Part shown: piece after piece, positions 1 through 64,000 of the stretch
Layout: each line of letters starts with the position of its first letter
Position numbering within the stretch: position 1 is the stretch's first letter
Source of the DNA: Aestuariirhabdus litorea
Lineage (GTDB): Bacteria; Pseudomonadota; Gammaproteobacteria; Pseudomonadales; Aestuariirhabdaceae
Direction of reading: 5' to 3'
Assembly (NCBI RefSeq): GCF_003864255.1
Contig: NZ_QWEZ01000001.1
Span: 806,001 to 870,000, forward strand
DNA: 64,000 nt
Position numbers and translations under genes: made by a program
Notes under the pieces: model-generated
Told to the model about the DNA's origin: nothing
Seen by the model: the letters and a program-made list of their open reading frames with translations, nothing else
Database searches by the model: none

Positions 1-1
1 G

Positions 2-1147
2 CAGGGGCGCGACCAGCAGGCGCTGGAGGCGATCGAACAGGCCATCGCGCTTTATCCTCGCGAGCAGGCCTATCACGCCAATATGGGCTATATCGCCGAA
101 TCCCTCGGCCGCTGGGACCGGATGGAGCAGGCCTTTGCCCTGGCCCTGGAGCTGCAGCCCGCAGAGCCTGAATACCTGTTGGGGCTGGCGGTGGCGCTGC
201 GGCGCCAGGCGCACTACGACAAAGCCTGGGAGCTGCTCCGTGAACTGGCGGCCGATAGCCCCGACCTGGATATCCAGCGGGAGGCCGTGCTGCTGGAACT
301 GGCCACCGACCAGCGCGAAGCGGCTCTGGCCAGGGTCCGTTGCATCCTGATGGAGAGCGAGCAAACGGGGCTTGCCACACAGTTCGCCGACTATCTGGCG
401 GATGAAGGGCAGCTCGATAGCGCCCGCCTGCTCTATCAGCTGGCGCGGGAGCTGGAGCCGGATAATCCCACCATCGAACATATGCTGGCCTCACTGGAGC
501 GGCGAGCCATACCCCGTGCCGGGGCTCCGGATGAGTACGTGCGGGCCCTCTACGACCAGTACGCCGACCGCTTCGAGCTGCACCTTAAACACCGGCTGCA
601 ATACGGCGCGCCCGGGTTGATTGTGTCGTGCCTGCTGGAGCAGGGGGTGGAACAGCTGGAGCGGGTACTGGACCTGGGGTGCGGCACAGGCCTGATGGGA
701 GCAGCGCTCTGCGAAAAGCTGCCCGTGAACCACCTTGCCGGCGTCGATCTGTCGGCCAACATGATCAAGCTGGCCGACAGTAAGGGGGTCTACCACCGCC
801 TGGAGCAGGCTTCAATCCTGCCTTACCTGCAAGCCAATGAGGCGCGCTGGACCTTGATCTGCGCCGCCGATGTCCTGATCTATCTGGGACACCTGGAGTC
901 CTGGTTTGCGCTGGTGCGTCGCCGGCTGCAGCCGGGCGGGCTACTGGCCTTCACCATCGAGCAGGGGGAGGCGGAGGGCGTCTCACTGCTCGCCAATGGG
1001 CGCTACCAGCACCACCCGCTATACATAGAGCAGCTGGCCCAGGAGAACGGGCTGGTTGAGTTGCACTCCGCCGAACTGATGCTGCGCAAGGAGAGGGGGG
1101 AGGAGGTTCTGGGGCGCCTTTACCTTTTCCGCTACGTCACCGCCTAG
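2..1147 (+). CDS. TPR-repeat class I methyltransferase, 5' truncated by the window edge
   Basis: The frame is open from base 2, so the first ATG (base 83) is probably internal and the gene starts outside the window. The N-terminal part is helical with TPR-like 34-residue spacing. The C-terminal part is a SAM-dependent methyltransferase with the glycine-rich motif I VLDLGCGTGLMG and a later acidic strand (ICAADVLIYLG). This order matches the 'predicted methyltransferase with TPR repeats' family (COG4976 type). Substrate unknown. The stop is 88 bases before the tRNA-Pro gene. The architecture is clear, the biological role is not. Confidence 0.8.
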   Translation, partial: QGRDQQALEAIEQAIALYPREQAYHANMGYIAESLGRWDRMEQAFALALELQPAEPEYLLGLAVALRRQAHYDKAWELLRELAADSPDLDIQREAVLLELATDQREAALARVRCILMESEQTGLATQFADYLADEGQLDSARLLYQLARELEPDNPTIEHMLASLERRAIPRAGAPDEYVRALYDQYADRFELHLKHRLQYGAPGLIVSCLLEQGVEQLERVLDLGCGTGLMGAALCEKLPVNHLAGVDLSANMIKLADSKGVYHRLEQASILPYLQANEARWTLICAADVLIYLGHLESWFALVRRRLQPGGLLAFTIEQGEAEGVSLLANGRYQHHPLYIEQLAQENGLVELHSAELMLRKERGEEVLGRLYLFRYVTA

Positions 1148-1171
1148 TTGTCGAAAGTTAGCTGCTCCCTC

Positions 1172-1199
1172 TTGGATTTCGAGCGCGTTTAGTTATAGA
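1172..1199 (+). promoter_or_regulatory. Sigma-70 type promoter of tRNA-Pro
   Basis: A -35 hexamer TTGGAT (1172-1177) and a -10 hexamer TATAGA (1194-1199) are separated by 16 bases. Transcription would begin near 1206, giving a short leader holding a 7-bp hairpin (1210-1225) before the mature tRNA 5' end at 1236. Assigned from consensus match and position only. Confidence 0.5.
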
Positions 1200-1235
1200 A
1201 TTCAGCCACCCAGCCGTTCGGCTGGCGTTCCAAGT

Positions 1236-1312
1236 CGGTGTGTAGCGCAGCCTGGTAGCGCACGTCCTTCGGGAGGACGGGGTCGGAGGTTCGAATCCTC
1301 TCACACCGACCA
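1236..1312 (+). tRNA. tRNA-Pro (anticodon CGG)
   Basis: A full cloverleaf can be folded. The acceptor stem CGGTGTG pairs with CACACCG, the D-arm holds AGCGCAGCCTGGTAGCGCA, the anticodon stem CGTCC/GGACG encloses loop TTCGGGA with anticodon CGG, and the T-arm holds GGTTCGAATCC. The CCA end is encoded (1310-1312). Length is 77 bases including CCA. Anticodon CGG reads proline codon CCG. No duplicated 3' end or integrase is nearby, so there is no sign that it serves as an integration site. Confidence 0.97.
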
Positions 1313-1606
1313 CTAAACCACGCCTTTCGCCGATCGCGGTCACTAACTGAGACTGCAGTGGCACTCAAAGCGGCGCCCAAATTATGCCCTGTCTGCTGGC
1401 TTGAGGCGGGCGATCCCTGGTGCAATAAGTCCGTTCCGATCCCCCCCAATTGCGACTTTCCAGAAAGCTGAACCGGTCAGCGATCGCGTGCTTTTTTTAT
1501 GAGCCGCTGCCAATGGCTGTTGAGGTGGTCCCGGGTATAGCGGTTGCCGCGCCGCGAGGGGGAAGAATATCAGTGCCGGTATCGGGCCCTTTGGTCCGGT
1601 TAGGCG

Positions 1607-1798
1607 TTAGTCTGCTCCCGGCAGGTCCTTTGTCCTTGCCTGCTGGCGCTGTCGAGCTCGGTCCAGAATCTGGCGCCGTTGCTCTTCGCTGGCCTGGTGC
1701 CAGAGAGTAATCTCCTCCAGGCTGCGGGCGCACCCCAGGCAGATATCCTGATCATCCAGGCAGCAGTTTCTGATGCAGGGGGAGGTCACCTTGGTCAT
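1607..1798 (-). CDS. DUF1289 cysteine-rich small protein
   Basis: 63 residues. The N-terminus carries five cysteines in the pattern SPCIRNCCLDDQDICLGC followed by ARSLEEITLW, the signature of the DUF1289 family, which may bind a metal. The C-terminal half is charged and helical (QRRQILDRARQRQQ). Family members are common in Proteobacteria and have no settled function. The gene stands alone, divergent from the small gene at 1938. Confidence 0.82.
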   Translation of the reverse strand: MTKVTSPCIRNCCLDDQDICLGCARSLEEITLWHQASEEQRRQILDRARQRQQARTKDLPGAD

Positions 1799-1937
1799 AA
1801 GGGGTATGGTACCCCGGATGGGGACAGCGGTGCGATCGCTTGAGCGGGCAGGGGAAGATGGCCCTGGGGGCGGTCAGGCCTGCAAGTTGCAGCGATTTTG
1901 TGTACAATGGTTGGCCAATTCAGCAAGGAGCATACCC

Positions 1938-2153
1938 ATGGCCGCACGACCCAGAACAGCCGCCACTCGCAAACAGCCGCAGGAAGCGCTGGAAACCTCG
2001 AAATCGATCGCCGACCAAACCCGGGCCTTTCTCGAGGCGGGTGGAGAGATCGAAAAGGTCAAGCAGGGGGTGAGCGGCATGCAGAGCATGGCCGGAAGTC
2101 GCCATATCACCCTGGGCAACAATCGCCCGAGCGAAAAACCGAAGAGCAAATAA
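1938..2153 (+). CDS. Small basic protein of unknown function
   Basis: 71 residues. I chose the ATG at 1938 because AAGGAG lies 7 bases upstream; the open frame extends further 5' without a ribosome-binding site. The N-terminus is rich in Ala, Arg and Thr, the centre is predicted helical (ALETSKSIADQTRAFLEAGG) and the tail is polar and lysine-rich. The FLEAGGEIEKV segment faintly recalls the FL-x2-GG-x-(I/V) stretch of the Pseudomonas RNA-polymerase-binding protein SutA, but the similarity is too short to name the gene. Convergent with the WYL regulator. Confidence 0.65.
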   Translation: MAARPRTAATRKQPQEALETSKSIADQTRAFLEAGGEIEKVKQGVSGMQSMAGSRHITLGNNRPSEKPKSK

Positions 2154-2215
2154 GCCTGGCGCGGCGCGGGGTATCTCCAGCGGCCCGCTTGCCCCGGCTT
2201 TTAACGCTCCCCCCA

Positions 2216-3082
2216 TCAGCCAAACAGATAGGGCTTGAGTTCCGCCAGGTTGCTGATAACGATCTGCTGTGCACGCGGGTCGCTGTCGATGGTATAGGGG
2301 TCGAGCTGCATCAGTTTTAGGGCGTACTGTACCAGTGCGGCCCGGGTTTTCAGGCTGAGCAGGTTACGCCGCATTCCGTAATCCCGTGCAACCACCTTGC
2401 GCTGCTCCGGCGTCAGTCGTGTGTCGGGTCGAATCCTGATGGTTACCCATCGGTTCCAGAGACTGTCTCCCTCCACCCCCTGCTCCGAGCCGGATAGCAC
2501 CTCCGGAGAGCCGCGGAAGCGGCTTAATACAAAGTCCCGGTAATCCCCATGCTTTTCACACCAGGCCCTTACGTGCCAGCGCATGCCGTTGTACACCAGG
2601 GTGTGGGGGGTAATGATCCGGCCCTCCCGATTAGGATCGGAGACCGATACGTAATCGACCTCGATGCGTTGCCGATAACGGGCGGCGGCGACGATGGTGC
2701 GCAGGACCTCCGGCTCGATGGCTCGGGCGGGGACCGATAACACCTCCGTATGGGCACTTTTGATATTGACCGCTTCGAAGGTACTACTGAGTTCGCGGTT
2801 GCGGTTCAGCAGCTGCAGGTACTCATCTGCGGTGCCGCAGGTCAGGTGGGGCTGAAAGCGGGGGCTGGGCCTGTACCCTTTCAGCTGCTGGTCGTACTCC
2901 AGGTTGTCGGGGGCGATCTCCCGTTTATAGGTATTGATATCCTTGGAGGCTTGCTGTCGACCAATCCCGAAGGCGTCCACCAGGTGGTTGGTGGTGAGGC
3001 GCCCCTCCCACAGGGCTACGATCTCGATCAGTCGGTAACGTTGAAGCAGGTCCCATCGATAGGGCCAGGGGGATGCGGTCAT
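2216..3082 (-). CDS. WYL-domain transcriptional regulator, BrxR/CapW-like
   Basis: 288 residues. Residues about 10-60 form a winged helix-turn-helix (IGRQQASKDINTYK recognition region). A WYL domain follows in the centre (ITPHTLVYNGMRWHVRAWCE, then DFVLSRF) and a C-terminal WCX-like region ends the protein. HTH-WYL-WCX is the layout of BrxR/CapW regulators, which often control BREX, CBASS and other phage-defence operons by sensing a nucleic-acid-like ligand. The start is supported by AGGA 7 bases upstream. No defence gene is found on either side, so target and ligand are unknown. Confidence 0.85.
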   Translation of the reverse strand: MTASPWPYRWDLLQRYRLIEIVALWEGRLTTNHLVDAFGIGRQQASKDINTYKREIAPDNLEYDQQLKGYRPSPRFQPHLTCGTADEYLQLLNRNRELSSTFEAVNIKSAHTEVLSVPARAIEPEVLRTIVAAARYRQRIEVDYVSVSDPNREGRIITPHTLVYNGMRWHVRAWCEKHGDYRDFVLSRFRGSPEVLSGSEQGVEGDSLWNRWVTIRIRPDTRLTPEQRKVVARDYGMRRNLLSLKTRAALVQYALKLMQLDPYTIDSDPRAQQIVISNLAELKPYLFG

Positions 3083-3281
3083 GGTTGTTGGTTCCTGTGC
3101 TGTGGTGGAGAGTATTCAATGGATGCATAAAGCTGTCCAGCCGGAATGGGACTGTGCGGGAGCCTGAGGAGGTCAGTCTTGCCGACTACGTCAGGGTGTA
3201 AGGGGCTTCTGTAGTGGTGATCTTGTTTTAATGACACTAAAATCATGCGGATATTGACCACTTGCAAGCACAGGGATTGAT

Positions 3282-4424
3282 ATGGTCCAGATAAGGAGGT
3301 TGTTCAACGTCGCAGTGCTGCTGAGCGCTGGTTTGATACTGGGTTGCTCGGAGCCTGCTCCTCTCAAGCTGGGGGTTGCCGCGGGGTTGACAGGAGTCAC
3401 CGCAGACCTTGGGCGCGAGGCCCGTGACGGAGTGATGTTGGCGGTTGAGCACGCCAACGCAGCCGGCGGCGTGAATGGCCGACCCATTGAACTGTTGGTC
3501 CGTGATGATCGGAATACCCCCGAGACAGCCCTGAAAGTAGACCGTGAACTGATCGATGCTGGTGTCATAGCGGTGATTGGGCACGTGACCAGTGCCATGT
3601 CGGTGGCGGCGGTACCGCAGATGAATGAGCATGAAGTGCTTATGTTGAGCCCTACCACCAGCACCAACCTGTTAACCGGGAAAAAGGATTTCTTCCTGCG
3701 GGTGTATGAAGAGATCCGCGAAGAGTCCCTTGCCATGGCCGATTACGCCTTCAACTCCCTGCAGGCCCGGGATGTAGCCATCATCTACGATTTCAGGAAT
3801 CGGGCCTTTAGCGAGGGGTGGGGGGCCTACTTCAAGGAGCAGTTTATAAAACGGGGGGGAAGGGTTTCGTTTGAAGAGAGTTACTCCGAGATCGACGGTG
3901 ACAAGTTCCTGCAGCTGGGGGCAGCGATCATTGATCCCCCCCACGACCTGGTATTGATTCTGGCCCCCGCCCTGGATGCGGCCCGCCTCAGTCAGCAGAT
4001 GCGAAAACTCGGCTATGGCGGGCATATCATGACCAGTGCCTGGTCAACAACCAACGACCTGATCTCCCAGGGTGGAACCGCCGTAGAGGGGGTGGTTTCA
4101 CCCTCAGCCTTCAATCGGGATAGCACCATCCCCCGCTTTACCCACTTTCGTGATGCCTTTGTCGCCCGTTTCAATTATGAGCCCCGCTTTGCGGGTACAA
4201 TGGCCTATGAGGCTGCGGAGATCATTTTTCAGGCCATGAGGTCGATGAGTGAGGCTGACCTTGCTGCGGAAAACCGCTCGGAACGGTTGCGGGATAGGAT
4301 TTTGAACCAGAGTCGCTTCGAAGGGCTGCAGGGGGCTATTGTATTTGATCCCTATGGCGAGGTGGATCGAACCAATTTCCTCGTGCAGGTGCGTAACGGG
4401 CAGTTTGTTATAGTGGATGATTGA
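3282..4424 (+). CDS. Periplasmic binding lipoprotein, branched-chain amino-acid type (type 1 fold)
   Basis: 380 residues. A lipoprotein signal ends in the lipobox LILGC (Cys about residue 22), so the mature protein is probably membrane-anchored in the envelope. The body matches LivJ/amide-type binding proteins: GVAAGLTGVTADLGREARDG near the N-terminus, AVEHANAAGGVNGRPIELLV, and GHVTSAMSVAAVPQMNE. No permease or ATPase gene is adjacent; the next genes are a hybrid kinase and a diguanylate cyclase. I infer a ligand-presenting partner of the kinase, as TorT is for TorS, and not transport. Ligand unknown. Confidence 0.85.
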   Translation: MVQIRRLFNVAVLLSAGLILGCSEPAPLKLGVAAGLTGVTADLGREARDGVMLAVEHANAAGGVNGRPIELLVRDDRNTPETALKVDRELIDAGVIAVIGHVTSAMSVAAVPQMNEHEVLMLSPTTSTNLLTGKKDFFLRVYEEIREESLAMADYAFNSLQARDVAIIYDFRNRAFSEGWGAYFKEQFIKRGGRVSFEESYSEIDGDKFLQLGAAIIDPPHDLVLILAPALDAARLSQQMRKLGYGGHIMTSAWSTTNDLISQGGTAVEGVVSPSAFNRDSTIPRFTHFRDAFVARFNYEPRFAGTMAYEAAEIIFQAMRSMSEADLAAENRSERLRDRILNQSRFEGLQGAIVFDPYGEVDRTNFLVQVRNGQFVIVDD

Positions 4425-4555
4425 AAGCTGGCCAGATGGTTGGATACGTGCTCGGGAGGGTGAGCGGGTACGTGCATTGGGTAGCTGGTCCCAAGAGAGG
4501 GTGACATGGATGTAGGTGCGTTCTGTTTGCGTGCTGAGGGTATCGGGGGCCAGGT

Positions 4556-7500
4556 TTGAATCTGCGCCTGAGTCATGCGGTTGCCTATACGGCATCCCTG
4601 GTTGCCTTCGCCTCGGTGCTGTTTCTGGGTGCGGTGCTCTATAACTTCTTTTCCAACCAGCTCAAACAGTCGATAGAGGAGCGTAACGAACTGGTTGCTC
4701 GAGCCAGTGGGGGTGAGGTCGCTGCGGCCCTGCGCCTCCCCTCTGAAGTGTTGCGGCAGGTAGCCGACCAGATAGATGTGCGGGATCCGGTAATCTACTC
4801 GGAGGCCCAGATGGACCTGCAGGTTCAGCGCAACGGATTTTTTGAAGCGATTTTGCTGCTCGACAGAGAGGGCAACAGTGTGGCGGTTGGTACGCAGCCA
4901 TCACTGTCACGCTACAAGAACGAGTTGCGTGATCTCTCCATGGCATTCCAGGATTTTTATACGCAGGTACTGGGCGGCAATACCACCTACTGGTCTCGGA
5001 TTATCTCATCTCCAATTACAGGACAACCCAGCCTGACGGTGAGCTTTGACAGTGGTCAGGAGGTTCTGGTCGGGTATCTCAACCTGGAGTGGTTGGAGCA
5101 GATTGCCTTACGATTGGAGCTGGGTGGCACTGTCGATATCCGCTTTGTGGACAGTGATGGCGTACTGTTTCGGGCTCCTGATACCGAGCGTGCGCTACAA
5201 CGCCTGAATGTGAGCAATATTCCACTTATCGCACAAGCCCTGGACGGTCAGGAGGGGACCGATTCGGTGACCTACTTTGGCCAGTCTCTGTTGGCAACGG
5301 TGGTTAATGTACCCTCGACCCGTTGGGTCTTGATGGTGTCCCAGTCTGAGGCAGAGGCTTTTGCTCCGTTGGAGGAGTTATTACGGATCACCGTTATGGC
5401 GGCCCTGCTCGCCCTGGTGGTGGGCGGCCTGATCGCTTTGTGGTTGTCGCGCAGGGGCACCAACTCTATTGTCCGTTTATCCCAGGAAGTCCGGCGCATA
5501 GCCGATGGAGACTACCTCTACAAGCCTGCCAGTGAAGGGTTTATTGAAGCCAGGGCGCTGAGCCGGGATGTGCAGAGCATGGCCGCCAGTATCGCCCAGC
5601 GTGAGCGCGAATTAACCGATGCAAGGGACCAGTTGTACCAGACCAATGAGCAGCTTGAAGAGCGGGTGCGGGCGCGTACAGAGGAGCTGTTGGATAGCCA
5701 GGCGGCCTTGAGGCAGAGCGAGCAGATTAAGTCTCTCCTGGAGAGCAGCCCGGTAGCCGTTGGCATTTATCGCCGTGGGAATGGCCAGGTCCTGTTTGCC
5801 AACCGGCGTAATGCTGAGTTATTCGGCATGACCGTGCCGGAAGTGTATAAGCACCAGGTGAGCGATAACTGGGTGCATGAGTCCCAGCGTCAAAGACTGC
5901 TGGCACGGTTTGATACGGGGAAGGATATTGCCGATCAGGAGGTGCAGTTCAAACGGCGCGATGGTGGACATTTCTGGGGCTTGCTGACCTGGTATCACCT
6001 GGAGATGGAGGGGCATAAATGTATTCTCTACTGGATTTATGACATCACCGAAATGAAGCGGGTCGAAGCAGAGTTGGAACGGGCTCGCCAGGATGCTGAG
6101 ATGGCGGCGCGGGCGAAATCCGACTTTCTTGCCAATATGAGCCATGAGATCAGGACACCGATGAGCGCGGTGATCGGGCTCAGTCACCTGCTTGAGAATA
6201 CGCAGCTCGATGGACGGCAGAAAGACTACCTCACCAAGATGCAGAATGCTTCGGACCATCTTTTGAGTGTGATAAACGATATCCTTGATTACTCCAAGCT
6301 CGAGAGCGGGCTTATGAAGATGGAGTCGATCCCCTTTCGCATCGATGAGGTGCTCGATAAGGCCTGCGATATCGTGCGCCTGCAGTCTGAAGGAAAGGGG
6401 CTGGAGCTGGTGATCGCCCACGACTGGGGGATGCCTCAGGATGTGGTCGGGGATCCCCTGCGCCTGGGACAGATACTGATTAACCTTTTGACCAACGCCG
6501 TCAAGTTCACTGAGCGGGGCCAGGTGATCGTTTCCGTTGCCCTCATGGGGCGCGAGTCTGGCAGGAGCGAGTACAGGTTCAAGGTATCCGACAGCGGTAT
6601 GGGGATGACCCAGCAACAGATCGGCCAGGTGTTCAGCTCCTTTTCGCAGGCCGACACCTCGACCACGCGTCGCTTTGGTGGCACCGGGCTGGGGCTGGCG
6701 ATCTGTAGTCAACTGGTCGAACGTATGGGGGGCTCGATCTCGGTAACCAGTGAGCTGGGTAAAGGCAGTGAGTTCACTTTCAGCGTCCAGCTGGCCTCGC
6801 AGGAGGCCAATACGGAGGGCACCGATGCCGATGCTGAGCTGCTGGAGGGAGAGCCCCGCGTGCTATTGATGGATGACAGTCCGGTCTCATCAGCACTGTT
6901 CAAATCGATTATCAGCCAGTTTGGCGCTGAGGTGGTCAGCCTCAAGGAGCCTGGTAAAATCAGCCCGGAGATCAAACGGGCCAACAGTGGAGCCAACCCC
7001 TACGACCTGCTGCTGGTGGATTGCCGACAACTCGATAACGAGGGGGTCGGGTGTTTGCGGGAGCTGCTGGGCGACATGGAAGAGACCCCAATCCCTGTCG
7101 TTTTGATGTCGGGAAGCCGGGTACAGCCGGAGATTCTTGAGGATCCATCGTTCATCCGTATACGACAGGTACTGCTGAAACCCGTTTCCCCCTCGACCCT
7201 TTTCAATGCGCTCAGGGAGACTCTCAGGGGGACCTGGAGTAGCCGGGACAAGCAGGCGATGCCGTTGGCGGGCTTTAGCCAGACCCTGGATGGCCTGGCG
7301 GGTGCCCGTGCCCTTGTGGTGGAAGACACCCATGTCAACCAGCAGGTGGTGCGTGAGTTGCTCGAGATCAATGGCCTGGTCGTGCGGGTGTGTGGCGATG
7401 GCCGTGAGGCCTTGCAGGCCCTGCAAGAGGAACCCTTTGATATCGTGCTGATGGATATCCAGATGCCGGTGATGGATGGCTACGAAGCCACCCGAGAGAT

Positions 7501-8344
7501 TCGTAAAAACCCCGCATGGCGCACGCTGCCCGTGGTGGCCATGACCGCCCATACCCTGGCCGGAGATCGTGAGCGTTGCCTGGAGGCGGGAATGAATGAC
7601 CATATTGGTAAGCCGCTTGACCCGGACCGTCTTTACCAGACCCTCAAGCGCTGGATCGAGCCGCAGTTACAGCTGGGCAAGGTTACGCGCCCGCCGAAAG
7701 CAAGGCAGGTTGAGGGAGAGGTGGAGTTGCCGGACTACCTGCCCGGGCTCGACCTCGATCAGGCTCTTAACCGCGTGGGGGGTAATCGTGCGCTGCTGCT
7801 CAAGCTTCTTCTGGAGTTCTATCGAAGCTATCAGCGCACCGGGGCGGAGCTGCTTGAGCGGGTGGATGCGGGCAAGCAGGATGAGGCCGCTCGCCTGGTG
7901 CATACCATCAAGGGGGCTGCGGGTAACCTCGGTGGTGGGCGGGTAGTAAGCTGTTCCGAAGACCTGCTTCGCCGCTGGAAAAATGAAGGCTCCTCGCTTG
8001 AGGACACCCGTGAGGAGGTTACCGCATTGGTTAATGCGATTAACGAGATCCTGCGTGGTTTAGCGAGGATAAAGGAGCCCGCACCTGAAACGCTACCGCA
8101 AGGGGAGCTGAGGGTAGATGAAACACTTTCCCTGATGCGAACCCTTGAGCGCCAGCTGCAGCAGAGTAACTCCCGGGCCAGGGACACTCTGAGTGACATC
8201 AGGCGCGCGTTGGGCGGACATTTCGCTGAGCGCTTCACCCTCCTGCAGGATCAGGTGGACAACTATGAGTATGAATTGGCGGCAAAGACCCTGGCGGATA
8301 TGATACCCGCACTAGAGGATAGGGTAAGCAGGGTGGCTAGATGA
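4556..8344 (+). CDS. Membrane hybrid sensor histidine kinase with two receivers and HPt
   Basis: 1262 residues. The start is TTG at 4556: an in-frame stop at 4535 excludes anything upstream beyond a few codons, and the hydrophobic first helix follows at once. Order: TM helix (about 8-30), periplasmic Cache-like sensor, TM helix (about 276-297), HAMP, coiled coil, PAS (about 395-505), dimerisation domain with H-box FLANMSHEIRTPMSAVIG, ATPase with GTGLGLAIC, a divergent receiver (LLLVDCRQ lacks the usual MP), a canonical receiver (VLMDIQMPVMDG) and an HPt domain (ARLVHTIKGAAGNLGG). It can therefore run a full phosphorelay internally. It lies between its likely ligand-binding partner and a REC-GGDEF output gene. 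Confidence 0.93.
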   Translation: MNLRLSHAVAYTASLVAFASVLFLGAVLYNFFSNQLKQSIEERNELVARASGGEVAAALRLPSEVLRQVADQIDVRDPVIYSEAQMDLQVQRNGFFEAILLLDREGNSVAVGTQPSLSRYKNELRDLSMAFQDFYTQVLGGNTTYWSRIISSPITGQPSLTVSFDSGQEVLVGYLNLEWLEQIALRLELGGTVDIRFVDSDGVLFRAPDTERALQRLNVSNIPLIAQALDGQEGTDSVTYFGQSLLATVVNVPSTRWVLMVSQSEAEAFAPLEELLRITVMAALLALVVGGLIALWLSRRGTNSIVRLSQEVRRIADGDYLYKPASEGFIEARALSRDVQSMAASIAQRERELTDARDQLYQTNEQLEERVRARTEELLDSQAALRQSEQIKSLLESSPVAVGIYRRGNGQVLFANRRNAELFGMTVPEVYKHQVSDNWVHESQRQRLLARFDTGKDIADQEVQFKRRDGGHFWGLLTWYHLEMEGHKCILYWIYDITEMKRVEAELERARQDAEMAARAKSDFLANMSHEIRTPMSAVIGLSHLLENTQLDGRQKDYLTKMQNASDHLLSVINDILDYSKLESGLMKMESIPFRIDEVLDKACDIVRLQSEGKGLELVIAHDWGMPQDVVGDPLRLGQILINLLTNAVKFTERGQVIVSVALMGRESGRSEYRFKVSDSGMGMTQQQIGQVFSSFSQADTSTTRRFGGTGLGLAICSQLVERMGGSISVTSELGKGSEFTFSVQLASQEANTEGTDADAELLEGEPRVLLMDDSPVSSALFKSIISQFGAEVVSLKEPGKISPEIKRANSGANPYDLLLVDCRQLDNEGVGCLRELLGDMEETPIPVVLMSGSRVQPEILEDPSFIRIRQVLLKPVSPSTLFNALRETLRGTWSSRDKQAMPLAGFSQTLDGLAGARALVVEDTHVNQQVVRELLEINGLVVRVCGDGREALQALQEEPFDIVLMDIQMPVMDGYEATREIRKNPAWRTLPVVAMTAHTLAGDRERCLEAGMNDHIGKPLDPDRLYQTLKRWIEPQLQLGKVTRPPKARQVEGEVELPDYLPGLDLDQALNRVGGNRALLLKLLLEFYRSYQRTGAELLERVDAGKQDEAARLVHTIKGAAGNLGGGRVVSCSEDLLRRWKNEGSSLEDTREEVTALVNAINEILRGLARIKEPAPETLPQGELRVDETLSLMRTLERQLQQSNSRARDTLSDIRRALGGHFAERFTLLQDQVDNYEYELAAKTLADMIPALEDRVSRVAR

Positions 8345-9267
8345 TGGAACAGGGAATGGACGAGGCGCGCGCCAGAATCCTCATTGTGGATGACCAGAAA
8401 GTGAACCTTGATATTCTGGTCAACCTGTTGGAGGACAGTTACGAGATTGCCGTCGCCAAAAGCGGTGAGGCGGCGCTGCGGGCCGTTGAAGCTGATATGC
8501 CGGACCTCATTCTGCTGGATGTGGTGATGCCGGGTATCGATGGAACCGAGGTTTGCCGCCGCCTGCAAAGTGAGCCGGGCACCCGGCATATCCCCATTAT
8601 TTTTATCACTGCCAAAAGCTCGGTTGAGTCAGAAGCTGAGGGGCTCGAGCTGGGGGCGGTGGATTACATTACCAAACCCTTTAATCCCGCGGTTGTGAGG
8701 GCCCGTGTGGCCAACCATATTCGGCTTAAACGATACCAGGACCAGCTCGAAGCCTTGAATACCCGTGACCCGCTGACGGGGATTGCCAACCGGCGTCGCT
8801 TTGACCGCTATCTGGAGCATGAAGGGCGCTCGGCCATTCGTTCGGGGGCGCCGCTGTCGTTGTTGATGATGGATATCGACTACTTCAAACCCTATAACGA
8901 CAATTACGGGCACCCGGTCGGGGATGAGTGTCTCAAACAGGTGGCCAGGGCCCTGGTGGGGGCCGTGGACCGATCAATCGACCTGGTGGCCCGCTACGGG
9001 GGCGAGGAGTTTGCGGCCGTCCTTCCGGGTACCAGTGAGGCGGGTGCCTTGAAAGTGGCGGAAGCCATGCGCAAGGCGGTGCGTGCGCTGGGAATTAAAC
9101 ACCAGCACTCACAGGTGGCCGATTGCGTCACCATCAGCATAGGGGTGGGTACCGGGGTAATCACCCGGCACGATCAACCGATGCAGCTACTGGAGCAGGT
9201 CGACGCGGCGCTTTACCGGGCCAAGGCCCAGGGGCGGGATCGGGTGGTTGGCTGCCAGCAGCCCTGA
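8341..9267 (+). CDS. Response regulator diguanylate cyclase (REC-GGDEF)
   Basis: 308 residues. Its ATGA overlaps the kinase stop, so the two are translationally coupled. The N-terminal receiver has the acidic pair in ILIVDDQ and the phosphoacceptor in LILLDVVMPGIDG. The C-terminal GGDEF domain carries the active-site motif GGEEF, and an RxxD product-inhibition site (RSID) sits five residues before it. The protein should make c-di-GMP under control of the preceding kinase and be subject to feedback inhibition. A terminator follows about 35 bases after the stop. Confidence 0.95.
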   Translation: MMEQGMDEARARILIVDDQKVNLDILVNLLEDSYEIAVAKSGEAALRAVEADMPDLILLDVVMPGIDGTEVCRRLQSEPGTRHIPIIFITAKSSVESEAEGLELGAVDYITKPFNPAVVRARVANHIRLKRYQDQLEALNTRDPLTGIANRRRFDRYLEHEGRSAIRSGAPLSLLMMDIDYFKPYNDNYGHPVGDECLKQVARALVGAVDRSIDLVARYGGEEFAAVLPGTSEAGALKVAEAMRKAVRALGIKHQHSQVADCVTISIGVGTGVITRHDQPMQLLEQVDAALYRAKAQGRDRVVGCQQP

Positions 9268-9301
9268 CGGGACAATAGGGTCGACGACGCGCCGGGCCCA
9301 T

Positions 9302-9333
9302 AAAAAAAGAGAGGTCAGGGCCTCTCTTTTTTT
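9302..9333. terminator. Bidirectional rho-independent terminator
   Basis: GAGAGG (9309-9314) pairs with CCTCTC (9321-9326) around a 6-base loop. Seven A lie before the stem and seven T after it, extending the pairing and giving a U-run on either strand. It sits between the convergent diguanylate cyclase (stop 9267) and the methyltransferase-like gene (stop 9357) and would end both transcripts. Confidence 0.9.
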
Positions 9334-9356
9334 ATGCCGTACAACGACTGCACCGG

Positions 9357-10175
9357 TCACTCTTTGGGCTTGCGAAAGCGGAGAACAAAGCGGTCGCTTT
9401 CGCCGATGGCCTGATACTTTTCCCGGTCCTGATCCTTGAGGGCGTTGGTGGGCGGCAGGGTCCATACCCCTTTGGGGTGGTCTTTGGTATCGGCCGGGTT
9501 GGCGTTCACCTCAGAGCTCTCTTCGAAGATAAAACCGGCATTTTTCGCCAGCTGTTTCGTGTATTCCTCCGTCACATAACCCGTTTTGTCCATCTGCTCG
9601 ACCGAGGTTCCCGGTTTCGCACGGTGCTCAACAACACCCAGGACACCGCCCGGCTTGAGGGCTTTATAAAACTGCTCGAAGGCTTGCTGCTCAAACTTAA
9701 AGCGAATCCAGTTGTGGACGTTACGGAAGGTTAAGACCGCATCGGCGCTGCCTTCGGGGGCAATCTCGGCCTCTTCCGGTGGGAAAAACGAGGTCAGTTT
9801 GACCTTGCCGTAGAGCTCGGGGTTGGCGGCCAGTTTTTGGGAAAATCGCTTGCGGGCCGGTTTATAAAAGGGGAGAAAGTTGTTGTCGGGGAAATGGGCC
9901 GCATAGTACTGGCCGTTTGCAGCCAGGTAGGGGGCCAGGATCTCCGTCCACCAACCGCTGGCGGGCCAGATCTCCACCACCGTCATGTCCGGTGAAACAC
10001 CGAAGAAGCTGAGCACTTCGTAGGGGTGGCGAAATTCGTCGCGAGCCGCGTTTTTCTCGCTACGATGTTCGTTGCCAACGGCCGCCTGTAGCGGGTCCGC
10101 CAAGGCTTGCGTGGGCTGAAGAGCGACCAGGCCAAGGCCAGCGGCCAGTGCAACTGATTTGAGGAGTGATCCCAT
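9357..10175 (-). CDS. Exported class I methyltransferase-like protein (COG4798 type)
   Basis: 272 residues. The first about 26 residues are a Sec signal peptide (LLKSVALAAGLGLVALQPTQALA), placing the protein in the periplasm. The rest has a Rossmann methyltransferase layout: VVEIWPASGWWTEILAPYL replaces the usual DxGxGxG motif I, followed by ADAVLTFRNVHNW and LKPGGVLGVVEH. Exported methyltransferase-like proteins of this family are widespread, but with little SAM in the periplasm their activity is uncertain. AAAGGT 7 bases upstream supports the start. It lies 42 bases downstream of the large propeller kinase and may be cotranscribed with it. Confidence 0.8.
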   Translation of the reverse strand: MGSLLKSVALAAGLGLVALQPTQALADPLQAAVGNEHRSEKNAARDEFRHPYEVLSFFGVSPDMTVVEIWPASGWWTEILAPYLAANGQYYAAHFPDNNFLPFYKPARKRFSQKLAANPELYGKVKLTSFFPPEEAEIAPEGSADAVLTFRNVHNWIRFKFEQQAFEQFYKALKPGGVLGVVEHRAKPGTSVEQMDKTGYVTEEYTKQLAKNAGFIFEESSEVNANPADTKDHPKGVWTLPPTNALKDQDREKYQAIGESDRFVLRFRKPKE

Positions 10176-10217
10176 AGTTTTACCTTTTGTCCTGGAGTGG
10201 CACCCTTCCGTTGCTAA

Positions 10218-13200
10218 TTAACGCCAGCGGAAAAGCACCTTGTCCGTGATAGAGGTTTTCACCGCGATCTGTTGACGCTTCTGGAGCTGCTCGGGGTCAT
10301 CGGTGAGGCGTTCGAACAGTTCATTGTCGGCAGAGGGGGCCAAACAGTCAACACCCACCCAGGCGTTACGGCTACTGCGCTTGGCGGCGTAGAGCGCCAT
10401 GTCGGCAATATCAACCACTTGCGACCAGCCGATCCCCTGCGGGGTTTGCTTCGCGAACGGATAGGCCGCGTAGCCGATGGAGCAGGTGCGGCTGATGGTT
10501 TTCCCCTCATCATTGATGACGAATTGGGTGCCTTCGATGCGTGCCCGCATCCGTTCAGCCATCTCCGGGGCGAACTGGCGGTTGGTGTGGCGGGTGACCA
10601 CCAGGAACTCCTCGCCGCCCCAGCGAACGATATAGTCGCTTTCCCGCAGCACCTCGTGCAGAACCTCACTGATGCGTTTGAGTACCGTATCGCCGGCGGC
10701 ATGGCCGTAGGTATCGTTGACCGCCTTAAAGTGGTCAAGGTCCACCATATAGAACACGATGTCGGCGTTGTGAGGATCCTTGCCGGTATCCTTCCTGAGT
10801 GAATCGTAGTGGCGATCGATCAGTTGTACATCCTGATCAATGCGGGCGGTGAAGTAGCGGCGGTTGAAGAGACCGGTTAAGGGGTCAGTCTGCGCGATGC
10901 TCTCCAGGTCCTTGTAGGCATTTTGCAGGGAGTTGTTCAGCTCCAGCAGCTCAGCGGTTCGCTGCTTTACCTTCTCCTCCAGGTCGCGGTTGATATCCAG
11001 CAGCTGCAAGTGAGTCTGCACTCGTGATTGAAGCTCATATTTAGCCACGGGTTTGGTCAGGTAGTCATTGCCCCCAACGGCGAAACCCTCCACGATATCC
11101 TTGACCTGCGACTTGGCGGTCAGAAACAGGATGGGCAGATCGTTTACGGGGTTGAGTTTGCGCAGTTCCTTGCACACCTCATAGCCTGAAATCATCGGCA
11201 TCATGATATCGAGTAGCACCAGGTCAACGGGCGCGTGCTGCCGGGCAAGGCGCAGTGCCTCTTCACCCCCTCCCGCCTCGATCAGCTTGAAGTTGTAGCC
11301 ACTAAGGTAGTTTTTCAGCACCTGCCGGTTGACCGGCTCGTCGTCCACGATAAGGATCGTAAAGCGTTTGTTGGGATCCAGGGTTTCGATGTTGCCGCTG
11401 GAGGAGAGGATCTTGCGCTTGAGGGCATCCTCCTCAGGTAACGACTCTGGGTCCACCGGGGTCTCTGCAGACACACGCTCCGCTAGGATTGTCGTCATGT
11501 GGGCGTTTTCAGGCCGGTCCTCATCGAGGGGATCCTGTGCCTGCTGGCGATCGCTGGCGGTTAATTCAAAGCTGAAGCAGCAGCCTTCGCCTGGGCGGGA
11601 CTCGAGTTCGACCTCCGAGCCCATTTGCTGTGCCAGCTGGCGGGTCAGGGCAAGCCCCAGCCCGGTGCCACCATACTCCCGTGAGGTAGAGCCATCAGCC
11701 TGGCGGAAGGGCTCAAACACCAGTTCATGCTTGTCTTCGCTGATCCCTATCCCGCTGTCGCAAACCTCCACACGAACCCGGCCGTCCGCCTCGCTGACAC
11801 GGATCTCGATACTCCCCTGGTGGGTAAACTTGGTGGCGTTATGGACCAGGTTATGAAAAATCTGGTGGAGACCGCTTTCATGGCCCATGACCAGGGAGAG
11901 GGTATCAGGGAGGGTGGCGTTGAGGGTGACGGGCTTGCCACTGAGGAGCGGGCGCGACAGCGTAACCACCTCCCGAATGATGGGGCCAAGATCCACCGCC
12001 TCCAATGGGGCGTTCTGGTCCTGGGCACCCTCTGATTTGGCTTTGGCGAAGGTGAGTATGTTGTCCACCAGGTCGTTGAGCCGGCGGCCACTGCTGACGA
12101 TCATCTCCAGATTGCTGCGCATGCCGTCCGCTATCTGGTCATCGAGCATGGAGTCGGCAAGGCCAATGATGCCGTTGAGCGGTGTGCGAAGTTCGTGGGA
12201 GGTATTGGCCAGGAACTCGTCCTTCAAACTGTCGAGTTCCCGCAGTCGCCGGCTGATGGCCCGCTCCTGCTTCAGTTTTCTGTGCTGGTAGAGTACGTAG
12301 CCGGCCAGGGCTGAGATCGTCAGCAAAGCATAAATCAGGTAAGCCCACCAGGTACGCCAGGGGGGAGGAAGCACCACTAGCCTGAGGGGGAATTCGCGCT
12401 CTGCGCTGGCACCGTCCTTATTGGCGCCGCGCAGGCGAAAACGGTACTCACCACTGTCCAGGTTGGTGTAGGCCGCAAAAGGGCGTGAGGCATCGGTGTT
12501 GATCCACTGTGAGTCGAATCCCTCGAGCATGTATTGGTAGCTGTTGTTGGCCGGATCCACGTAATGCAGGGCGGCAAACTCCAGTGAGATCATTGATTGG
12601 CGGTGGTTGAGGGTAATCTGCCGGGTGCTGTTGATACTGCGGCTCAATAATTCACTCTCATCCCCTATACGAACGCTGCGGTTGAACAGGCGCAGATCGT
12701 TGAGCACAAGTTGGGGGGGGACCGAGTTGGGTTGCAGTGCGTTCGGGTTAAAGAGGTTGAAGCCGCTAATGCCCCCAAACACCAATTCTCCCGATGAGGT
12801 GACGGTCGAGGCCCGGGTATTGAACTCATCGGCCTGCAGGCCATCGGCTTCGGTATAGCGGCTGAACTGCTCGTTGCCAGGGTTGAGTCGAAACAATCCG
12901 CGATTGGTGCTCACCCAGACGGCGCCATCCCGGGCGATCTCCAGCGCGTAGATCACCTCGTTGGAGAGGCCCCGGTCCGCTCCAAAATGACGCAGCTCAC
13001 CGCTGGAAGGATCATACCGGCCTAGCCCCTTGCGAGTGCCAATCCAGAGACGCCCCTGATCATCAAGTCGTAGGGAAGAGATGCGAAGGTCCGGCAGCTG
13101 CTGGCCATCGAGACCGATAAGGAGCGAGGCCCGCCCGGTTTCGGGGTCGAATCGATGGACCCCCTGCATGGTACCCACCCAGAGCTGACCTTCAGCTGCG

Positions 13201-14741
13201 GGTAGGATCGCCGTGACGCGATCATCCCTCAGGGTGTCGGCGCCATCGATTTTATTGCCGTAGTGGATAAAGTCCCCGTTGGGCAGGTAGCGATTCAGAC
13301 CGCCTCCCCAGGTACCGATCCAGAGGTCACCCTCGGGCGCCAGATAGAGGCTGCGGATTTTATCACTGGTCAGGCTATTGGGGTTGTCCGGGCTGTGGCG
13401 CAGCCGGGTCACCTTCCCCGTTGACAGGTCCAGGCGATTGAGGCCGCCGGAGGCCGTTCCGGCCCAGATTACCCCGGACTTCTCATCGCCGGCCAGAGCC
13501 CAGATGCGGTTGTTGCTGAGGCTGCTGGGATTGTCGGGCTCGTGTTGCCATCCCCGGATCTGGTCCCGTGAGCGGTTTAACCGCTGCAGGCCATTGTCTG
13601 TGCCTATCCAGAGGTCACCGTTGCTGCTGGCATAAAAGGATCTGAGGGAGTTGGAGAACAGCGGTGTTCTGGAGGCGCGCTGGTGGAAATAGTGAAACCG
13701 TTGCTGGGCCAGCACATGCTTGTTGACCCCGCCCAGCAGGGTTCCGACCCAGATCACGCCGGAGCGGTCCCCGTAGATTTGGGTAATGTGGTCGTTGGAG
13801 AGGGTATGGGGGCTGTTCAGGTCGCTGTGTAGAAAGTCGAGCAGGCCTCCGTGCCAGATGAAGAGCCCCCGGTCGGTACCGATCCAGAGGCTGTTGTCCT
13901 CGGCTGACAGGTAGAGCGATTTGACATCGCGCCCCTGCAGCGGCTGGTTAATATAGGGCCTTAGCCTGGCCTGCTCCGGAAGCAGCTCAAGTACGCCCAG
14001 CTGGCCCGCCGCCAACAGAATAGATCCGTTTTGGGCCTTCAGCTGGTGCACCTCAAAGGCCTCGGTCGTTTCACCCCCTGCCTCGTAGGTGACCCGGCTG
14101 ATTGCGCCTGAGCCCAGGTCGGTGAGTTTATAGAGCCCCCTATCGGTACCGAGCCAGAGTGCCCCCTGGGCATCCTCGATGAGCGAACGGATATCGGGCT
14201 GTGAGCCATCCCCGGTGTTCAGGCTTATCGGCACAAAACGATCTTGCTCAGGCACATAATGGTTAAGGCCTGCTCGGGTTCCGACCCAGAGGCGGTTGTC
14301 CCCTCCAAGGTAGATCGTCTCAATTTGAGCGTTGCTGAGCCCCTGCTCGCTGGCGTAGTGATAGAAGCGGCCGTTGTCAGGGTCGAATCGGCTGAGGCCC
14401 GTACGGGTACCGACCCAGATCTGCCCCAGGTGGTCTTCTGCCAGCGCTGTGATAAAACTGTCTGACAGGGAAAAGGGGACCTGCTCTCGGGGCTGGTAGA
14501 CCTTGAAACGCAGGCCATCGTAACGGTTAAGGCCATCCTGGGTGCCGAACCAAAGGTAACCCCGGGAGTCCTGTAAAATGGCTGAAATGGTGTTCTGCGA
14601 GAGCCCGTCAGAGGCACCCAGCGCACTAAAGCGAATGTTACCGCTGACCGGCCCGGAGGCGGCGGCCGGAAGTGAAAATATGGTCCACAGGCACAACATG
14701 AAACTGGCAACAATGCTGTAGTGGACTCGTTTTCGTGTCAT
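10218..14741 (-). CDS. Propeller-sensor hybrid histidine kinase fused to receiver and GGDEF domains
   Basis: 1507 residues, fused in one chain. A signal/anchor helix comes first (about 8-28), then about 14 two-component-regulator propeller repeats (recurring WFGTQDGLNRY/WVGTRTGLSRF units) making two seven-bladed beta-propellers, a Y_Y_Y domain (about 690-785) and a TM helix (about 790-812). The cytoplasmic part has an H-box (FLANTSHELRTPLNGIIG), an ATPase (GTGLGLAL), a receiver (LVLLDIMMPMISG), a coiled coil and GGDEF with active site GGEEF and RxxD site RESD. This resembles hybrid two-component sensors of Bacteroidetes, but the output is c-di-GMP synthesis instead of DNA binding. Ligand unknown. 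Confidence 0.93.
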   Translation of the reverse strand: MTRKRVHYSIVASFMLCLWTIFSLPAAASGPVSGNIRFSALGASDGLSQNTISAILQDSRGYLWFGTQDGLNRYDGLRFKVYQPREQVPFSLSDSFITALAEDHLGQIWVGTRTGLSRFDPDNGRFYHYASEQGLSNAQIETIYLGGDNRLWVGTRAGLNHYVPEQDRFVPISLNTGDGSQPDIRSLIEDAQGALWLGTDRGLYKLTDLGSGAISRVTYEAGGETTEAFEVHQLKAQNGSILLAAGQLGVLELLPEQARLRPYINQPLQGRDVKSLYLSAEDNSLWIGTDRGLFIWHGGLLDFLHSDLNSPHTLSNDHITQIYGDRSGVIWVGTLLGGVNKHVLAQQRFHYFHQRASRTPLFSNSLRSFYASSNGDLWIGTDNGLQRLNRSRDQIRGWQHEPDNPSSLSNNRIWALAGDEKSGVIWAGTASGGLNRLDLSTGKVTRLRHSPDNPNSLTSDKIRSLYLAPEGDLWIGTWGGGLNRYLPNGDFIHYGNKIDGADTLRDDRVTAILPAAEGQLWVGTMQGVHRFDPETGRASLLIGLDGQQLPDLRISSLRLDDQGRLWIGTRKGLGRYDPSSGELRHFGADRGLSNEVIYALEIARDGAVWVSTNRGLFRLNPGNEQFSRYTEADGLQADEFNTRASTVTSSGELVFGGISGFNLFNPNALQPNSVPPQLVLNDLRLFNRSVRIGDESELLSRSINSTRQITLNHRQSMISLEFAALHYVDPANNSYQYMLEGFDSQWINTDASRPFAAYTNLDSGEYRFRLRGANKDGASAEREFPLRLVVLPPPWRTWWAYLIYALLTISALAGYVLYQHRKLKQERAISRRLRELDSLKDEFLANTSHELRTPLNGIIGLADSMLDDQIADGMRSNLEMIVSSGRRLNDLVDNILTFAKAKSEGAQDQNAPLEAVDLGPIIREVVTLSRPLLSGKPVTLNATLPDTLSLVMGHESGLHQIFHNLVHNATKFTHQGSIEIRVSEADGRVRVEVCDSGIGISEDKHELVFEPFRQADGSTSREYGGTGLGLALTRQLAQQMGSEVELESRPGEGCCFSFELTASDRQQAQDPLDEDRPENAHMTTILAERVSAETPVDPESLPEEDALKRKILSSSGNIETLDPNKRFTILIVDDEPVNRQVLKNYLSGYNFKLIEAGGGEEALRLARQHAPVDLVLLDIMMPMISGYEVCKELRKLNPVNDLPILFLTAKSQVKDIVEGFAVGGNDYLTKPVAKYELQSRVQTHLQLLDINRDLEEKVKQRTAELLELNNSLQNAYKDLESIAQTDPLTGLFNRRYFTARIDQDVQLIDRHYDSLRKDTGKDPHNADIVFYMVDLDHFKAVNDTYGHAAGDTVLKRISEVLHEVLRESDYIVRWGGEEFLVVTRHTNRQFAPEMAERMRARIEGTQFVINDEGKTISRTCSIGYAAYPFAKQTPQGIGWSQVVDIADMALYAAKRSSRNAWVGVDCLAPSADNELFERLTDDPEQLQKRQQIAVKTSITDKVLFRWR

Positions 14742-14915
14742 CTATCCTGGCCTGTTTTAAGGTCGTAGAGATCGTCTGGGAGAAACGGCACGTCCTGTAA
14801 AAAAAAACATCTACCTCAGAATGCTACCATAACAACGCCGCCAGCACGCAACCAGCTTTTATACACCCTGACGGCACCGGAGACAGTGAAAAACCAAGCT
14901 TTCGTGCAGCCGGGT

Positions 14916-14943
14916 TTGAGTGGAGCGGTCTCTGTCATATAGA
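14916..14943 (+). promoter_or_regulatory. Sigma-70 type promoter of the 14983 gene
   Basis: -35 TTGAGT (14916-14921) and -10 TATAGA (14938-14943) are separated by 16 bases, and the start codon lies 39 bases after the -10 box. This is the same box pair type as the tRNA-Pro promoter. It lies in the 241-base divergent region between the propeller kinase and the small gene. Confidence 0.5.
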
Positions 14944-14982
14944 ATCAGGTGACACCGCATAAGGGATTTTGGAGAGGGGAGC

Positions 14983-15306
14983 ATGCATACATCGGACAGC
15001 AACCGCTTACTGCTTGAGCTTGAAAAGAAACGGCGTGACATCAACAGGGCCATTATCAACCCCAGGATCGACGAACTCTCTCTGGACGACCTGGAGCCGA
15101 TCCTGTCGATGGTGGCCAATGCCCGTGCTGATTATCTTTGTGCGCTCTTTGCCCTGACCACCGGCGATACGGGCATCCCCAACGAGGATCAGGTTGAGGA
15201 GCTTCGTCTGCGCCGCCAGACCTTTGATGAGTTGGTCAGCGCCGTCAATGCGCTGGAAACCGTTATCCAGCGTGGTTATCTGGATGTAAAGGCTTCACGC
15301 GGTTGA
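14983..15306 (+). CDS. Small helical cytoplasmic protein, unknown function
   Basis: 107 residues with no signal peptide or membrane segment. It is strongly helical: a charged N-terminal helix (LLLELEKKRRDINRAI), a middle segment (LDDLEPILSMVANARADYLC) and a C-terminal heptad-like helix (RQTFDELVSAVNALETVI). GGAGAGGGGAGC just upstream is a good ribosome-binding site, there is a plausible promoter at 14916, and a strong terminator follows, so it is a real monocistronic gene. I do not recognise the family. Confidence 0.75.
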   Translation: MHTSDSNRLLLELEKKRRDINRAIINPRIDELSLDDLEPILSMVANARADYLCALFALTTGDTGIPNEDQVEELRLRRQTFDELVSAVNALETVIQRGYLDVKASRG

Positions 15307-15370
15307 GTCCAAGCCTGCAGTTAGCCAACGTGCGGCTGCTATGACGGACTGTGCCTGCCCACTGGATCAA

Positions 15371-15398
15371 CCGCCCCATTCTGGGGCGGTTTTCTTTT
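15371..15398 (+). terminator. Rho-independent terminator after the 14983 gene
   Basis: CCGCCCCA (15371-15378) pairs perfectly with TGGGGCGG (15382-15389) around a 3-base loop and is followed by TTTTCTTTT. It ends the small monocistronic unit 65 bases after the stop and isolates the glucosylglycerate cluster from it. Confidence 0.92.
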
Positions 15399-15589
15399 GT
15401 GCACCATTTCTGTGCGCCTTATGGGCTTCTCGGTGAGGGATTCGTCGCTAACTCTGGGCGCCGTTCCCTCTTCGGTACCCGTCTACCCCCTGTTATAGGC
15501 GGCGGGGAGAGAAAAAAGCCAAGTTGGCAAACATGCTGCATTGCTTATCCCATCAATGGAAGCATAAAGCAGGGGGCGGCAGCCGAGTT

Positions 15590-16438
15590 ATGGGTATTTC
15601 AGGTCAACGGGCAACGCTGATATTCAGCGATCTGGATGGTTGCCTGATCGATCACGATGGCTATGGCTATGCAGCCAGCGCCCAGACCCTGGCCGAACTT
15701 CGTACGCGTGTGCCCATCATATTAAACTCCAGCAAGACCTTTGCCGAAGTCGAGCAGTGGCAGCAGGAGCTGGCGCTCGACACCCCCTTCATCTTTGAAA
15801 ATGGCTCCGCCATCGCCTTTCCTCTGCACTGGAGCCCCAGCCTGCCCGCCAGCGCCTACCCTTACCGAAACCGGCTGGTGATCTCGTTGGCCGGGCCCCG
15901 AGAGCTGCTTTTGCACCGCTTAAGTGCTTTGGCCAACGACTACCGCTTTCAGGGGTTTTACAACATGTCGGTGGAGGAGGTGGTCAGCCACACGGGCCTG
16001 GACACTGAATCGGCCCGGCGTGCAAAGGAGCGACTCTTTACCGAGCCCCTGTTGTGGCAGGACGGGGAGGAGCAGCTTCTCGACTTTTCACAAGCCCTGG
16101 ATGCCGATGGGCTCTGTGTTCAGCGAGGGGGGCGTTTTGTGCACGTGATGGATCGGGTGGACAAGGCCATGGCCATGCGCACCCTGCAGATCATGCTCGA
16201 ACAGCGGGATAACACCTGCTACCAGACTCTGGCATTGGGAGACAGCGGCAATGACCGGCGTATGCTGGAGAGCGCCGATATTGCCTGCGTGGTGCGCAAG
16301 CCCTCAGGGGAACACCTGAAACTTAAACGGTCCCAGGGGGTGCACTATAGCACCGAGATCGGATCCTGCGGCTGGAACCAGCTGGTCAGGGAGCTGATGG
16401 CGCAGGGACTCATCAACGGGGAGAGAAATCATGGGTGA
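15590..16438 (+). CDS. HAD-IIB phosphatase, glucosyl/mannosyl-3-phosphoglycerate phosphatase type
   Basis: 282 residues from the ATG at 15590; the frame is open to 15524, but this ATG precedes the conserved part directly. HAD motif I is IFSDLDGCLIDHDG, motif II is ILNSSKTFAEVEQW (typical of mannosyl-3-phosphoglycerate phosphatases) and motif IV is ALGDSGNDRRMLESAD. It should remove the phosphate from 2-O-glucosyl-3-phosphoglycerate to give glucosylglycerate, a compatible solute. Its stop overlaps the start of the glycosyltransferase gene, and a glycoside phosphorylase follows, which supports this substrate over the mannosyl analogue. Confidence 0.85.
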   Translation: MGISGQRATLIFSDLDGCLIDHDGYGYAASAQTLAELRTRVPIILNSSKTFAEVEQWQQELALDTPFIFENGSAIAFPLHWSPSLPASAYPYRNRLVISLAGPRELLLHRLSALANDYRFQGFYNMSVEEVVSHTGLDTESARRAKERLFTEPLLWQDGEEQLLDFSQALDADGLCVQRGGRFVHVMDRVDKAMAMRTLQIMLEQRDNTCYQTLALGDSGNDRRMLESADIACVVRKPSGEHLKLKRSQGVHYSTEIGSCGWNQLVRELMAQGLINGERNHG

Positions 16439-17657
16439 CTTTTACCAGAACGGCATCATCACCACCTTGCATAACCTGTGTGACCGCCCGCTTGAGCAGT
16501 TGGAGGCGGAGTTGCAAAGTTTTTCCCGCACCCGTCCCATGGCGCTGGTCTTGCCTTCCCTGTTCTCCGAGCTGGAGGGGCCCGCCCTTAAAAATATTGT
16601 TGGCCATGTTCGCAACGCCTCCTACCTGAGCCAGATCGTGGTGGGGCTGGACCGCGCCGATGAAACGCAGTATCGCTTCGCACAGGAGTATTTCTCCCTC
16701 TTTCCCCAACCCTTTCGCATCCTCTGGAACGATGGGCCCCGCCTGAGGGCGATCGATGCCCAGTTGCAGGAGCAGGGGCTGGCGCCCCGCGAGATGGGAA
16801 AGGGGCGCAACGTCTGGTACTGCTTCGGCTATATACTCGCCTCCGGCAAGGCCCGTGCAGTGGCCTTGCATGACTGTGACGTGCTCACCTATACCCCCGA
16901 GATGCTTGCGCGCCTGATCTATCCGGTCGCCAACCCCAACTTCAGCTATGAGTTTTGCAAGGGCTACTATGCGCGAGTGGGGGGAAACAAGATTAACGGG
17001 CGGGTGAGTCGCTTGCTGGTGACCCCCCTGATACGAGCCCTCAAGTGCGTGTGCGGGCACTCCGACTACCTGGAGTATCTCGACAGCTATCGCTACCCTC
17101 TGGCGGGCGAGTTCTCCTTCCAGGTGGATGTGCTTAATGACCTTCGCATCCCCTCCGACTGGGGGCTTGAGATCGGGGTGCTGTCGGAGATGAAACGCAA
17201 CTATGCCACTAACCGGATCTGCCAGGTTGATATCGCCGATGTCTACGACCACAAGCATCAACCCCTCTCCAAGGAGGACGCCAGCAAGGGGCTCAGCAAA
17301 ATGAGCCACGATATCGCCAAGGCGATCTTCCGCAAGCTGGCGACCAATGGCGAGGTGTTCTCCAGCGAGCGCTTCAGGACCATCAAGGCGACCTACTATC
17401 GCATCGCCCTCGACTTTATCGAAACCTACCATAATGACGCGCGCATCAACGGTCTGGAGCTGGATCGTCACGATGAGGAGGAGGCGGTGGAGCTCTTTGC
17501 CCGTAACATCATGGAGGCGGGTAACTACTTCCTCGACAACCCGATGGAGAAGCCCTTTATCCCGAGCTGGAACCGGGTGATCTCGGCCCAGCCCGATATT
17601 TTGCAGCGCCTGTATGAGGCAGTGGAGGAGGATAACCAGGAGATGGGGGGACTATGA
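16431..17657 (+). CDS. Glucosyl-3-phosphoglycerate synthase-like glycosyltransferase (GT-A fold)
   Basis: 408 residues, no signal peptide. The metal/nucleotide-sugar motif is LHDCDVLTY with D148 and D150. The N-terminal strand MALVLPSLFSELEGPAL and the acceptor-side EFSFQVDVLNDL and SDWGLEIGVL match retaining glucosyl- and mannosyl-3-phosphoglycerate synthases. It should join a nucleotide-activated glucose to 3-phosphoglycerate. Coupled by overlap to the phosphatase upstream (8 bases) and to the phosphorylase downstream (4 bases). The exact sugar donor cannot be read from sequence; the partner genes favour glucose. Confidence 0.85.
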   Translation: MGDFYQNGIITTLHNLCDRPLEQLEAELQSFSRTRPMALVLPSLFSELEGPALKNIVGHVRNASYLSQIVVGLDRADETQYRFAQEYFSLFPQPFRILWNDGPRLRAIDAQLQEQGLAPREMGKGRNVWYCFGYILASGKARAVALHDCDVLTYTPEMLARLIYPVANPNFSYEFCKGYYARVGGNKINGRVSRLLVTPLIRALKCVCGHSDYLEYLDSYRYPLAGEFSFQVDVLNDLRIPSDWGLEIGVLSEMKRNYATNRICQVDIADVYDHKHQPLSKEDASKGLSKMSHDIAKAIFRKLATNGEVFSSERFRTIKATYYRIALDFIETYHNDARINGLELDRHDEEEAVELFARNIMEAGNYFLDNPMEKPFIPSWNRVISAQPDILQRLYEAVEEDNQEMGGL

Positions 17658-19396
17658 GCTGCTTTTCGCTGCGTGCCCGGGTCGAAGAGCATCTGCGGCA
17701 GATCTACGGGGCGCGCGAAACGCAGGAGCTTGAGGCCATCACCGACCGCTTGCTGTCGGCGATGGGACTCCGCGCGGAGGCGCCCTGTCTCGGGCAGGGG
17801 GTTGAGCAACCCAGCCAGTGGAGTGCGGCCGATGCTTACCTGATCAGCTACGGTGACAGCATCTACCGGGAGGGGGAGAAACCCCTCCATAGCCTGTATC
17901 GATTCCTTAAGCAGGAGCTGGATGGGGTGGTGAGTGCGGTTCACCTGTTGCCTTTTTTCCCCTACACCTCGGACGACGGCTTCGCAGTGATGGATTTCAC
18001 CAGCGTGAATCAAACGTTGGGCGATTGGGAAGACATCGAGGCGATTGCCGGCGACTTTGTGCTGATGGCGGACCTGGTGATCAATCACATCTCTTCGCGC
18101 AGTGCCTGGTTTGAAAACTTCCAGGCCGGGGTGGATCCGGGGCGTGACTATTTCATCTGCCGGGACCCGGCCGAGGACCTCTCTAGGGTGGTCAGGCCGA
18201 GGGCCAGTGAGCTGTTGCGGGAGGTGCAGACGGTGGCGGGTCCACGCCATGTCTGGTGTACTTTCGGCCCGGACCAGGTCGACCTGGATTTTAGTAACCC
18301 CGAACTGCTGGTTGAGTTTGCGCGCATCGTCCACCTTTACCTGCAACGGGGTGTGAGGGTGTTCCGCCTCGATGCGATCGCCTTTCTCTGGAAGCAGGTG
18401 GGCAGCGACTGCCTGCACCGTCCGCAGACCCACGAGATTGTTCGTCTGTTGCGCACCCTGGTACTCCACGCCGAGCCAGCGGCGCTGCTGGTGACCGAAA
18501 CCAATGTGCCCAGTCGGGAAAATCTCTCCTACTTCGGTAACGGCAACGAAGCCCATATGGTGTACAACTTCCCGTTGCCACCGTTGCTGCTGCATACCCT
18601 CTACGCCGGCGATTGCCATGCCCTCAGCGAGTGGCTGATGAGCATGCCGGCACCGCCGCTGGGCTCCACCTATTTCAACTTTATCGCCTCCCATGATGGC
18701 ATCGGGTTGCGGCCGGTGGAGGGGATCCTGAGCGAGCTGGAGCGGGATCGCATGGTCGCGATGGTGGAGCAGCTGGGGGGGCGCGTCAGCGTACGCAAGC
18801 TCGAGGGCCGGGTGGTGCCCTATGAACTCAATATCTCCCTGTTCGATGCCCTCTCCGCCAGTTACCAGGGCAGTGACCCCTGGCAGCAGGCGCGCTTTCT
18901 CTGCGCCCACTGTCTGATGCTGGCTCTGCAGGGGGTGCCGGCCTTTTACATCCACAGCCTGCTGGCCACCCCGAACGATTACGAGCGCCTGTTGCACACC
19001 GGTAATGCGCGCTCGATCAATCGCCACCGCTGGTCGGCAGACCGGCTGGCGGAGGCGCTGGAAAACTCCCAGAGCCCCCAGCGGCAGGTTCTGGAGGCGA
19101 TGCGGTCACTGTTGGCCATTCGCCGCCAGCAGCCGGCGCTGCACCCCAATGCCAGCCAGTACGTACTGCAGCTGGGGTCCGAAGTGTTCGGGGTCTGGCG
19201 CCAGAGCCTGGGACAGCACCAGACCCTGTTTGCGCTGACCAATGTGACCGACCGTGTGCAGTGCGTCAGCTTGCACAGTGTCAACCTGGATGCGGCGGTC
19301 GAATGGCGGGAGTTGCTAAGCGGGGTCCGCCTGGCGCCGGATCAGGCCAGCATTGAGCTGCAGCCTTACCAGTCGGTGTGGCTCAGCTCGCTTTAG
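17654..19396 (+). CDS. GH13 sucrose-phosphorylase family enzyme, probable glucosylglycerate phosphorylase
   Basis: 580 residues. The (beta/alpha)8 GH13 motifs are visible: MADLVINHISSRSAWF, the nucleophile in VFRLDAIAFLWK (D240), the acid/base in LLVTETNVP (E282) and ASHDGIGLRP. This is the GH13_18 pattern, which includes sucrose phosphorylase and the 2-O-alpha-glucosylglycerate phosphorylases (Meiothermus GGaP, E. coli YcjM). Next to a glucosyl-3-phosphoglycerate synthase and phosphatase, glucosylglycerate is the likely substrate, released as glucose 1-phosphate and glycerate. Its ATGA overlaps the synthase stop. Sucrose cannot be excluded from sequence alone. Confidence 0.85.
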   Translation: MSCFSLRARVEEHLRQIYGARETQELEAITDRLLSAMGLRAEAPCLGQGVEQPSQWSAADAYLISYGDSIYREGEKPLHSLYRFLKQELDGVVSAVHLLPFFPYTSDDGFAVMDFTSVNQTLGDWEDIEAIAGDFVLMADLVINHISSRSAWFENFQAGVDPGRDYFICRDPAEDLSRVVRPRASELLREVQTVAGPRHVWCTFGPDQVDLDFSNPELLVEFARIVHLYLQRGVRVFRLDAIAFLWKQVGSDCLHRPQTHEIVRLLRTLVLHAEPAALLVTETNVPSRENLSYFGNGNEAHMVYNFPLPPLLLHTLYAGDCHALSEWLMSMPAPPLGSTYFNFIASHDGIGLRPVEGILSELERDRMVAMVEQLGGRVSVRKLEGRVVPYELNISLFDALSASYQGSDPWQQARFLCAHCLMLALQGVPAFYIHSLLATPNDYERLLHTGNARSINRHRWSADRLAEALENSQSPQRQVLEAMRSLLAIRRQQPALHPNASQYVLQLGSEVFGVWRQSLGQHQTLFALTNVTDRVQCVSLHSVNLDAAVEWRELLSGVRLAPDQASIELQPYQSVWLSSL

Positions 19397-19406
19397 CGGG
19401 GGCGGG

Positions 19407-20372
19407 CTAGCCGGCGGGTGAAAAGTCGACGTGATAGTTGCCGGTCCATCGCTCGACCGGCTTCTCACCGAAGTCCATCAGCAGGATACGGGCCACCAGC
19501 TTGCGCTCAAGGGTGGGGTTATTGAGTTCGCTGGAGACCAGTTCGCAGCGCTCCACCTGGCCAGAGGGAAGGATGCTGAGTCGGAACACCACCCGCCCTT
19601 TCAGACCCAGTTGCTTGCGCAGGGCACTGCGGTAGAGCGCATAGAAGGAGGTTTTGTGGCGGTCGAAGGTGAGCTGGATCTCCTCGCTGGTGCGCTGGCT
19701 GGGACCGCTGCCGCCCTGGCCGCGACCGCTTCCGGCACCGATACCCACCAGATCCGCCGGTGTTTCCACCTGGGTGGTGGAGCGTCCGGCCAGTGAGGAG
19801 CTGCCGCTGCTGGCAACGGTGCTGACCTCGATTCCCCCACTGCCGCCCATGGCGTTACTGGCCAGCTTGTCCTGCTTGCTGCTGCGGGACTGGCCGGCCA
19901 CCGAAGAGTTGAGTTTGGTGGCCCCGATCTTGTTAAGGTCGGTGAGGTTACGCAGTGCCGCCAGTTGGCTGGTGGCTTTCATCAGGCCGCTTTTAGCGGC
20001 GACCTCGCGCGCGGCCTTGACCTGTTCGGCGGAGGCCTTTTCAGTGGCGGGGCGAGGCTTGGGCGCAACGGCAGGAGCAGGGGCCGGTGTGCTGGTGCTG
20101 GGCTGGGGCTGCTCTACCCGCACCTGGGCGGGAGGGGGCGGCGGCGGTGGCACGGGCTTTTTCTTCAGCACCATGCGGGCCACCCGCGGTGGCACCCGCT
20201 CCAGCTCCTCGCGCTCCACCTCGGGCAGCACCACAAACAGGTTGACCCACAGGAACAGGGCCATAAAGGCCCCCAGTGAGATCACCAGCAGACTGCGGAA
20301 AAAAAGCCGCTGTGCCCGGGGTTCCGCCCAGGGCAGCAGGGGGGTGGGGTGGAGCAGGGGACTACTGGCCAC
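19407..20372 (-). CDS. AgmX/PglI-type (TonB-like) energy transducer
   Basis: 321 residues. One N-terminal TM helix (about 27-50), then a proline run (KKKPVPPPPPPPAQVRVEQP) and low-complexity Ala/Pro and Ser/Gly regions able to span the periplasm. The C-terminal domain (about 230-318) has the AgmX/PglI pattern: EIQLTFDRHK, YRSALRKQLGLKGRVVFRL and PSGQVERCELVSSELNNPTLE. It is the last gene of an eight-gene set with ExbB- and ExbD-like channels, so it should transmit proton-motive work to the outer envelope, as TonB, TolA or Myxococcus GltG/GltJ do. Its start overlaps the upstream ExbD-like stop by 11 bases. Confidence 0.88.
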   Translation of the reverse strand: MASSPLLHPTPLLPWAEPRAQRLFFRSLLVISLGAFMALFLWVNLFVVLPEVEREELERVPPRVARMVLKKKPVPPPPPPPAQVRVEQPQPSTSTPAPAPAVAPKPRPATEKASAEQVKAAREVAAKSGLMKATSQLAALRNLTDLNKIGATKLNSSVAGQSRSSKQDKLASNAMGGSGGIEVSTVASSGSSSLAGRSTTQVETPADLVGIGAGSGRGQGGSGPSQRTSEEIQLTFDRHKTSFYALYRSALRKQLGLKGRVVFRLSILPSGQVERCELVSSELNNPTLERKLVARILLMDFGEKPVERWTGNYHVDFSPAG

Positions 20373-20868
20373 GGTCGTCTTCCTGGGGCAGACCGATCAC
20401 CGCGAGGGAGATCTGGCCGTAGCCGGCCTCGCTGCTGCTGACCATCAGTTTTTTCAGCAGCGAAAAGGGGAGCTCGCGGTCGGCCATCACCGTGACCGCC
20501 TGCAGGTCGCTTTCACCGTCTTCGAGCAGGGGGCGGCGGCTGGCCTGGTATCTCAACTCTTCCACGAGCGGCGCGATCAAGGGCTCTTCCTGGCCGCTGA
20601 TTGTGGCCACATCGGCCACTTTACGACCCTGAACGATGATGCTTTCGTCATCGATCTGGATCACCAGACTCTCCTCGATCGGTTTCTCCACCCGCGCTTC
20701 GGGTAGTTTAAGACGGGCGCTCTGGGGCTGCTGGGCGGTGGAGGAGTTGACCAGCAGGAAGAACACCAGAATGGTGAAGATATCCATCAACGATACCAGG
20801 TTGAGCCCCGCCGTCCGGGTGCGGCTGGCTCGTTGCAGGCGGCGTGCGCGGGGGGAGGTGCTTTTCAT
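20362..20868 (-). CDS. ExbD/TolR-like channel subunit with intact proton-pathway aspartate
   Basis: 168 residues. I chose the ATG at 20868; 32 upstream codons are open but unlike the family. The basic N-terminus is cytoplasmic, and the single TM helix SLMDIFTILVFFLLV (about 26-44) keeps the essential aspartate (D29). The rest is periplasmic, with LVIQIDDESIIVQG and the C-terminal ExbD strand-helix pattern (LQAVTVMADRELPFSLLKKL). It lies 4 bases downstream of a second ExbD-like gene that lacks this aspartate. It should form the stator/rotor channel with the ExbB-like protein. Confidence 0.9.
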   Translation of the reverse strand: MKSTSPRARRLQRASRTRTAGLNLVSLMDIFTILVFFLLVNSSTAQQPQSARLKLPEARVEKPIEESLVIQIDDESIIVQGRKVADVATISGQEEPLIAPLVEELRYQASRRPLLEDGESDLQAVTVMADRELPFSLLKKLMVSSSEAGYGQISLAVIGLPQEDDRGQ

Positions 20869-20872
20869 GGCG

Positions 20873-21379
20873 CTAGGCTCCCGTCTCCGGGGCATCCCCG
20901 AGTGCGATATCGGGGAACAGCTCGATCCGGTAGCGGCTGCCCGCCTCCTCGATCGACATGGCACGTACCCCGTCCATCACCTCAATGATGGTTTCGTAGC
21001 GGGTGTCGGGCTCCGACAGCAGGGTGATCTGGGTCATATCGGTGTACTTTGCCTTGAGCGACCGCAGCTGCTGCTGTAGCCCCGGGATATCCAGCGCCCC
21101 CTCGTTGCTGTGGGGCAGCTCCGCCACCTGTCCACGTGGGTGCACGTTGAGCACCAGCTTCTCTTTTCGCAGCAGCACCGCCAGCTCCACCTTCTCCTCC
21201 TCATTGGTCTGGGTTGCCTGGGCGCTGCTGTCGGTAGGCAGGAACAGGTCGAAAGCGGTCAGCTGGTTGAAGGCCGCGGACATCAACAGAAAGGGGATCA
21301 GGACCACCATCAGGTTGAGGAAGGCGGTGATATTGATCTCCGGCTCCCCCTGCTGGCGGCGCAGGCGTCGGCGTCTCAT
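20873..21379 (-). CDS. ExbD/TolR-like subunit with Asn replacing the proton-pathway Asp
   Basis: 168 residues. The N-terminus aligns without gaps to E. coli ExbD: EINITAFLNLMVVLIPFL against DINVTPFIDVMLVLL. The conserved transmembrane Asp is Asn22 here (codon at 21314-21316). The periplasmic part has the usual ExbD layout (VELAVLLRKEKLVLNVHPRG, TQITLLSEPDTRYETIIEVM). The start overlaps the ExbB-like stop by 4 bases (ATGA). With an intact partner just downstream, this looks like a specialised, non-protonatable subunit of a mixed ExbD dimer. Confidence 0.9.
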   Translation of the reverse strand: MRRRRLRRQQGEPEINITAFLNLMVVLIPFLLMSAAFNQLTAFDLFLPTDSSAQATQTNEEEKVELAVLLRKEKLVLNVHPRGQVAELPHSNEGALDIPGLQQQLRSLKAKYTDMTQITLLSEPDTRYETIIEVMDGVRAMSIEEAGSRYRIELFPDIALGDAPETGA

Positions 21380-22347
21380 TTTGAGGACTTGTTGGCTTCT
21401 GCGGCGGCGGCCTCGGCCTCGGCGAGCGCCTGGTTGGCGGCCTTGGCGGCGGCTTCCGCTTCGGCAGCGGCCCGGGCGGCGGCTTCGGCCTTGGCTTTGG
21501 CCGCTTCGGCCGCCTGTCGCCGGGCCTCCTCCTCTTTACGGCGGACCTCCTCCTGGCGGCGCGCCTCTTCGGCCGCTTTGGCGCGGGCCTCCTCTTCGGC
21601 CCGGGCTTTGGCTTTAGCGTCGGCTTCAGCGGCGCGAGCCTGCTCGTCAGCGCTGTTGCGGTCGGCGGTTTGTGCCTGGGCGCGGGTCTGGAGGTGGAGC
21701 CCGTCCACCTCGCTGCGATGGCGGACCTGAATCAGGTTGGCCAGTTTTACCGTGGCCATGTCCATGCTGTCGACGATCTCGTTGGTCTTGGTGCTCAGCA
21801 GTGCGTGCAACAACAGCAGGGGAATAGCGGCCACCAGGCCGAAGGCGGTGGTGTTCATGGCCACCGAGATACTGCTCGAAAGCAGGTTGGCCTTTTCGGC
21901 CGGGTCGGCATTGGCCACCGCCGAGAAGGCGGCAATCAATCCCAGAATGGTGCCCAGCAGGCCGAGCAGGGTGGCGATGTTAGCGAAGGTGGCAAGGTAG
22001 CCGGTGCGCTTTTCGAGGCGGGGAATCACCTCCATCAACCCCTCCTCCAGCATGCGCTCGACGTCGTCGGCACGGCGTCCCGCCACCAGGTGGCCGAGGG
22101 CGTACTCCAGCATTTTTGACAGCTGCGCCTTGGAGCCGCTAACGAACTCGATGGTCTCCTCGATCCTGCCTTCGGACATCAATGGAAAGATTTGATTCCA
22201 GGCACTGTGGTTGAGGGACTTGATACGGGTCAGGTAGAGGTAGCGCTCGGTGGCGATGGCGATACCGATGGCCAGGGTGAGCATGATGGGGTACATGAAG
22301 GCCCCTCCATCCTGGATAAAACGAACAATAGTATCGAACAGTTCCAT
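21376..22347 (-). CDS. MotA/TolQ/ExbB-like proton channel with a TolA-like C-terminal tail
   Basis: 323 residues from the ATG at 22347. Three TM helices: about 18-38, 118-144 and 160-186. The last two carry the family motifs LLGLLGTILGLIAAFSAV and ISVAMNTTAFGLVAAIPLLL, with threonines where ExbB/TolQ have channel residues. After about residue 225 there are some 100 residues of Ala/Glu/Lys/Arg-rich helix (RAEEEARAKAAEEARRQEEV), like domain II of TolA. ExbB proteins normally end soon after TM3, so this tail is unusual. It probably reaches into the cytoplasm. First gene of the channel half of the cluster. Confidence 0.92.
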   Translation of the reverse strand: MELFDTIVRFIQDGGAFMYPIMLTLAIGIAIATERYLYLTRIKSLNHSAWNQIFPLMSEGRIEETIEFVSGSKAQLSKMLEYALGHLVAGRRADDVERMLEEGLMEVIPRLEKRTGYLATFANIATLLGLLGTILGLIAAFSAVANADPAEKANLLSSSISVAMNTTAFGLVAAIPLLLLHALLSTKTNEIVDSMDMATVKLANLIQVRHRSEVDGLHLQTRAQAQTADRNSADEQARAAEADAKAKARAEEEARAKAAEEARRQEEVRRKEEEARRQAAEAAKAKAEAAARAAAEAEAAAKAANQALAEAEAAAAEANKSSK

Positions 22348-22429
22348 GGCACGTACTCGGTGGCTGGTGGTGACAAAAAGGGGGGCGATGGACACCCTGT
22401 TGCGGCGCTAGCCAGGCCCAGGGGCGACC

Positions 22430-22447
22430 TAATCGGCGGCGATTATA
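22430..22447 (-). promoter_or_regulatory. Internal promoter -10 box overlapping an inverted repeat, upstream of the exbB-like gene
   Basis: In the 133-base gap before the ExbB-like gene the minus strand has a perfect TATAAT (22447-22442). A perfect inverted repeat TAATCG-CCGC-CGATTA (22445-22430) overlaps it. The -35 region is weak. A regulated internal promoter for the four channel/transducer genes would fit this arrangement. Confidence 0.4.
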
Positions 22448-22480
22448 GGAAAGCCCACCGGCTTCGCCTAGGCACTGACG

Positions 22481-22756
22481 TCAAGGTTTGGCCGCTTTTT
22501 GTATCTCAGGGCAGTTCCAATGCGGGCTATTGAGACCCAAATCACAGGGCGTTGCCGGCCGATCCAGTGGAGAGTCCAGCTCGGGCGGGTTTATCCTGGC
22601 CGGTTGCGGGACTTTCCAGGGGACAATGTAAAGCACCTTGGGTAGCTCCTGGTCACCGGTGACCTCCATCCCCTGACTGGGGGCGGAGGCGGCGACCGCC
22701 TGACCGCTGGTCAGCAGCAGCGTCAGGATAAGGGGGCGGGCAAGCGGTGGGTGCAT
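22481..22756 (-). CDS. Small exported protein of the envelope-machine cluster
   Basis: 91 residues. A Sec signal peptide (LARPLILTLLLTSGQAVAA, cleavage near 23) leads into a polar, proline-rich mature chain. It contains the patch GDQELPKVLYIVPWKVPQP and two cysteines (PCDLGL, HWNCPE) that could form a disulfide. It follows the TPR lipoprotein by 4 bases. I do not recognise a domain. Position and export suggest a periplasmic accessory of the machine. Confidence 0.78.
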   Translation of the reverse strand: MHPPLARPLILTLLLTSGQAVAASAPSQGMEVTGDQELPKVLYIVPWKVPQPARINPPELDSPLDRPATPCDLGLNSPHWNCPEIQKAAKP

Positions 22757-22760
22757 CCAA

Positions 22761-23375
22761 TTACCCCTTTTGTTGTGCTATGCGTTGGTCAAGGTCCAGC
22801 AGCCAGTGCTCCACCCGTGGGTCGGGGTTGGTGCTCAGCTGTTGGTAGCGACGGTAGAACTGACGGGCATCATCCCAGAACTGCAGGTAGATATCGAACA
22901 GGATCGCCATATTGAGATAGGCGGGGGCGTAGTTGGGATCGGCCGCCATGGCGTTGGCGTAGGCCAGTGCGGCACCATCAAAGTTGCCCTCCCGGCGCAT
23001 CAGGGTGCCCTGCAGATTGTAGGCAGCGGCGTTGCGTGGTGAGAGCGCCAGCGCCCGCTCCACCGATTGCCGGGCCTGGTCGAGCGACTCGTTGCGGTAG
23101 AAGATCAGCGCCAGGTTGAGGTGGGCGCCGGCGATCCGGTCATCCTTTTCCAGCAAGGCGTTGAGCGCCTGCTGGGCGGGTTGGGTTTTCCCCTCACGCA
23201 GCAGGGCAATGGCAAGCTCATACTCGTGCTGCAGTTGAGGGCTGATGCGATGGTCACTGGCCGTGGCGCTCGGCAGGTTGGGGGTGAGGGTGGGTTTTTG
23301 CCGTTGCCCTCCCTGGCCGGCACAGCCGGCCAGCAAGAGGCAGAGGAGAAGTGCGCTAGTTGATCTGTTCAACAT
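22761..23375 (-). CDS. TPR-repeat lipoprotein
   Basis: 204 residues. A short signal peptide ends in lipobox LLAGC (Cys18), so it is lipidated and probably outer-membrane anchored. At least three TPR units are visible, for example GAHLNLALIFYRNESLDQARQ, NAAAYNLQGTLMRREGNFDG and PAYLNMAILFDIYLQ. Its start lies inside the 3' end of the giant TPR gene (20-base overlap), indicating coupled translation. Myxococcus Glt contains comparable TPR and lipoprotein parts. It is probably a scaffold linking the inner-membrane channel to the outer membrane. Confidence 0.87.
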   Translation of the reverse strand: MLNRSTSALLLCLLLAGCAGQGGQRQKPTLTPNLPSATASDHRISPQLQHEYELAIALLREGKTQPAQQALNALLEKDDRIAGAHLNLALIFYRNESLDQARQSVERALALSPRNAAAYNLQGTLMRREGNFDGAALAYANAMAADPNYAPAYLNMAILFDIYLQFWDDARQFYRRYQQLSTNPDPRVEHWLLDLDQRIAQQKG

Positions 23376-26300
23376 AGGTATCCACCTGCTCGGGTTTGTC
23401 GAAGCGGCTGGGCATCAGCGCGCGAAGCTTGTTGAGGCTGGCGGCAACCCAGGGGGTATAGACGCCATCGCGGATGCGATCGACATTCAGCTGGTGCAAC
23501 GCAATCGCTTTGTCTTCGAAGGGGATCGCCTGCTCCTCCAGCAGAATTTCGTACTGCTCCAGTTGCAGGGCGTCCAGCTCTTTGGGGCGCTCCGATTGCA
23601 TCAGTGCCTTGGCAAAGTCGCTGTAGAGATTGCCGATCAGCACGGTGGCCTCGGTGGCATGCTCATCCAGCCCGTAGTCAATGGTTTTGGTGAGCCACTG
23701 GATACTGCTCTCCATTCGCTTCTGTTTGCGCGCCAGGCTCTTCTCAAGGGGCAGGGAGAGGGACAACTCGCCATAACTGACCAGCTCCTGCCGGGCCAGC
23801 TCGAGGGCCGCTGCCGATGCCAGGTAGCGGGTCCGCTCGCTGGTGCCAGCGGTCGCCTTGTCCTGGTGGCTGATGATCTGCTTTAGCCAGTACTGGCGCT
23901 GGCTGCCGATGCGGTGGTCGCGCGCCAGGTTGGCCAGTTGCAGGCGTGCCTCCATGGCTCGTTCCAGGGGGGCCGGGAAACGTTTGATAAAGCCCTGATA
24001 GGCCTCAGCGGCCCGCTTCGGGTTGCCAGCCTTCTCCTGCAGGGCCGCGGAGCGCCAGAGTGCGTCCTGCCCCAGCACCGATCCCCCTTCGCGCTGGTAG
24101 ATGGCGTGAAGGGCCGCAGCCGCCTTGTCCCAACTCTCGGTATTTTCGTAGCAGAGCACCAGCTTTTCAAGCAGGGTGGCTCGCAGGGGATGCTGGGGGT
24201 AGCGGGTGTCGAACGCTTCCAGGGTGGCCTGGGCATCGGCCCAGCGCTTGAGGCGCATTTGCAGGGTGGCAGCGTCGAACTCCGCCTGGGGGCGTATCGA
24301 TGCCTGAGGCTCGACGCTCCCCAGTCGCAGGAACTGCTCAACGGCGCCGGAAAGGTCACCTTGCAGTTGCAGGCTTTCCGCCCGCTTATAGATCGACTCG
24401 GCGATCCTCAGGTGGAACTGCTTCGCTTCGGGGTCGGCGGGCTCATGTTCAAGGGCCTGCTGATAAGCCTGTTCGGCTTCGGCGTAGAGCGCGCTGTCGA
24501 AGCTGGAGTGGGCTATGACACGCCACAGGCGCAGGGCTGCTTGACGGGGAGGCTGCTGCGGGTTCTGTAACAAGTGATGCGCCAGACCGATGGCCGCTTC
24601 GTGTTGACCCAGTATGCGGTAGTCCTCAGCGACTTTGGTGCGGATCTTGAAGTCTGCATCCGCCTGCGGATAGTGCTCCATAAAACGCAGGCTTTGGCTG
24701 ATCTCTTGTTGCAGCCAGTGGGTACGCTGCTCCTCCCCGCTGAGGCGGTAGAGGTGCTGGTAGGCGAGCAGTGCTGCGTAGCCGGCCTGTTGCCTTTGCT
24801 CGTAGTCGGGGAAGTCGTAGGCCGCCTTCTCGTAAGCAGCGGCCGCCTGCTCATGACGCTCCATCTCGGTCAGCGCCTCGGCCTTCATGAACCAGACATT
24901 GGCCAGGTGCTTGCTCCGGGGCAGGGCTTCGATGAAGTGATCGTAGCGGGCCAGGGTGGTGCGGTGCAGCTGTGGGTCTCCCGCTTTCTGGGCCAGGGCA
25001 TGGTCGCGCTGGGCGAGATCGAGCAGGTAGGGCTCGAGATAGGTGAGGATCAGCTCGCGGCGGGTCGCATCGGCGTTGCGCCAGTAGTCACTGTGGATGC
25101 CAAAGAGTTCGGTGTAGCGTTCGCGTGCCGGCCAGGACTGGCTGGGGAAGCCGCCGTCCACATAGGCCTGTACCACCCTGGATTGGTAGTAGGGGGCTTG
25201 CGGGGAGTTCGGGAAACGAGCCAGCAGGCGACTGAAGGTGTCGGCGGCGTCGTTGTAGCGGGATTTCTCGACGTAGTAGTCACCGAGGTCGATGTAGACC
25301 TGCTGGCTGTAGTCGCCCGTACCATGGCGCTCGACATACTGGTCGAGGCTGGCTACCCCGTTGAGGTTGGAAAAACTGAGAGCGATCACCCGGCGAAGGT
25401 CGGCCAGCAGGGCCTCATGCTCGCTCTTTTGGGGCCAGTATTTGGCCAGCAGGGAGAAGAAGTGGTCCAGGGCGCTGCTGTACTGGGCCTCCTTGAACTG
25501 CGCCCAGCCCAGTTTGAAACGGGCGCGGTCATTAAAGGCATTGTTCCCCTGCACTAAAGCCTGGTAGAAAGCGATCGAGCGCTCGTAGTCGCCCATCGCA
25601 AAGTGCAGTTCGCCGAGCCGGAACAGAACCTCGTCGCGGCGCTCGGTGCTCGGGAAACGGTCGATCAGGGTCTGCAGGCTGGCGAGGGAGTGCTCAAGTT
25701 GACCCAGCTGGTCCTGCGCATGGGCCAGTTGGTAGAGCACCTCATCGAGTCCCACGGCGGGGTCATTTTCCCGCAGTAGCTGCTGGTAGAGGGCGATCGC
25801 CTCCTCGAAATCGCCATCGAGGCCGGCCGGATCCCGACCGTCGAACAGCTCCTTGCGCACCGAGCTGGCGAGGCTGAGGTCGGCCCGGTAGCGGGTGGCC
25901 AGCAAGCGGATATCCCGGTTGAGGGCCTCCTCCGATAACCGCTTCAGCGCCGCAAAGGCGTTGCGGATGTCGGGCATGGGTGGTTGCTCAATCTGCACCG
26001 GTTGCAGGCGCCCCTGGTGCAGCTGGAAAGCCGGTTGGGGCGAGCGTTCCTCGAACAGCCAGGGGCTGGGAAGGGTGCTGGTGGCCATCCACAGTAACTG
26101 CTCTTCGGCGTCACGAATCCAGGTGGCGGCCTCTTTTTGCAGGGCCCGCTGCAGGTGGGGCTTGAGGGCCTCCATCAGGCGATCGAGCTTCTCCGGTTGC
26201 TTCCCGGCCTGGCGGGTGATCTGCCGCATCTTCTCGGTACTGGCACGAATCTGGTCGGCACTCAGGGCATCAACCCGAATCAGTCGCTCTTCGAGAAACT

Positions 26301-27699
26301 GATCGAGCTCAAAATCGGCGCCGTGCTTGTCCAGTTGCCCGTTTTTGAGCCAGGGGTTATCGCCATGCTTCCAGATCAGTAGCTGGTTGAGCAGGTTGTA
26401 ACGTCGTCCCCAGGGGGAGGGTGCACCGACCAGCTCGCTCAGGCGCTGTTCGAAAAACTGCATCTCGGGGGTGCTGCCCTCCGCCTCGGGTGGCACCGGA
26501 TAAAGAGGGTAGGGCATCAACTCGGAGTAGCGGTTGAGGCGTTTACCCAGCTCTATGGGGCCCTTATCAAAAAGCGCCTGGTAGGGAGGGTGCATGTTGA
26601 GGGTGCTTTCCAGCAGTCGCTTGAGACTGTTCAGGCGTTCGATCTCATTCACCAGCGTGCCGGTATCGGTGCTCAGTTGCTGCAGCAGCTGTGAACGGGG
26701 GTCTCCACTGCGGCGTTGCAGCAGCTGCTGGTAAAAGGCTTCGGAAGCCAGCTCCTGAGCCAGCTGGTGGTTGCTGGCAAAGCGCTCAATCATCCGGGGT
26801 AGCGCCTGCTCGCCGACAGCAACCGCCTGGTTGTGGGCACCGAGCTGGTTGAGCATCGACTGCAGCTTTGCCTGATAGGCGGGCAGGGGGGCAGCGGTAC
26901 TGGCGGATAGCTTTAGCAGTGCCTCCAGGGCGGCGTTGTTATCGTTGCGTGCCAGCTCGGCATCCGCCCGCAGGGCAATTGACAGGGGGGATAAGCGGTG
27001 GCCGGCAGGGATCTGCTCGAGCAGCTTAAGGCTGCGCTCGACCTCCCCGTTAGCGAGGTAGAGCTGTGCCAGCAACAGACGGGCCTGGTGCAGATGGGGC
27101 GCGCTGGGGTTGGCGCTCGCAGCTGTCTTTAGTAACTCCTCCAGCAGGGCGCGTGCGGGGGGCGCCTTGTCGTCAAGCAGTCTGGCCAGAGCCAGGTTGT
27201 AGTGGACCGGGATGCGGAGGCGGGGATCCTTGAGGACCGATTCCAGGGAGGCCGCCGCGTCCATGTAGCGCTTTTCGCGGATCTGCAGCATCCCCTTGAG
27301 CAGCATCGCCTGGGGCTCGATCGTTTCAGTCAGGGGGACGCCCAGCTGTGCGATGGCGTAGCGGCTCTGGGGCCAATGGCCGCCCTGGTAGGCTTCAGTG
27401 GCCCTGCGTATCCACTCGGCATTGAGCTCCTCGAGGCTGAAGGTGGTCGAAGGAAGGTGCAGCAGGGAGCGTCCGCGCTCGGTGCGTTGGGTGTGCCCCT
27501 TGAGGAGGCCGGCCAGTGGCTGCTGGTTCAGCCCCTCCTGCTTCAGCCCCTCCCAACGCTTGAAGAAATCCCGGGTTCGCTCCCACTGCAGGTGCAGGTG
27601 GGCCTGTTCGTTGTCGAGCTGAATGGCTTGTACGGGGAGCGCCGACAGGCTGCCCAGCAGCAGAAGGAGGCCAAGCGGAGAACGGCGCATCAGTCCCAT
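23356..27699 (-). CDS. Giant periplasmic TPR protein
   Basis: 1447 residues with a Sec signal peptide (SPLGLLLLLGSLSALPVQA, cleavage near 25). TPR-like helix pairs fill most of the length, for example SRYAIAQLGVPLTETIEPQA, EVLYQLAHAQDQLGQLEHSL, EVLFRLGELHFAMGDYERSI and DFYKRAESLQLQGDLSG-like units near the end. There is no other domain, no TM helix after the signal and no catalytic motif. An extended superhelix of this size could cross much of the periplasm. It overlaps the neighbouring genes on both sides (10 and 20 bases), so it is part of the same operon. Confidence 0.88.
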   Translation of the reverse strand: MGLMRRSPLGLLLLLGSLSALPVQAIQLDNEQAHLHLQWERTRDFFKRWEGLKQEGLNQQPLAGLLKGHTQRTERGRSLLHLPSTTFSLEELNAEWIRRATEAYQGGHWPQSRYAIAQLGVPLTETIEPQAMLLKGMLQIREKRYMDAAASLESVLKDPRLRIPVHYNLALARLLDDKAPPARALLEELLKTAASANPSAPHLHQARLLLAQLYLANGEVERSLKLLEQIPAGHRLSPLSIALRADAELARNDNNAALEALLKLSASTAAPLPAYQAKLQSMLNQLGAHNQAVAVGEQALPRMIERFASNHQLAQELASEAFYQQLLQRRSGDPRSQLLQQLSTDTGTLVNEIERLNSLKRLLESTLNMHPPYQALFDKGPIELGKRLNRYSELMPYPLYPVPPEAEGSTPEMQFFEQRLSELVGAPSPWGRRYNLLNQLLIWKHGDNPWLKNGQLDKHGADFELDQFLEERLIRVDALSADQIRASTEKMRQITRQAGKQPEKLDRLMEALKPHLQRALQKEAATWIRDAEEQLLWMATSTLPSPWLFEERSPQPAFQLHQGRLQPVQIEQPPMPDIRNAFAALKRLSEEALNRDIRLLATRYRADLSLASSVRKELFDGRDPAGLDGDFEEAIALYQQLLRENDPAVGLDEVLYQLAHAQDQLGQLEHSLASLQTLIDRFPSTERRDEVLFRLGELHFAMGDYERSIAFYQALVQGNNAFNDRARFKLGWAQFKEAQYSSALDHFFSLLAKYWPQKSEHEALLADLRRVIALSFSNLNGVASLDQYVERHGTGDYSQQVYIDLGDYYVEKSRYNDAADTFSRLLARFPNSPQAPYYQSRVVQAYVDGGFPSQSWPARERYTELFGIHSDYWRNADATRRELILTYLEPYLLDLAQRDHALAQKAGDPQLHRTTLARYDHFIEALPRSKHLANVWFMKAEALTEMERHEQAAAAYEKAAYDFPDYEQRQQAGYAALLAYQHLYRLSGEEQRTHWLQQEISQSLRFMEHYPQADADFKIRTKVAEDYRILGQHEAAIGLAHHLLQNPQQPPRQAALRLWRVIAHSSFDSALYAEAEQAYQQALEHEPADPEAKQFHLRIAESIYKRAESLQLQGDLSGAVEQFLRLGSVEPQASIRPQAEFDAATLQMRLKRWADAQATLEAFDTRYPQHPLRATLLEKLVLCYENTESWDKAAAALHAIYQREGGSVLGQDALWRSAALQEKAGNPKRAAEAYQGFIKRFPAPLERAMEARLQLANLARDHRIGSQRQYWLKQIISHQDKATAGTSERTRYLASAAALELARQELVSYGELSLSLPLEKSLARKQKRMESSIQWLTKTIDYGLDEHATEATVLIGNLYSDFAKALMQSERPKELDALQLEQYEILLEEQAIPFEDKAIALHQLNVDRIRDGVYTPWVAASLNKLRALMPSRFDKPEQVDTYVEQIN

Positions 27700-28229
27700 T
27701 GCTTCAATACCATCTGGCTGCCACTGATAACGATCTCTACGAACAGGGGGCGGGAACCCTTGTGAAACTGCAGATCGCTGGTGATGCTGGGTCCGCCGGC
27801 GAAACCGGTTCCATGCAGCCGGGCGCCTATCGAGTAAGCACCGGGGGGGATCAGGGTGGTGTAGATCGTTTGCACGCCGCGGCGCATCAAGCGCTCCATA
27901 TCGCGCTCGGAGTAGCGGTGGACCGCCACCTGCTCTCCATTGAGGCTCAGCTCCAGTTGTTCCAGCAGCAGGGTGGCGCCGTAGTCCTGGCTGAGGATAA
28001 CCACCAACAGGTTGGTCTGGGGAAAGAGGATGGAAGACTCGGTCAGGTAGATATCATCCAGTAAACCGATGGTCTCCTGTTGCAGTTTGAGGCTTTGTTG
28101 CAGTAACTGTTGCAGCTCGGCCTCTTCGAGTTCTGGCGATAGGGGCTGGCTGGCGGAGGCCAGCGTGCTGAGCGAAAGCCAGAGCAGGATGGATAGCGCT
28201 GTTCGGAGGAGGTCGATGATGGACTGCAT
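27690..28229 (-). CDS. Exported protein of unknown fold, first gene of the envelope-machine operon
   Basis: 179 residues from the ATG at 28229; an in-frame TTG at 28238 is the alternative. A signal peptide (IIDLLRTALSILLWLSLSTLASA) is followed by a helical stretch with heptads (EEAELQQLLQQSLKLQQETI). A beta-rich domain comes next (NLLVVILSQDYGATLLLEQLEL, TLIPPGAYSIGARLHG, SRPLFVEIVI). I do not recognise the family. An extended -10 promoter lies about 65 bases upstream. Overlap with the giant TPR gene ties it to the machine. Confidence 0.8.
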   Translation of the reverse strand: MQSIIDLLRTALSILLWLSLSTLASASQPLSPELEEAELQQLLQQSLKLQQETIGLLDDIYLTESSILFPQTNLLVVILSQDYGATLLLEQLELSLNGEQVAVHRYSERDMERLMRRGVQTIYTTLIPPGAYSIGARLHGTGFAGGPSITSDLQFHKGSRPLFVEIVISGSQMVLKQWD

Positions 28230-28291
28230 AGGGCTCAACGATCGATAACCAAGGGCTCTCTGGGCTGTTTAGGAGGCAGGTAAGAGCGCGA

Positions 28292-28300
28292 ATATTAGCA
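28292..28300 (-). promoter_or_regulatory. Extended -10 promoter of the envelope-machine operon
   Basis: On the minus strand TGCTAATAT is an extended -10 element (TGn plus TAATAT, 28300-28292). The first gene of the operon starts about 60 bases downstream. No good -35 box is seen, as is usual for extended -10 promoters. The 195-base gap to the upstream Lrp-type gene makes this the natural start of the eight-gene unit. Confidence 0.45.
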
Positions 28301-28433
28301 TGCTCCCTGCACTGGCCTCTGTGACTTTTCATGCAGATATCCGCCTGCAGGGAGGGGGAGAGCGCTAATGTTGCCATTGTTTGATTTCGATCAATGGATA
28401 GGGGCTGAGGTCTCTGGGTCGCGGGAAAGCCCA

Positions 28434-28928
28434 CTATCGAGCGCTACTCTGTCTCTGCGGCGGCAGGACAGTATCGCGCTTTATCTCCCGCAGGGAAATA
28501 CTGGATTGAATGGAGTTGACCCCCTCCAACCCCCTTAGCAGGGTGGTGAACTCTGCATACTGATCGAGGTCTCGGGCCACGACCTGCACGATATAGTCCT
28601 CGTTGCCGGTCACGTTGTGGCAGCTGATCACCTGGGGATGCGTCTTCATTGCCTGTTCGAACCCCTCCGCCGCGGCCAGGCCGTGGCTGCCAAAACGGAC
28701 CTGCACAAAGGCCGTTACGCCGTACCCCAGCCGTTTGCGCTCTACCCTGGCGCTGTAGTGATCTATATAGCCTCGCTCCTCGAGTCGTTTCCAGCGGCGC
28801 CAGCAGGCGGCTTCGCTGAGATTGAGTTGTTGGGCGGCGCGGGCATTACTGATGCGTCCCTCCTTCTGCAGCAGTGTCAGCAGGTGGGTGTCGGTACGAT
28901 CCAGTTCTTCTGAAAGAAAATTAGTCAT
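28434..28928 (-). CDS. Lrp/AsnC family transcriptional regulator
   Basis: 164 residues from the ATG at 28928; the frame is open further 5' but into AT-rich promoter DNA. The winged HTH is near the N-terminus (LDRTDTHLLTLLQKEGRIS, NARAAQQLNLSEAACWRRWK). The C-terminal RAM ligand domain carries VTGNEDYIVQVVARDLDQYAEF. It is divergent from a LysE-family exporter, the classic pairing in which the regulator senses an amino acid and controls its efflux. The specific amino acid cannot be read from sequence. Confidence 0.92.
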   Translation of the reverse strand: MTNFLSEELDRTDTHLLTLLQKEGRISNARAAQQLNLSEAACWRRWKRLEERGYIDHYSARVERKRLGYGVTAFVQVRFGSHGLAAAEGFEQAMKTHPQVISCHNVTGNEDYIVQVVARDLDQYAEFTTLLRGLEGVNSIQSSISLREIKRDTVLPPQRQSSAR

Positions 28929-28958
28929 AATGATAATTTTGAGAATCAATCTTTCTGT

Positions 28959-28986
28959 TTGGTTGGGTTTTTCTCGTATATATAAA
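28959..28986 (+). promoter_or_regulatory. Promoter of the LysE-type exporter in the AT-rich divergent region
   Basis: -35 TTGGTT (28959-28964) and -10 TATAAA (28981-28986) are 16 bases apart, about 61 bases before the exporter ATG. The surrounding 120 bases are far richer in A and T than the flanking genes, as expected for an Lrp-type binding region shared by both divergent genes. Confidence 0.5.
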
Positions 28987-29047
28987 GCTAATTTCACTAT
29001 TAATTCAGGATAATTTCCATCTGATTTTGCCTGGGGAGGGGTTTGTC

Positions 29048-29659
29048 ATGGATGGGGTTGTGCTGGGGGGCTATCTGTTGGGGTTGGCGGTGGTCTATCT
29101 GCTGCCGGGGCCTGACATGGTGTTGTTGCTATCCACGTCGGCCAGTGGGGCGGTGGGAGCGGCTCGGGCGATGGCGCTGGGATTTGCGCTCGCGCGCGCC
29201 TGTCATGCCCTGTTTGCCGCTGTGGGTGTGTCTGCGCTGCTGGCGGCCAGTCCGCTGGCTTTTGACCTGTTGCGCTACCTGGGGGCTGCCTACCTTTTGT
29301 TATTGGCCTGGCACTCTTTTCGGTCGGGTGGCTTGGTGGGCGCTGGGGCGGATCCCGCCGCCGGGTTTCGCAAAGGGCTAATGACCAACCTGTTGAACCC
29401 CAAGGCTGTCCTTTTTTGTGGGGTGTTTTTGCCCCAGTTTATCGATCCGGCCGGTGCGGCTCTGTGGCAGCAGTTTTTACTGCTAGGCGTGCTGTTGGTC
29501 GCAGCGGGGCTGATCTTTGATCTGTTCTATATCGCCTGTTCCCAGCGTCTGCTGGCTCGCTTAAGGGGTCGGGGGGATGGGCGAGGTTTCTTCCGCTGGT
29601 TGGGGTCTTCCCTGCTGACTGTCCTGGCGATGCGCCTGCTGCTGCTGGACGGGCTCTGA
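29048..29659 (+). CDS. LysE/RhtB family amino-acid exporter
   Basis: 203 residues from the ATG at 29048, which has GGGGAGGGG just upstream; an upstream in-frame TTG is less likely. Five to six TM helices. Family motifs are present: VVYLLPGPDMVLLL near the N-terminus, GFALARACHALFAAVGVSALL in helix 2, and FRKGLMTNLLNPKAVLFCGVFLPQF in the centre. It exports an amino acid or related metabolite across the inner membrane. The divergent Lrp/AsnC protein is the likely regulator. Substrate unassigned. Confidence 0.92.
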   Translation: MDGVVLGGYLLGLAVVYLLPGPDMVLLLSTSASGAVGAARAMALGFALARACHALFAAVGVSALLAASPLAFDLLRYLGAAYLLLLAWHSFRSGGLVGAGADPAAGFRKGLMTNLLNPKAVLFCGVFLPQFIDPAGAALWQQFLLLGVLLVAAGLIFDLFYIACSQRLLARLRGRGDGRGFFRWLGSSLLTVLAMRLLLLDGL

Positions 29660-29838
29660 GGGGTTCGTCACAGTACGGCAAAAGCGGGGGGGCGGGGTGA
29701 CTGTGGTTACCGATATTCTCCAGCGCGCAGCTATAGTGATTGAAAGGGGTTGTATTCAGACGTAGCCCATAAGGCTTGGCGAGTGATGTGGCGCTTTGTG
29801 TGCGCTAAGCAGTGCAATCCAGGATGGAGAAACACCGC

Positions 29839-30312
29839 ATGAACACAAGAGGAAATGGCTACCCCGAAGGGGTCTGTCAGGATGGGGAGTGCGCCAGCTC
29901 AACCTCGGTGCTGTGGAGCAAACGATTGGAGTTGGGCATCGAGCGCCTGGACCAGGAGCACCGTGAACTGGTCGCAGGGTTTTCCGGGCTGCTGTTGATG
30001 CTGAAACAGCGCGCTTCGGGGGAGGTGGTCCGGCAGCGCTTCCAGCACTGCTTTGACCTCCTGCTTGAGCACCTTCGCTACGAGGAGGAGCTGATGGTCC
30101 GCTACCACTATCCGCGATATAACCAGCACATCATGGCGACCAGTGATCTTGTCAAATCGGTCTTCGAGATCGGTCGGCGGCTGGATGGACAGCGTTCTTC
30201 TGGTCAGTTACAGGGGCGGATCGAGTTGGCTATACAGGAGGGGCTGTTTCGCCATATCGATCAGGTCGATCGCCCGCTGGCCGACTATCTGCGCCTACGG
30301 GGTATGGTCTAA
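29839..30312 (+). CDS. Hemerythrin-like protein with one replaced iron ligand
   Basis: 157 residues from the ATG at 29839 (GGAGA 8 bases upstream). The four-helix bacteriohemerythrin layout is clear: LDQEH (H41), HLRYE (H78, E82), the third-helix pair HIMAT, and HIDQVD (H139, D144). In the canonical HxxxH motif the second histidine is Thr101 here. The other ligands remain, so the site may bind one iron, bind weakly or use another residue such as H90. The N-terminus has three cysteines (VCQDGEC region). Oxygen- or NO-related sensing is typical of the family; no partner gene is adjacent. Confidence 0.85.
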   Translation: MNTRGNGYPEGVCQDGECASSTSVLWSKRLELGIERLDQEHRELVAGFSGLLLMLKQRASGEVVRQRFQHCFDLLLEHLRYEEELMVRYHYPRYNQHIMATSDLVKSVFEIGRRLDGQRSSGQLQGRIELAIQEGLFRHIDQVDRPLADYLRLRGMV

Positions 30313-30402
30313 CCCCATTCCCTTCGTCTGTCGGGGAGCCATTGCCCCGTATCGCTCCCTACCCCTTTTGCCCGAAAGTGCAGTTTGGCTTATCAGAATC
30401 GA

Positions 30403-30419
30403 ATTCCGCATCGTGGAAT
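30403..30419. promoter_or_regulatory. Candidate IclR-type operator upstream of glcB
   Basis: ATTCC (30403-30407) and GGAAT (30415-30419) form an inverted repeat with a 7-base spacer (GCATCGT). Arms of TTCC/GGAA type are typical of IclR-family operators. A TATAGT -10 box begins 3 bases later (30422-30427) with a poor -35, so a bound regulator could act directly on RNA polymerase. The IclR gene at the far end of this operon is the natural candidate. Confidence 0.45.
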
Positions 30420-30464
30420 GGTATAGTCTGATCTGGTTTTAGGGATAATGGTAATACCATCTAT

Positions 30465-30493
30465 TTTTATCTTTTAAAATCATGGAGATAAAA
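30465..30493. repeat. AT-rich inverted repeat in the glcB upstream region
   Basis: TTTTATCT (30465-30472) and AGATAAAA (30486-30493) are perfect inverted copies with a 13-base spacer, in a run of about 70 bases that is much more AT-rich than the surroundings. It could be a protein site or a bent-DNA site. The 342 bases between 30312 and 30655 hold no gene I can support; this repeat and the two operator candidates are the visible content. Confidence 0.5.
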
Positions 30494-30615
30494 TTATAAT
30501 GCCGGCTGGTTTTGGGTTTTATTCTAACCAGTTGGTTGCGGCTTTCACTATGCAGAACCGTCCCGGTGAGAGCCTCTTGAGCTGGAAAAATGGACGTCAT
30601 ACTGTGTGGGCATTG

Positions 30616-30636
30616 CGATGGTCATGGTGACCATCG
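30616..30636. promoter_or_regulatory. Perfect 9-bp palindrome immediately upstream of the glcB ribosome-binding site
   Basis: CGATGGTCA (30616-30624), TGG, TGACCATCG (30628-30636): a perfect inverted repeat ending 6 bases before the AGGAG of glcB. It may be an operator, or in the mRNA a stable hairpin next to the ribosome-binding site. The half-site spacing does not fit the FadR/GlcC consensus TnGTnnnACnA. Confidence 0.55.
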
Positions 30637-30654
30637 GTGCGCAGGAGAGACCCT

Positions 30655-32844
30655 ATGACATCACGAATTTGCACGGCTGGGCTTCAGATCGCCACGCCTC
30701 TGTACGAGTTGGTACGCGACGAGATAGCACCGGGAACCGGCATCGATGCCGAGCAGTTCTGGCAGCAGTTTGCCGAGCTGGTGGCGGAGCTGGCACCGGT
30801 CAACCGGCAGTTGTTGGAACGGCGGGACCAGTTGCAGCAGCAGATTGACCAGTGGCACCGGGAGCATCCGGGTGCTGCTTTCGATGCGGCCGATTACCGG
30901 TCTTTTCTGCGCGAGATCGGTTACCTGGTGGAGGAGGGGGGCCCGGTCAGGGTGACCACCTCGGGGGTGGATGAGGAGATTGCCAGCATTGCGGGCCCCC
31001 AGTTGGTGGTGCCGGTGATGAACGCCCGTTTTGCCCTCAACGCGGCCAACGCCCGTTGGGGCAGTCTGTACGACGCTTTCTATGGTACCGACCTGATTGA
31101 GGAGTCCGCCGGCCTGGAGAAAGGAGGAGCCTATAACCCCGCCCGCGGCCAGCGGGTGGTGGCGATGGCCTGCGAGTTCCTGGACCAGACCGCTCCCCTC
31201 AGCCAGGGCTCTCACAGTGAGGTGACCGACTATCGCCTCGACCACTCCACGGGGGAGGCCCGCCTGCAGGCCCGCCTGCAGAATGGAACCGAGACGGGGT
31301 TAGCGGACAGTGCCTTGCTGGTCGGCTACCGGATGGAGGGGGAGCGTCTGGCCTCCCTGCTGCTGCGCCACCATGGCCTGCATATCGAGATCCAGATCGA
31401 CCGCGAGCACCCGGTGGGCAAGGGCTCTCTGGCTGGCGTTAAGGACCTGGTGATGGAATCCGCCCTCACCACCATCCAGGACTGTGAGGATTCGGTGGCC
31501 GCGGTCGACGCCGAGGACAAGGTGGTGGTGTATCGCAACTGGCTGGGCTTGATGAAGGGCACCCTTGAGGAGCAGTTGGAAAAGGGGGGGCGTACCCTGA
31601 CCCGTCGTCTCAACCCGGATCGAGAGTACACAGACCTCAATGGCCAGCCGATGAAGCTGCACGGGCGCAGCCTGATGCTGGTGCGGAATGTGGGCCACCT
31701 GATGACCACCGATGCGGTACTCGATGCTGAAGGTAACGAGGTGCCAGAGGGGTTCCTGGACGCGATGGTGACCACCCTCTGCGCCCTGCACGATATCAAG
31801 GGGAATAATGCGCTTCGCAACAGCCGTACCGGCAGCCTCTATATCGTTAAGCCGAAGATGCATGGTCCGGAGGAGGTTGCCTTCGCAAACCGTCTCTTCT
31901 CCCGGGTCGAGGATGCCCTGGGGCTGGCACGTAATACCATGAAGATCGGGGTGATGGACGAGGAACGCCGCACCACCGCCAACCTTAAGGCCTGTATTCG
32001 CGAGGTCAGTGAGCGTCTGGTGTTTATCAATACCGGCTTCCTCGACCGGACCGGAGATGAGATCCACACCAGCATGGAGGCCGGTGCGGTGCTGCCCAAG
32101 GAGCAGATCAAGGCGCAGCCCTGGATCGCGGCCTATGAGAACTGGAACGTGGACATCGGTCTCGAAGCCGGACTGCGGGGTCATGCCCAGATCGGTAAGG
32201 GGATGTGGCCCAAGCCCGATGAGATGCGCGAAATGATGGCGAGCAAGCGTGCGCACCCAGAGGCGGGCGCCAACTGTGCCTGGGTTCCTTCACCCACCGC
32301 CGCCACGCTCCATGCGACCCACTACCACCAGGTCAATGTCTCCTCGGTGCAGGAGCAGCTGAGCCAGCGCGAGCGGGCCAGCCTGGAGGCCATTTTGACG
32401 CCTCCCCTGCTGGGTGACCGCTCGCTTTCTGCCGCAGAGGTCCAGGCCGAACTCGACAACAACGCCCAGGGGATTCTCGGCTATGTGGTGCGCTGGATCG
32501 ATCAGGGGGTGGGCTGTTCCAAGGTGCCCGACATCAACAACGTCGGGTTGATGGAGGATCGTGCGACCCTGCGCATCTCCAGTCAGCATATAGCCAACTG
32601 GTTGCGACACGGCATCTGTAGTGAGGCGCAGGTGCTTGAAACTCTCCAGCGTATGGCGGCGATTGTCGATCGCCAGAATGCAGGTGATGCGGCCTATCGC
32701 CCCATGGCGCCCGACTTTGACAGCAGCATCGCCTTCCAGGCGGCCTGTGACCTGATATTCAAAGGCTGTGATCAGCCCAGTGGCTATACTGAGCCGGTAC
32801 TGCATGCCCGTCGTCAACAGGCCAAGGCGCAGCAGCGTGCTTGA
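30655..32844 (+). CDS. glcB: Malate synthase G
   Basis: 729 residues, the usual length of the long monomeric isoform G. The start at 30655 has AGGAG 8 bases upstream. The sequence shows the N-terminal helical clasp ([15 protein letters not shown]), the TIM-barrel core ([61 protein letters not shown]) and [13 protein letters not shown]. It condenses glyoxylate with acetyl-CoA to malate in the cytoplasm. It heads the glycolate operon and consumes the glyoxylate made by GlcDEF. Confidence 0.97.
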
Positions 32845-32874
32845 TGGTTTTAATCCGGATAAGGAGAGAGTGAT

Positions 32875-33306
32875 ATGTTAACGATTCACCGACTGGAACA
32901 GCGCGAGGCGAGGTTGTTGATAGAAGGGGCCCGCCAGCGGGCCGAGGCGATCGGGGTGCCGATGTGCATCGCGATTACCGATGAGTCCGGTAACCTGCTG
33001 GCCTTTGAGCGCATGGATGGTGGCAAGACCAGCAGTGTGATCATTGCCCAGGACAAGGCCTACACGGCCGCCGCCGCCCGCAAGGCGACCCACGATTACA
33101 ATCAGGTCAATGTGCCCGGCAATCTCGCCTTCGGTATCCACACCGAAGTGGGGGGACGCATCTCCTCGGTGGGAGGTGGGCTACCGGTGATGGTCAACGG
33201 TGAGGTTGTAGGGGGGATCGGGCTTAGCTCGGGTACTCCCCAACAGGATATGGAGTGTGCCCAGGCCGGCATTGACTACTTTATGCAGCAGAGCGCCGGA
33301 CACTAG
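32875..33306 (+). CDS. glcG: GlcG/HbpS-family protein
   Basis: 143 residues, with AAGGAGAGAG before the ATG. The whole chain is one GlcG/HbpS (DUF336) domain: AITDESGNLLAFERMDGGKT, AQDKAYTAAAARKAT, GGRISSVGGGLPVMVNGEVV and GGIGLSSGTPQQDMECAQAG. Members bind haem or small metabolites; the precise role of GlcG in glycolate use is unresolved. It sits between glcB and glcD, as an integral part of the glc locus. A hairpin follows before glcD. Confidence 0.93.
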   Translation: MLTIHRLEQREARLLIEGARQRAEAIGVPMCIAITDESGNLLAFERMDGGKTSSVIIAQDKAYTAAAARKATHDYNQVNVPGNLAFGIHTEVGGRISSVGGGLPVMVNGEVVGGIGLSSGTPQQDMECAQAGIDYFMQQSAGH

Positions 33307-33325
33307 CACAATACAGAGGAGGGGG

Positions 33326-33350
33326 AGCGCCGCGTTTACGTGGCGCTTTT
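33326..33350 (+). terminator. Intra-operon hairpin between glcG and glcD
   Basis: AGCGCC (33326-33331) pairs with GGCGCT (33342-33347), with partial pairing inside, followed by TTTTCCC. It is a weak rho-independent terminator or a processing/stability element, and could set the expression ratio of glcBG to glcDEF. The glcD ribosome-binding site lies just after it. Confidence 0.45.
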
Positions 33351-33366
33351 CCCGTTTAGGAGAGCC

Positions 33367-34833
33367 ATGAAACAGCAACCCCTGATCAGTAAATCGGCGC
33401 TGGCACAGCGATTTCGGGAAGTGATCAATCCCGCCTTTGTCATCGAGGACAGCGAAACCCAGAAGCCCTACGAGTGCGATGGGCTCTCGGTCTATACCGA
33501 GATGCCTCTGCTGGTAGTGCTGCCGGACACCGTGGCGCAGGTGCAGGAGGTGATGCGCATCTGCCACCATTATCAGGTACCGGTGATCGCCCGCGGAGCC
33601 GGGACCGGCCTCTGCGCCGGCGCCATGCCTAGCCCCGATGCGGTGGTGCTGTCGCTGGCCCGTTTCAACCGGATTCTGGAGATCGATCCCCGCAGCCGGA
33701 CTGCCCGGGTGCAGCCGGGGGTCCGCAATCTTGCGATCTCTGAAGCGGCGTCGGAGCAGGGGCTTTACTACGGCCCCGACCCCTCCTCCCAGATCGCCTG
33801 CACCATCGGTGGCAACGTGGCGGAAAATTCGGGCGGGGTGCACTGCCTCAAGTACGGTTTGACGGTCCACAATATCCTCGAGCTGGAGATGATTACCGTC
33901 GAGGGAGAGCGGGTAGTGGTCGGCTCCCAGGGGCTCGACAGTGCCGGCTACGACCTGATGGCCCTGATGACCGGCTCCGAGGGGCTGCTTGGGGTCGTCA
34001 CCGAGGTGCGGGTTCGTTTGCTGCCCACCCCCGAGGTGGCGCAGGTGGTGATGGTGGCCTTCGATTCCGTGCAAAAGGCGGGGGATGCGGTGGGTGGCAT
34101 TATCGCCGAGGGGATTATCCCGGCGGGGCTGGAGATGATGGACGGCTATGCCATCCAGGCCGCCGAAGCCTTCGCCAAGGCCGGCTACCCGGTGGAGGCC
34201 GAGGCGCTTCTGCTGTGCGAGGTGGACGGGACCCGCGAGGAGGTGGAGGAGCACCTTGCGCGGGTGGAGTCGCTGTTTGTGGAACTGGGGGCGATCGCGA
34301 CCCGGGTCTCCCACAATGAAGAGGAGCGTGCGCTGCTGTGGAAGGGACGTAAATCAGCCTTTCCCGCCGTCGGTCGCCTGTCTCCCGACTACTACTGCAT
34401 GGATGGCACCATTCCGCGCGGGCAACTGACCCATGTCCTCACCGAGATGCAGAAGCTCTCCGACCACTATGGTCTACGGGTAGCCAATGTGTTCCATGCC
34501 GGTGACGGTAACCTGCACCCGCTGATCCTGTTTGACGCCAATGTACCGGGCGAGCTGGAGAAGACCGAGGAGTTTGGCGCCCGCATCCTGGAGCTCTGTG
34601 TAGAAGTGGGTGGCTGTATTACCGGCGAGCACGGCGTAGGGGTGGAGAAGATTCGGCAGATGCACAGCCAGTTTAATGATCAGGAGCTGAGCCTGTTTCA
34701 CGCCATCAAACACGCCTTCGATCCCCGTGGAAGCCTTAATCCGGGCAAGGGCATCCCGGTGTTGAAACGCTGTCAGGAGTATCGCTCCCTTGACCATATC
34801 GATGAACCGTCCACGGCAGGGGGAACGCACTGA
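33367..34833 (+). CDS. glcD: Glycolate oxidase subunit GlcD (FAD-linked)
   Basis: 488 residues from the ATG at 33367, preceded by TAGGAG; the open frame upstream overlaps the hairpin. The N-terminal half is an FAD_binding_4 domain (VPVIARGAGTGLCAGAMPSP, IGGNVAENSGGVHCLKYGLT). The C-terminal half is FAD-oxidase-like, ending with the family signature GGCITGEHGVGVEKI. With GlcE and GlcF it oxidises glycolate to glyoxylate and passes electrons to the respiratory chain. The stop overlaps the glcE start. Confidence 0.96.
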   Translation: MKQQPLISKSALAQRFREVINPAFVIEDSETQKPYECDGLSVYTEMPLLVVLPDTVAQVQEVMRICHHYQVPVIARGAGTGLCAGAMPSPDAVVLSLARFNRILEIDPRSRTARVQPGVRNLAISEAASEQGLYYGPDPSSQIACTIGGNVAENSGGVHCLKYGLTVHNILELEMITVEGERVVVGSQGLDSAGYDLMALMTGSEGLLGVVTEVRVRLLPTPEVAQVVMVAFDSVQKAGDAVGGIIAEGIIPAGLEMMDGYAIQAAEAFAKAGYPVEAEALLLCEVDGTREEVEEHLARVESLFVELGAIATRVSHNEEERALLWKGRKSAFPAVGRLSPDYYCMDGTIPRGQLTHVLTEMQKLSDHYGLRVANVFHAGDGNLHPLILFDANVPGELEKTEEFGARILELCVEVGGCITGEHGVGVEKIRQMHSQFNDQELSLFHAIKHAFDPRGSLNPGKGIPVLKRCQEYRSLDHIDEPSTAGGTH

Positions 34834-35891
34834 TGACGGACCAGTTAGCTCAGATTATTGATCAGGTAAATACGGCCCGGCACAGCAACCGACCTCTGCT
34901 CATCAAGGGTGGCGGCAGTAAATCCTTTATGGGGCGTGCATCCTCTGAGGGCGATATCCTGGAGGTGTCCGGCCATCGCGGCATCGTCAACTACCAGCCG
35001 GTGGAGTTGGTACTGACGGCCCGTGCCGGAACCCCGATTCGTGACATCGAAGCGGCTCTGGATGAGCAGGGCCAGCGACTCAGTTTTGAGCCGCCCCTGT
35101 TTGGCGGCGAGGCCACCATCGGTGGCACCCTGGCCACCAACCAGTCCGGCCCGGGTCGACCCTGGCAAGGCTCGGTTCGGGACATGGTGCTGGGGGTGCG
35201 GCTGGTAAATGGCGAAGGGGAGCACCTGCGCTTCGGCGGGCAGGTGATGAAAAACGTAGCGGGTTACGACCTCTCCCGCTTCCAGGCCGGCGCCATGGGC
35301 ACCCTGGGTGTGATCACCGAGGTCAGCCTCAAGGTGCTCCCCAAACCCGCCTGTAGTCGAACCCTGCGCATTGAGTGCGATGCCCAGGAGGCGATCGATA
35401 CCATGAATCGCCTGGCGGGGACCCCCAAGCCCCTGACCGCCGCCTGCTGGCTCGACGGTGTGCTCTATCTCCGGCTGGAGGGGGCCTCCAGTGCCGTGGA
35501 GGGGACCATCGCCCAGTGGCCCGGCGCGGTATGGGAGGAGGTAGCTGATTTCTGGACCCGCCTGCGGGAGCAGCAGCTGGACTATTTTGAAGGCGACCAG
35601 CCCCTGTGGCGCTTCTCCATCAACTCGGCGGCGCCACAACTGGCGGCCGCCGGGCAGTTGATCGATTGGGGGGGCTCCCAGCGCTGGTTGCGGGGCGAGC
35701 AGGATAGTGAGGCGCTGCAGCACTGGGCCCGTGAGCAGGGGGGAAGTGTGGCCCTCTATCGAGGGGGCGACCGCCTTGGTGAGGTGAATCCCCCCCTGCC
35801 GGAGCCGATCCAGCGACTGCACCAGCGCGTGAAGCACGCGGTGGATCCCCACGGATTATTCAACCCCGGTCGGCTCTACAGCTGGTTGTAA
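34833..35891 (+). CDS. glcE: Glycolate oxidase subunit GlcE (FAD-binding)
   Basis: 352 residues, start overlapping the glcD stop by one base. An FAD_binding_4 domain fills the N-terminal part (PLLIKGGGSKSFMGR, GGEATIGGTLATNQSGPGRP, MKNVAGYDLSRFQAGAMGTL). The short C-terminal cap ends in RVKHAVDPHGLFNPGRLY. GlcE is the smaller FAD-domain paralogue of GlcD and is needed for glycolate oxidase activity. Length and order are as in other glc operons. Confidence 0.95.
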   Translation: MTDQLAQIIDQVNTARHSNRPLLIKGGGSKSFMGRASSEGDILEVSGHRGIVNYQPVELVLTARAGTPIRDIEAALDEQGQRLSFEPPLFGGEATIGGTLATNQSGPGRPWQGSVRDMVLGVRLVNGEGEHLRFGGQVMKNVAGYDLSRFQAGAMGTLGVITEVSLKVLPKPACSRTLRIECDAQEAIDTMNRLAGTPKPLTAACWLDGVLYLRLEGASSAVEGTIAQWPGAVWEEVADFWTRLREQQLDYFEGDQPLWRFSINSAAPQLAAAGQLIDWGGSQRWLRGEQDSEALQHWAREQGGSVALYRGGDRLGEVNPPLPEPIQRLHQRVKHAVDPHGLFNPGRLYSWL

Positions 35892-35907
35892 GGGGACGGA
35901 CAGAGAT

Positions 35908-37122
35908 ATGAAAACCCAGATTAGTGAACAGTACCGGGGCAGTGCCGAGGGGCAGGAAGCCGAGGCGATCCTGCGCAGTTGCGTACACTGTGGCTTTTGT
36001 ACAGCCACTTGCCCGACCTATCAGGAACTTTGCGACGAGCGGGACGGTCCCCGCGGTCGTATCTATTTGATCAAGCAGCTGCTGGAGGGGGGGGAGGTGA
36101 CCGACCGTACCCGAACCCACCTCGACCGCTGCCTCACCTGTCGCAGCTGCGAAACCACCTGTCCCTCCGGGGTCAAGTACGGCCGCCTGGTGGATATCGG
36201 GCGTGGTCTTATGGAGCAGTCGCTGCCCCGCAGTCCGGCTCAGCGGGCGATTCGCTGGGCCCTGCGACAGGTGTTGCCCTATCGCAACCGCTTCGGCCCG
36301 CTGCTGAAATTGGGGCAGGTGATGCGGCCGCTGTTGCCATCGGCCCTCAAGGCCAAAGTGCCCCCGACCCAGAGCGCATCACCCTGGCCCACCCGCAGCC
36401 ATCCCCGGCGCATGCTGGCGTTGCAGGGCTGTGCCCAACCAGCGGCAACACCCAACACCCTGGCGGCCACCGCTCGCGTACTCGACCGGCTGGGGATCTC
36501 GCTGGTGGTGGCTCCGGAAGCCGGCTGTTGTGGCGCTGTGAGCTACCACCTGGCCGCCCACAGCGAGGGGCTGGACTTTATGCGTCGTAACATTGATGCC
36601 TGGTGGCCTGCCGTGGAAGCGGGCGCCGAGGCGATCCTGATAACCGCCAGCGGTTGTGGCGCGATGGTGGAGGAGTATGGCCACCTGCTACGGGATGATC
36701 CTGCCTACGCCGAGAAGGCGCGTCGAATCAGCGAGCTGTGTCGGGATATCAGTCAGGTTCTGGCGGCGGAGGATCTTTCGGTGCTGGCCCTCAAGGGCGG
36801 CCAGGAGCGCATCGCCGTTCACTGCCCCTGCACCCTGCAGCATGCCCTCAAACAGCCCCAGACCGTACAGAAGATCCTGCGTTCAGTCGGCTTCGAGCTG
36901 ACCCAGACCCGTGACAACCACCTCTGCTGTGGCTCGGCAGGCACCTATTCGATCCTGCAGCCGGAAATGAGCCAGACCCTGCTGGGCAATAAGCTGGAGG
37001 CCCTCACAATGGATAATCCGGATCGTATTGTGACTGCGAATGTCGGCTGCCAACTGCACCTGCAGAGCCGCGCGCAACAACCGGTTTCCCACTGGATTGA
37101 ACTGCTCGACCAGCCGGGTTGA
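35908..37122 (+). CDS. glcF: Glycolate oxidase iron-sulfur subunit GlcF
   Basis: 404 residues. Two 4Fe-4S motifs lie in the N-terminal part: CVHCGFCTATCP (Cys 25, 28, 31, 35) and CLTCRSCETTCP (Cys 75, 78, 81, 85). Two cysteine-rich CCG-type domains follow, visible as PEAGCCGAVSYHL and NHLCCGSAGTYS. It carries electrons from the flavin subunits towards the quinone pool at the inner membrane. It starts 16 bases after glcE, and its stop overlaps the IclR start. Confidence 0.96.
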   Translation: MKTQISEQYRGSAEGQEAEAILRSCVHCGFCTATCPTYQELCDERDGPRGRIYLIKQLLEGGEVTDRTRTHLDRCLTCRSCETTCPSGVKYGRLVDIGRGLMEQSLPRSPAQRAIRWALRQVLPYRNRFGPLLKLGQVMRPLLPSALKAKVPPTQSASPWPTRSHPRRMLALQGCAQPAATPNTLAATARVLDRLGISLVVAPEAGCCGAVSYHLAAHSEGLDFMRRNIDAWWPAVEAGAEAILITASGCGAMVEEYGHLLRDDPAYAEKARRISELCRDISQVLAAEDLSVLALKGGQERIAVHCPCTLQHALKQPQTVQKILRSVGFELTQTRDNHLCCGSAGTYSILQPEMSQTLLGNKLEALTMDNPDRIVTANVGCQLHLQSRAQQPVSHWIELLDQPG

Positions 37123-37940
37123 TGCCCGTGGTGGAGCATCGAAAAGTCGTGGCAGGGAAACGGGGCAAGAGCGGGCAGGTACAATCCCTGTCCCGCGCTT
37201 TCCAGCTGCTGATGCGCCTGTCGGAAGATGAGATGGGCTTTACTTTGTCGGAGCTGGCAAGCCTCGAGCAGCTCCCCCCCTCCACCGTGCACCGTCTGCT
37301 CAATAGCATGCGGCAACTGGGTTTTACCGAGCTGGATGAGTCCCGTGGCCGGTGGAGTGTGGGTATCAACGCTTTTCGCTGCGGCAACGCCTACCTCAAG
37401 AAGCGTGATTTTATCGCCCAGTCGCGCGCAGTCATGAAACGGTTGGTGGAACAAACCGGCGAAACCTCCAATCTTGGGGTGTTGCGTGATGCTGAGGTGG
37501 TGTTTGTGGGGCAGGTGGAATGCCAGGCCGTGATGCGTATGGTGGTACGGGTAGGCAGCAGTGGCCCGATTCATGCCAGTGGCGTGGGTAAGGCGCTGCT
37601 GTCGGCCCTTCCGATGACTGAAGCCCTGAAGCTGTTGGGTCGGAGTGGCATGACGGCGCTTACCCCCCGCACCCTGACCACCCAGGCTGCTTTCAGTGAA
37701 GAGCTGCGGGCCATTCGCTTGCGCGGTTACTCCATCGATGACGAGGAGCAGAACGAAGGGCTGCGCTGTATAGCGGCCAATGTCTATGACGAGTTCGGCA
37801 TGGCTCTGGCGGCGGTCTCCATCTCCGGGCCCACGGTCCGGGTGCAGCAGCAGCGGGTTGCCGAACTGGGGGCCCAGGTAGTGGCCGCGGCGGATGAGAT
37901 TACCCACCTGATCGGCGGGTGCAGACCCGAGGGGCAATAA
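37122..37940 (+). CDS. IclR-family transcriptional regulator, likely regulator of the glc genes
   Basis: 272 residues from the ATG at 37122, overlapping the glcF stop by one base; the frame continues only to a TTG at 37119. Winged HTH at about 18-80 (FTLSELASLEQLPPSTVHRL). The IclR effector domain follows (GPIHASGVGKALLSALPMTE, GYSIDDEEQNEGLRCIAANV). Because it is translationally coupled to glcF, it would be made with the operon it probably regulates. In E. coli the glc operon uses the GntR-type GlcC instead, so this is a replacement or an additional layer. Confidence 0.9.
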   Translation: MPVVEHRKVVAGKRGKSGQVQSLSRAFQLLMRLSEDEMGFTLSELASLEQLPPSTVHRLLNSMRQLGFTELDESRGRWSVGINAFRCGNAYLKKRDFIAQSRAVMKRLVEQTGETSNLGVLRDAEVVFVGQVECQAVMRMVVRVGSSGPIHASGVGKALLSALPMTEALKLLGRSGMTALTPRTLTTQAAFSEELRAIRLRGYSIDDEEQNEGLRCIAANVYDEFGMALAAVSISGPTVRVQQQRVAELGAQVVAAADEITHLIGGCRPEGQ

Positions 37941-37987
37941 TCTGCTAGGATTCCCGCTCGGTTACAAAGCGTAACTGCCATAACAAA

Positions 37988-38027
37988 GGCTCTAGAGGGC
38001 CTGAACAGAGACAGGGGGCCCAGAGCC
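37988..38027 (+). other. Long leader hairpin before the crotonase gene
   Basis: GGCTCT (37988-37993) pairs with AGAGCC (38022-38027), and inside it GGGCC (37997-38001) pairs with GGCCC (38017-38021). The loop is about 15 bases and a 3-base bulge separates the two stems. No U-run follows; an A-rich stretch and the start codon at 38050 come next. It could stabilise the mRNA or tune translation of the crotonase. Confidence 0.5.
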
Positions 38028-38049
38028 CCAGCAGCGGAGCAAAAAAAGA

Positions 38050-38739
38050 ATGAGTGAACTCGTTAACTTGCAACTCGATGGCAAGGTGGCCACCGTCACC
38101 CTCAACAATGGCAAGGTCAATGCGATCTCCCCCGAGGTGATTGTGCAGCTCAATGAGGCCCTTGACCGGGTGGAAGCGGCGGGCGCCGTTCTGGTGTTGG
38201 CTGGCTCTCCGGGTATCCTTTCCGGTGGTTATGACCTGCGGGTAATGGGCAGCGGAGCCGATGCAGCTATTGCACTGGTGAGCGCCGGCTCTACCCTTGC
38301 CCGACGACTGCTCTGCTTCCCCACGCCGGTCGTGGTGGCCTGCGAGGGCCATGCGGTTGCCAAGGGGGCGTTTTTGCTTCTGTCCGGAGACCTGCGCATC
38401 GCAGCAGACGGCGATTTCAAGATTGGCCTCAACGAGGTGGCGATCGGTATGACCATGCACCATGCCGGCATTACCCTGGCTCGCCAGCGGCTGACACCGG
38501 CAGCCTTTGAGCGGGCGGTGGTGCTGGCGGAGATGATGGATCCAAAGCAGGCGCAAATCGCCGGCTTTGTGGACCAGGTTGTTCCTGCGGCGTCGGTGCT
38601 GGCTACGGCCCAGCAGGCGGCCCAGGTTCTCTCCCGGCTGGATATGAAAGCCCATTACCAGACCAAGCTGAAGACCCGCAAGGCATTGCTCGACACCCTG
38701 GACCAGGCGATTGAGCTGGATAAGCAGCAGTTGATCTAA
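38050..38739 (+). CDS. Crotonase-family enoyl-CoA hydratase/isomerase-like protein
   Basis: 229 residues, a single crotonase domain that is short for the family because the C-terminal region is reduced. Oxyanion-hole segments are LAGSPGILSGGYDLRVM and CEGHAVAKGAFLLLSGDLRI. The first catalytic glutamate of enoyl-CoA hydratases (in GGGCEL) is missing here (KGAFLL), whereas the second position is kept in FKIGLNEVAIGM. It may therefore be an isomerase, a hydrolase or another crotonase. It stands alone, 109 bases downstream of the IclR gene, and the substrate is unknown. Confidence 0.87.
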   Translation: MSELVNLQLDGKVATVTLNNGKVNAISPEVIVQLNEALDRVEAAGAVLVLAGSPGILSGGYDLRVMGSGADAAIALVSAGSTLARRLLCFPTPVVVACEGHAVAKGAFLLLSGDLRIAADGDFKIGLNEVAIGMTMHHAGITLARQRLTPAAFERAVVLAEMMDPKQAQIAGFVDQVVPAASVLATAQQAAQVLSRLDMKAHYQTKLKTRKALLDTLDQAIELDKQQLI

Positions 38740-38780
38740 GCGTTGAGCTCAGCGGCCGCGCCGAGATGCGGGGCCGCTGG

Positions 38781-40832
38781 CTAGGCGAGGGCTGAGCGGC
38801 TGGGGGTGTGTTGCCTGGAATCACTCCTTTGGAGCGGAATCTGGATATTGATATGGATCCCTTTGCCTGGCAGGCTCTGAACGTTGATCGTGCCTTTGAG
38901 GGATTCGGTGACCAGGTTGTACACCAGGTGCATTCCCAGTCCGGTATTACCGGCAGCACGGCGGGTCGTAAAGAAGGGCTCAAACATGCGTGATAACTGC
39001 TCCTCCTCCATACCGCTACCATTATCGCAGTAGTGGATCAGCAGACACTCCCCACTGAGGTTGCAATGGACCTTAATGATGCCTTTGTCCTGCTCGGAGA
39101 AACCGTGCTGTAGCGAGTTGATCACCAGATTGCTGAACACCTGGTAAAGGGCACCGGGGTTGGTGGTGATGGAGATAGAGGGGTCGCACTCCAGTTGAAC
39201 TTCATGGGGTGTCTTTTTGAGGAGTGGGCGGAGGCTGACCAGCATCTCATGGAGATAGTTGCTGAGCCTAATGGTCCGTATCGAACTCGTGCTCTGATCC
39301 ACCGACACCTGCTTGAAGCTGGCGGTCAACTCGGCTGCACGGCTGAGGTTTTTAAGCAGAATCTGGGTGCCTTCGGTGGCGGTGTCGAGATATTTTTTCA
39401 ACTCCGAACGCGACAGGGTCTGTTGTTCAAAGGAGTGGATCAATTGTTGGGTACAGCCGTGCAAGTGCGAGGCAGCGGTGACGCCTATGCCCACCGGCGT
39501 ATTGATCTCATGGGCAATTCCGGCGACCATGCTGCCCAGCGCTGACAGTTTTTCGGCGCTGATCAGCTGCTGCTGGGCCTGCTTGAGCTGGGTAAAGTCG
39601 CTGCCGGTCCCCTGATAACCGGCAAAACTGCCATCGACATTGTAAAAGGGGGAGCCACTGATCTTGATGGAAAAGGGATCCCCATCGGACTTGATCCCGC
39701 TGTATTCAAACTCCTTGAAGGGCTGGTGGTTGTGGATCTGTTGCAGGAGTTTTTGCCAGTCGGAACTGCTCGTGTTACCGCCACCCTGTTGGACAAACTG
39801 TTCACGGGTTTTGCCCAGTATCTCTTCCGGACGGTATCCCATCACCTCGTAGAAGCGCGGTGACAGGTAGATAAAGCGGTGCTCGGAGTCGGTTTCCCAG
39901 ATCCAGTCCGAGGCTGATTCGACGATGTTACGCAAGCGCTCGGCACTGCTCTCCAGCTCCCGCTCTAGCTTAACCTGGGCAGTCACATCGTGGCCGGCCC
40001 CCCGATACCCGATAAATTTTCCTTGGTCGTCAAAGCGTGCCTTGCCGCTGACCCGATAATGGATGACCCTGTCGCCGAGGCGCACGGCGTACTGAAAACC
40101 ATGGAAATCCTGGTGCGCCTCCATTGTCTGCTGGTGGGCACGCCACTCCTCGGGTTTCGCTTCGGCCAGCAAGGGGGTGAAGAGCTCCCACCGTGTTTTA
40201 CCAAATACCTGCTCTGGCCCTAACCCCAGTTTTTTCAGTATGTGCTCGGAGATATAGGTGAACCGGAGTTCGGCGTCGGTTTCCCAGATGGAGTCGAACA
40301 TGAAATCGGCGATATCCAGCAGGCGTTCACGCTGCTGTTGCAGTTGTGCTTCAGCCTCCAATCGCCCGCTGCGGGCGCTCTGCAGATGCTCCGTCTGGAG
40401 GGTGAGGGCCTGCTTGAGTTGCTGCTGGTCGCGCCGGATGATGTGCTGCTCCTTCAGCATCACCTCCACACAGGTACGAACAATAGCGGCATAATTGCGA
40501 GCCTGCGCCAATGGAGCTGCCACCCCCAGGCAGAATACCGGTGTGCCCTCAATGCGGACCGGTAGATTACATCCCTCAAGCATGTAATCGGAGTTGGCTG
40601 CCATCTCGGCAGTTACCTCCAGTTCATTCACCTCTCCGCTGAGAACACGCGAGGATCCTTCGTGGGGTTGGCCGGCGCGCCCCTCAATCGAGGAGGCTAC
40701 CACGATCCCGGTTCCGGCCATGATGCTGATCTGGCAGGGAACCTGGGCAGCCACTTCGCGGCAGATGCTGCTCAGGGCCTCTATCTCGATACAGAGACCT
40801 GCTTCCTGCTGTAGGGGGGGGGATGATGCCAT
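38781..40832 (-). CDS. Cytoplasmic histidine kinase with CdaR-like sugar-diacid recognition domain and two PAS domains
   Basis: 683 residues without a TM helix. Residues about 15-130 match the sugar-diacid recognition domain of CdaR regulators: IMAGTGIVVASSIEGRAG, HEGSSRVLSGEV, EGCNLPVRIEGTPVFCLGVA and YAAIVRTCVEVMLKEQ. A short coiled coil and two PAS domains follow (about 165-285 and 295-415), then the dimerisation domain (GSMVAGIAHEINTPVGIG) and ATPase (NTGLGMHLVYNL). No receiver domain or response-regulator gene is adjacent. The sensory domain binds glycerate- or glucarate-like acids in CdaR; a link with the nearby glycolate operon is plausible but unproven. Confidence 0.88.
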   Translation of the reverse strand: MASSPPLQQEAGLCIEIEALSSICREVAAQVPCQISIMAGTGIVVASSIEGRAGQPHEGSSRVLSGEVNELEVTAEMAANSDYMLEGCNLPVRIEGTPVFCLGVAAPLAQARNYAAIVRTCVEVMLKEQHIIRRDQQQLKQALTLQTEHLQSARSGRLEAEAQLQQQRERLLDIADFMFDSIWETDAELRFTYISEHILKKLGLGPEQVFGKTRWELFTPLLAEAKPEEWRAHQQTMEAHQDFHGFQYAVRLGDRVIHYRVSGKARFDDQGKFIGYRGAGHDVTAQVKLERELESSAERLRNIVESASDWIWETDSEHRFIYLSPRFYEVMGYRPEEILGKTREQFVQQGGGNTSSSDWQKLLQQIHNHQPFKEFEYSGIKSDGDPFSIKISGSPFYNVDGSFAGYQGTGSDFTQLKQAQQQLISAEKLSALGSMVAGIAHEINTPVGIGVTAASHLHGCTQQLIHSFEQQTLSRSELKKYLDTATEGTQILLKNLSRAAELTASFKQVSVDQSTSSIRTIRLSNYLHEMLVSLRPLLKKTPHEVQLECDPSISITTNPGALYQVFSNLVINSLQHGFSEQDKGIIKVHCNLSGECLLIHYCDNGSGMEEEQLSRMFEPFFTTRRAAGNTGLGMHLVYNLVTESLKGTINVQSLPGKGIHINIQIPLQRSDSRQHTPSRSALA

Positions 40833-41090
40833 TCAGGGAGTATCCAGCTTATGGCTACCATCGCACAGGGGTGCGGTAGCGGTTTGCTTGCAGAGACAGA
40901 AAAAAACCCGGGTATTCTGGGTGGCTTCGTAGGGCAGGGGGGAGAGGCCGGTTCCCTGATGGGAACCGTCACAAAAGGGTTGTTTGGCGCTACGGCCACA
41001 GGCACACCAGAAGTAGCGCTTCCCCTGGGTGACCTCCACGGCTACGGGGGCATTACCGGCACGGACAGCATCACTCATCTCAAACTCCAT
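40833..41090 (-). CDS. CDGSH iron-sulfur domain protein
   Basis: 85 residues from the ATG at 41090 (AGGA 9 bases upstream). Two CDGSH motifs occur, CACGRSAKQPFCDGSH and CLCKQTATAPLCDGSH, each with three Cys and one His to hold a labile 2Fe-2S cluster. This tandem layout is common in bacterial CDGSH proteins and points to redox or cluster-transfer roles. The stop directly abuts the start of the diacid-sensing kinase, so the two genes may be cotranscribed. Confidence 0.92.
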   Translation of the reverse strand: MEFEMSDAVRAGNAPVAVEVTQGKRYFWCACGRSAKQPFCDGSHQGTGLSPLPYEATQNTRVFFCLCKQTATAPLCDGSHKLDTP

Positions 41091-41164
41091 CGGCACTTTT
41101 CCTAGAGCATAGTCCAAGGTGAAGTGTTGGCACCAGAGTGGTGCGCCCTGGCGCAGCGGGTGGG

Positions 41165-42163
41165 TTATTGCGCGAGCATTCGAAGTGCTGTGTCGAGCAT
41201 GCGGTTGGAGTAGCCCCACTCATTATCGTACCAGGCCATCACCTTCACCTGTCGCCCGCAGACTCGGGTTTGAGGGGCGTCGAAGCAGGCGGAATGAGGG
41301 TTGTGGTTAAAGTCGATGGAAACCAGGGGGCGCTCGTTGTAGTCGAGTACAGCGGAGTGGCTGGCGGCGTCACCCATGATCTGGTTGATCTCCTCCACAC
41401 TGGTATCGCGGGCGGCAATAAAGGAGAGGTCGACCACAGAGACGTTCAGGGTGGGTACGCGCAGGGCCTGGCCGTCCAGGCGACCCGCCAGCTCGGGCAG
41501 TACCAGTCCAACCGCGGCGGCAGCGCCGGTTTTGGTGGGAATGATGGACTGGAAAGCGGCGCGGGCCCGGTAGGGGTCGCGGTGATAGGCATCGGAGACG
41601 TGCTGGTCATTGGTAACGGCGTGGATGGTGGTCATTAGCCCGTTGACCACACCGATATGGTCATTGAGAACCTTTAACACTGGTGCCAGGCAGTTGGTGG
41701 TGCAGGAGGCGTTGGAAACGATGCGGTGCTCCGCTTTCAGTATATGGTCATTGACGCCATAGACGATGGTGGCGTCGACCTCCTTGGCCGGTGAGGAGAT
41801 CAGCACCCGGCGGGCGCCGGCGTTGAGGTGGGCTGAGGCGGCCTCACGGGTTTTAAAGCGGCCACTGCACTCCAGCACCAGGTCAATGCCGAGACGATCC
41901 CAGGGCAGGGCGGCCGGGTCGGGTTCGTTTAATAGCGCGATGCGGTCCCCCATCAGGCTCAAGCTTTCCTGGTCGTGATCGACAGTGCCGCCCATGCGGC
42001 CGTGCACGGAATCGTACTGGAGAAGGTGGGCGTTGATGGCGGGATCGCCCAGGTCATTGATGGCGACCACCTGCAGCTGCTGGCGGTAGCCGTTTTCATA
42101 GAGGGCGCGCAATATCGTACGGCCGATGCGGCCAAAACCATTAATAGCAATTCGAAGGGTCAT
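41165..42163 (-). CDS. gap: Glyceraldehyde-3-phosphate dehydrogenase, Pseudomonas GapA type
   Basis: 332 residues from the ATG at 42163; the frame is open upstream but unlike the family. NAD-binding [19 protein letters not shown], catalytic [12 protein letters not shown], and the C-terminal [15 protein letters not shown] are all present. Segments such as [20 protein letters not shown] and the [19 protein letters not shown] region follow Pseudomonas GapA and not erythrose-4-phosphate dehydrogenase. It oxidises glyceraldehyde 3-phosphate to 1,3-bisphosphoglycerate. Two 19-bp direct repeats lie 85-145 bases upstream and may be regulator sites. Confidence 0.94.
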
Positions 42164-42247
42164 AGGGGTTCCTTGTCGCAGGCTCTGTGCCTGGGCCCAG
42201 CGGGCCAGTATCCTTGATGGGGTCTCCAGAGTGGCTGGGTGGCCCAG

Positions 42248-42308
42248 CGCTGAGTTTACCCCGCTTGCGACAAAATTAGACCCTGTTTCCGCTGAATTTA
42301 TCCCGCTT
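42248..42308. repeat. Two 19-bp direct repeats upstream of gap, 42-bp period
   Basis: CGCTGAGTTTACCCCGCTT (42248-42266) and CGCTGAATTTATCCCGCTT (42290-42308) differ at two positions. Their starts are 42 bases apart, four DNA helix turns, so a protein bound to both would lie on one face. They sit between the gap start (42163, minus strand) and the cupin stop, where the gap promoter must be. Confidence 0.6.
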
Positions 42309-42337
42309 CCGGTCAATGCTCCAGGGCCTTGGTGGAC

Positions 42338-42709
42338 TCAGCCCTGGGCCGCCTTGGGTTCGTAGATAACGTAGATCTTTTTGGTGGTTTCGACCACCTC
42401 CCACTCACCACTAAAGCCTGCCGGGATAACGAAATTATCCCCCGCCTTGAGGTGCACCTCACCACCCTTGGCATCGCGCAGGATGGAGTGCCCGGCCAGA
42501 ATCTGGCAGAACTCATGCTCACTGTAGCTGACGCGCCAGCAGCCGGGTTCTGACTGCCAGATGCCGCTGAAGAACTGCTCGCTGGGGTCGCTGTAGTGGT
42601 TCCACAGGGTCTGCTGCGGGTCACCCTTGAGCTGCTTTTCAGCCTCCACCCGGTAGGTTTCGGCGGTGGTCTCGGCCTGGTCAAAAAGAATAATATTTTT
42701 TACATTCAT
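42338..42709 (-). CDS. Cupin-domain protein (DUF861/EutQ-like)
   Basis: 123 residues. One cupin_3 barrel: FFSGIWQSEPGCWRVSYSEHEFCQILAGHSIL, GGEVHLKAGDNFVIPAGFSG and WEVVETTKKIYVIYE. Motif 1 lacks the two-histidine pattern of metal-binding cupins, as is usual for this subgroup. Close relatives are hypothetical proteins described as ethanolamine-utilisation EutQ-like or ureidoglycine aminohydrolase-like. No ethanolamine or purine genes are nearby, so function is open. It is tandem with gap, 174 bases upstream of it. Confidence 0.85.
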   Translation of the reverse strand: MNVKNIILFDQAETTAETYRVEAEKQLKGDPQQTLWNHYSDPSEQFFSGIWQSEPGCWRVSYSEHEFCQILAGHSILRDAKGGEVHLKAGDNFVIPAGFSGEWEVVETTKKIYVIYEPKAAQG

Positions 42710-42893
42710 GGTGCGCCTGGCTCCCTGTTTGCCCGTTTACTGTTGTTAATTAGCTGGTTCGATTCTACGTGTCGCCATGGTTATGTCCAATAAAACGAAC
42801 ATTTATGGGTAGCTGTGCCCACTGGAACCTTAGTGTTATAGTCGGGTAATAGCCGGTAAATCCGGGCTGTGCCCATCAATCGAGGAGCCAACG

Positions 42894-43472
42894 ATGGTAC
42901 GAATTCTTGCTTTTGCCGGTAGTGCTCGCCGGCACTCGTGGAACAAAAAGCTGGTGGCAATAGCCGGGGAGGCTGCCAGTGCGGCGGGCGCAGAGGTGAC
43001 CCGGGTGGACCTTGCGGACTATCCCATGCCCATCTACTGCGAGGACCTGGAGGCGGAGCAGGGGTTGCCTGACAGCGTGCGCCGTTTTAAGCAGCTGTTA
43101 GTCGATCACGATGGTTTTCTGATCGCCTCCCCTGAGCACAACAGCGCTTACAGCGCGTTGCTGAAAAATGCGATCGACTGGTGCAGTCGCCGTGAACAGC
43201 AGGATGAGCCGTCTCTGCTGGCTTTTAATGGCAAAGTGGCCGCCCTGATGTCGACCTCGCCGGGGGCTCTGGGGGGATTGCGGGGGTTGGTTAGCCTGCG
43301 CATGCTGCTGGGCAATATTGGGGTGCTGGTGCTGCCGCAGCAGCAGGCGGTTGGCAACGCGGTGCAGGCCTTTGGGGAGGAGGGGCAGCTGCTGGACCCT
43401 GGCCAGCAATCACGGATTGAGGGGCTGGGGGTGGCGTTGGTGGAGACGGTGCGTCGCCTGAACGGGGGCTAA
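42894..43472 (+). CDS. NADPH-dependent FMN reductase family protein
   Basis: 192 residues with a flavodoxin-like fold. The phosphate-binding loop is AFAGSARRHSWNKKL, and the flavin-binding signature is ASPEHNSAYSALLKNAIDWCSR, close to the family PEYNxSxxGxLKNAIDW. AAxLMSTSPGALGG follows. A ribosome-binding site GAGGAG precedes the ATG. Family members reduce FMN, quinones, azo dyes or chromate with NAD(P)H, and the physiological substrate is not inferable. It stands alone. Confidence 0.92.
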   Translation: MVRILAFAGSARRHSWNKKLVAIAGEAASAAGAEVTRVDLADYPMPIYCEDLEAEQGLPDSVRRFKQLLVDHDGFLIASPEHNSAYSALLKNAIDWCSRREQQDEPSLLAFNGKVAALMSTSPGALGGLRGLVSLRMLLGNIGVLVLPQQQAVGNAVQAFGEEGQLLDPGQQSRIEGLGVALVETVRRLNGG

Positions 43473-43489
43473 TCCTTGCAGCGCTGGCG

Positions 43490-43840
43490 TTAAATCTCCA
43501 GTAGCCAGTCGCCGTGACCCAAAAGGCGACCATCGGCGGGCGGCCTGGGCATGGTGTAGATCCAGCTGTGACCGTAACGACTGGGGATGCGGGAGCGCTG
43601 GTAGAGGTCGGGGTAGCGCTCGAACTGGTCCAGCAGTTCCAATTGAAGCGGATTTACCCGATAGATTTCACCCAGTAGCCGCTGGTTGCCCCCCTCGACG
43701 GCGGCGGGGTAGAGGCCCAGGCTGTAGAATGCGTAGATCGGTGGTGTCTGTTCGAAGCCGAGAAAATGTGCCCCCGCCATGCGCTCATGGCAGTGCGCTC
43801 CCTGGCGCAGCGACCCGTAAACAAAGACCAACTGTTCCAT
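43490..43840 (-). CDS. Gamma-glutamylcyclotransferase-like (AIG2) protein
   Basis: 116 residues, one GGCT/AIG2 domain. The substrate-loop motif VFVYGSLRQGAHCHERM is at the N-terminus, followed by GLYPAAVEGG, VNPLQLELLDQFERYPDLYQR and the aromatic C-terminal strand WIYTMPRPP. The usual catalytic glutamate falls in the LDQFE segment. It may release 5-oxoproline from gamma-glutamyl peptides, although many family members have other activities. It follows the TatD gene by 1 base and is probably cotranscribed. Confidence 0.88.
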   Translation of the reverse strand: MEQLVFVYGSLRQGAHCHERMAGAHFLGFEQTPPIYAFYSLGLYPAAVEGGNQRLLGEIYRVNPLQLELLDQFERYPDLYQRSRIPSRYGHSWIYTMPRPPADGRLLGHGDWLLEI

Positions 43841-43841
43841 C

Positions 43842-44660
43842 TCAGACTGTTACCTCGGAGGGGAAGAAGAGCGCGAGGCTGTTGCGGTAGGCGTGGCGGA
43901 GCAGGTGCTCGGTATCGACCTCGAGCTCCTCGGCGATGCGCTGGGCGATAAAGGGCAGATAGCAGGGACTGTTGGGTTTGCCGCGGTAGGGGACCGGTGC
44001 CAGGTAGGGGGAGTCGGTCTCCAGGACCAGCTGCTCGATGGGGGTGGCACGCACCACCTCTCGCACGTTCTCGGCACGGTTAAAGGTGGCGATGCCGTTA
44101 AAACCCAGCATAAAACCCTGTTCCAGGCAGTAGCGGGCCAGCGCCATGCCCGAGGTGAAACTGTGGATCACCCCCTTGCGGGCCAGACTGCGCTCGAAGT
44201 TGGCAAGGATCGCCTGGGTGTCTTCGTCGGCCTCGCGGCTGTGGATCACCACTGGCAGCTGCCGGTCGACGGCGATCTGCAGCTGGCGCTCAAACACCTC
44301 GCGCTGCACTTTGCGGTCGGCGTGGTCGTAGTAGTAATCGAGGCCAATTTCACCCACCGCCAACATGCGAGGGTCGTCCAGCTGCTCGATGATCTGGGCT
44401 TCCACGTCGATGTTGTATTGCTCGGCGTCGTGGGGGTGGATCCCCTGAGTTCCCCAGATGCGTGAATCGACCCGGCTCAGTTTCAACACCTTTTCCAGGT
44501 TGTCGGGGGAGACGGCGATGGTCACCATGCGTTCGATGCCAAGTTCGGCTGACCGCGCCAGCAGCTCATCGAGCTCGCCCTCGTCGAGATAATCGAGGTG
44601 GCAGTGGGTTTCGATGATCGGATGGTTAAAACGGGGGATGTCAGGTTTCTTTTTGCTCAT
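43842..44660 (-). CDS. TatD-family metal-dependent deoxyribonuclease
   Basis: 272 residues from the ATG at 44660 (GGAG 6 bases upstream). Metal ligands are visible as the HxH motif in IETHCHLDYL, the QGIHPHDAEQY segment, EIGLDYYYDHADRKVQREVF, the VIHSREADEDT segment and the ETDSPYLAPVPYRGKPNSP signature. TatD enzymes are DNA exonucleases that help in repair of oxidative damage and in DNA clearance. The order TatD then GGCT-like is unremarkable. Confidence 0.93.
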   Translation of the reverse strand: MSKKKPDIPRFNHPIIETHCHLDYLDEGELDELLARSAELGIERMVTIAVSPDNLEKVLKLSRVDSRIWGTQGIHPHDAEQYNIDVEAQIIEQLDDPRMLAVGEIGLDYYYDHADRKVQREVFERQLQIAVDRQLPVVIHSREADEDTQAILANFERSLARKGVIHSFTSGMALARYCLEQGFMLGFNGIATFNRAENVREVVRATPIEQLVLETDSPYLAPVPYRGKPNSPCYLPFIAQRIAEELEVDTEHLLRHAYRNSLALFFPSEVTV

Positions 44661-44749
44661 GGGAACTCCGGCCAGGGTCGCCCATTTTACCACGGGTGGG
44701 GGCGAGCTTGTCTTCTCCTGTGGTGAATAAAGCCGCTCCGGACCGCTCC

Positions 44750-45664
44750 TTATTGGGGGCGTGCGGGGACGCTGGGCTGGTTGGCCGCGGAGTGAAGCCA
44801 TTGGCAAAAGAGCTGGACTCGCTTGAGGTCGCGCTTCTCCCGCGGCATCACCAGGTAGTAGGCAAACTCGGAGGGCAGGCTGAGGGTGAAGGGACGCACC
44901 AGCCGGCCGCTGGCAACCTCCTCCTCCACCAGGGTGGCGCGGGCCAGGGCAACCCCCTGGCCGGAGAGCGCCGCTTCAATGGTGAGGCTGGAGTCGCCGA
45001 TGGTGTAGCCCGGGTTGCGGGGCTGGTAGTTGACCCCGGCGCAGTGAAACCAGTTGACCCAGTCCAGGTCACCGGGGCCCATGTCGTGCAGTAGACGGTA
45101 GTGAAGGAGGTCGGCCGGGGCGGTCAGAGGGGGGCCCTCCTCCAGTAGTCGGGGGGAGCAGACCGGATAGGCTTCATCGCGCATCAACAGCTCGCTGTGA
45201 AGGCCCGGGTAGTGCCCGCGGCCAAAGCGTATCGCCATGTCCATATCGCTGTTGCCGAAGTCCACCAGTGACAGTGAGGCGGAGATGCGTACCTCCTGGT
45301 CGGGGTGCTGGGTGGAGTAGCGGATCAGGCGAGGGATCAGCCAGCGATAGGCCAGGGAGGGGAGCACCGACAAATTGAGGGGACGCTGCTGTTGCTCATC
45401 GATAAGGGTTTGTACCCCCTGCTGGAGGGCGTGCATCGCCTCGCTGACGAAGGGCAGCAGGCGCTGCCCCTCATCGGTCAGCAGCAGGCGCCGGCTAAGG
45501 CGGCGAAACAGCGGATAGCCCAACTGCTCTTCCAGCTGGCGGATCTGTTGGCTGACCGCTGCCTGGCTGACAAAGAGCTCGTCGGCGGCACGGGTGAAGC
45601 TCAGGTGGCGGGCCGCAGCCTCAAACACCCGGAAGCCGTTGAGTGAGGGGAGTCGAAGCTTCAT
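44750..45664 (-). CDS. LysR-family regulator, GcvA-like
   Basis: 304 residues. The N-terminal HTH (SLNGFRVFEAAARHLSFTRA, DELFVSQAAVSQQIRQLEEQ) has the GcvA-subfamily wording, and the C-terminal part is a periplasmic-binding-like effector domain (NLSVLPSLAYRWLIPRL, DMDMAIRFGRGHYPGL). It is divergent from a DUF1127 gene, with a clear T-N11-A palindrome 15 bases upstream of its own start, so autoregulation and control of the DUF1127 gene are both possible. Target otherwise unknown. Confidence 0.92.
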   Translation of the reverse strand: MKLRLPSLNGFRVFEAAARHLSFTRAADELFVSQAAVSQQIRQLEEQLGYPLFRRLSRRLLLTDEGQRLLPFVSEAMHALQQGVQTLIDEQQQRPLNLSVLPSLAYRWLIPRLIRYSTQHPDQEVRISASLSLVDFGNSDMDMAIRFGRGHYPGLHSELLMRDEAYPVCSPRLLEEGPPLTAPADLLHYRLLHDMGPGDLDWVNWFHCAGVNYQPRNPGYTIGDSSLTIEAALSGQGVALARATLVEEEVASGRLVRPFTLSLPSEFAYYLVMPREKRDLKRVQLFCQWLHSAANQPSVPARPQ

Positions 45665-45678
45665 AGGGTCATTACAAG

Positions 45679-45693
45679 ATAAGTAAAACTTAT
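45679..45693. promoter_or_regulatory. LysR-type operator (T-N11-A palindrome)
   Basis: ATAAGT-AAA-ACTTAT is a perfect 6-bp inverted repeat with a 3-base centre. It contains the LysR T-N11-A arrangement. It sits 15-29 bases upstream of the divergent LysR gene and about 100 bases before the DUF1127 gene, where an autoregulatory site is expected. Confidence 0.6.
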
Positions 45694-45792
45694 ATATACC
45701 CTAGATTTAACCGTTTGTCGAAAAGGGGTTTGGTCGTTAGTTTTAGATCTCAAGGCTGAATACATCAGCATTTAACCGGGAGGAGGTCGATC

Positions 45793-46026
45793 ATGAATCA
45801 GGGATTTTGCATAAATAATAGTTGTGGTTATGGGAATGGAAGCAGGCGCGCCGGGAGCGCGTTGGCCGGCCGGCGGTGGAAGGCCCTTGTTGCCAGGGTG
45901 CGTTTGTGGCGCCAGCGGGCACAAACCCGTCGCTACCTGCGTGAGATGCCCTCCCATCTGCTTAAGGACGTAGGCATTGATGAGTCCCAGCGACAGCGGG
46001 AGGTGGACAAGCCCTTCTGGCGTTGA
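45793..46026 (+). CDS. DUF1127 small basic protein
   Basis: 77 residues with GGGAGGAGG before the ATG. The C-terminal 45 residues carry the DUF1127 pattern: a basic helix (VARVRLWRQRAQTRRYLREM) followed by SHLLKDVGIDESQRQREVDKPFWR. Such arginine-rich short proteins can act in RNA turnover and stress or phosphate responses in alphaproteobacteria. In gammaproteobacteria the roles are less clear. Its neighbours are two LysR genes; the divergent one is the likely regulator. Confidence 0.9.
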   Translation: MNQGFCINNSCGYGNGSRRAGSALAGRRWKALVARVRLWRQRAQTRRYLREMPSHLLKDVGIDESQRQREVDKPFWR

Positions 46027-46029
46027 AGC

Positions 46030-46896
46030 CTACTGGGCCAGCATGAAGTCGAGGAAAGCGCGGTTGGCCCGGCTCAGGTAGCCGCCGCGTTTGCAGGCGA
46101 TTGCCAGCTTCAGGTGGACCGGGTTGGAGAAGGGGATCGCCACCAGTTCGCTATCTCCGGCGATCACCATGCGCAGGAAGGTGGTGATCGCAAAACCGTT
46201 GGCGACGATCGATTTGGTGAGTGGGATCAGGTTGGTCTCGAAAGCGATCTGCGGATGCAGTTGGTGTGCCTGGCAGAGCTGGTCAATAAACTCCCGGTGA
46301 AAATAACCGGGTTTGAAGAGCGCCAGCTCCTCGGCAAAGAACGCCTCAACACTGACGCTGGGCTGCTGGGCGAAGGGGTGCTCCCGGTTGACGCAGACGA
46401 TCATCTCCTCTTCAAGGAAACCGTGGGTTTCCAGTGTATCGGGCAGGTTGTGGTCCACCACGATCCCGAGGTCGAGTTCGCCGCTGAACAGCATCTGCTG
46501 GATAGCGCGGGTACCCGCCTCCACCACGCTGAGTTTAAGGTCGGGGTAGCGGTGCTTGAAGGCCATCAGCAGGGGAGGGAAGTAATAGGAGCCCAGCATG
46601 CTGGGGATACCGATTGAGACCTCTCCGCGCTCCAGTCCACTAAGCTCAGCCATCTCCCGCCTGGCATCGCGCAGCTGGGAGAGGATGAGGCGGCTATGGT
46701 GCAGCAGGCGCTCCCCCTCCGCTGTGAGGCTGATGCGCTTGTCCTGTCGGTTGAACAGGGTCAGCCGGAGGGCGTGCTCAAGTTTCTGCACTGCGATGCT
46801 GACCGCAGGCTGTGCCATATTCAGCTCCCCGGCGGCCCGGGTAAAGTTGAGGTGCTTGGCCACGGCATGAAAGCATTCCAGCTGGCGCAGGTTCAT
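46030..46896 (-). CDS. LysR-family regulator divergent from an MFS exporter
   Basis: 288 residues. N-terminal HTH (MNLRQLECFHAVAKHLNFTR, GELNMAQPAVSIAVQKLEH), then an effector domain (GEVSIGIPSMLGSYYFPPLL, GELDLGIVVDHNLPDTLE). It diverges from an MFS transporter gene with a 99-base intergenic region that contains a perfect 7-bp palindrome. This is the arrangement of E. coli ynfL-ynfM. It should control the exporter, responding to an unknown small molecule. It starts convergent to the DUF1127 gene, 3 bases apart. Confidence 0.92.
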   Translation of the reverse strand: MNLRQLECFHAVAKHLNFTRAAGELNMAQPAVSIAVQKLEHALRLTLFNRQDKRISLTAEGERLLHHSRLILSQLRDARREMAELSGLERGEVSIGIPSMLGSYYFPPLLMAFKHRYPDLKLSVVEAGTRAIQQMLFSGELDLGIVVDHNLPDTLETHGFLEEEMIVCVNREHPFAQQPSVSVEAFFAEELALFKPGYFHREFIDQLCQAHQLHPQIAFETNLIPLTKSIVANGFAITTFLRMVIAGDSELVAIPFSNPVHLKLAIACKRGGYLSRANRAFLDFMLAQ

Positions 46897-46930
46897 TGCG
46901 ATCGCTCCTGAAGGAGTTAATCATATTAGA

Positions 46931-46946
46931 ATGATATTGATATCAT
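46931..46946. promoter_or_regulatory. Palindromic operator in the LysR/MFS divergent region
   Basis: ATGATAT-TG-ATATCAT is a perfect 7-bp inverted repeat with a 2-base centre, lying 35 bases from the LysR start and 50 from the MFS start. The surrounding DNA is exceptionally AT-rich for this genome and also holds the -10 elements of both genes. Confidence 0.55.
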
Positions 46947-46995
46947 ATAAATAATATATTTTATATATTGTTTGGCGGGCGCTAGAGTGCCATCC

Positions 46996-48246
46996 ATGAT
47001 CGAAGCACGCACCCCCCAATTCTGGCGTAGCACCCTGGCCCTGAGTCTCGGCTCCTTTATGGTGTTCGCCAATATCTATACCACCCAGCCGATGCTGCCG
47101 AGCTTTAGCGAGACGTTCGGGGTGTCGCCCCTGGTGGCCAGCTGGAGCCTCTCTTTGACCACCCTCATGCTGGCCTGTTCACTGCTGGTCTACGGCCCCC
47201 TGTCCGACGCCATTGGGCGCCGGGGGTTGATGCTGGTGTCGCTGGGCGGTGTGCTGCTGCTCACCCTCGCACTGGGCTTTGTGGAGGAGTTTGAAACCCT
47301 GCTCTGGCTTAGGGTGGTGCAGGGGTTCCTGCTGGGAGGCCTGCCGGCAATCGCCATCGCCTACATGGGCGATGAGTACAGCAAGCCGGCACTGGGCGTC
47401 GCGGTGGGCATCTACATCAGCGGCAACACCCTGGGTGGGATTGGCGGGCGCCTGGTGGGGGGCTTCATGACCGACCTGGCCGGCTGGCAGAGTGCTTTCT
47501 GGGTGATGTCGCTGATCAGTCTGGTCTGCCTGTCGCTGCTGCTGTGGCTGTTGCCCCCTTCGCGCCACTTTACCCCCAAGCCTTTCCGCCTGTGCGGGGT
47601 GCTGGGGGATATGGGACGCCACCTGCGTAACCCGGTACTGCTGCTGGCGTACCTGATTGGTGGGCTGAACTTCTTTATCTTCATCAACCAGTACAGCTAC
47701 GTTACCTTTTTGCTGAGCGCCGAGCCCTACCTGCTCTCCGCCAGCTTTCTGGGCATGCTCTTTCTGTGCTATCTCAGCGGCACCTTTGCTTCCGCCCTGT
47801 CGGGGCGCATCGCCCGGGGGCTGCCGCAGCCCTTGTGCATGCTGATGGGGATTGCCATCTTTATGTGCGGCACCCTGGTGACCCTGATCCCCAGCCTGTG
47901 GGCAATTCTGGGGGGGCTGTTGATCAACAGTTTCGGCTTCTTCTTCTGCCACTCCATGGCCAGCTCCTGGGTGAGCCATAACGCCGCCTTCGCGCGAGGC
48001 AGCGCCTCCTCCCTTTACCTGGTGTTTTACTACGTGGGTGCCAGCAGTGGTGGCTTCTATCTGGAACCCTTCTGGCAGCAGTCGGGATGGTCTGGAGTGG
48101 TGCTGGGCTCGCTGCTGGTGTTGGCGCTGACCGCGGCCATGGCGCTGCGGTTGTGGCTGCGACCTGCGTCAACGGAGGTGATGCTGGAGCGCGTTGAGCC
48201 TCCCGGCCCGAGGCGTTCCGGACCCCACAGCGCCTGCGCCCGCTAG
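46996..48246 (+). CDS. MFS transporter, YnfM-like exporter
   Basis: 416 residues with 12 hydrophobic helices. I chose the ATG at 46996; an in-frame TTG at 46972 is less likely. MFS signatures are SLTTLMLACSLLVYGPLSDAIGRRGLML between helices 2 and 3, and the RVVQGFLLGGLPAIAIAYMGDE helix-4 motif. Starting with IEARTPQFWRSTLALSLGSFMVF it resembles E. coli YnfM, an exporter of unknown natural substrate. The divergent LysR gene fits the ynfL-ynfM type pairing. Confidence 0.92.
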   Translation: MIEARTPQFWRSTLALSLGSFMVFANIYTTQPMLPSFSETFGVSPLVASWSLSLTTLMLACSLLVYGPLSDAIGRRGLMLVSLGGVLLLTLALGFVEEFETLLWLRVVQGFLLGGLPAIAIAYMGDEYSKPALGVAVGIYISGNTLGGIGGRLVGGFMTDLAGWQSAFWVMSLISLVCLSLLLWLLPPSRHFTPKPFRLCGVLGDMGRHLRNPVLLLAYLIGGLNFFIFINQYSYVTFLLSAEPYLLSASFLGMLFLCYLSGTFASALSGRIARGLPQPLCMLMGIAIFMCGTLVTLIPSLWAILGGLLINSFGFFFCHSMASSWVSHNAAFARGSASSLYLVFYYVGASSGGFYLEPFWQQSGWSGVVLGSLLVLALTAAMALRLWLRPASTEVMLERVEPPGPRRSGPHSACAR

Positions 48247-48333
48247 GCACCAGGGTGCAGCCGTGGGTGCGGGTAAATTGCATCTTTTGCCAAAGCTGCT
48301 AACGTATGCCCGATTTTCTTCCCGGGAGCGGCC

Positions 48334-49373
<1,040 letters not shown>

Positions 49374-49377
<4 letters not shown>

Positions 49378-50486
49378 GCAAGCGCCCCAATATCGACATC
49401 GATCACTATCTGAATCTGTTCCTCGAGGATATCCCGCTGATGGATGTCCGCGCCCCTGTAGAGTTCGATAAGGGGGCGTTCCCTACAAGCCAGAACCTGC
49501 CGCTGCTCGATGATCGCCAACGGGAGCTGATCGGGACCCGCTACAAGAATGCGGGTCAGGATGCGGCGATCGCCCTCGGCAATGAGATGGCGACCGCAGA
49601 TATAAAGGCGGCACGGGTGGCCCGTTGGCAGGCCTTTGCTGCGGCCCACCCAGAGGGGGTGCTCTACTGCTTTCGTGGCGGGCTGCGTTCGAAAATAAGC
49701 CAACAGTGGCTGGCGGAAGCGGGAATCGAGATGCCCTTCGTCGAGGGTGGCTACAAGGCACTGCGTCGTTTTCTGATTGACAGCATCGACGAGGTGATTG
49801 CCAGCGCTCGATTCATGGTGGTGGGCGGCCTGACGGGAACCGGGAAGACCCCGCTGCTGGCGGAGCTCGACAACAGCGTCGACCTGGAGGGGCTCGCGAA
49901 CCACAAGGGTTCCAGTTTCGGTAAGCAGATCGGTGGCCAGCCCACCCAGATCAATTTTGAAAATGCCCTGGCGGTGCGCCTTCTGAAGTTGCGGGCCGCC
50001 GGACACAGCCTCATGGTGCTGGAGGATGAGAGCCGGATGGTGGGCCGTTGCGGTTTACCCCCGGCGCTGCAGGAGGCGATGGCACAGGCGCCGGTGGTGG
50101 TGATCGAGGCCGGCCTGGAGGAGCGTATTGAGCGCCTGCAGCGGGAGTACGTTGAGGATATGCTGACCGCTTACCGGTCGCATTTGGGTGAGGAGGAGGG
50201 CTACCTTGCCTTCTCAAATTACCTGCTGGATGCCATTGAGGGGATCCGTCGTCGTCTCGGGGGTGAGCGTTACCAGCAGATCCGGGATGCCCTCCAGCAG
50301 GCGCTGCAACATCGCCAGCTGGAGTCGGTGGCGGGGGTCTATCGCGATGCCATCGCCCAGGTGCTGGAGCAGTATTACGATCCCATGTACCAGTACCAGC
50401 TGGATCAGAAAAAGGAGCGCATCCGCTTCCGGGGTTCTTACTCCGAGGTGGTGAGCTACCTGCGGAACCTGGGCGTTGAGCAATGA
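49374..50486 (+). CDS. mnmH: tRNA 2-selenouridine synthase
   Basis: 370 residues; ATGA overlap with selD. The N-terminal rhodanese domain has [15 protein letters not shown] and the catalytic cysteine in [10 protein letters not shown]. The C-terminal half holds a P-loop [16 protein letters not shown] followed by [15 protein letters not shown]. It converts 2-thiouridine at tRNA position 34 to 2-selenouridine via geranylated thiouridine, with selenophosphate from SelD. Length and layout match SelU/MnmH (YbbB). Confidence 0.97.
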
Positions 50487-50518
50487 TCTCTGGCCCTGGG
50501 CCACATAAGGAAACAGTT

Positions 50519-51880
50519 ATGAGCCGAGTATGGACCCCTTCCAGCTGGAGGGACTACCCCATCCAGCAGCAACCGGACTACCCGAATCCCCTGGCGCTGC
50601 AGGCCGTGGAGGAGCAGCTGGCGGGGTTCCCGCCGCTGGTGTTTGCCGGTGAGGCTCGGGATCTCAAACAGCAGTTGGCGGAGGTGGCCGAGGGGCGCGC
50701 TTTTCTGCTGCAGGGGGGGGACTGCGCCGAGAGCTTTGCCGAGTTTGGCGCCGATACCATACGCGATACCTTCAAGGTGCTGCTGCAGATGGCCATAGTG
50801 CTCACCTTCGGGGCCAGCTGCCCGGTGGTCAAGGTGGGACGCATGGCGGGTCAGTTCGCCAAACCCCGCAGTGCCGCCACCGAGGTGGTCGACGACGTGG
50901 AATTGCCGAGCTATCGGGGTGATATCGTCAACGGTATTGAGTTCGATGCCGTCGCGCGTATTCCTGATCCCCAGCGTATGCTGCAAGCGACCCATCAGGC
51001 AGCGGCCACCCTCAACCTGCTGCGCGCCTTCTCCAAGGGGGGGATGGCGGACCTGCACCAGGTGCACCGATGGAACCTGGACTTCATTCACAATCGGGAC
51101 CTCAGCGAGCGTTACCAGCACCTGGCCGATCGCATCGATGAGACCCTGGGCTTTATGGCCGCCTGCGGGATGACGGCCGAGAACACCAAGGCGATCCGGG
51201 AAACCACCCTGTTCACCTCCCACGAAGCGCTGCTGCTGAACTACGAGCAGGCGTTTACCCGGCGCGACAGCCTGAGTGGCGACTGGTATGACTGCTCTGC
51301 CCATATGCTGTGGATCGGTGATCGTACGCGCCAGCTCGACTCGGCCCACGTCGAGTTTTTGAGCGGGGTCTGTAACCCGATCGGACTGAAACTGGGGCCC
51401 AGCATCACGGAAGATGAGCTGCTGCGCCTGATTGAGCGTCTCAACCCCCATAACGAAGCGGGGCGGCTGAACCTGATCGTGCGCATGGGGGCCGACCGGG
51501 TGGCCGAAACCTTCCCACCGCTGTTACGGGCGGTGCAGCGGGAGGGGGCCCGGGTGGTCTGGAGTTGTGACCCGATGCACGGCAATACCATCAAGGCCAG
51601 CAGCGGCTACAAGACCCGCCCCTTTGAGCAGATACTGCGGGAGGTCCGGGGCTTCTTCGATGTGCATCGTGCCGAGGGCAGCTATGCCGGCGGCGTTCAC
51701 TTCGAGATGACGGGGCAGGATGTTACCGAGTGCACCGGCGGCAGTGGCTCCATTACCGAGGAGTTGCTGGGTGATCGTTACCATACCCAGTGCGACCCCC
51801 GACTGAATGCCGACCAGGCACTGGAGCTGGCCTTCCTGATGGCGGAGATGCTAAAGGATTGTCGATCCGGCGGGCGTTAA
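50519..51880 (+). CDS. 3-deoxy-7-phosphoheptulonate synthase, class II
   Basis: 453 residues from the ATG at 50519 (TAAGGAAAC upstream). Class II (plant-type) DAHP synthase signatures: [70 protein letters not shown] and [17 protein letters not shown]. It catalyses the first step of the shikimate pathway. Many Gammaproteobacteria have it besides class I enzymes. It starts 32 bases after mnmH and may be partly cotranscribed. Confidence 0.96.
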
Positions 51881-52672
51881 TCAGGGTTTTTGGTTGAGCC
51901 CGTAGCCCATCCACTTGTAGAGGTTGTCGTTCATTACATGGGCGGCGTGGCCACTGTGTTGGGAGTGGCTGAGCCATTCGCTCATCTGTTGCAGCGGAAA
52001 GTCGCAGAGGCTGGCGCGGGAGATGCCGATATAGAGTTCGAAAGAGGCGATATCCACCGGCATCTTCTCGAACACCCCCTCCATGTCGAGCAGGGAGACA
52101 AAGAGATCATCCTGAATCTGGGGGTAGATGGCGTAGTCGACCCGGCCGACGTTGAGCATCTTCAGCCCCTGTTGTGCGTTCTGGATGCGTAGCAGGTCGA
52201 GTTCGGCTTCGGCAAAGGCCTCGAAGCGGGCCCCGAGGTAGGTATCCTTGGAGGCGACGCCCTTGAGTTTGCGCAGCTGGGACCAGTCGGTGATCTCGAG
52301 ATTGCTTCTGCGACGGGTAATCACAATGTAGCTTTGGGTGTAGATGGGGGGTTCAACAAAGACCGTGTAACTTTCGGCCTCCGGGGTACGGGCCATAGCG
52401 GGATTGATATCAAACTTACCCAGCTTGAAATCCCGCATCACCCGGTTGTTGCCGCCTTTGAAATCGGAGTGGACCGAGATACCCTGTTCGGCCAGCATCT
52501 CGCTCACTAACTCCGGGGCCGAACCCAGCGTCGACAGGTAGTCCCCCCAGACCACCGGCGGCAGGTTCGGATGCCCGGCGATGGTGACCTGGCTGCAGGC
52601 CTGGCCGTGGGCTCCCGTTGAGGCCAGCAGCAGCCAGGGCAGGTGCAGAAAATAACGTCGTAGTGCGCGCAT
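51881..52672 (-). CDS. Periplasmic solute-binding protein, family 3 type
   Basis: 263 residues from the ATG at 52672 (AGAGGA 5 bases upstream). A signal peptide (YFLHLPWLLLASTGAHG) is followed by a two-lobed SBP_bac_3 fold: VTIAGHPNLPPVVWGDYLST, KLGKFDINPAMARTPEAES, LKGVASKDTYLGARFEAFAE and GRVDYAIYPQ. No permease or kinase genes adjoin. Orphan proteins of this type often act as sensors or are shared by a distant transporter. Ligand unknown; an amino acid or similar polar compound is usual for the family. Confidence 0.87.
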   Translation of the reverse strand: MRALRRYFLHLPWLLLASTGAHGQACSQVTIAGHPNLPPVVWGDYLSTLGSAPELVSEMLAEQGISVHSDFKGGNNRVMRDFKLGKFDINPAMARTPEAESYTVFVEPPIYTQSYIVITRRRSNLEITDWSQLRKLKGVASKDTYLGARFEAFAEAELDLLRIQNAQQGLKMLNVGRVDYAIYPQIQDDLFVSLLDMEGVFEKMPVDIASFELYIGISRASLCDFPLQQMSEWLSHSQHSGHAAHVMNDNLYKWMGYGLNQKP

Positions 52673-52767
52673 ACTGGTCCTCTGGGGAGAGCTGGTGCGG
52701 TCGGTGGACGATTTGTTGATCAATTTACTCAAGCTTATCACGGCTTTACAAAGGGTGAGAAGGTGGG

Positions 52768-53877
52768 ATGGTGAGCAGGGCTCAGATGGTTCAGTGGCGC
52801 AGCCTGGCGGATGGGGTCAAGGTCTCTCTTGGTGAACACGCCCTGCGCCTCAGCGACCGCGGACTCTGCTGCAGCTTGCGGCAGGGACCACAGTTTTATC
52901 GGCGTACCCTCAATGGCCACTGGTTCCAGGTGGATACAGGACGTCGTCGGCTGGCGGACGATGAAGTTGAGCGGCTGCTGGCCCGGGTTCGGGAACATTG
53001 CCAGCGGCTGTTGGAGAGCCTCCCCGACGATGCCCTGAGGGAACCCCTGGAGCGTGCCATCCACGCCGACTATCGGGCCGATGCCGAGCGTTACCAGCAG
53101 ATCTATCCAGAGGATGTGCCTATTCTGCCACCGGATCGCTATCGTGACCTGGTGGTACAGCCGGCAACCGGATGCCCCAATCGGCGCTGTCATTTTTGCG
53201 CTTTCTACCGTGATCGCCCCTTTGCCCTGTTGTCCGAGGAGGCGTTCCAACAACAACTGCTCGCTATCAAGGGCTGGCTGGGGGAGGGGGTCAGGCAGCG
53301 TAACGGTGTGTTTTTGGGCTCGGCCAACGCGCTGGCTCTCTCCCAGCGGCGCCTGCTAGGGGTGCTGGAGCATACCCGTCAGCTGTTCGGTCAACTCCCA
53401 AGGGGCGTTGCCAGTTTCTGGGACCCGGATTTTTCACCGAGCCGCTCAGCCAACCAGTGGCGGGAGTTACAACAAGCCGGCCTGAAACGACTGGTGGTCG
53501 GGGTGGAGACGGGAGACGGGGGGCTGCGCAGGGAACTCGGCAAAGGGGACGACACAGAGCGCCTGACGGAGGCTTTGACGGTGGCGAGCCAGGCAGGCAT
53601 CCCTTTGGGTATCTGCATTCTGGTCGGTGCCGGCGGCGAGCAGCTTAGCGACCGTCATCTGGAAAACACGTTGCGCTGGATTACTGCCTTGCCGCTTGGG
53701 CGCCAGGACCTGGTCTACCTGTCGCCCCTGCAAAACCTGGATACCGGGCAGGCTTCCCCCCGTCCGTTGAGCGACTGGCTAGCCGCAGAACAAGCCAGTT
53801 TCAAGCGACAGCTTACCCATTACAGTAACGCACAAGTCACCGATTACAGGATGGAGGATTATGGCTACTACAGTTGA
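52768..53877 (+). CDS. Radical SAM protein with CX4CX2C cluster motif
   Basis: 369 residues. Cluster motif GCPNRRCHFCAFYRDR with Cys136, 141 and 144 has CX4CX2C spacing, one residue wider than the standard CX3CX2C. The radical SAM barrel is otherwise normal (GVFLGSANALALSQRRL, LKRLVVGVETGDGGLRRELG, GIPLGICILVGAGGEQLS). Residues 1-120 form an extra N-terminal domain that I do not recognise. It overlaps a free methionine sulfoxide reductase gene by 17 bases. Substrate unknown. Confidence 0.85.
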   Translation: MVSRAQMVQWRSLADGVKVSLGEHALRLSDRGLCCSLRQGPQFYRRTLNGHWFQVDTGRRRLADDEVERLLARVREHCQRLLESLPDDALREPLERAIHADYRADAERYQQIYPEDVPILPPDRYRDLVVQPATGCPNRRCHFCAFYRDRPFALLSEEAFQQQLLAIKGWLGEGVRQRNGVFLGSANALALSQRRLLGVLEHTRQLFGQLPRGVASFWDPDFSPSRSANQWRELQQAGLKRLVVGVETGDGGLRRELGKGDDTERLTEALTVASQAGIPLGICILVGAGGEQLSDRHLENTLRWITALPLGRQDLVYLSPLQNLDTGQASPRPLSDWLAAEQASFKRQLTHYSNAQVTDYRMEDYGYYS

Positions 53878-54346
53878 GCAATCATCATTTTATAAGCGCC
53901 TGCTGCTGCAGGCTGAGGCGTTGGTGGGCGATGAAACCGATGCCATAGCCAATATGGCAAACCTTTCCAGCCTGCTGTTTATGGAGATGGACCGGCTCAA
54001 CTGGGCCGGGTTTTATTTGGCACAGGATCAGCAGCTGGTACTGGGCCCCTTCCAGGGGCGACCGGCCTGCATTCGCATCGACATGGGCAAGGGGGTTTGC
54101 GGTACCGCCGCCTTAACCGGCGAGCCCCAGATCGTCCTGGATGTTCACCAGTTTCCGGGGCATATTGCCTGCGATGCGGCCAGTAACAGTGAGTTGGTCA
54201 TCCCTTTCTACGATGAGCAGGGGCTGGTCGGGGTGCTGGATCTCGATAGCCCCGAGCGGGGGCGCTTCGATGCCGGTGACCTGGGGGGGCTACAGCCGTT
54301 GCTCAACCTGCTACAAGCGAGCGACTATGGTTTCCTGCGCCGTTAG
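53861..54346 (+). CDS. msrC: Free methionine-(R)-sulfoxide reductase (GAF-type)
   Basis: 161 residues, one GAF domain. Cysteines at 70, 80 and 104 match the spacing of the catalytic Cys84, Cys94 and Cys118 of E. coli fRMsr. They lie in PAC, GKGVCGTAA and HIACDAASNSE. SELVIPFYDEQGLVGVLDLDS follows. It reduces free methionine-R-sulfoxide in the cytoplasm. The start lies inside the 3' end of the radical SAM gene, indicating coupled translation. Confidence 0.94.
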   Translation: MATTVEQSSFYKRLLLQAEALVGDETDAIANMANLSSLLFMEMDRLNWAGFYLAQDQQLVLGPFQGRPACIRIDMGKGVCGTAALTGEPQIVLDVHQFPGHIACDAASNSELVIPFYDEQGLVGVLDLDSPERGRFDAGDLGGLQPLLNLLQASDYGFLRR

Positions 54347-54363
54347 CCGGCAGTTGGCCCGCT

Positions 54364-56397
54364 TTAATGGTTGAGGCGGGCAGGCGCCTCAATCTCAAAA
54401 CAGATCCCGTGACCCGGCTCGCTGGAGCAATGAATATGGCCCTGCAGGATCTGGGTCACACTGTTGTAAACGATATTCAGCCCCAGCCCCTTGCTGCGCT
54501 TGGCACTGGCACTAAAGAAGGGCTCGAAAATCCGCTTGCGTACCTCGTCGTTAACGCCGATTCCGTTATCGGTATAGACCAGGCGCAGCAGGTTATCGCT
54601 GCACTCTACCTCGATACTGATCTGGCCGTTGGGAATGTGGGCAAAACCATGCGCGATGGAGTTTTCTACCAGGTTGGTGATGATCTGGTAAAAAGCTCCG
54701 GGGTAGCTATGCAGCATCAGGTTGTCGGGGCAGTTAAGGTCGACCCGGTGCCCCTTGGCTTGCAGTCGGGGAGCCAGGCCTTTGAGCAGTTCGTTGAGGT
54801 ATTCGTGGAGGTAGAAATCCCTCATCTCCTCGTTGTCACGGTCGACAGCCATTAATTTGAAACTGTTAATCAGGTCTGAGGTGGTGCGAATATTGTTCTG
54901 GATTAGTTGCAGCCCCTCATTCAGGGTTTTCATAAACTGCACCAGTTCGCTGCGCTTGAGGTCCTGGGACTCCACCTTCGCCAACAACCCAGCAGTGATA
55001 AGCTCCAGGTGCGAGGCCGCGGTGACACAGATACCGATCGGCGTGTTGATTTCATGGGCGACCCCCGCTACAAGGCTGCCGAGGGACGCCTGCTTCTCCG
55101 ACTCGATCAGCTGGCTTTGCAGCTCGGTCAGGTGCTGTACGGTCTGCTGCAGATCCTGGGTTCGCTCATGTACTCTCTGCTCAAGCTGGTTGTTGAGTCG
55201 CTGAACCTCCTCTTCGGCCTGTTTGCGCTCAGTGATATCGATGACCAACCCCTCAAGCGTACCCTCAGCGGTTTGATCATCGTATACCTCCATACCGCGT
55301 TCCAGTACCCAGCGCGTTTGCTGGTCCTGGGTGATGAGGCGGTAGGTGAGCTGGTAGGCACGCTGGTTATTGGTGGCATCTTCGATCTGGTCCAGAACCC
55401 GCGAGCGGTCGTCGGGGTGGATGATCTCACCGAAGCTGACCTCCTGGCTGTTGTTGAGCTGTTGGGGGCTGTACCCGGTGAGGTCCAGGCAACCTGCACT
55501 GGCCATCAGCAGGTTACGCTGCTGGTTTTTTTCGCAGCGGTAGGCCATGCCGGGGATGGTGGATAGCAGGCGCTCGAGCTCACGGCTGCGGGTGTCGAGT
55601 TCCAGCTGCGAGTCATGGTAGTTAATCAGGGTTTCCCTGAAGGCTTGCACGGCCTTGAATATTTCCGAAAACTCATTATCAGCCTGGGTGGTGGGCACCC
55701 TGATATCGGTATTTCCATGGGACAGCTCTGCAAGCACGGCTACCAGGCGACCGATGCTTTTCCCCATCTGGCGTGATATCAACCAGCTGCCTAATAGAAT
55801 GAAAACGATCGTGGCCAACAGCAGCAGGCCAAGGTCAAACAGCCTGCTATCGGTCTGCTTCTGGATAGCCACTAGCTGGTCGAGCCCCTGTTGCTGGCGG
55901 TCGCGCAGCAGAGCGCTGAGTTGGGCGGTGGCCGACTGGAAGTGGGTGTTGGCTTCGCTCAAGTGCAGCAGTTGCGAGCCAGTGATACTGCTCTCAGAGA
56001 GGGGGTGGGCTGCACTGCTGAGGCTGGTTAGGTACTGGTTCAGCGTCTCACCTGTGCGATCCAGCCTGACCAGTTCGGAATCGCTGAAATGGAAGCGTTT
56101 CCTGAGGTGGCTAATGCGTTCAACGATCCTTTCGGCCTCACCAATTCCAACGCGTAAAAGGGTCTCACGTTGTGCCCGGTCTGTCTCCCTGCTCAGGTTT
56201 GCGAACAGGGCAAGGTGTTGATCAATCAACTCGGTACGATAGTCAGTCAGCGTGTCAGCAAGGTCAACGTAGGAATCAAAAATATTGGTAAGCTTGACGG
56301 TCTGGCTTCCCTGCGCAGCAAAAAAACTGACCGCTACATAACCGACCAGGGCTGCAGTGATGAGGGAGATCAGCAGATACTGTGTCTTGACTTTCAT
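54364..56397 (-). CDS. Membrane sensor histidine kinase (helical-bundle sensor, HAMP, PAS)
   Basis: 677 residues. TM1 about 10-29, a helical periplasmic sensor, TM2 about 188-207, HAMP (ISRQMGKSIGRLVAVLAELS), PAS (about 290-395) and coiled coil. The dimerisation domain has GSLVAGVAHEINTPIGICVT, and the ATPase has AHIPNG and SKGLGLNIVYNSV. The H-box closely resembles that of the diacid-sensing kinase at 38781-40832. No receiver domain and no adjacent response regulator. It is divergent from a PilZ gene, which hints at a c-di-GMP link only by position. Confidence 0.9.
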   Translation of the reverse strand: MKVKTQYLLISLITAALVGYVAVSFFAAQGSQTVKLTNIFDSYVDLADTLTDYRTELIDQHLALFANLSRETDRAQRETLLRVGIGEAERIVERISHLRKRFHFSDSELVRLDRTGETLNQYLTSLSSAAHPLSESSITGSQLLHLSEANTHFQSATAQLSALLRDRQQQGLDQLVAIQKQTDSRLFDLGLLLLATIVFILLGSWLISRQMGKSIGRLVAVLAELSHGNTDIRVPTTQADNEFSEIFKAVQAFRETLINYHDSQLELDTRSRELERLLSTIPGMAYRCEKNQQRNLLMASAGCLDLTGYSPQQLNNSQEVSFGEIIHPDDRSRVLDQIEDATNNQRAYQLTYRLITQDQQTRWVLERGMEVYDDQTAEGTLEGLVIDITERKQAEEEVQRLNNQLEQRVHERTQDLQQTVQHLTELQSQLIESEKQASLGSLVAGVAHEINTPIGICVTAASHLELITAGLLAKVESQDLKRSELVQFMKTLNEGLQLIQNNIRTTSDLINSFKLMAVDRDNEEMRDFYLHEYLNELLKGLAPRLQAKGHRVDLNCPDNLMLHSYPGAFYQIITNLVENSIAHGFAHIPNGQISIEVECSDNLLRLVYTDNGIGVNDEVRKRIFEPFFSASAKRSKGLGLNIVYNSVTQILQGHIHCSSEPGHGICFEIEAPARLNH

Positions 56398-56463
56398 AGC
56401 CTTCAGAATGGACCAAAGCGTCAGGCTTGGCTAGCGGGTCTCCGGAGTAAAATGCCGCAACAG

Positions 56464-56491
56464 TTGCAAAATAAACTGCTTGCTTTATAAA
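56464..56491 (+). promoter_or_regulatory. Promoter of the PilZ gene
   Basis: -35 TTGCAA (56464-56469) and -10 TATAAA (56486-56491) are spaced by 16 bases, 30 bases before the start codon at 56522. Box sequences and distance fit a sigma-70 promoter. Confidence 0.5.
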
Positions 56492-56521
56492 TGCTGCTAT
56501 CTGCATGGCATTATAAGAACT

Positions 56522-56782
56522 ATGAGCGAAAAAAGACGATATCTACGAACCGATATGGATCTGCTAATCAGGGTCTGGGGGGAAGGGACACCTGAGAGAA
56601 TTTTACATACGCGGGATCTGTCCGATGGGGGCCTGTTTCTGCTGATCAATGGACAGGAGGTCCCCGAGGTGGGGGCCGTCGTCAATGTCCAGGTGCAGGG
56701 GCTGCCGATCGAAGCACCGGTCAAGACCATGGAAGTGGTGCGTATCGAGTCTGCCGGCGTCGGCTTGAAGCACATCGACTAG
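56522..56782 (+). CDS. PilZ-domain c-di-GMP-binding protein
   Basis: 86 residues from the ATG at 56522. A single PilZ domain contains both c-di-GMP motifs: RRYLR (RxxxR) near the N-terminus and DLSDGG (D/NxSxxG) after about 27 residues. It should be a stand-alone c-di-GMP receptor acting by protein contact. Two GGDEF proteins are encoded in this window (8341 and 10218). Neighbours are a sensor kinase and an AraC regulator; the partner is unknown. Confidence 0.93.
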   Translation: MSEKRRYLRTDMDLLIRVWGEGTPERILHTRDLSDGGLFLLINGQEVPEVGAVVNVQVQGLPIEAPVKTMEVVRIESAGVGLKHID

Positions 56783-56909
56783 CCCCTGGCCTGCCTGCCG
56801 CCCTGCGACGCCAACACCCTTTGGAGGCTCCAGCCGGTTACAAATATCTATTGCGTCGCTGGGTGAGAGCCGATAACCTGCCTTTTTTACCCTCTTGGCT
56901 GCCTAATAA

Positions 56910-57668
56910 ATGATCGATGCGGGCCTGATCAACCTGCCAGTGCAGAGTCATCGCCACCACCACCACTTCCACCAGATGATCGTGGGGGTGTCCGGTTGCG
57001 CCGACTTCGAGGTCGACGGGCTGGGTCACCGCCTGGATCGTTGGCAGGGCTGTGTGGTTCCCTCTGATCACCCCCATTATTACTGCGGAGACCCCGACAA
57101 CCGGGTTCTGGTACTGAATCTGCCTTTTGGGGGAAACGACCTGCTGCCTGACCGGGTGGTTGAACGACTGTTTGAGCGCCCCGGTTACTTCACCATGGAT
57201 CCTCGCCTGCAGCAGCTGCTCTCACTGGGCATTCAGGAAATCCAGCAATTCCCCCATGACCAGGGGTTGGCCGCCCATGTGGCGGCCACCTTTATCCACG
57301 GTCTCTCCCACCGCCTGGGCCAGTCCCAGTCGTCCCCGCCCAGCCCCCGTGGCCGTCAACTCGACCGCGAGCGCCTTGACCAGTTTATCGACGCCCACCT
57401 TGGGGAGTCGATCAGCGTCTTTGCGCTGGCCAAGCGTGTTCACCTCAGTCCAAGCCAGTTCCAGCGTGTTTTCAAGGAGGGGTATGGCATAACGCCCCAC
57501 CAGTACGTGATCACCCGGCGCCTGCAGAAAGCCCGCGAGCTGCTGACCGATAGCACTCTGTCGATCAGCGAGATTGCCGACCATTGCGGTTTTTCCAGCC
57601 AGAGTGCCCTGACCTGCGCCCTCCAGCGCCACCAGGGTGTCACCCCCGGCCAGCTTCGCCGATCCTGA
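56910..57668 (+). CDS. AraC-family regulator, probable proline-utilisation activator (PruR-like)
   Basis: 252 residues. An in-frame TAA directly precedes the ATG, so the start is fixed unless a downstream codon is used; no good ribosome-binding site is seen. N-terminal cupin-like sensing part (SHRHHHHFHQMIVGVSG, WQGCVVPSDHPHYYCGD) and a C-terminal two-HTH AraC domain (ISVFALAKRVHLSPSQFQRV, LSISEIADHCGFSSQSALTC). It lies just upstream of putA, whose product lacks its own DNA-binding domain, as with PruR and PutA in Pseudomonas. Regulation of putA/putP is inferred from this. Confidence 0.9.
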   Translation: MIDAGLINLPVQSHRHHHHFHQMIVGVSGCADFEVDGLGHRLDRWQGCVVPSDHPHYYCGDPDNRVLVLNLPFGGNDLLPDRVVERLFERPGYFTMDPRLQQLLSLGIQEIQQFPHDQGLAAHVAATFIHGLSHRLGQSQSSPPSPRGRQLDRERLDQFIDAHLGESISVFALAKRVHLSPSQFQRVFKEGYGITPHQYVITRRLQKARELLTDSTLSISEIADHCGFSSQSALTCALQRHQGVTPGQLRRS

Positions 57669-57721
57669 GGCTTCCCTTCGCACCCGTTCTCGGCGCCTGC
57701 CCCTTCAAATCGTCGGGTCTC

Positions 57722-57737
57722 TTATACTTTCGTATAA
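57722..57737. promoter_or_regulatory. Inverted repeat upstream of putA
   Basis: TTATAC-TTTC-GTATAA is a perfect 6-bp inverted repeat in the 283-base gap between the AraC gene and putA. It is a candidate regulator-binding site; the arms also resemble -10 elements on both strands. Confidence 0.45.
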
Positions 57738-57740
57738 CAG

Positions 57741-57806
57741 AAAACCACTAACCGTCGCCCAGACTGTATTCAATGCGCGTTTTTCGAAAAGCGGTAGTGG
57801 TTTTTT
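57741..57806 (+). terminator. Long stem with U-run between the AraC gene and putA (terminator or attenuator)
   Basis: AAAACCACTA (57741-57750) pairs perfectly with TAGTGGTTTT (57795-57804). CCG/CGG pairs extend the stem, and six T end it. The 40-base loop contains a second small palindrome (TTTTCGAAAA). It may end the AraC transcript or act as an attenuator in a putA leader. Confidence 0.5.
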
Positions 57807-57951
57807 GTAAGACGTGGATCCCGCCCACTGGCTACCGTAATCGGATACCCGAAGAACACCCGATGAGTCTGCCAGTCAGCGACCGGGTTCCATCAACTGC
57901 AAATGGGGGGCGACCTGCGTCGGCCCCGTTACTCCTTGCCAGGATCTGATC

Positions 57952-60900
57952 ATGTTTAAAGCGACCGATATCCTATCGCCCGAGTTCATCCAGCGTGACG
58001 CCGCTTCACTGAAGGACGCCATCTCACCCAACTATTGTGTTGATGAGGTGGAGTTGCTGAATGAGCTCTTGCTGCTGGCGACCCCGGAGCAGCCAGAGCT
58101 GGAGTCCATCACCCGTGAAGCCTCGCGCCTGATCGAGAAGGTGCGCGATAACGACGAAGCGATCCATATGATCGATGCGCTGTTGCTGGAGTACAGCCTC
58201 GACACCCAGGAGGGCATTCTTCTGATGTGCCTGGCGGAGGCATTGATGCGGGTGCCCGATGCGGACACCGCCGATGCCCTGATCAGGGATAAGCTCTCCG
58301 TAGCGGACTGGAATAACCATCTCAGCAACAGTGACTCGCTGCTGGTAAACGCCTCTACCTGGGGGCTGATGCTGACCGGGAAGGTGATTACCATGGACAG
58401 CCGTATCGATGGTTCGCCGGCCAATATCATAAACCGGCTGGTTAACCGGGTTGGGGAGCCGGTGATCCGCAAGGCGATGAACCAGGCGATGAAGATCATG
58501 GGCAAGCACTTTGTGTTGGGCCGCGGTATCGATGAAGCCCTCAGCAACGCCCGCAAGAAGATGGAGAAGGGCTACACCTACTCCTTCGATATGCTTGGTG
58601 AGGCCGCCTTGACCGCCCGCGATGCCGACAAATACCTGAACGATTATCTCAAGGCGATTGCGCGTGTGGGCCAGCAAAACAGCAAGGCTTCTGTGGGTGA
58701 GGCGGGAATCCCCCTGCCGTCGGTGTCGATCAAACTGTCGGCCCTCCACCCCCGCTACGAAGAGGGTAAGAAGCAGCGAGTGCTGGAGGAGCTCTACCGC
58801 AGTGTGTTGAAGCTGGCGACCGAAGCGCGGGCACTGAACGTTGGCATTACCATCGACGCCGAGGAGATGGATCGGCTGGAGTTGTCGCTGGAGCTGTTTG
58901 AAAAGCTCTATCGCAGTGACGAGATCAAGGGGTGGGGCAATTTTGGCCTGGTGGTGCAGGCTTACTCCAAGCGCGCCCTGCCGGTATTGGCCTGGCTGGC
59001 GGCCATCGCCCGCGAACAGGGTGACCTCATCCCGCTGCGCCTGGTGAAGGGGGCCTACTGGGACAGCGAAATCAAGTTGTGCCAACAGCACGGGATCGAA
59101 GCCTACCCCGTGTTTACTCGCAAGGAGGCAACGGATCTCTCCTACCTGGCCTGTGCCCGCTTCCTCTTCAGCGAGGCGGCGCGCGGCGTGATCTACCCCC
59201 AGTTTGCGACCCACAACGCCCACACGGTGGCCTGTGTTCGCAACCTGGCGACCAGTGATCGTTTCGAATTCCAGCGCCTCCATGGCATGGGGGACGCCCT
59301 ATACAACGTTGTGGTGAGCGACAGCGGTCACAATGTCCGCATCTACGCTCCGGTGGGGGAGCATAAGGATCTGCTGCCCTACCTGGTGCGCCGGTTGTTG
59401 GAGAACGGGGCCAACTCCTCCTTTGTACACCGCCTAGTGGATGCCAATACCCCGGTAGCCAGTTTGGTGCAGCATCCGGCCGAGCAACTCAAGGCTTATC
59501 GAAGCCTCAACAATGACCGCATTCCCCTGCCTCCGGAGCTGTTCGGAGAGGAGCGCCGCAATTCGGCCGGGGTCAATATCGAAATTGCCAGTCAGTGGCA
59601 ACCGTTAAAGGAGCAGATTAACGCGATGTTCGAAAAACAGTGGAAAGGGGGCACCATCTTCAACGGTGCGGTGGAGGCATCGGGTCCGCTGCAGGCGGTT
59701 TATTGCCCCTATGATCGCCAGCGCCTGGTGGGACAGGTGCAGTGGGCCAGTGCCGAGGATGTTACCCGTGCGATCGACGCCGCCGCCGAGGCCTTCGAAG
59801 CGTGGAACCGGACGCCGGTCAAGGATCGCGCCCTGTGCCTCGAGCGGATGGCGGACCTGATGGAGACTCATCGGGCCGAGCTGATCGCCCTCTGCCACCT
59901 GGAAGCGGGCAAGATCATCGAGGACAGCGTCGATGAGATCCGCGAGGCGGTTGATTTCTGCCGTTATTACGCCCAGCAGGCCCGCCAGCAGTTTGGCGAG
60001 CCGATGCTGATGCCGGGGCCCACCGGTGAGTCCAATGAGCTGTTTCTGGAGGGGCGCGGGGTATTTGCCTGCATCAGCCCCTGGAACTTCCCGCTGGCGA
60101 TCTTTATCGGCCAGGTGGTTGCTGCCCTGGTGGCCGGTAACAGCGTGGTGGCCAAGCCGGCGGAGCAGACCAGTCTGATTGCTTCACGGGCAGTGGAGCT
60201 GCTGATTGAAGCCGGGGTGCCGGCTGCGGCGATCCAGTTGGTGGCCGGTGAAGGAGCGGTGGTGGGCAACGCCATCACTGCCGATGAACGCATCGCCGGC
60301 GTCGCCTTTACCGGATCTACCGACACCGCGCGCCGTATCAACCGTGCGCTGGCTAATCGCGACGGAGCCATAGCCCCGTTGATCGCCGAGACCGGCGGCC
60401 AGAACGCGATGATTGTCGATAGCACCGCGCTGCCCGAGCAGGTGGTCAAGGACGCGATCGAGTCCGCCTTCAAGAGTGCCGGCCAGCGCTGCTCGGCGTT
60501 GCGTGTGCTCTATGTGCAGGAGGATATAGCGCCGCGTATCAAGGAGCTGCTTACCGGAGCCATGGCGGAGTTGAGCCTGGGCGATCCCTCCCTGCACGCC
60601 ACCGACATCGGCCCGGTGATCGATGCCCGTGCCCAGTCGATGCTGCAGGAACACATCGCTGCCATGCGTGAGCAGGGACAGTTGATTGCCGAGGCACCGC
60701 TGGCACCCGAGGTGGCTGAGCGCGGCTACTTCGTGGCCCCGATCGCTTTCCAGATCGACTCCATGAACCGCCTGACCAAGGAAAACTTTGGCCCGGTTCT
60801 GCACCTGGTCACCTACAAGGCCAGCGAGCTTGATCGGGTGATTGAGGAGATCAACGGCTCCGGATACGGGCTGACGCTGGGGGTGCATACCCGTAACGAA

Positions 60901-61140
60901 ACCACGGCCCAGTATATCGACAGCCGGGTACGGGTGGGCAACGTCTACATCAACCGTAACCAGATCGGCGCCGCCGTCGGCGTGCAGCCCTTTGGTGGGC
61001 AGGGGCTGTCCGGCACCGGCCCCAAGGCGGGTGGCCCACGTTACCTGTTCCGTTTTGCCACGGAACGGACCCGGACGATCAATACCACCGCCGTGGGGGG
61101 CAACGCGACCCTGCTCTCCCTGGAGAGTGAGGTGGTCTGA
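57952..61140 (+). CDS. putA: Bifunctional proline dehydrogenase / glutamate semialdehyde dehydrogenase
   Basis: 1062 residues. The N-terminus lacks the ribbon-helix-helix repressor domain of E. coli PutA. The proline dehydrogenase barrel spans about 200-480 (GEAALTARDADKYL, SVSIKLSALHPRYEEGK, RLVKGAYWDSEIK, TPVASLVQHPAEQL). The aldehyde dehydrogenase part spans about 540-1040 (ISPWNFPLAIFIGQV, VAFTGSTDTARRI, E813 in LIAETGGQNAM, C847 in SAGQRCSALRV). It converts proline to glutamate in two steps on the inner face of the membrane. Control is likely by the upstream AraC protein. Confidence 0.97.
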   Translation: MFKATDILSPEFIQRDAASLKDAISPNYCVDEVELLNELLLLATPEQPELESITREASRLIEKVRDNDEAIHMIDALLLEYSLDTQEGILLMCLAEALMRVPDADTADALIRDKLSVADWNNHLSNSDSLLVNASTWGLMLTGKVITMDSRIDGSPANIINRLVNRVGEPVIRKAMNQAMKIMGKHFVLGRGIDEALSNARKKMEKGYTYSFDMLGEAALTARDADKYLNDYLKAIARVGQQNSKASVGEAGIPLPSVSIKLSALHPRYEEGKKQRVLEELYRSVLKLATEARALNVGITIDAEEMDRLELSLELFEKLYRSDEIKGWGNFGLVVQAYSKRALPVLAWLAAIAREQGDLIPLRLVKGAYWDSEIKLCQQHGIEAYPVFTRKEATDLSYLACARFLFSEAARGVIYPQFATHNAHTVACVRNLATSDRFEFQRLHGMGDALYNVVVSDSGHNVRIYAPVGEHKDLLPYLVRRLLENGANSSFVHRLVDANTPVASLVQHPAEQLKAYRSLNNDRIPLPPELFGEERRNSAGVNIEIASQWQPLKEQINAMFEKQWKGGTIFNGAVEASGPLQAVYCPYDRQRLVGQVQWASAEDVTRAIDAAAEAFEAWNRTPVKDRALCLERMADLMETHRAELIALCHLEAGKIIEDSVDEIREAVDFCRYYAQQARQQFGEPMLMPGPTGESNELFLEGRGVFACISPWNFPLAIFIGQVVAALVAGNSVVAKPAEQTSLIASRAVELLIEAGVPAAAIQLVAGEGAVVGNAITADERIAGVAFTGSTDTARRINRALANRDGAIAPLIAETGGQNAMIVDSTALPEQVVKDAIESAFKSAGQRCSALRVLYVQEDIAPRIKELLTGAMAELSLGDPSLHATDIGPVIDARAQSMLQEHIAAMREQGQLIAEAPLAPEVAERGYFVAPIAFQIDSMNRLTKENFGPVLHLVTYKASELDRVIEEINGSGYGLTLGVHTRNETTAQYIDSRVRVGNVYINRNQIGAAVGVQPFGGQGLSGTGPKAGGPRYLFRFATERTRTINTTAVGGNATLLSLESEVV

Positions 61141-61146
61141 TCCCCT

Positions 61147-61204
61147 GGCCGGTTTGGCCGGCCTTGGCGCCGCGCCCCGAGGAGCAACTCTCCCTAGGCG
61201 CGGC
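61147..61204 (+). other. Tandem hairpins between putA and putP
   Basis: GGCCGG (61147-61152) pairs with CCGGCC (61158-61163) around 5 bases, and GCCGCGCC (61169-61176) pairs with GGCGCGGC (61197-61204) around 20 bases. Neither is followed by a U-run. They start 7 bases after the putA stop in the 207-base gap to putP, and could limit readthrough or protect the putA mRNA 3' end. Confidence 0.55.
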
Positions 61205-61347
61205 GTGCCTCCCCTTAACCCTTTGGTGCGGCCAGCGGGGCGTTCAACGACCAATGGAAAAGGGACGTCAGGGGAGGGTCACTGCAGGGACGTGGTGAAC
61301 AGAATAACAACCGACCCACTAAAACGAGATAACGGGAGAACCACTCC

Positions 61348-62865
61348 ATGATTGAACATTCGCTGGTCATTACCATGACCTTTATCGCCTACCTGATATT
61401 GATGCTAGCGATCGGCTATGTGGCCTATCAGCGTACCAGTAACTCATCCGACTACTTTCTGGGGGGGCGCTCACTGGGGCCATGGCCGGCGGCCCTCTCG
61501 GCCGGCGCTTCCGATATGAGCGGCTGGTTGCTGTTGGGTTTGCCCGGGTATGCCATGTCGGCAGGATTCGAGGCGTTCTGGCTGGCCGGAGGTCTGTTGC
61601 TGGGGTTCTGGGGCAACTGGGTACTGATGGCCAGGCGCCTGCGGGTCTATACCATCATCTCCAACGACTCCCTGACCCTGCCTGAGTTTTTTGCCAACCG
61701 CTTCCGCGATAACAGTCGCTTGCTGCAGGTGATCTCAGCGTTCTTTATCCTGCTGTTTTTCCTCTTCTACACCAGCTCCGGCCTGGTGGCGGGCGGCAAG
61801 CTGTTCGAAACCGTGTTCGGCCTGGATTACACCTGGGCGGTGGTGATCGGCGCTCTTTGCGTGATCTCCTACACCCTGTTCGGTGGTTTCCTGGCCGTCT
61901 CCTGGACCGATCTGGTGCAGGGGCTGCTGATGGCGGCGGCGCTACTGATTGTGCCGATCGTTGCCCTCGATGGCAGCTTTGGCAGCGTGTTTACCGACAT
62001 GGAAGCGATCAATCCACAGCTGCTCGATATGTTCACCGACAGCAAGGGGGAGGCGCTCTCCTGGATCGCCATCGTATCCCTGCTGGCCTGGGGTCTGGGC
62101 TATTTTGGCCAGCCGCACATCCTGGCCCGTTTTGCCGCGATTCGCAGCAACCGTGACATTCCCGCCGCCCGCCGTATTGCGGTGACCTGGTCCGGCCTGA
62201 GCCAGCTGGGTGCGCTGTTGGTCGGCTTTGTCGGCCTGCTCTACGTCACTGCCAACATGGGCGGTGAGCTGGGTGATTCCGAGAAGATCTTCATGGTGCT
62301 GGTGAACGCCCTCTTTCACCCGGTGATCGCCGGTATCCTGCTGGCGGCCATCCTGGCGGCGGTGATGAGTACCGCTGACTCCCAGCTGCTGGTCTCCTCG
62401 TCGGCACTGGCGGAGGACTTCTACAAGGCGCTGGTCAAGCGCGACGCAACCCCGGAGCAGGTGGTGAAGGTGGGCCGTTATGCCGTGATTGCCATCTCCT
62501 TTGTGGCCCTGGCCCTGGCCCTGACCCCCGACAGCTCGGTGCTGGGGCTTGTCTCCTACGCGTGGGCGGGCTTTGGCGCCTCCTTTGGCCCGGCCCTGCT
62601 GCTGGCCTTGTACTGGAAGCGGATGAATCGCAACGGCGCACTGGCGGGCATCATCGTGGGTGGCGTGACCATCGTGGTATGGAAGCAGTTGAGCGGAGGC
62701 TTGTTTGATATCTACGAGATCGTGCCCGGTATCCTGTTCAGCACCATCGCGATTGTGGTGGCGACCCTGCTGAGCCCGGCGCCGGAAGCGGATATTGTTG
62801 CCGAGTTCGAGCGCATGGAGTCGGAACTGGATAACGACGAGGTAGCGGGCCGGGAATCGGCCTAA
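61348..62865 (+). CDS. putP: Sodium/proline symporter
   Basis: 505 residues, about 13 TM helices, sodium:solute symporter family. Signatures: DYFLGGRSLGPWPAALSAGASDMSGWLLLG near helix 2, the SYTLFGGFLAVSWTDLVQG segment, FGQPHILARFAAIRS and AVMSTADSQLLVSSSALAED. It takes up proline with sodium. The gene follows putA by 207 bases with structured spacer RNA, and a GGGAG ribosome-binding site precedes it. Together they give proline import and oxidation, useful also for osmolyte recycling. Confidence 0.96.
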   Translation: MIEHSLVITMTFIAYLILMLAIGYVAYQRTSNSSDYFLGGRSLGPWPAALSAGASDMSGWLLLGLPGYAMSAGFEAFWLAGGLLLGFWGNWVLMARRLRVYTIISNDSLTLPEFFANRFRDNSRLLQVISAFFILLFFLFYTSSGLVAGGKLFETVFGLDYTWAVVIGALCVISYTLFGGFLAVSWTDLVQGLLMAAALLIVPIVALDGSFGSVFTDMEAINPQLLDMFTDSKGEALSWIAIVSLLAWGLGYFGQPHILARFAAIRSNRDIPAARRIAVTWSGLSQLGALLVGFVGLLYVTANMGGELGDSEKIFMVLVNALFHPVIAGILLAAILAAVMSTADSQLLVSSSALAEDFYKALVKRDATPEQVVKVGRYAVIAISFVALALALTPDSSVLGLVSYAWAGFGASFGPALLLALYWKRMNRNGALAGIIVGGVTIVVWKQLSGGLFDIYEIVPGILFSTIAIVVATLLSPAPEADIVAEFERMESELDNDEVAGRESA

Positions 62866-62913
62866 GCAAGCGCCCATCGCTGAGACGCGACACGCAAACA
62901 TCAAAAGCATAAG

Positions 62914-62941
62914 GCCCCCAGGTGGACCAACCATCTGGGGG
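62914..62941. terminator. Hairpin terminator after putP, shared with the opposite-strand small gene
   Basis: GCCCCCAGGTGG (62914-62925) pairs with CCATCTGGGGGC (62930-62941), with one mismatch and a 4-base loop. The U-tracts are poor on both sides (TTGCTTC; CTTATGCTTTTG on the reverse strand). It sits between putP and the convergent 35-codon gene and probably ends both transcripts. Confidence 0.65.
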
Positions 62942-62956
62942 CTTGCTTCAGGTGGA

Positions 62957-63064
62957 CTAGCCGGTCAGGGCTGCCAGGGCCATCAGGGCGGCCAGGGCTA
63001 AAACAACCCAGAGTGCGATATCACCAATTCGATGCTCAAGGGCATCCAGTTCTTTGAGGGTCAT
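62957..63064 (-). CDS. 35-residue single-span membrane protein
   Basis: The minus strand encodes 35 residues ending in TAG. An amphipathic N-terminal helix (MTLKELDALEHRIGDIALW) is followed by a hydrophobic span VVLALAALMALAALTG. GGAG lies 6 bases before the ATG, an excellent ribosome-binding site, and the gene is flanked by hairpins on both sides. I do not recognise the protein. It could be a regulator or accessory of a membrane protein, such as the convergent PutP or the divergent AEC transporter. Its size would make most automatic callers miss it. Confidence 0.55.
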   Translation of the reverse strand: MTLKELDALEHRIGDIALWVVLALAALMALAALTG

Positions 63065-63133
63065 GGCCGACTCCAGCAATTAGCGGGTAACAACCTAACG
63101 GTAGCCCGTTTCCTGCCGATGGCTAGCCATCAT

Positions 63134-63163
63134 AAAAAAGCCGTCTAACAGGGTTAACGGCTT
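63134..63163 (-). terminator. Minus-strand terminator-like hairpin upstream of the AEC transporter gene
   Basis: Read on the minus strand, AAGCCGT pairs with ACGGCTT around a 12-base loop and is followed by six T. It lies between the small membrane-protein gene (start 63064, minus) and the plus-strand transporter. It would stop minus-strand transcription coming from the transporter side before it reaches the small gene. Confidence 0.55.
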
Positions 63164-63230
63164 AGCGCTGATGGCTCTTATCAAGCGAGAAAAGCTACAA
63201 TGTTGCCCCTGGTCACGCCTGGAGCTCGTT

Positions 63231-64000
63231 GTGGACCTCTATCTGGATACGCTGCTGTTTACCGTTGAAATTACGGTTCCGATCTTTGTGATCGTGTTTC
63301 TCGGCGCCTTTTTGCGCCGCATCGGTTTTATCAACGAAAACTTCATCGAGATCTCCTCTCGCCTGGTGTTCAACGTCACCTTGCCGGCGCTGCTGTTCAT
63401 CAGCATCATCAAGCTGGATCTTTCCCAGGTCTTTGATCCTCGCCAATTGCTCTACTCGGTGCTGGCGACCCTGCTGGTGTTTTTCTCGCTTTGGTTTCTG
63501 TCGGGCGCGATGGTGGCCCGGGGGGATCAGCGCGGTGTGTTTGTACAGGGCTCCTTTCGCAGCAATCTTGGCATTACCGGACTCGCGCTGTCGGCCAATA
63601 TGTACGGTGAACCTGGACTGGCCATGGCGTCGTTGTTGATGGCCACCCTGACCCCGCTTTATAACGTGCTCTCGGTGTTTGCCCTGATGGCCGCCAACCG
63701 GCGGGGGGAGCGTATCGACTGGCGCGGCATCGGGCTGGGTATTGTACGCAACCCGCTGATCCTTTCTATCGCCCTCGCGGTGGTGTTGGCTCACATCAAG
63801 GTGGAGTTGCCCGCCGTACTGCTCAAGACCGGGAGCTACTTTTCCGCCATGACGCTGCCGTTGGCCCTGCTGGGGATCGGCGGTACCCTGAGCCTGAAGG
63901 CGCTGGGTAAGGCGTCGTCGCTCTCCCTGTGGACGGCAATTCTTAAGTTGGTGATGGTGCCTTTGCTCCTCACTCTGGGGGCGCTTGCGCTAGGGTTCAG
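63231..64000 (+). CDS. AEC-family transporter, 3' truncated by the window edge
   Basis: 257 codons are visible from a GTG start at 63231 (GGAG 6 bases upstream; TTG at 63228 is an alternative). Several TM helices are clear. The auxin-efflux-carrier (AEC) pattern appears in FVIVFLGAFLRRIGFINENF, SSRLVFNVTLPALLFISII, GSFRSNLGITGLALSANMYG and AMTLPLALLGIGGTLSLKAL. Bacterial AEC proteins are efflux or uptake carriers for malonate, malate or other small acids. Substrate not inferable. Confidence 0.87.
   Translation, partial: MDLYLDTLLFTVEITVPIFVIVFLGAFLRRIGFINENFIEISSRLVFNVTLPALLFISIIKLDLSQVFDPRQLLYSVLATLLVFFSLWFLSGAMVARGDQRGVFVQGSFRSNLGITGLALSANMYGEPGLAMASLLMATLTPLYNVLSVFALMAANRRGERIDWRGIGLGIVRNPLILSIALAVVLAHIKVELPAVLLKTGSYFSAMTLPLALLGIGGTLSLKALGKASSLSLWTAILKLVMVPLLLTLGALALGF

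Follow-up and report, generated by a model that had tools for sequence, protein, structure and literature searches.

The Diacid_rec domain (PF05651) has been described almost exclusively as a sensor in DNA-binding regulators. In a 2016 census based on UniProt from 2012, it was found in 1,274 proteins, including 1,192 transcription factors, 30 chemoreceptors, 3 c-di-GMP enzymes and no kinases, and the domain was assigned to the Cache superfamily and called principally intracellular (PMC4822843, Table 1). CdaR of Escherichia coli, a Diacid_rec-HTH_30 protein of the CdaR/SdaR type, responds to glucarate, galactarate and glycerate (PMC4551912). Two further described systems are close to the case presented here. 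The SLC5/STAC histidine kinases (CrbS, CbrA and RpuS) carry a transporter-like N-terminal part, sensing by CrbS and RpuS is carboxylate-related, the partners of CrbS and CbrA are transcription factors, and CrbS/CrbR regulates acs (PMC5715377). In addition, the REC-DUF3369-HD-GYP protein VCA0210 of Vibrio cholerae hydrolyses c-di-GMP as a phosphodiesterase both in vivo and in vitro, and its expression increases motility and decreases biofilm (PMC4212101).

The window, a stretch of 64,000 nucleotides from Aestuariirhabdus litorea, encodes a Diacid_rec-PAS-PAS-histidine kinase of 683 residues (38781..40832, minus strand). We propose that this protein acts as a sensor kinase of a two-component system in the cytosol and arose by a swap of sensors, in which a Diacid_rec subtype otherwise seen in a chemoreceptor has been placed before a PAS-PAS-kinase body. 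The domain would bind a small hydroxy(di)acid inside the cell, from the glycolate/glyoxylate/glycerate pool, and binding would alter kinase activity at His441 through a signal passing via the PAS domains. The phosphoryl group would then be transferred to an unlinked REC-DUF3369-HD-GYP regulator, whose HD-GYP domain would hydrolyse c-di-GMP, so that glycolate supply might adjust motility or attachment, with either sign. Taken as a whole, from kinase to c-di-GMP, we give this explanation an even chance of being correct.

Architecture of the kinase and rarity of the fusion

The initial annotation placed a CdaR sensory domain at residues of about 15-130, in front of two PAS domains and a kinase. 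The Pfam scan confirmed this fusion, and all of the quoted domain motifs are present. The PF05651 profile matched residues 22-141 (40410..40769, minus strand; E 3.7e-20) with 72.4 bits, which exceeds the gathering score of 23.6, and the proposed boundaries were right to within a few residues. The two PAS domains occupy residues of about 184-287 (39972..40283) and 298-414 (39591..39941), and the HATPase_c domain occupies residues 559-668 (38829..39158, Pfam E 8.5e-21), all on the minus strand. The boxes NSLQHG, DNGSGM, FEPFFTTR and GNTGLGM can be read in the HATPase_c domain. The HisKA match at residues 432-493 is weak and under its cut-off, and the phospho-acceptor His441 (39510..39512, minus strand), in the H box GIAHEINTPVG, is predicted from a reading of the sequence. 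The H, N and G boxes and HATPase_c, which are features of a two-component histidine kinase, are thus both present, and at the sequence level we regard the architecture as established.

The Pfam scan of the remainder of the protein returned PAS and kinase domains only, with no C-terminal HTH_30 domain of the PucR type, and Diacid_rec occupies the N-terminal place where an SLC5 transporter domain would stand. No membrane segment is predicted; the maximum 19-residue hydropathy is 1.56, which is low for a membrane helix, compared with 2.6 in the membrane kinase encoded at 54364-56397. A whole-genome search found the window kinase to be the sole PF05651 protein of its host, and there is therefore no separate CdaR in this genome. 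A single-sequence AlphaFold2 model of the Diacid_rec domain reached a pLDDT of 42, and a PDB sequence search with the domain gave no convincing match. Just past the start codon, the coding strand carries a C9 tract (40814-40822), which is among the two longest homopolymers of the window and has no counterpart at that place in the other two species of the genus; it might allow slippage or point to a risk of assembly error.

The fusion is rare. PF05651 was searched for in overlapping sets that add up to 1,613 genome searches: 57 relatives, 398 genomes from the phylum, 369 from the class and 260 from the order, together with 299 from the phylum that includes Kurthia, 218 from that of Desulfatitalea and 12 others. 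One further Diacid_rec-PAS-kinase was recognised outside the genus, in a genome of the same order and another family (G1426). None of the other over-threshold proteins in these searches was recognised as a kinase, as judged by ORF length and, for a subset, by trees. Marginal matches on long ORFs in two other phyla, apparent kinases and a chemoreceptor among them, were judged from the two ends of each ORF; they resemble membrane proteins that carry other sensors, or another type of regulator. The candidate in G502 was rejected as a membrane kinase with a sub-threshold PF05651 match. A scan of genome contigs, the output of which was swamped by kinase cores, found no Diacid_rec kinase.

The G1426 fusion combines PF05651 (E 3.4e-26) with PAS and HATPase_c domains. 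It starts 3 to 75 bp after a gene for a DctP-type solute-binding protein on the same strand, the start codon being unsure, and a dctPQM-like TRAP operon adjoins it on the other strand, where a kinase/NtrC-like regulator pair also lies next to it. The 47 kb read around the fusion contain no DUF3369 protein.

Kinase subfamily and the candidate partner regulator

Over the PAS-PAS-kinase part, the nearest relatives outside the genus are those at loci L008 and L009 (46% and 44% identity), which have a transporter-like N-terminal part, as do the SLC5/STAC kinases, and are directly followed by a gene for a REC-DUF3369-HD-GYP regulator. The window kinase differs from the SLC5/STAC kinases in having neither a transporter part nor a membrane segment, and the DUF3369-HD-GYP partner of L008 and L009 differs from the transcription factors that serve CrbS and CbrA. 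The window kinase groups with 25 other sequences in a tree built from kinase cores, and this clade of 26 rows has support of 100/100 against two outgroup rows. The deeper forks are mostly poorly resolved, and such trees therefore do not decide between orphan kinases. Response regulators within 400 bp of the clade kinases are of the DUF3369 type in all nine loci that have one (L008, L009, L011, L155, L156, L157, L213, L216 and L217), although these are not nine independent draws because L213, L216 and L217 were reached via a regulator search and L155 and L157 are orthologues. Nine clade loci of Janthinobacterium carry a receiver protein of a different kind, at a distance of more than 1 kb. Sequence comparison thus establishes both the subfamily of the kinase and the linkage of that subfamily to REC-DUF3369 regulators, and it indicates that the PAS-PAS-kinase body comes from a subfamily in which other loci carry a transporter-like, GAF or membrane sensor. 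Among these loci, L011 (285-6041) encodes a Beggiatoa protein of 1,918 residues that, by eye, starts like a Ser/Thr protein kinase and that terminates in a core belonging to the kinase subfamily described here; a DUF3369 regulator comes next.

No response regulator gene is adjacent to that of the window kinase. The window genome (G000) encodes three DUF3369 proteins, two of which have an adjacent clade kinase. The third, a REC-DUF3369-HD-GYP protein (G000:C1:10848-12458), is the only orphan of the three; it is present in all three genomes of the genus, unlinked to the Diacid_rec kinase. Its catalytic motif is intact (HD, GKIGIPD, HHEHWNGRGYP), and it is the genus DUF3369 protein closest to the L008 and L009 regulators, with 44-49% identity versus 33-34% for one of the two paired proteins and 39-41%, over the first 300 residues only, for the EAL-bearing one. 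In all three species, its gene is convergent with genes resembling hyi (hydroxypyruvate isomerase) and glxR (tartronate-semialdehyde reductase), families that were checked in G000 and are best matches with scores under the NCBIfam cut-offs. Near the orphan regulator lies a DUF1631-GGDEF-EAL protein (L154:18-3101, on G000:C1), which places two c-di-GMP proteins close to the hyi- and glxR-like genes; the 1,027-residue ORF beside the regulator, considered as a glyoxylate carboligase, proved to be this protein.

The pairing of the window kinase with the orphan regulator is mainly an argument by elimination: the other DUF3369 proteins are already paired, and the genome of the third species (G002, 87% complete) contains one clade kinase, which is the Diacid_rec kinase, and one DUF3369 regulator, which is the orphan. 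However, besides the window kinase, G000 has two clade kinases with no adjacent regulator (C1:72692-73444 and window 54364-56397) and the second species (G001) has three, and the orphan could therefore serve those instead or as well. The kinase at 54364-56397 (minus strand; 677 residues, HAMP-PAS-kinase with a membrane segment) is a rival partner of this kind. Other DUF3369 HD-GYP regulators are also orphans, in genera where the Diacid_rec kinase was not seen. We nevertheless consider a REC-DUF3369-HD-GYP c-di-GMP phosphodiesterase to be the probable output of the window kinase, and VCA0210, compared by architecture only, has the same architecture as the predicted partner.

The alternative that survives best is that the kinase senses a carboxylate and controls transcription of the glycolate genes or of carboxylate uptake via a distant NtrC- or LuxR-type regulator, as in CrbS/CrbR and CbrA/CbrB, with no role for c-di-GMP. 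The CrbS/CbrA-like transporter part of L008 and L009, the closest full-length kin, is consistent with this alternative, as are the 57 receiver matches in the window genome and the kinase, NtrC-like regulator and TRAP operon near the G1426 fusion. However, that NtrC-like regulator overlaps its own kinase gene, no transcriptional two-component regulator adjoins the window kinase, and the linked regulators of the kinase clade are all of the DUF3369 type. We therefore consider transcriptional control rather unlikely.

Subtype and ligand residues of the Diacid_rec domain

The initial annotation described the domain as CdaR-type, and this description holds in part. Like the CdaR/SdaR-type regulators, the window kinase has an N-terminal PF05651 domain in the cytosol. 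Compared with 39 CdaR-type rows, the three kinases of the genus keep I23, G42, R52, H57, G59, G87, P91 and G103, among which R52, H57, G59 and P91 are common to CdaR-type regulators and the window kinase; E58 is retained in all three kinases and N89 in two of three, the window kinase being one of the two. However, the window protein has a kinase output in place of the HTH, and V24 is replaced by C, G100 by F or L, G106 by A and P108 by L or M in the genus kinases, the last three positions being invariant in the 39 CdaR-type proteins. Because several invariant residues are changed, the pocket may differ, and glycerate or glucarate should not be assumed as the ligand.

Moreover, the domain belongs to a separate branch. 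In a tree of 31 Diacid_rec domains, the four kinase-fused domains and that of the Azospirillum thermophilum chemoreceptor WP_109331649.1 split from the 26 others with support of 98/99; the 26 are CdaR-type as far as checked, and the tree has long branches. The chemoreceptor domain is thus of the same signal-transduction subtype. It shows 36% identity to the window kinase over the matched part, and both proteins have I-C at positions 23-24, the end motif A/G-P..A..Y and an output other than DNA binding, which is MCPsignal in the former and a kinase in the latter. A tree in which the four kinase-fused domains form one clade is neither shown nor rejected (p-AU 0.34), and both one and two fusion events are therefore possible. 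A second protein, H1 of Azospirillum B510, was considered as a chemoreceptor and rejected as CdaR-type.

The loss of G100, G106 and P108 could also mean that the domain has lost its binding of sugar acids and become a dimerisation or relay part, while the PAS domains sense redox, oxygen or another ligand. Two PAS domains do stand between Diacid_rec and the kinase, and the start of the window kinase gene abuts, at TGA ATG, the stop codon of a gene for a small cysteine-rich protein (40833..41219, minus strand; CDGSH type by eye), an iron-sulfur-type neighbour. However, this gene is absent before the kinase in G002, R52, H57, E58 and G59 are retained in all three genus kinases, and R52 and H57 are also present in the chemoreceptor and G1426 domains. 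The domain itself is retained in the three species at 55-57% identity. Furthermore, carboxylate-related genes adjoin both examples of the fusion, which favours a small-acid ligand. A domain that does not bind a sugar acid therefore appears unlikely, and less likely than a sensor of the kind that we propose.

The glycolate locus and its conservation

The proximity to a glycolate operon pointed out in the initial annotation is confirmed. The glc cluster (30637-38739, plus strand) begins with glcB, malate synthase G (30637..32844, NCBIfam E 0), and a gene for a GlcG-like protein of the DUF336 type (32875..33306), assigned by position and sequence, with no NCBIfam match at E 1e-20. The glycolate oxidase subunits GlcD (33340..34833; best NCBIfam match 745.6 bits, cut-off 897), GlcE (34833..35891) and GlcF (35908..37122) follow, the last two over their NCBIfam cut-offs. 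The regulator of the cluster (37119..37940) is of the IclR type nearest BhcR (NCBIfam 308 bits, cut-off 350) and not a GntR-type GlcC; its gene is missing between glcF and ech in G002. The crotonase/enoyl-CoA hydratase-family gene ech (38050..38739) ends 41 bp from the end of the kinase gene, and the two genes lie convergently on opposite strands, which places the kinase gene outside the glc operon.

GlcG and the Diacid_rec domain have a stretch G..LPV...G..V...G.. in common, for which hhalign, run with only two GlcG rows, gave a probability of 58% and an E-value of 9.7e-5 across 24 columns. The glucosylglycerate genes to which the initial annotation also pointed are present at 15524-19396, where genes for a phosphatase of the MPGP family, a GpgS-like synthase and an enzyme of the sucrose-phosphorylase family follow one another and probably serve glucosylglycerate metabolism. 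However, they are approximately 19 kb from the kinase and are assigned by family only, the synthase and the phosphorylase-family enzyme scoring well under the NCBIfam cut-offs.

The Diacid_rec kinase is present in each of the three species sampled within the genus, with 58-62% identity over nearly the full length, and is convergent with the glc...ech cluster in each, ech being its neighbour throughout. Within this one genus, comparison of the three genomes establishes the conservation of the kinase beside the glycolate genes. In G002, the kinase gene has an apparent TATAAT and GAGGGAG of its own (by eye). That the neighbourhood arose by chance and the kinase does something unrelated, with a partner among many unlinked regulators, would fit a kinase gene that is not co-transcribed with the glc genes and a linkage examined in one genus, but we consider it very improbable because the other side of the locus has been rearranged (the gap-like and CDGSH-like genes behind the window kinase are both missing from G002), whereas the junction between the glc cluster and the kinase has been kept.

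In the sensor kinase that we propose, a small-acid-sensing module of DNA-binding regulators replaces the usual membrane or transporter sensor of the kinase. The kinase-fused domains reveal a separate signal-transduction branch of Diacid_rec, for which the predictions of ligand and of c-di-GMP output are testable. It is possible, though we suggest it only tentatively, that cytosolic Diacid_rec kinases form a small, as yet undescribed class that connects intracellular acids of the glycolate/glycerate type to c-di-GMP turnover via an unlinked HD-GYP phosphodiesterase and thereby couples glycolate use to the switch between moving and settling. Phytoplankton release glycolate in quantity. If true, this connection would tie glycolate to a bacterial choice of lifestyle.
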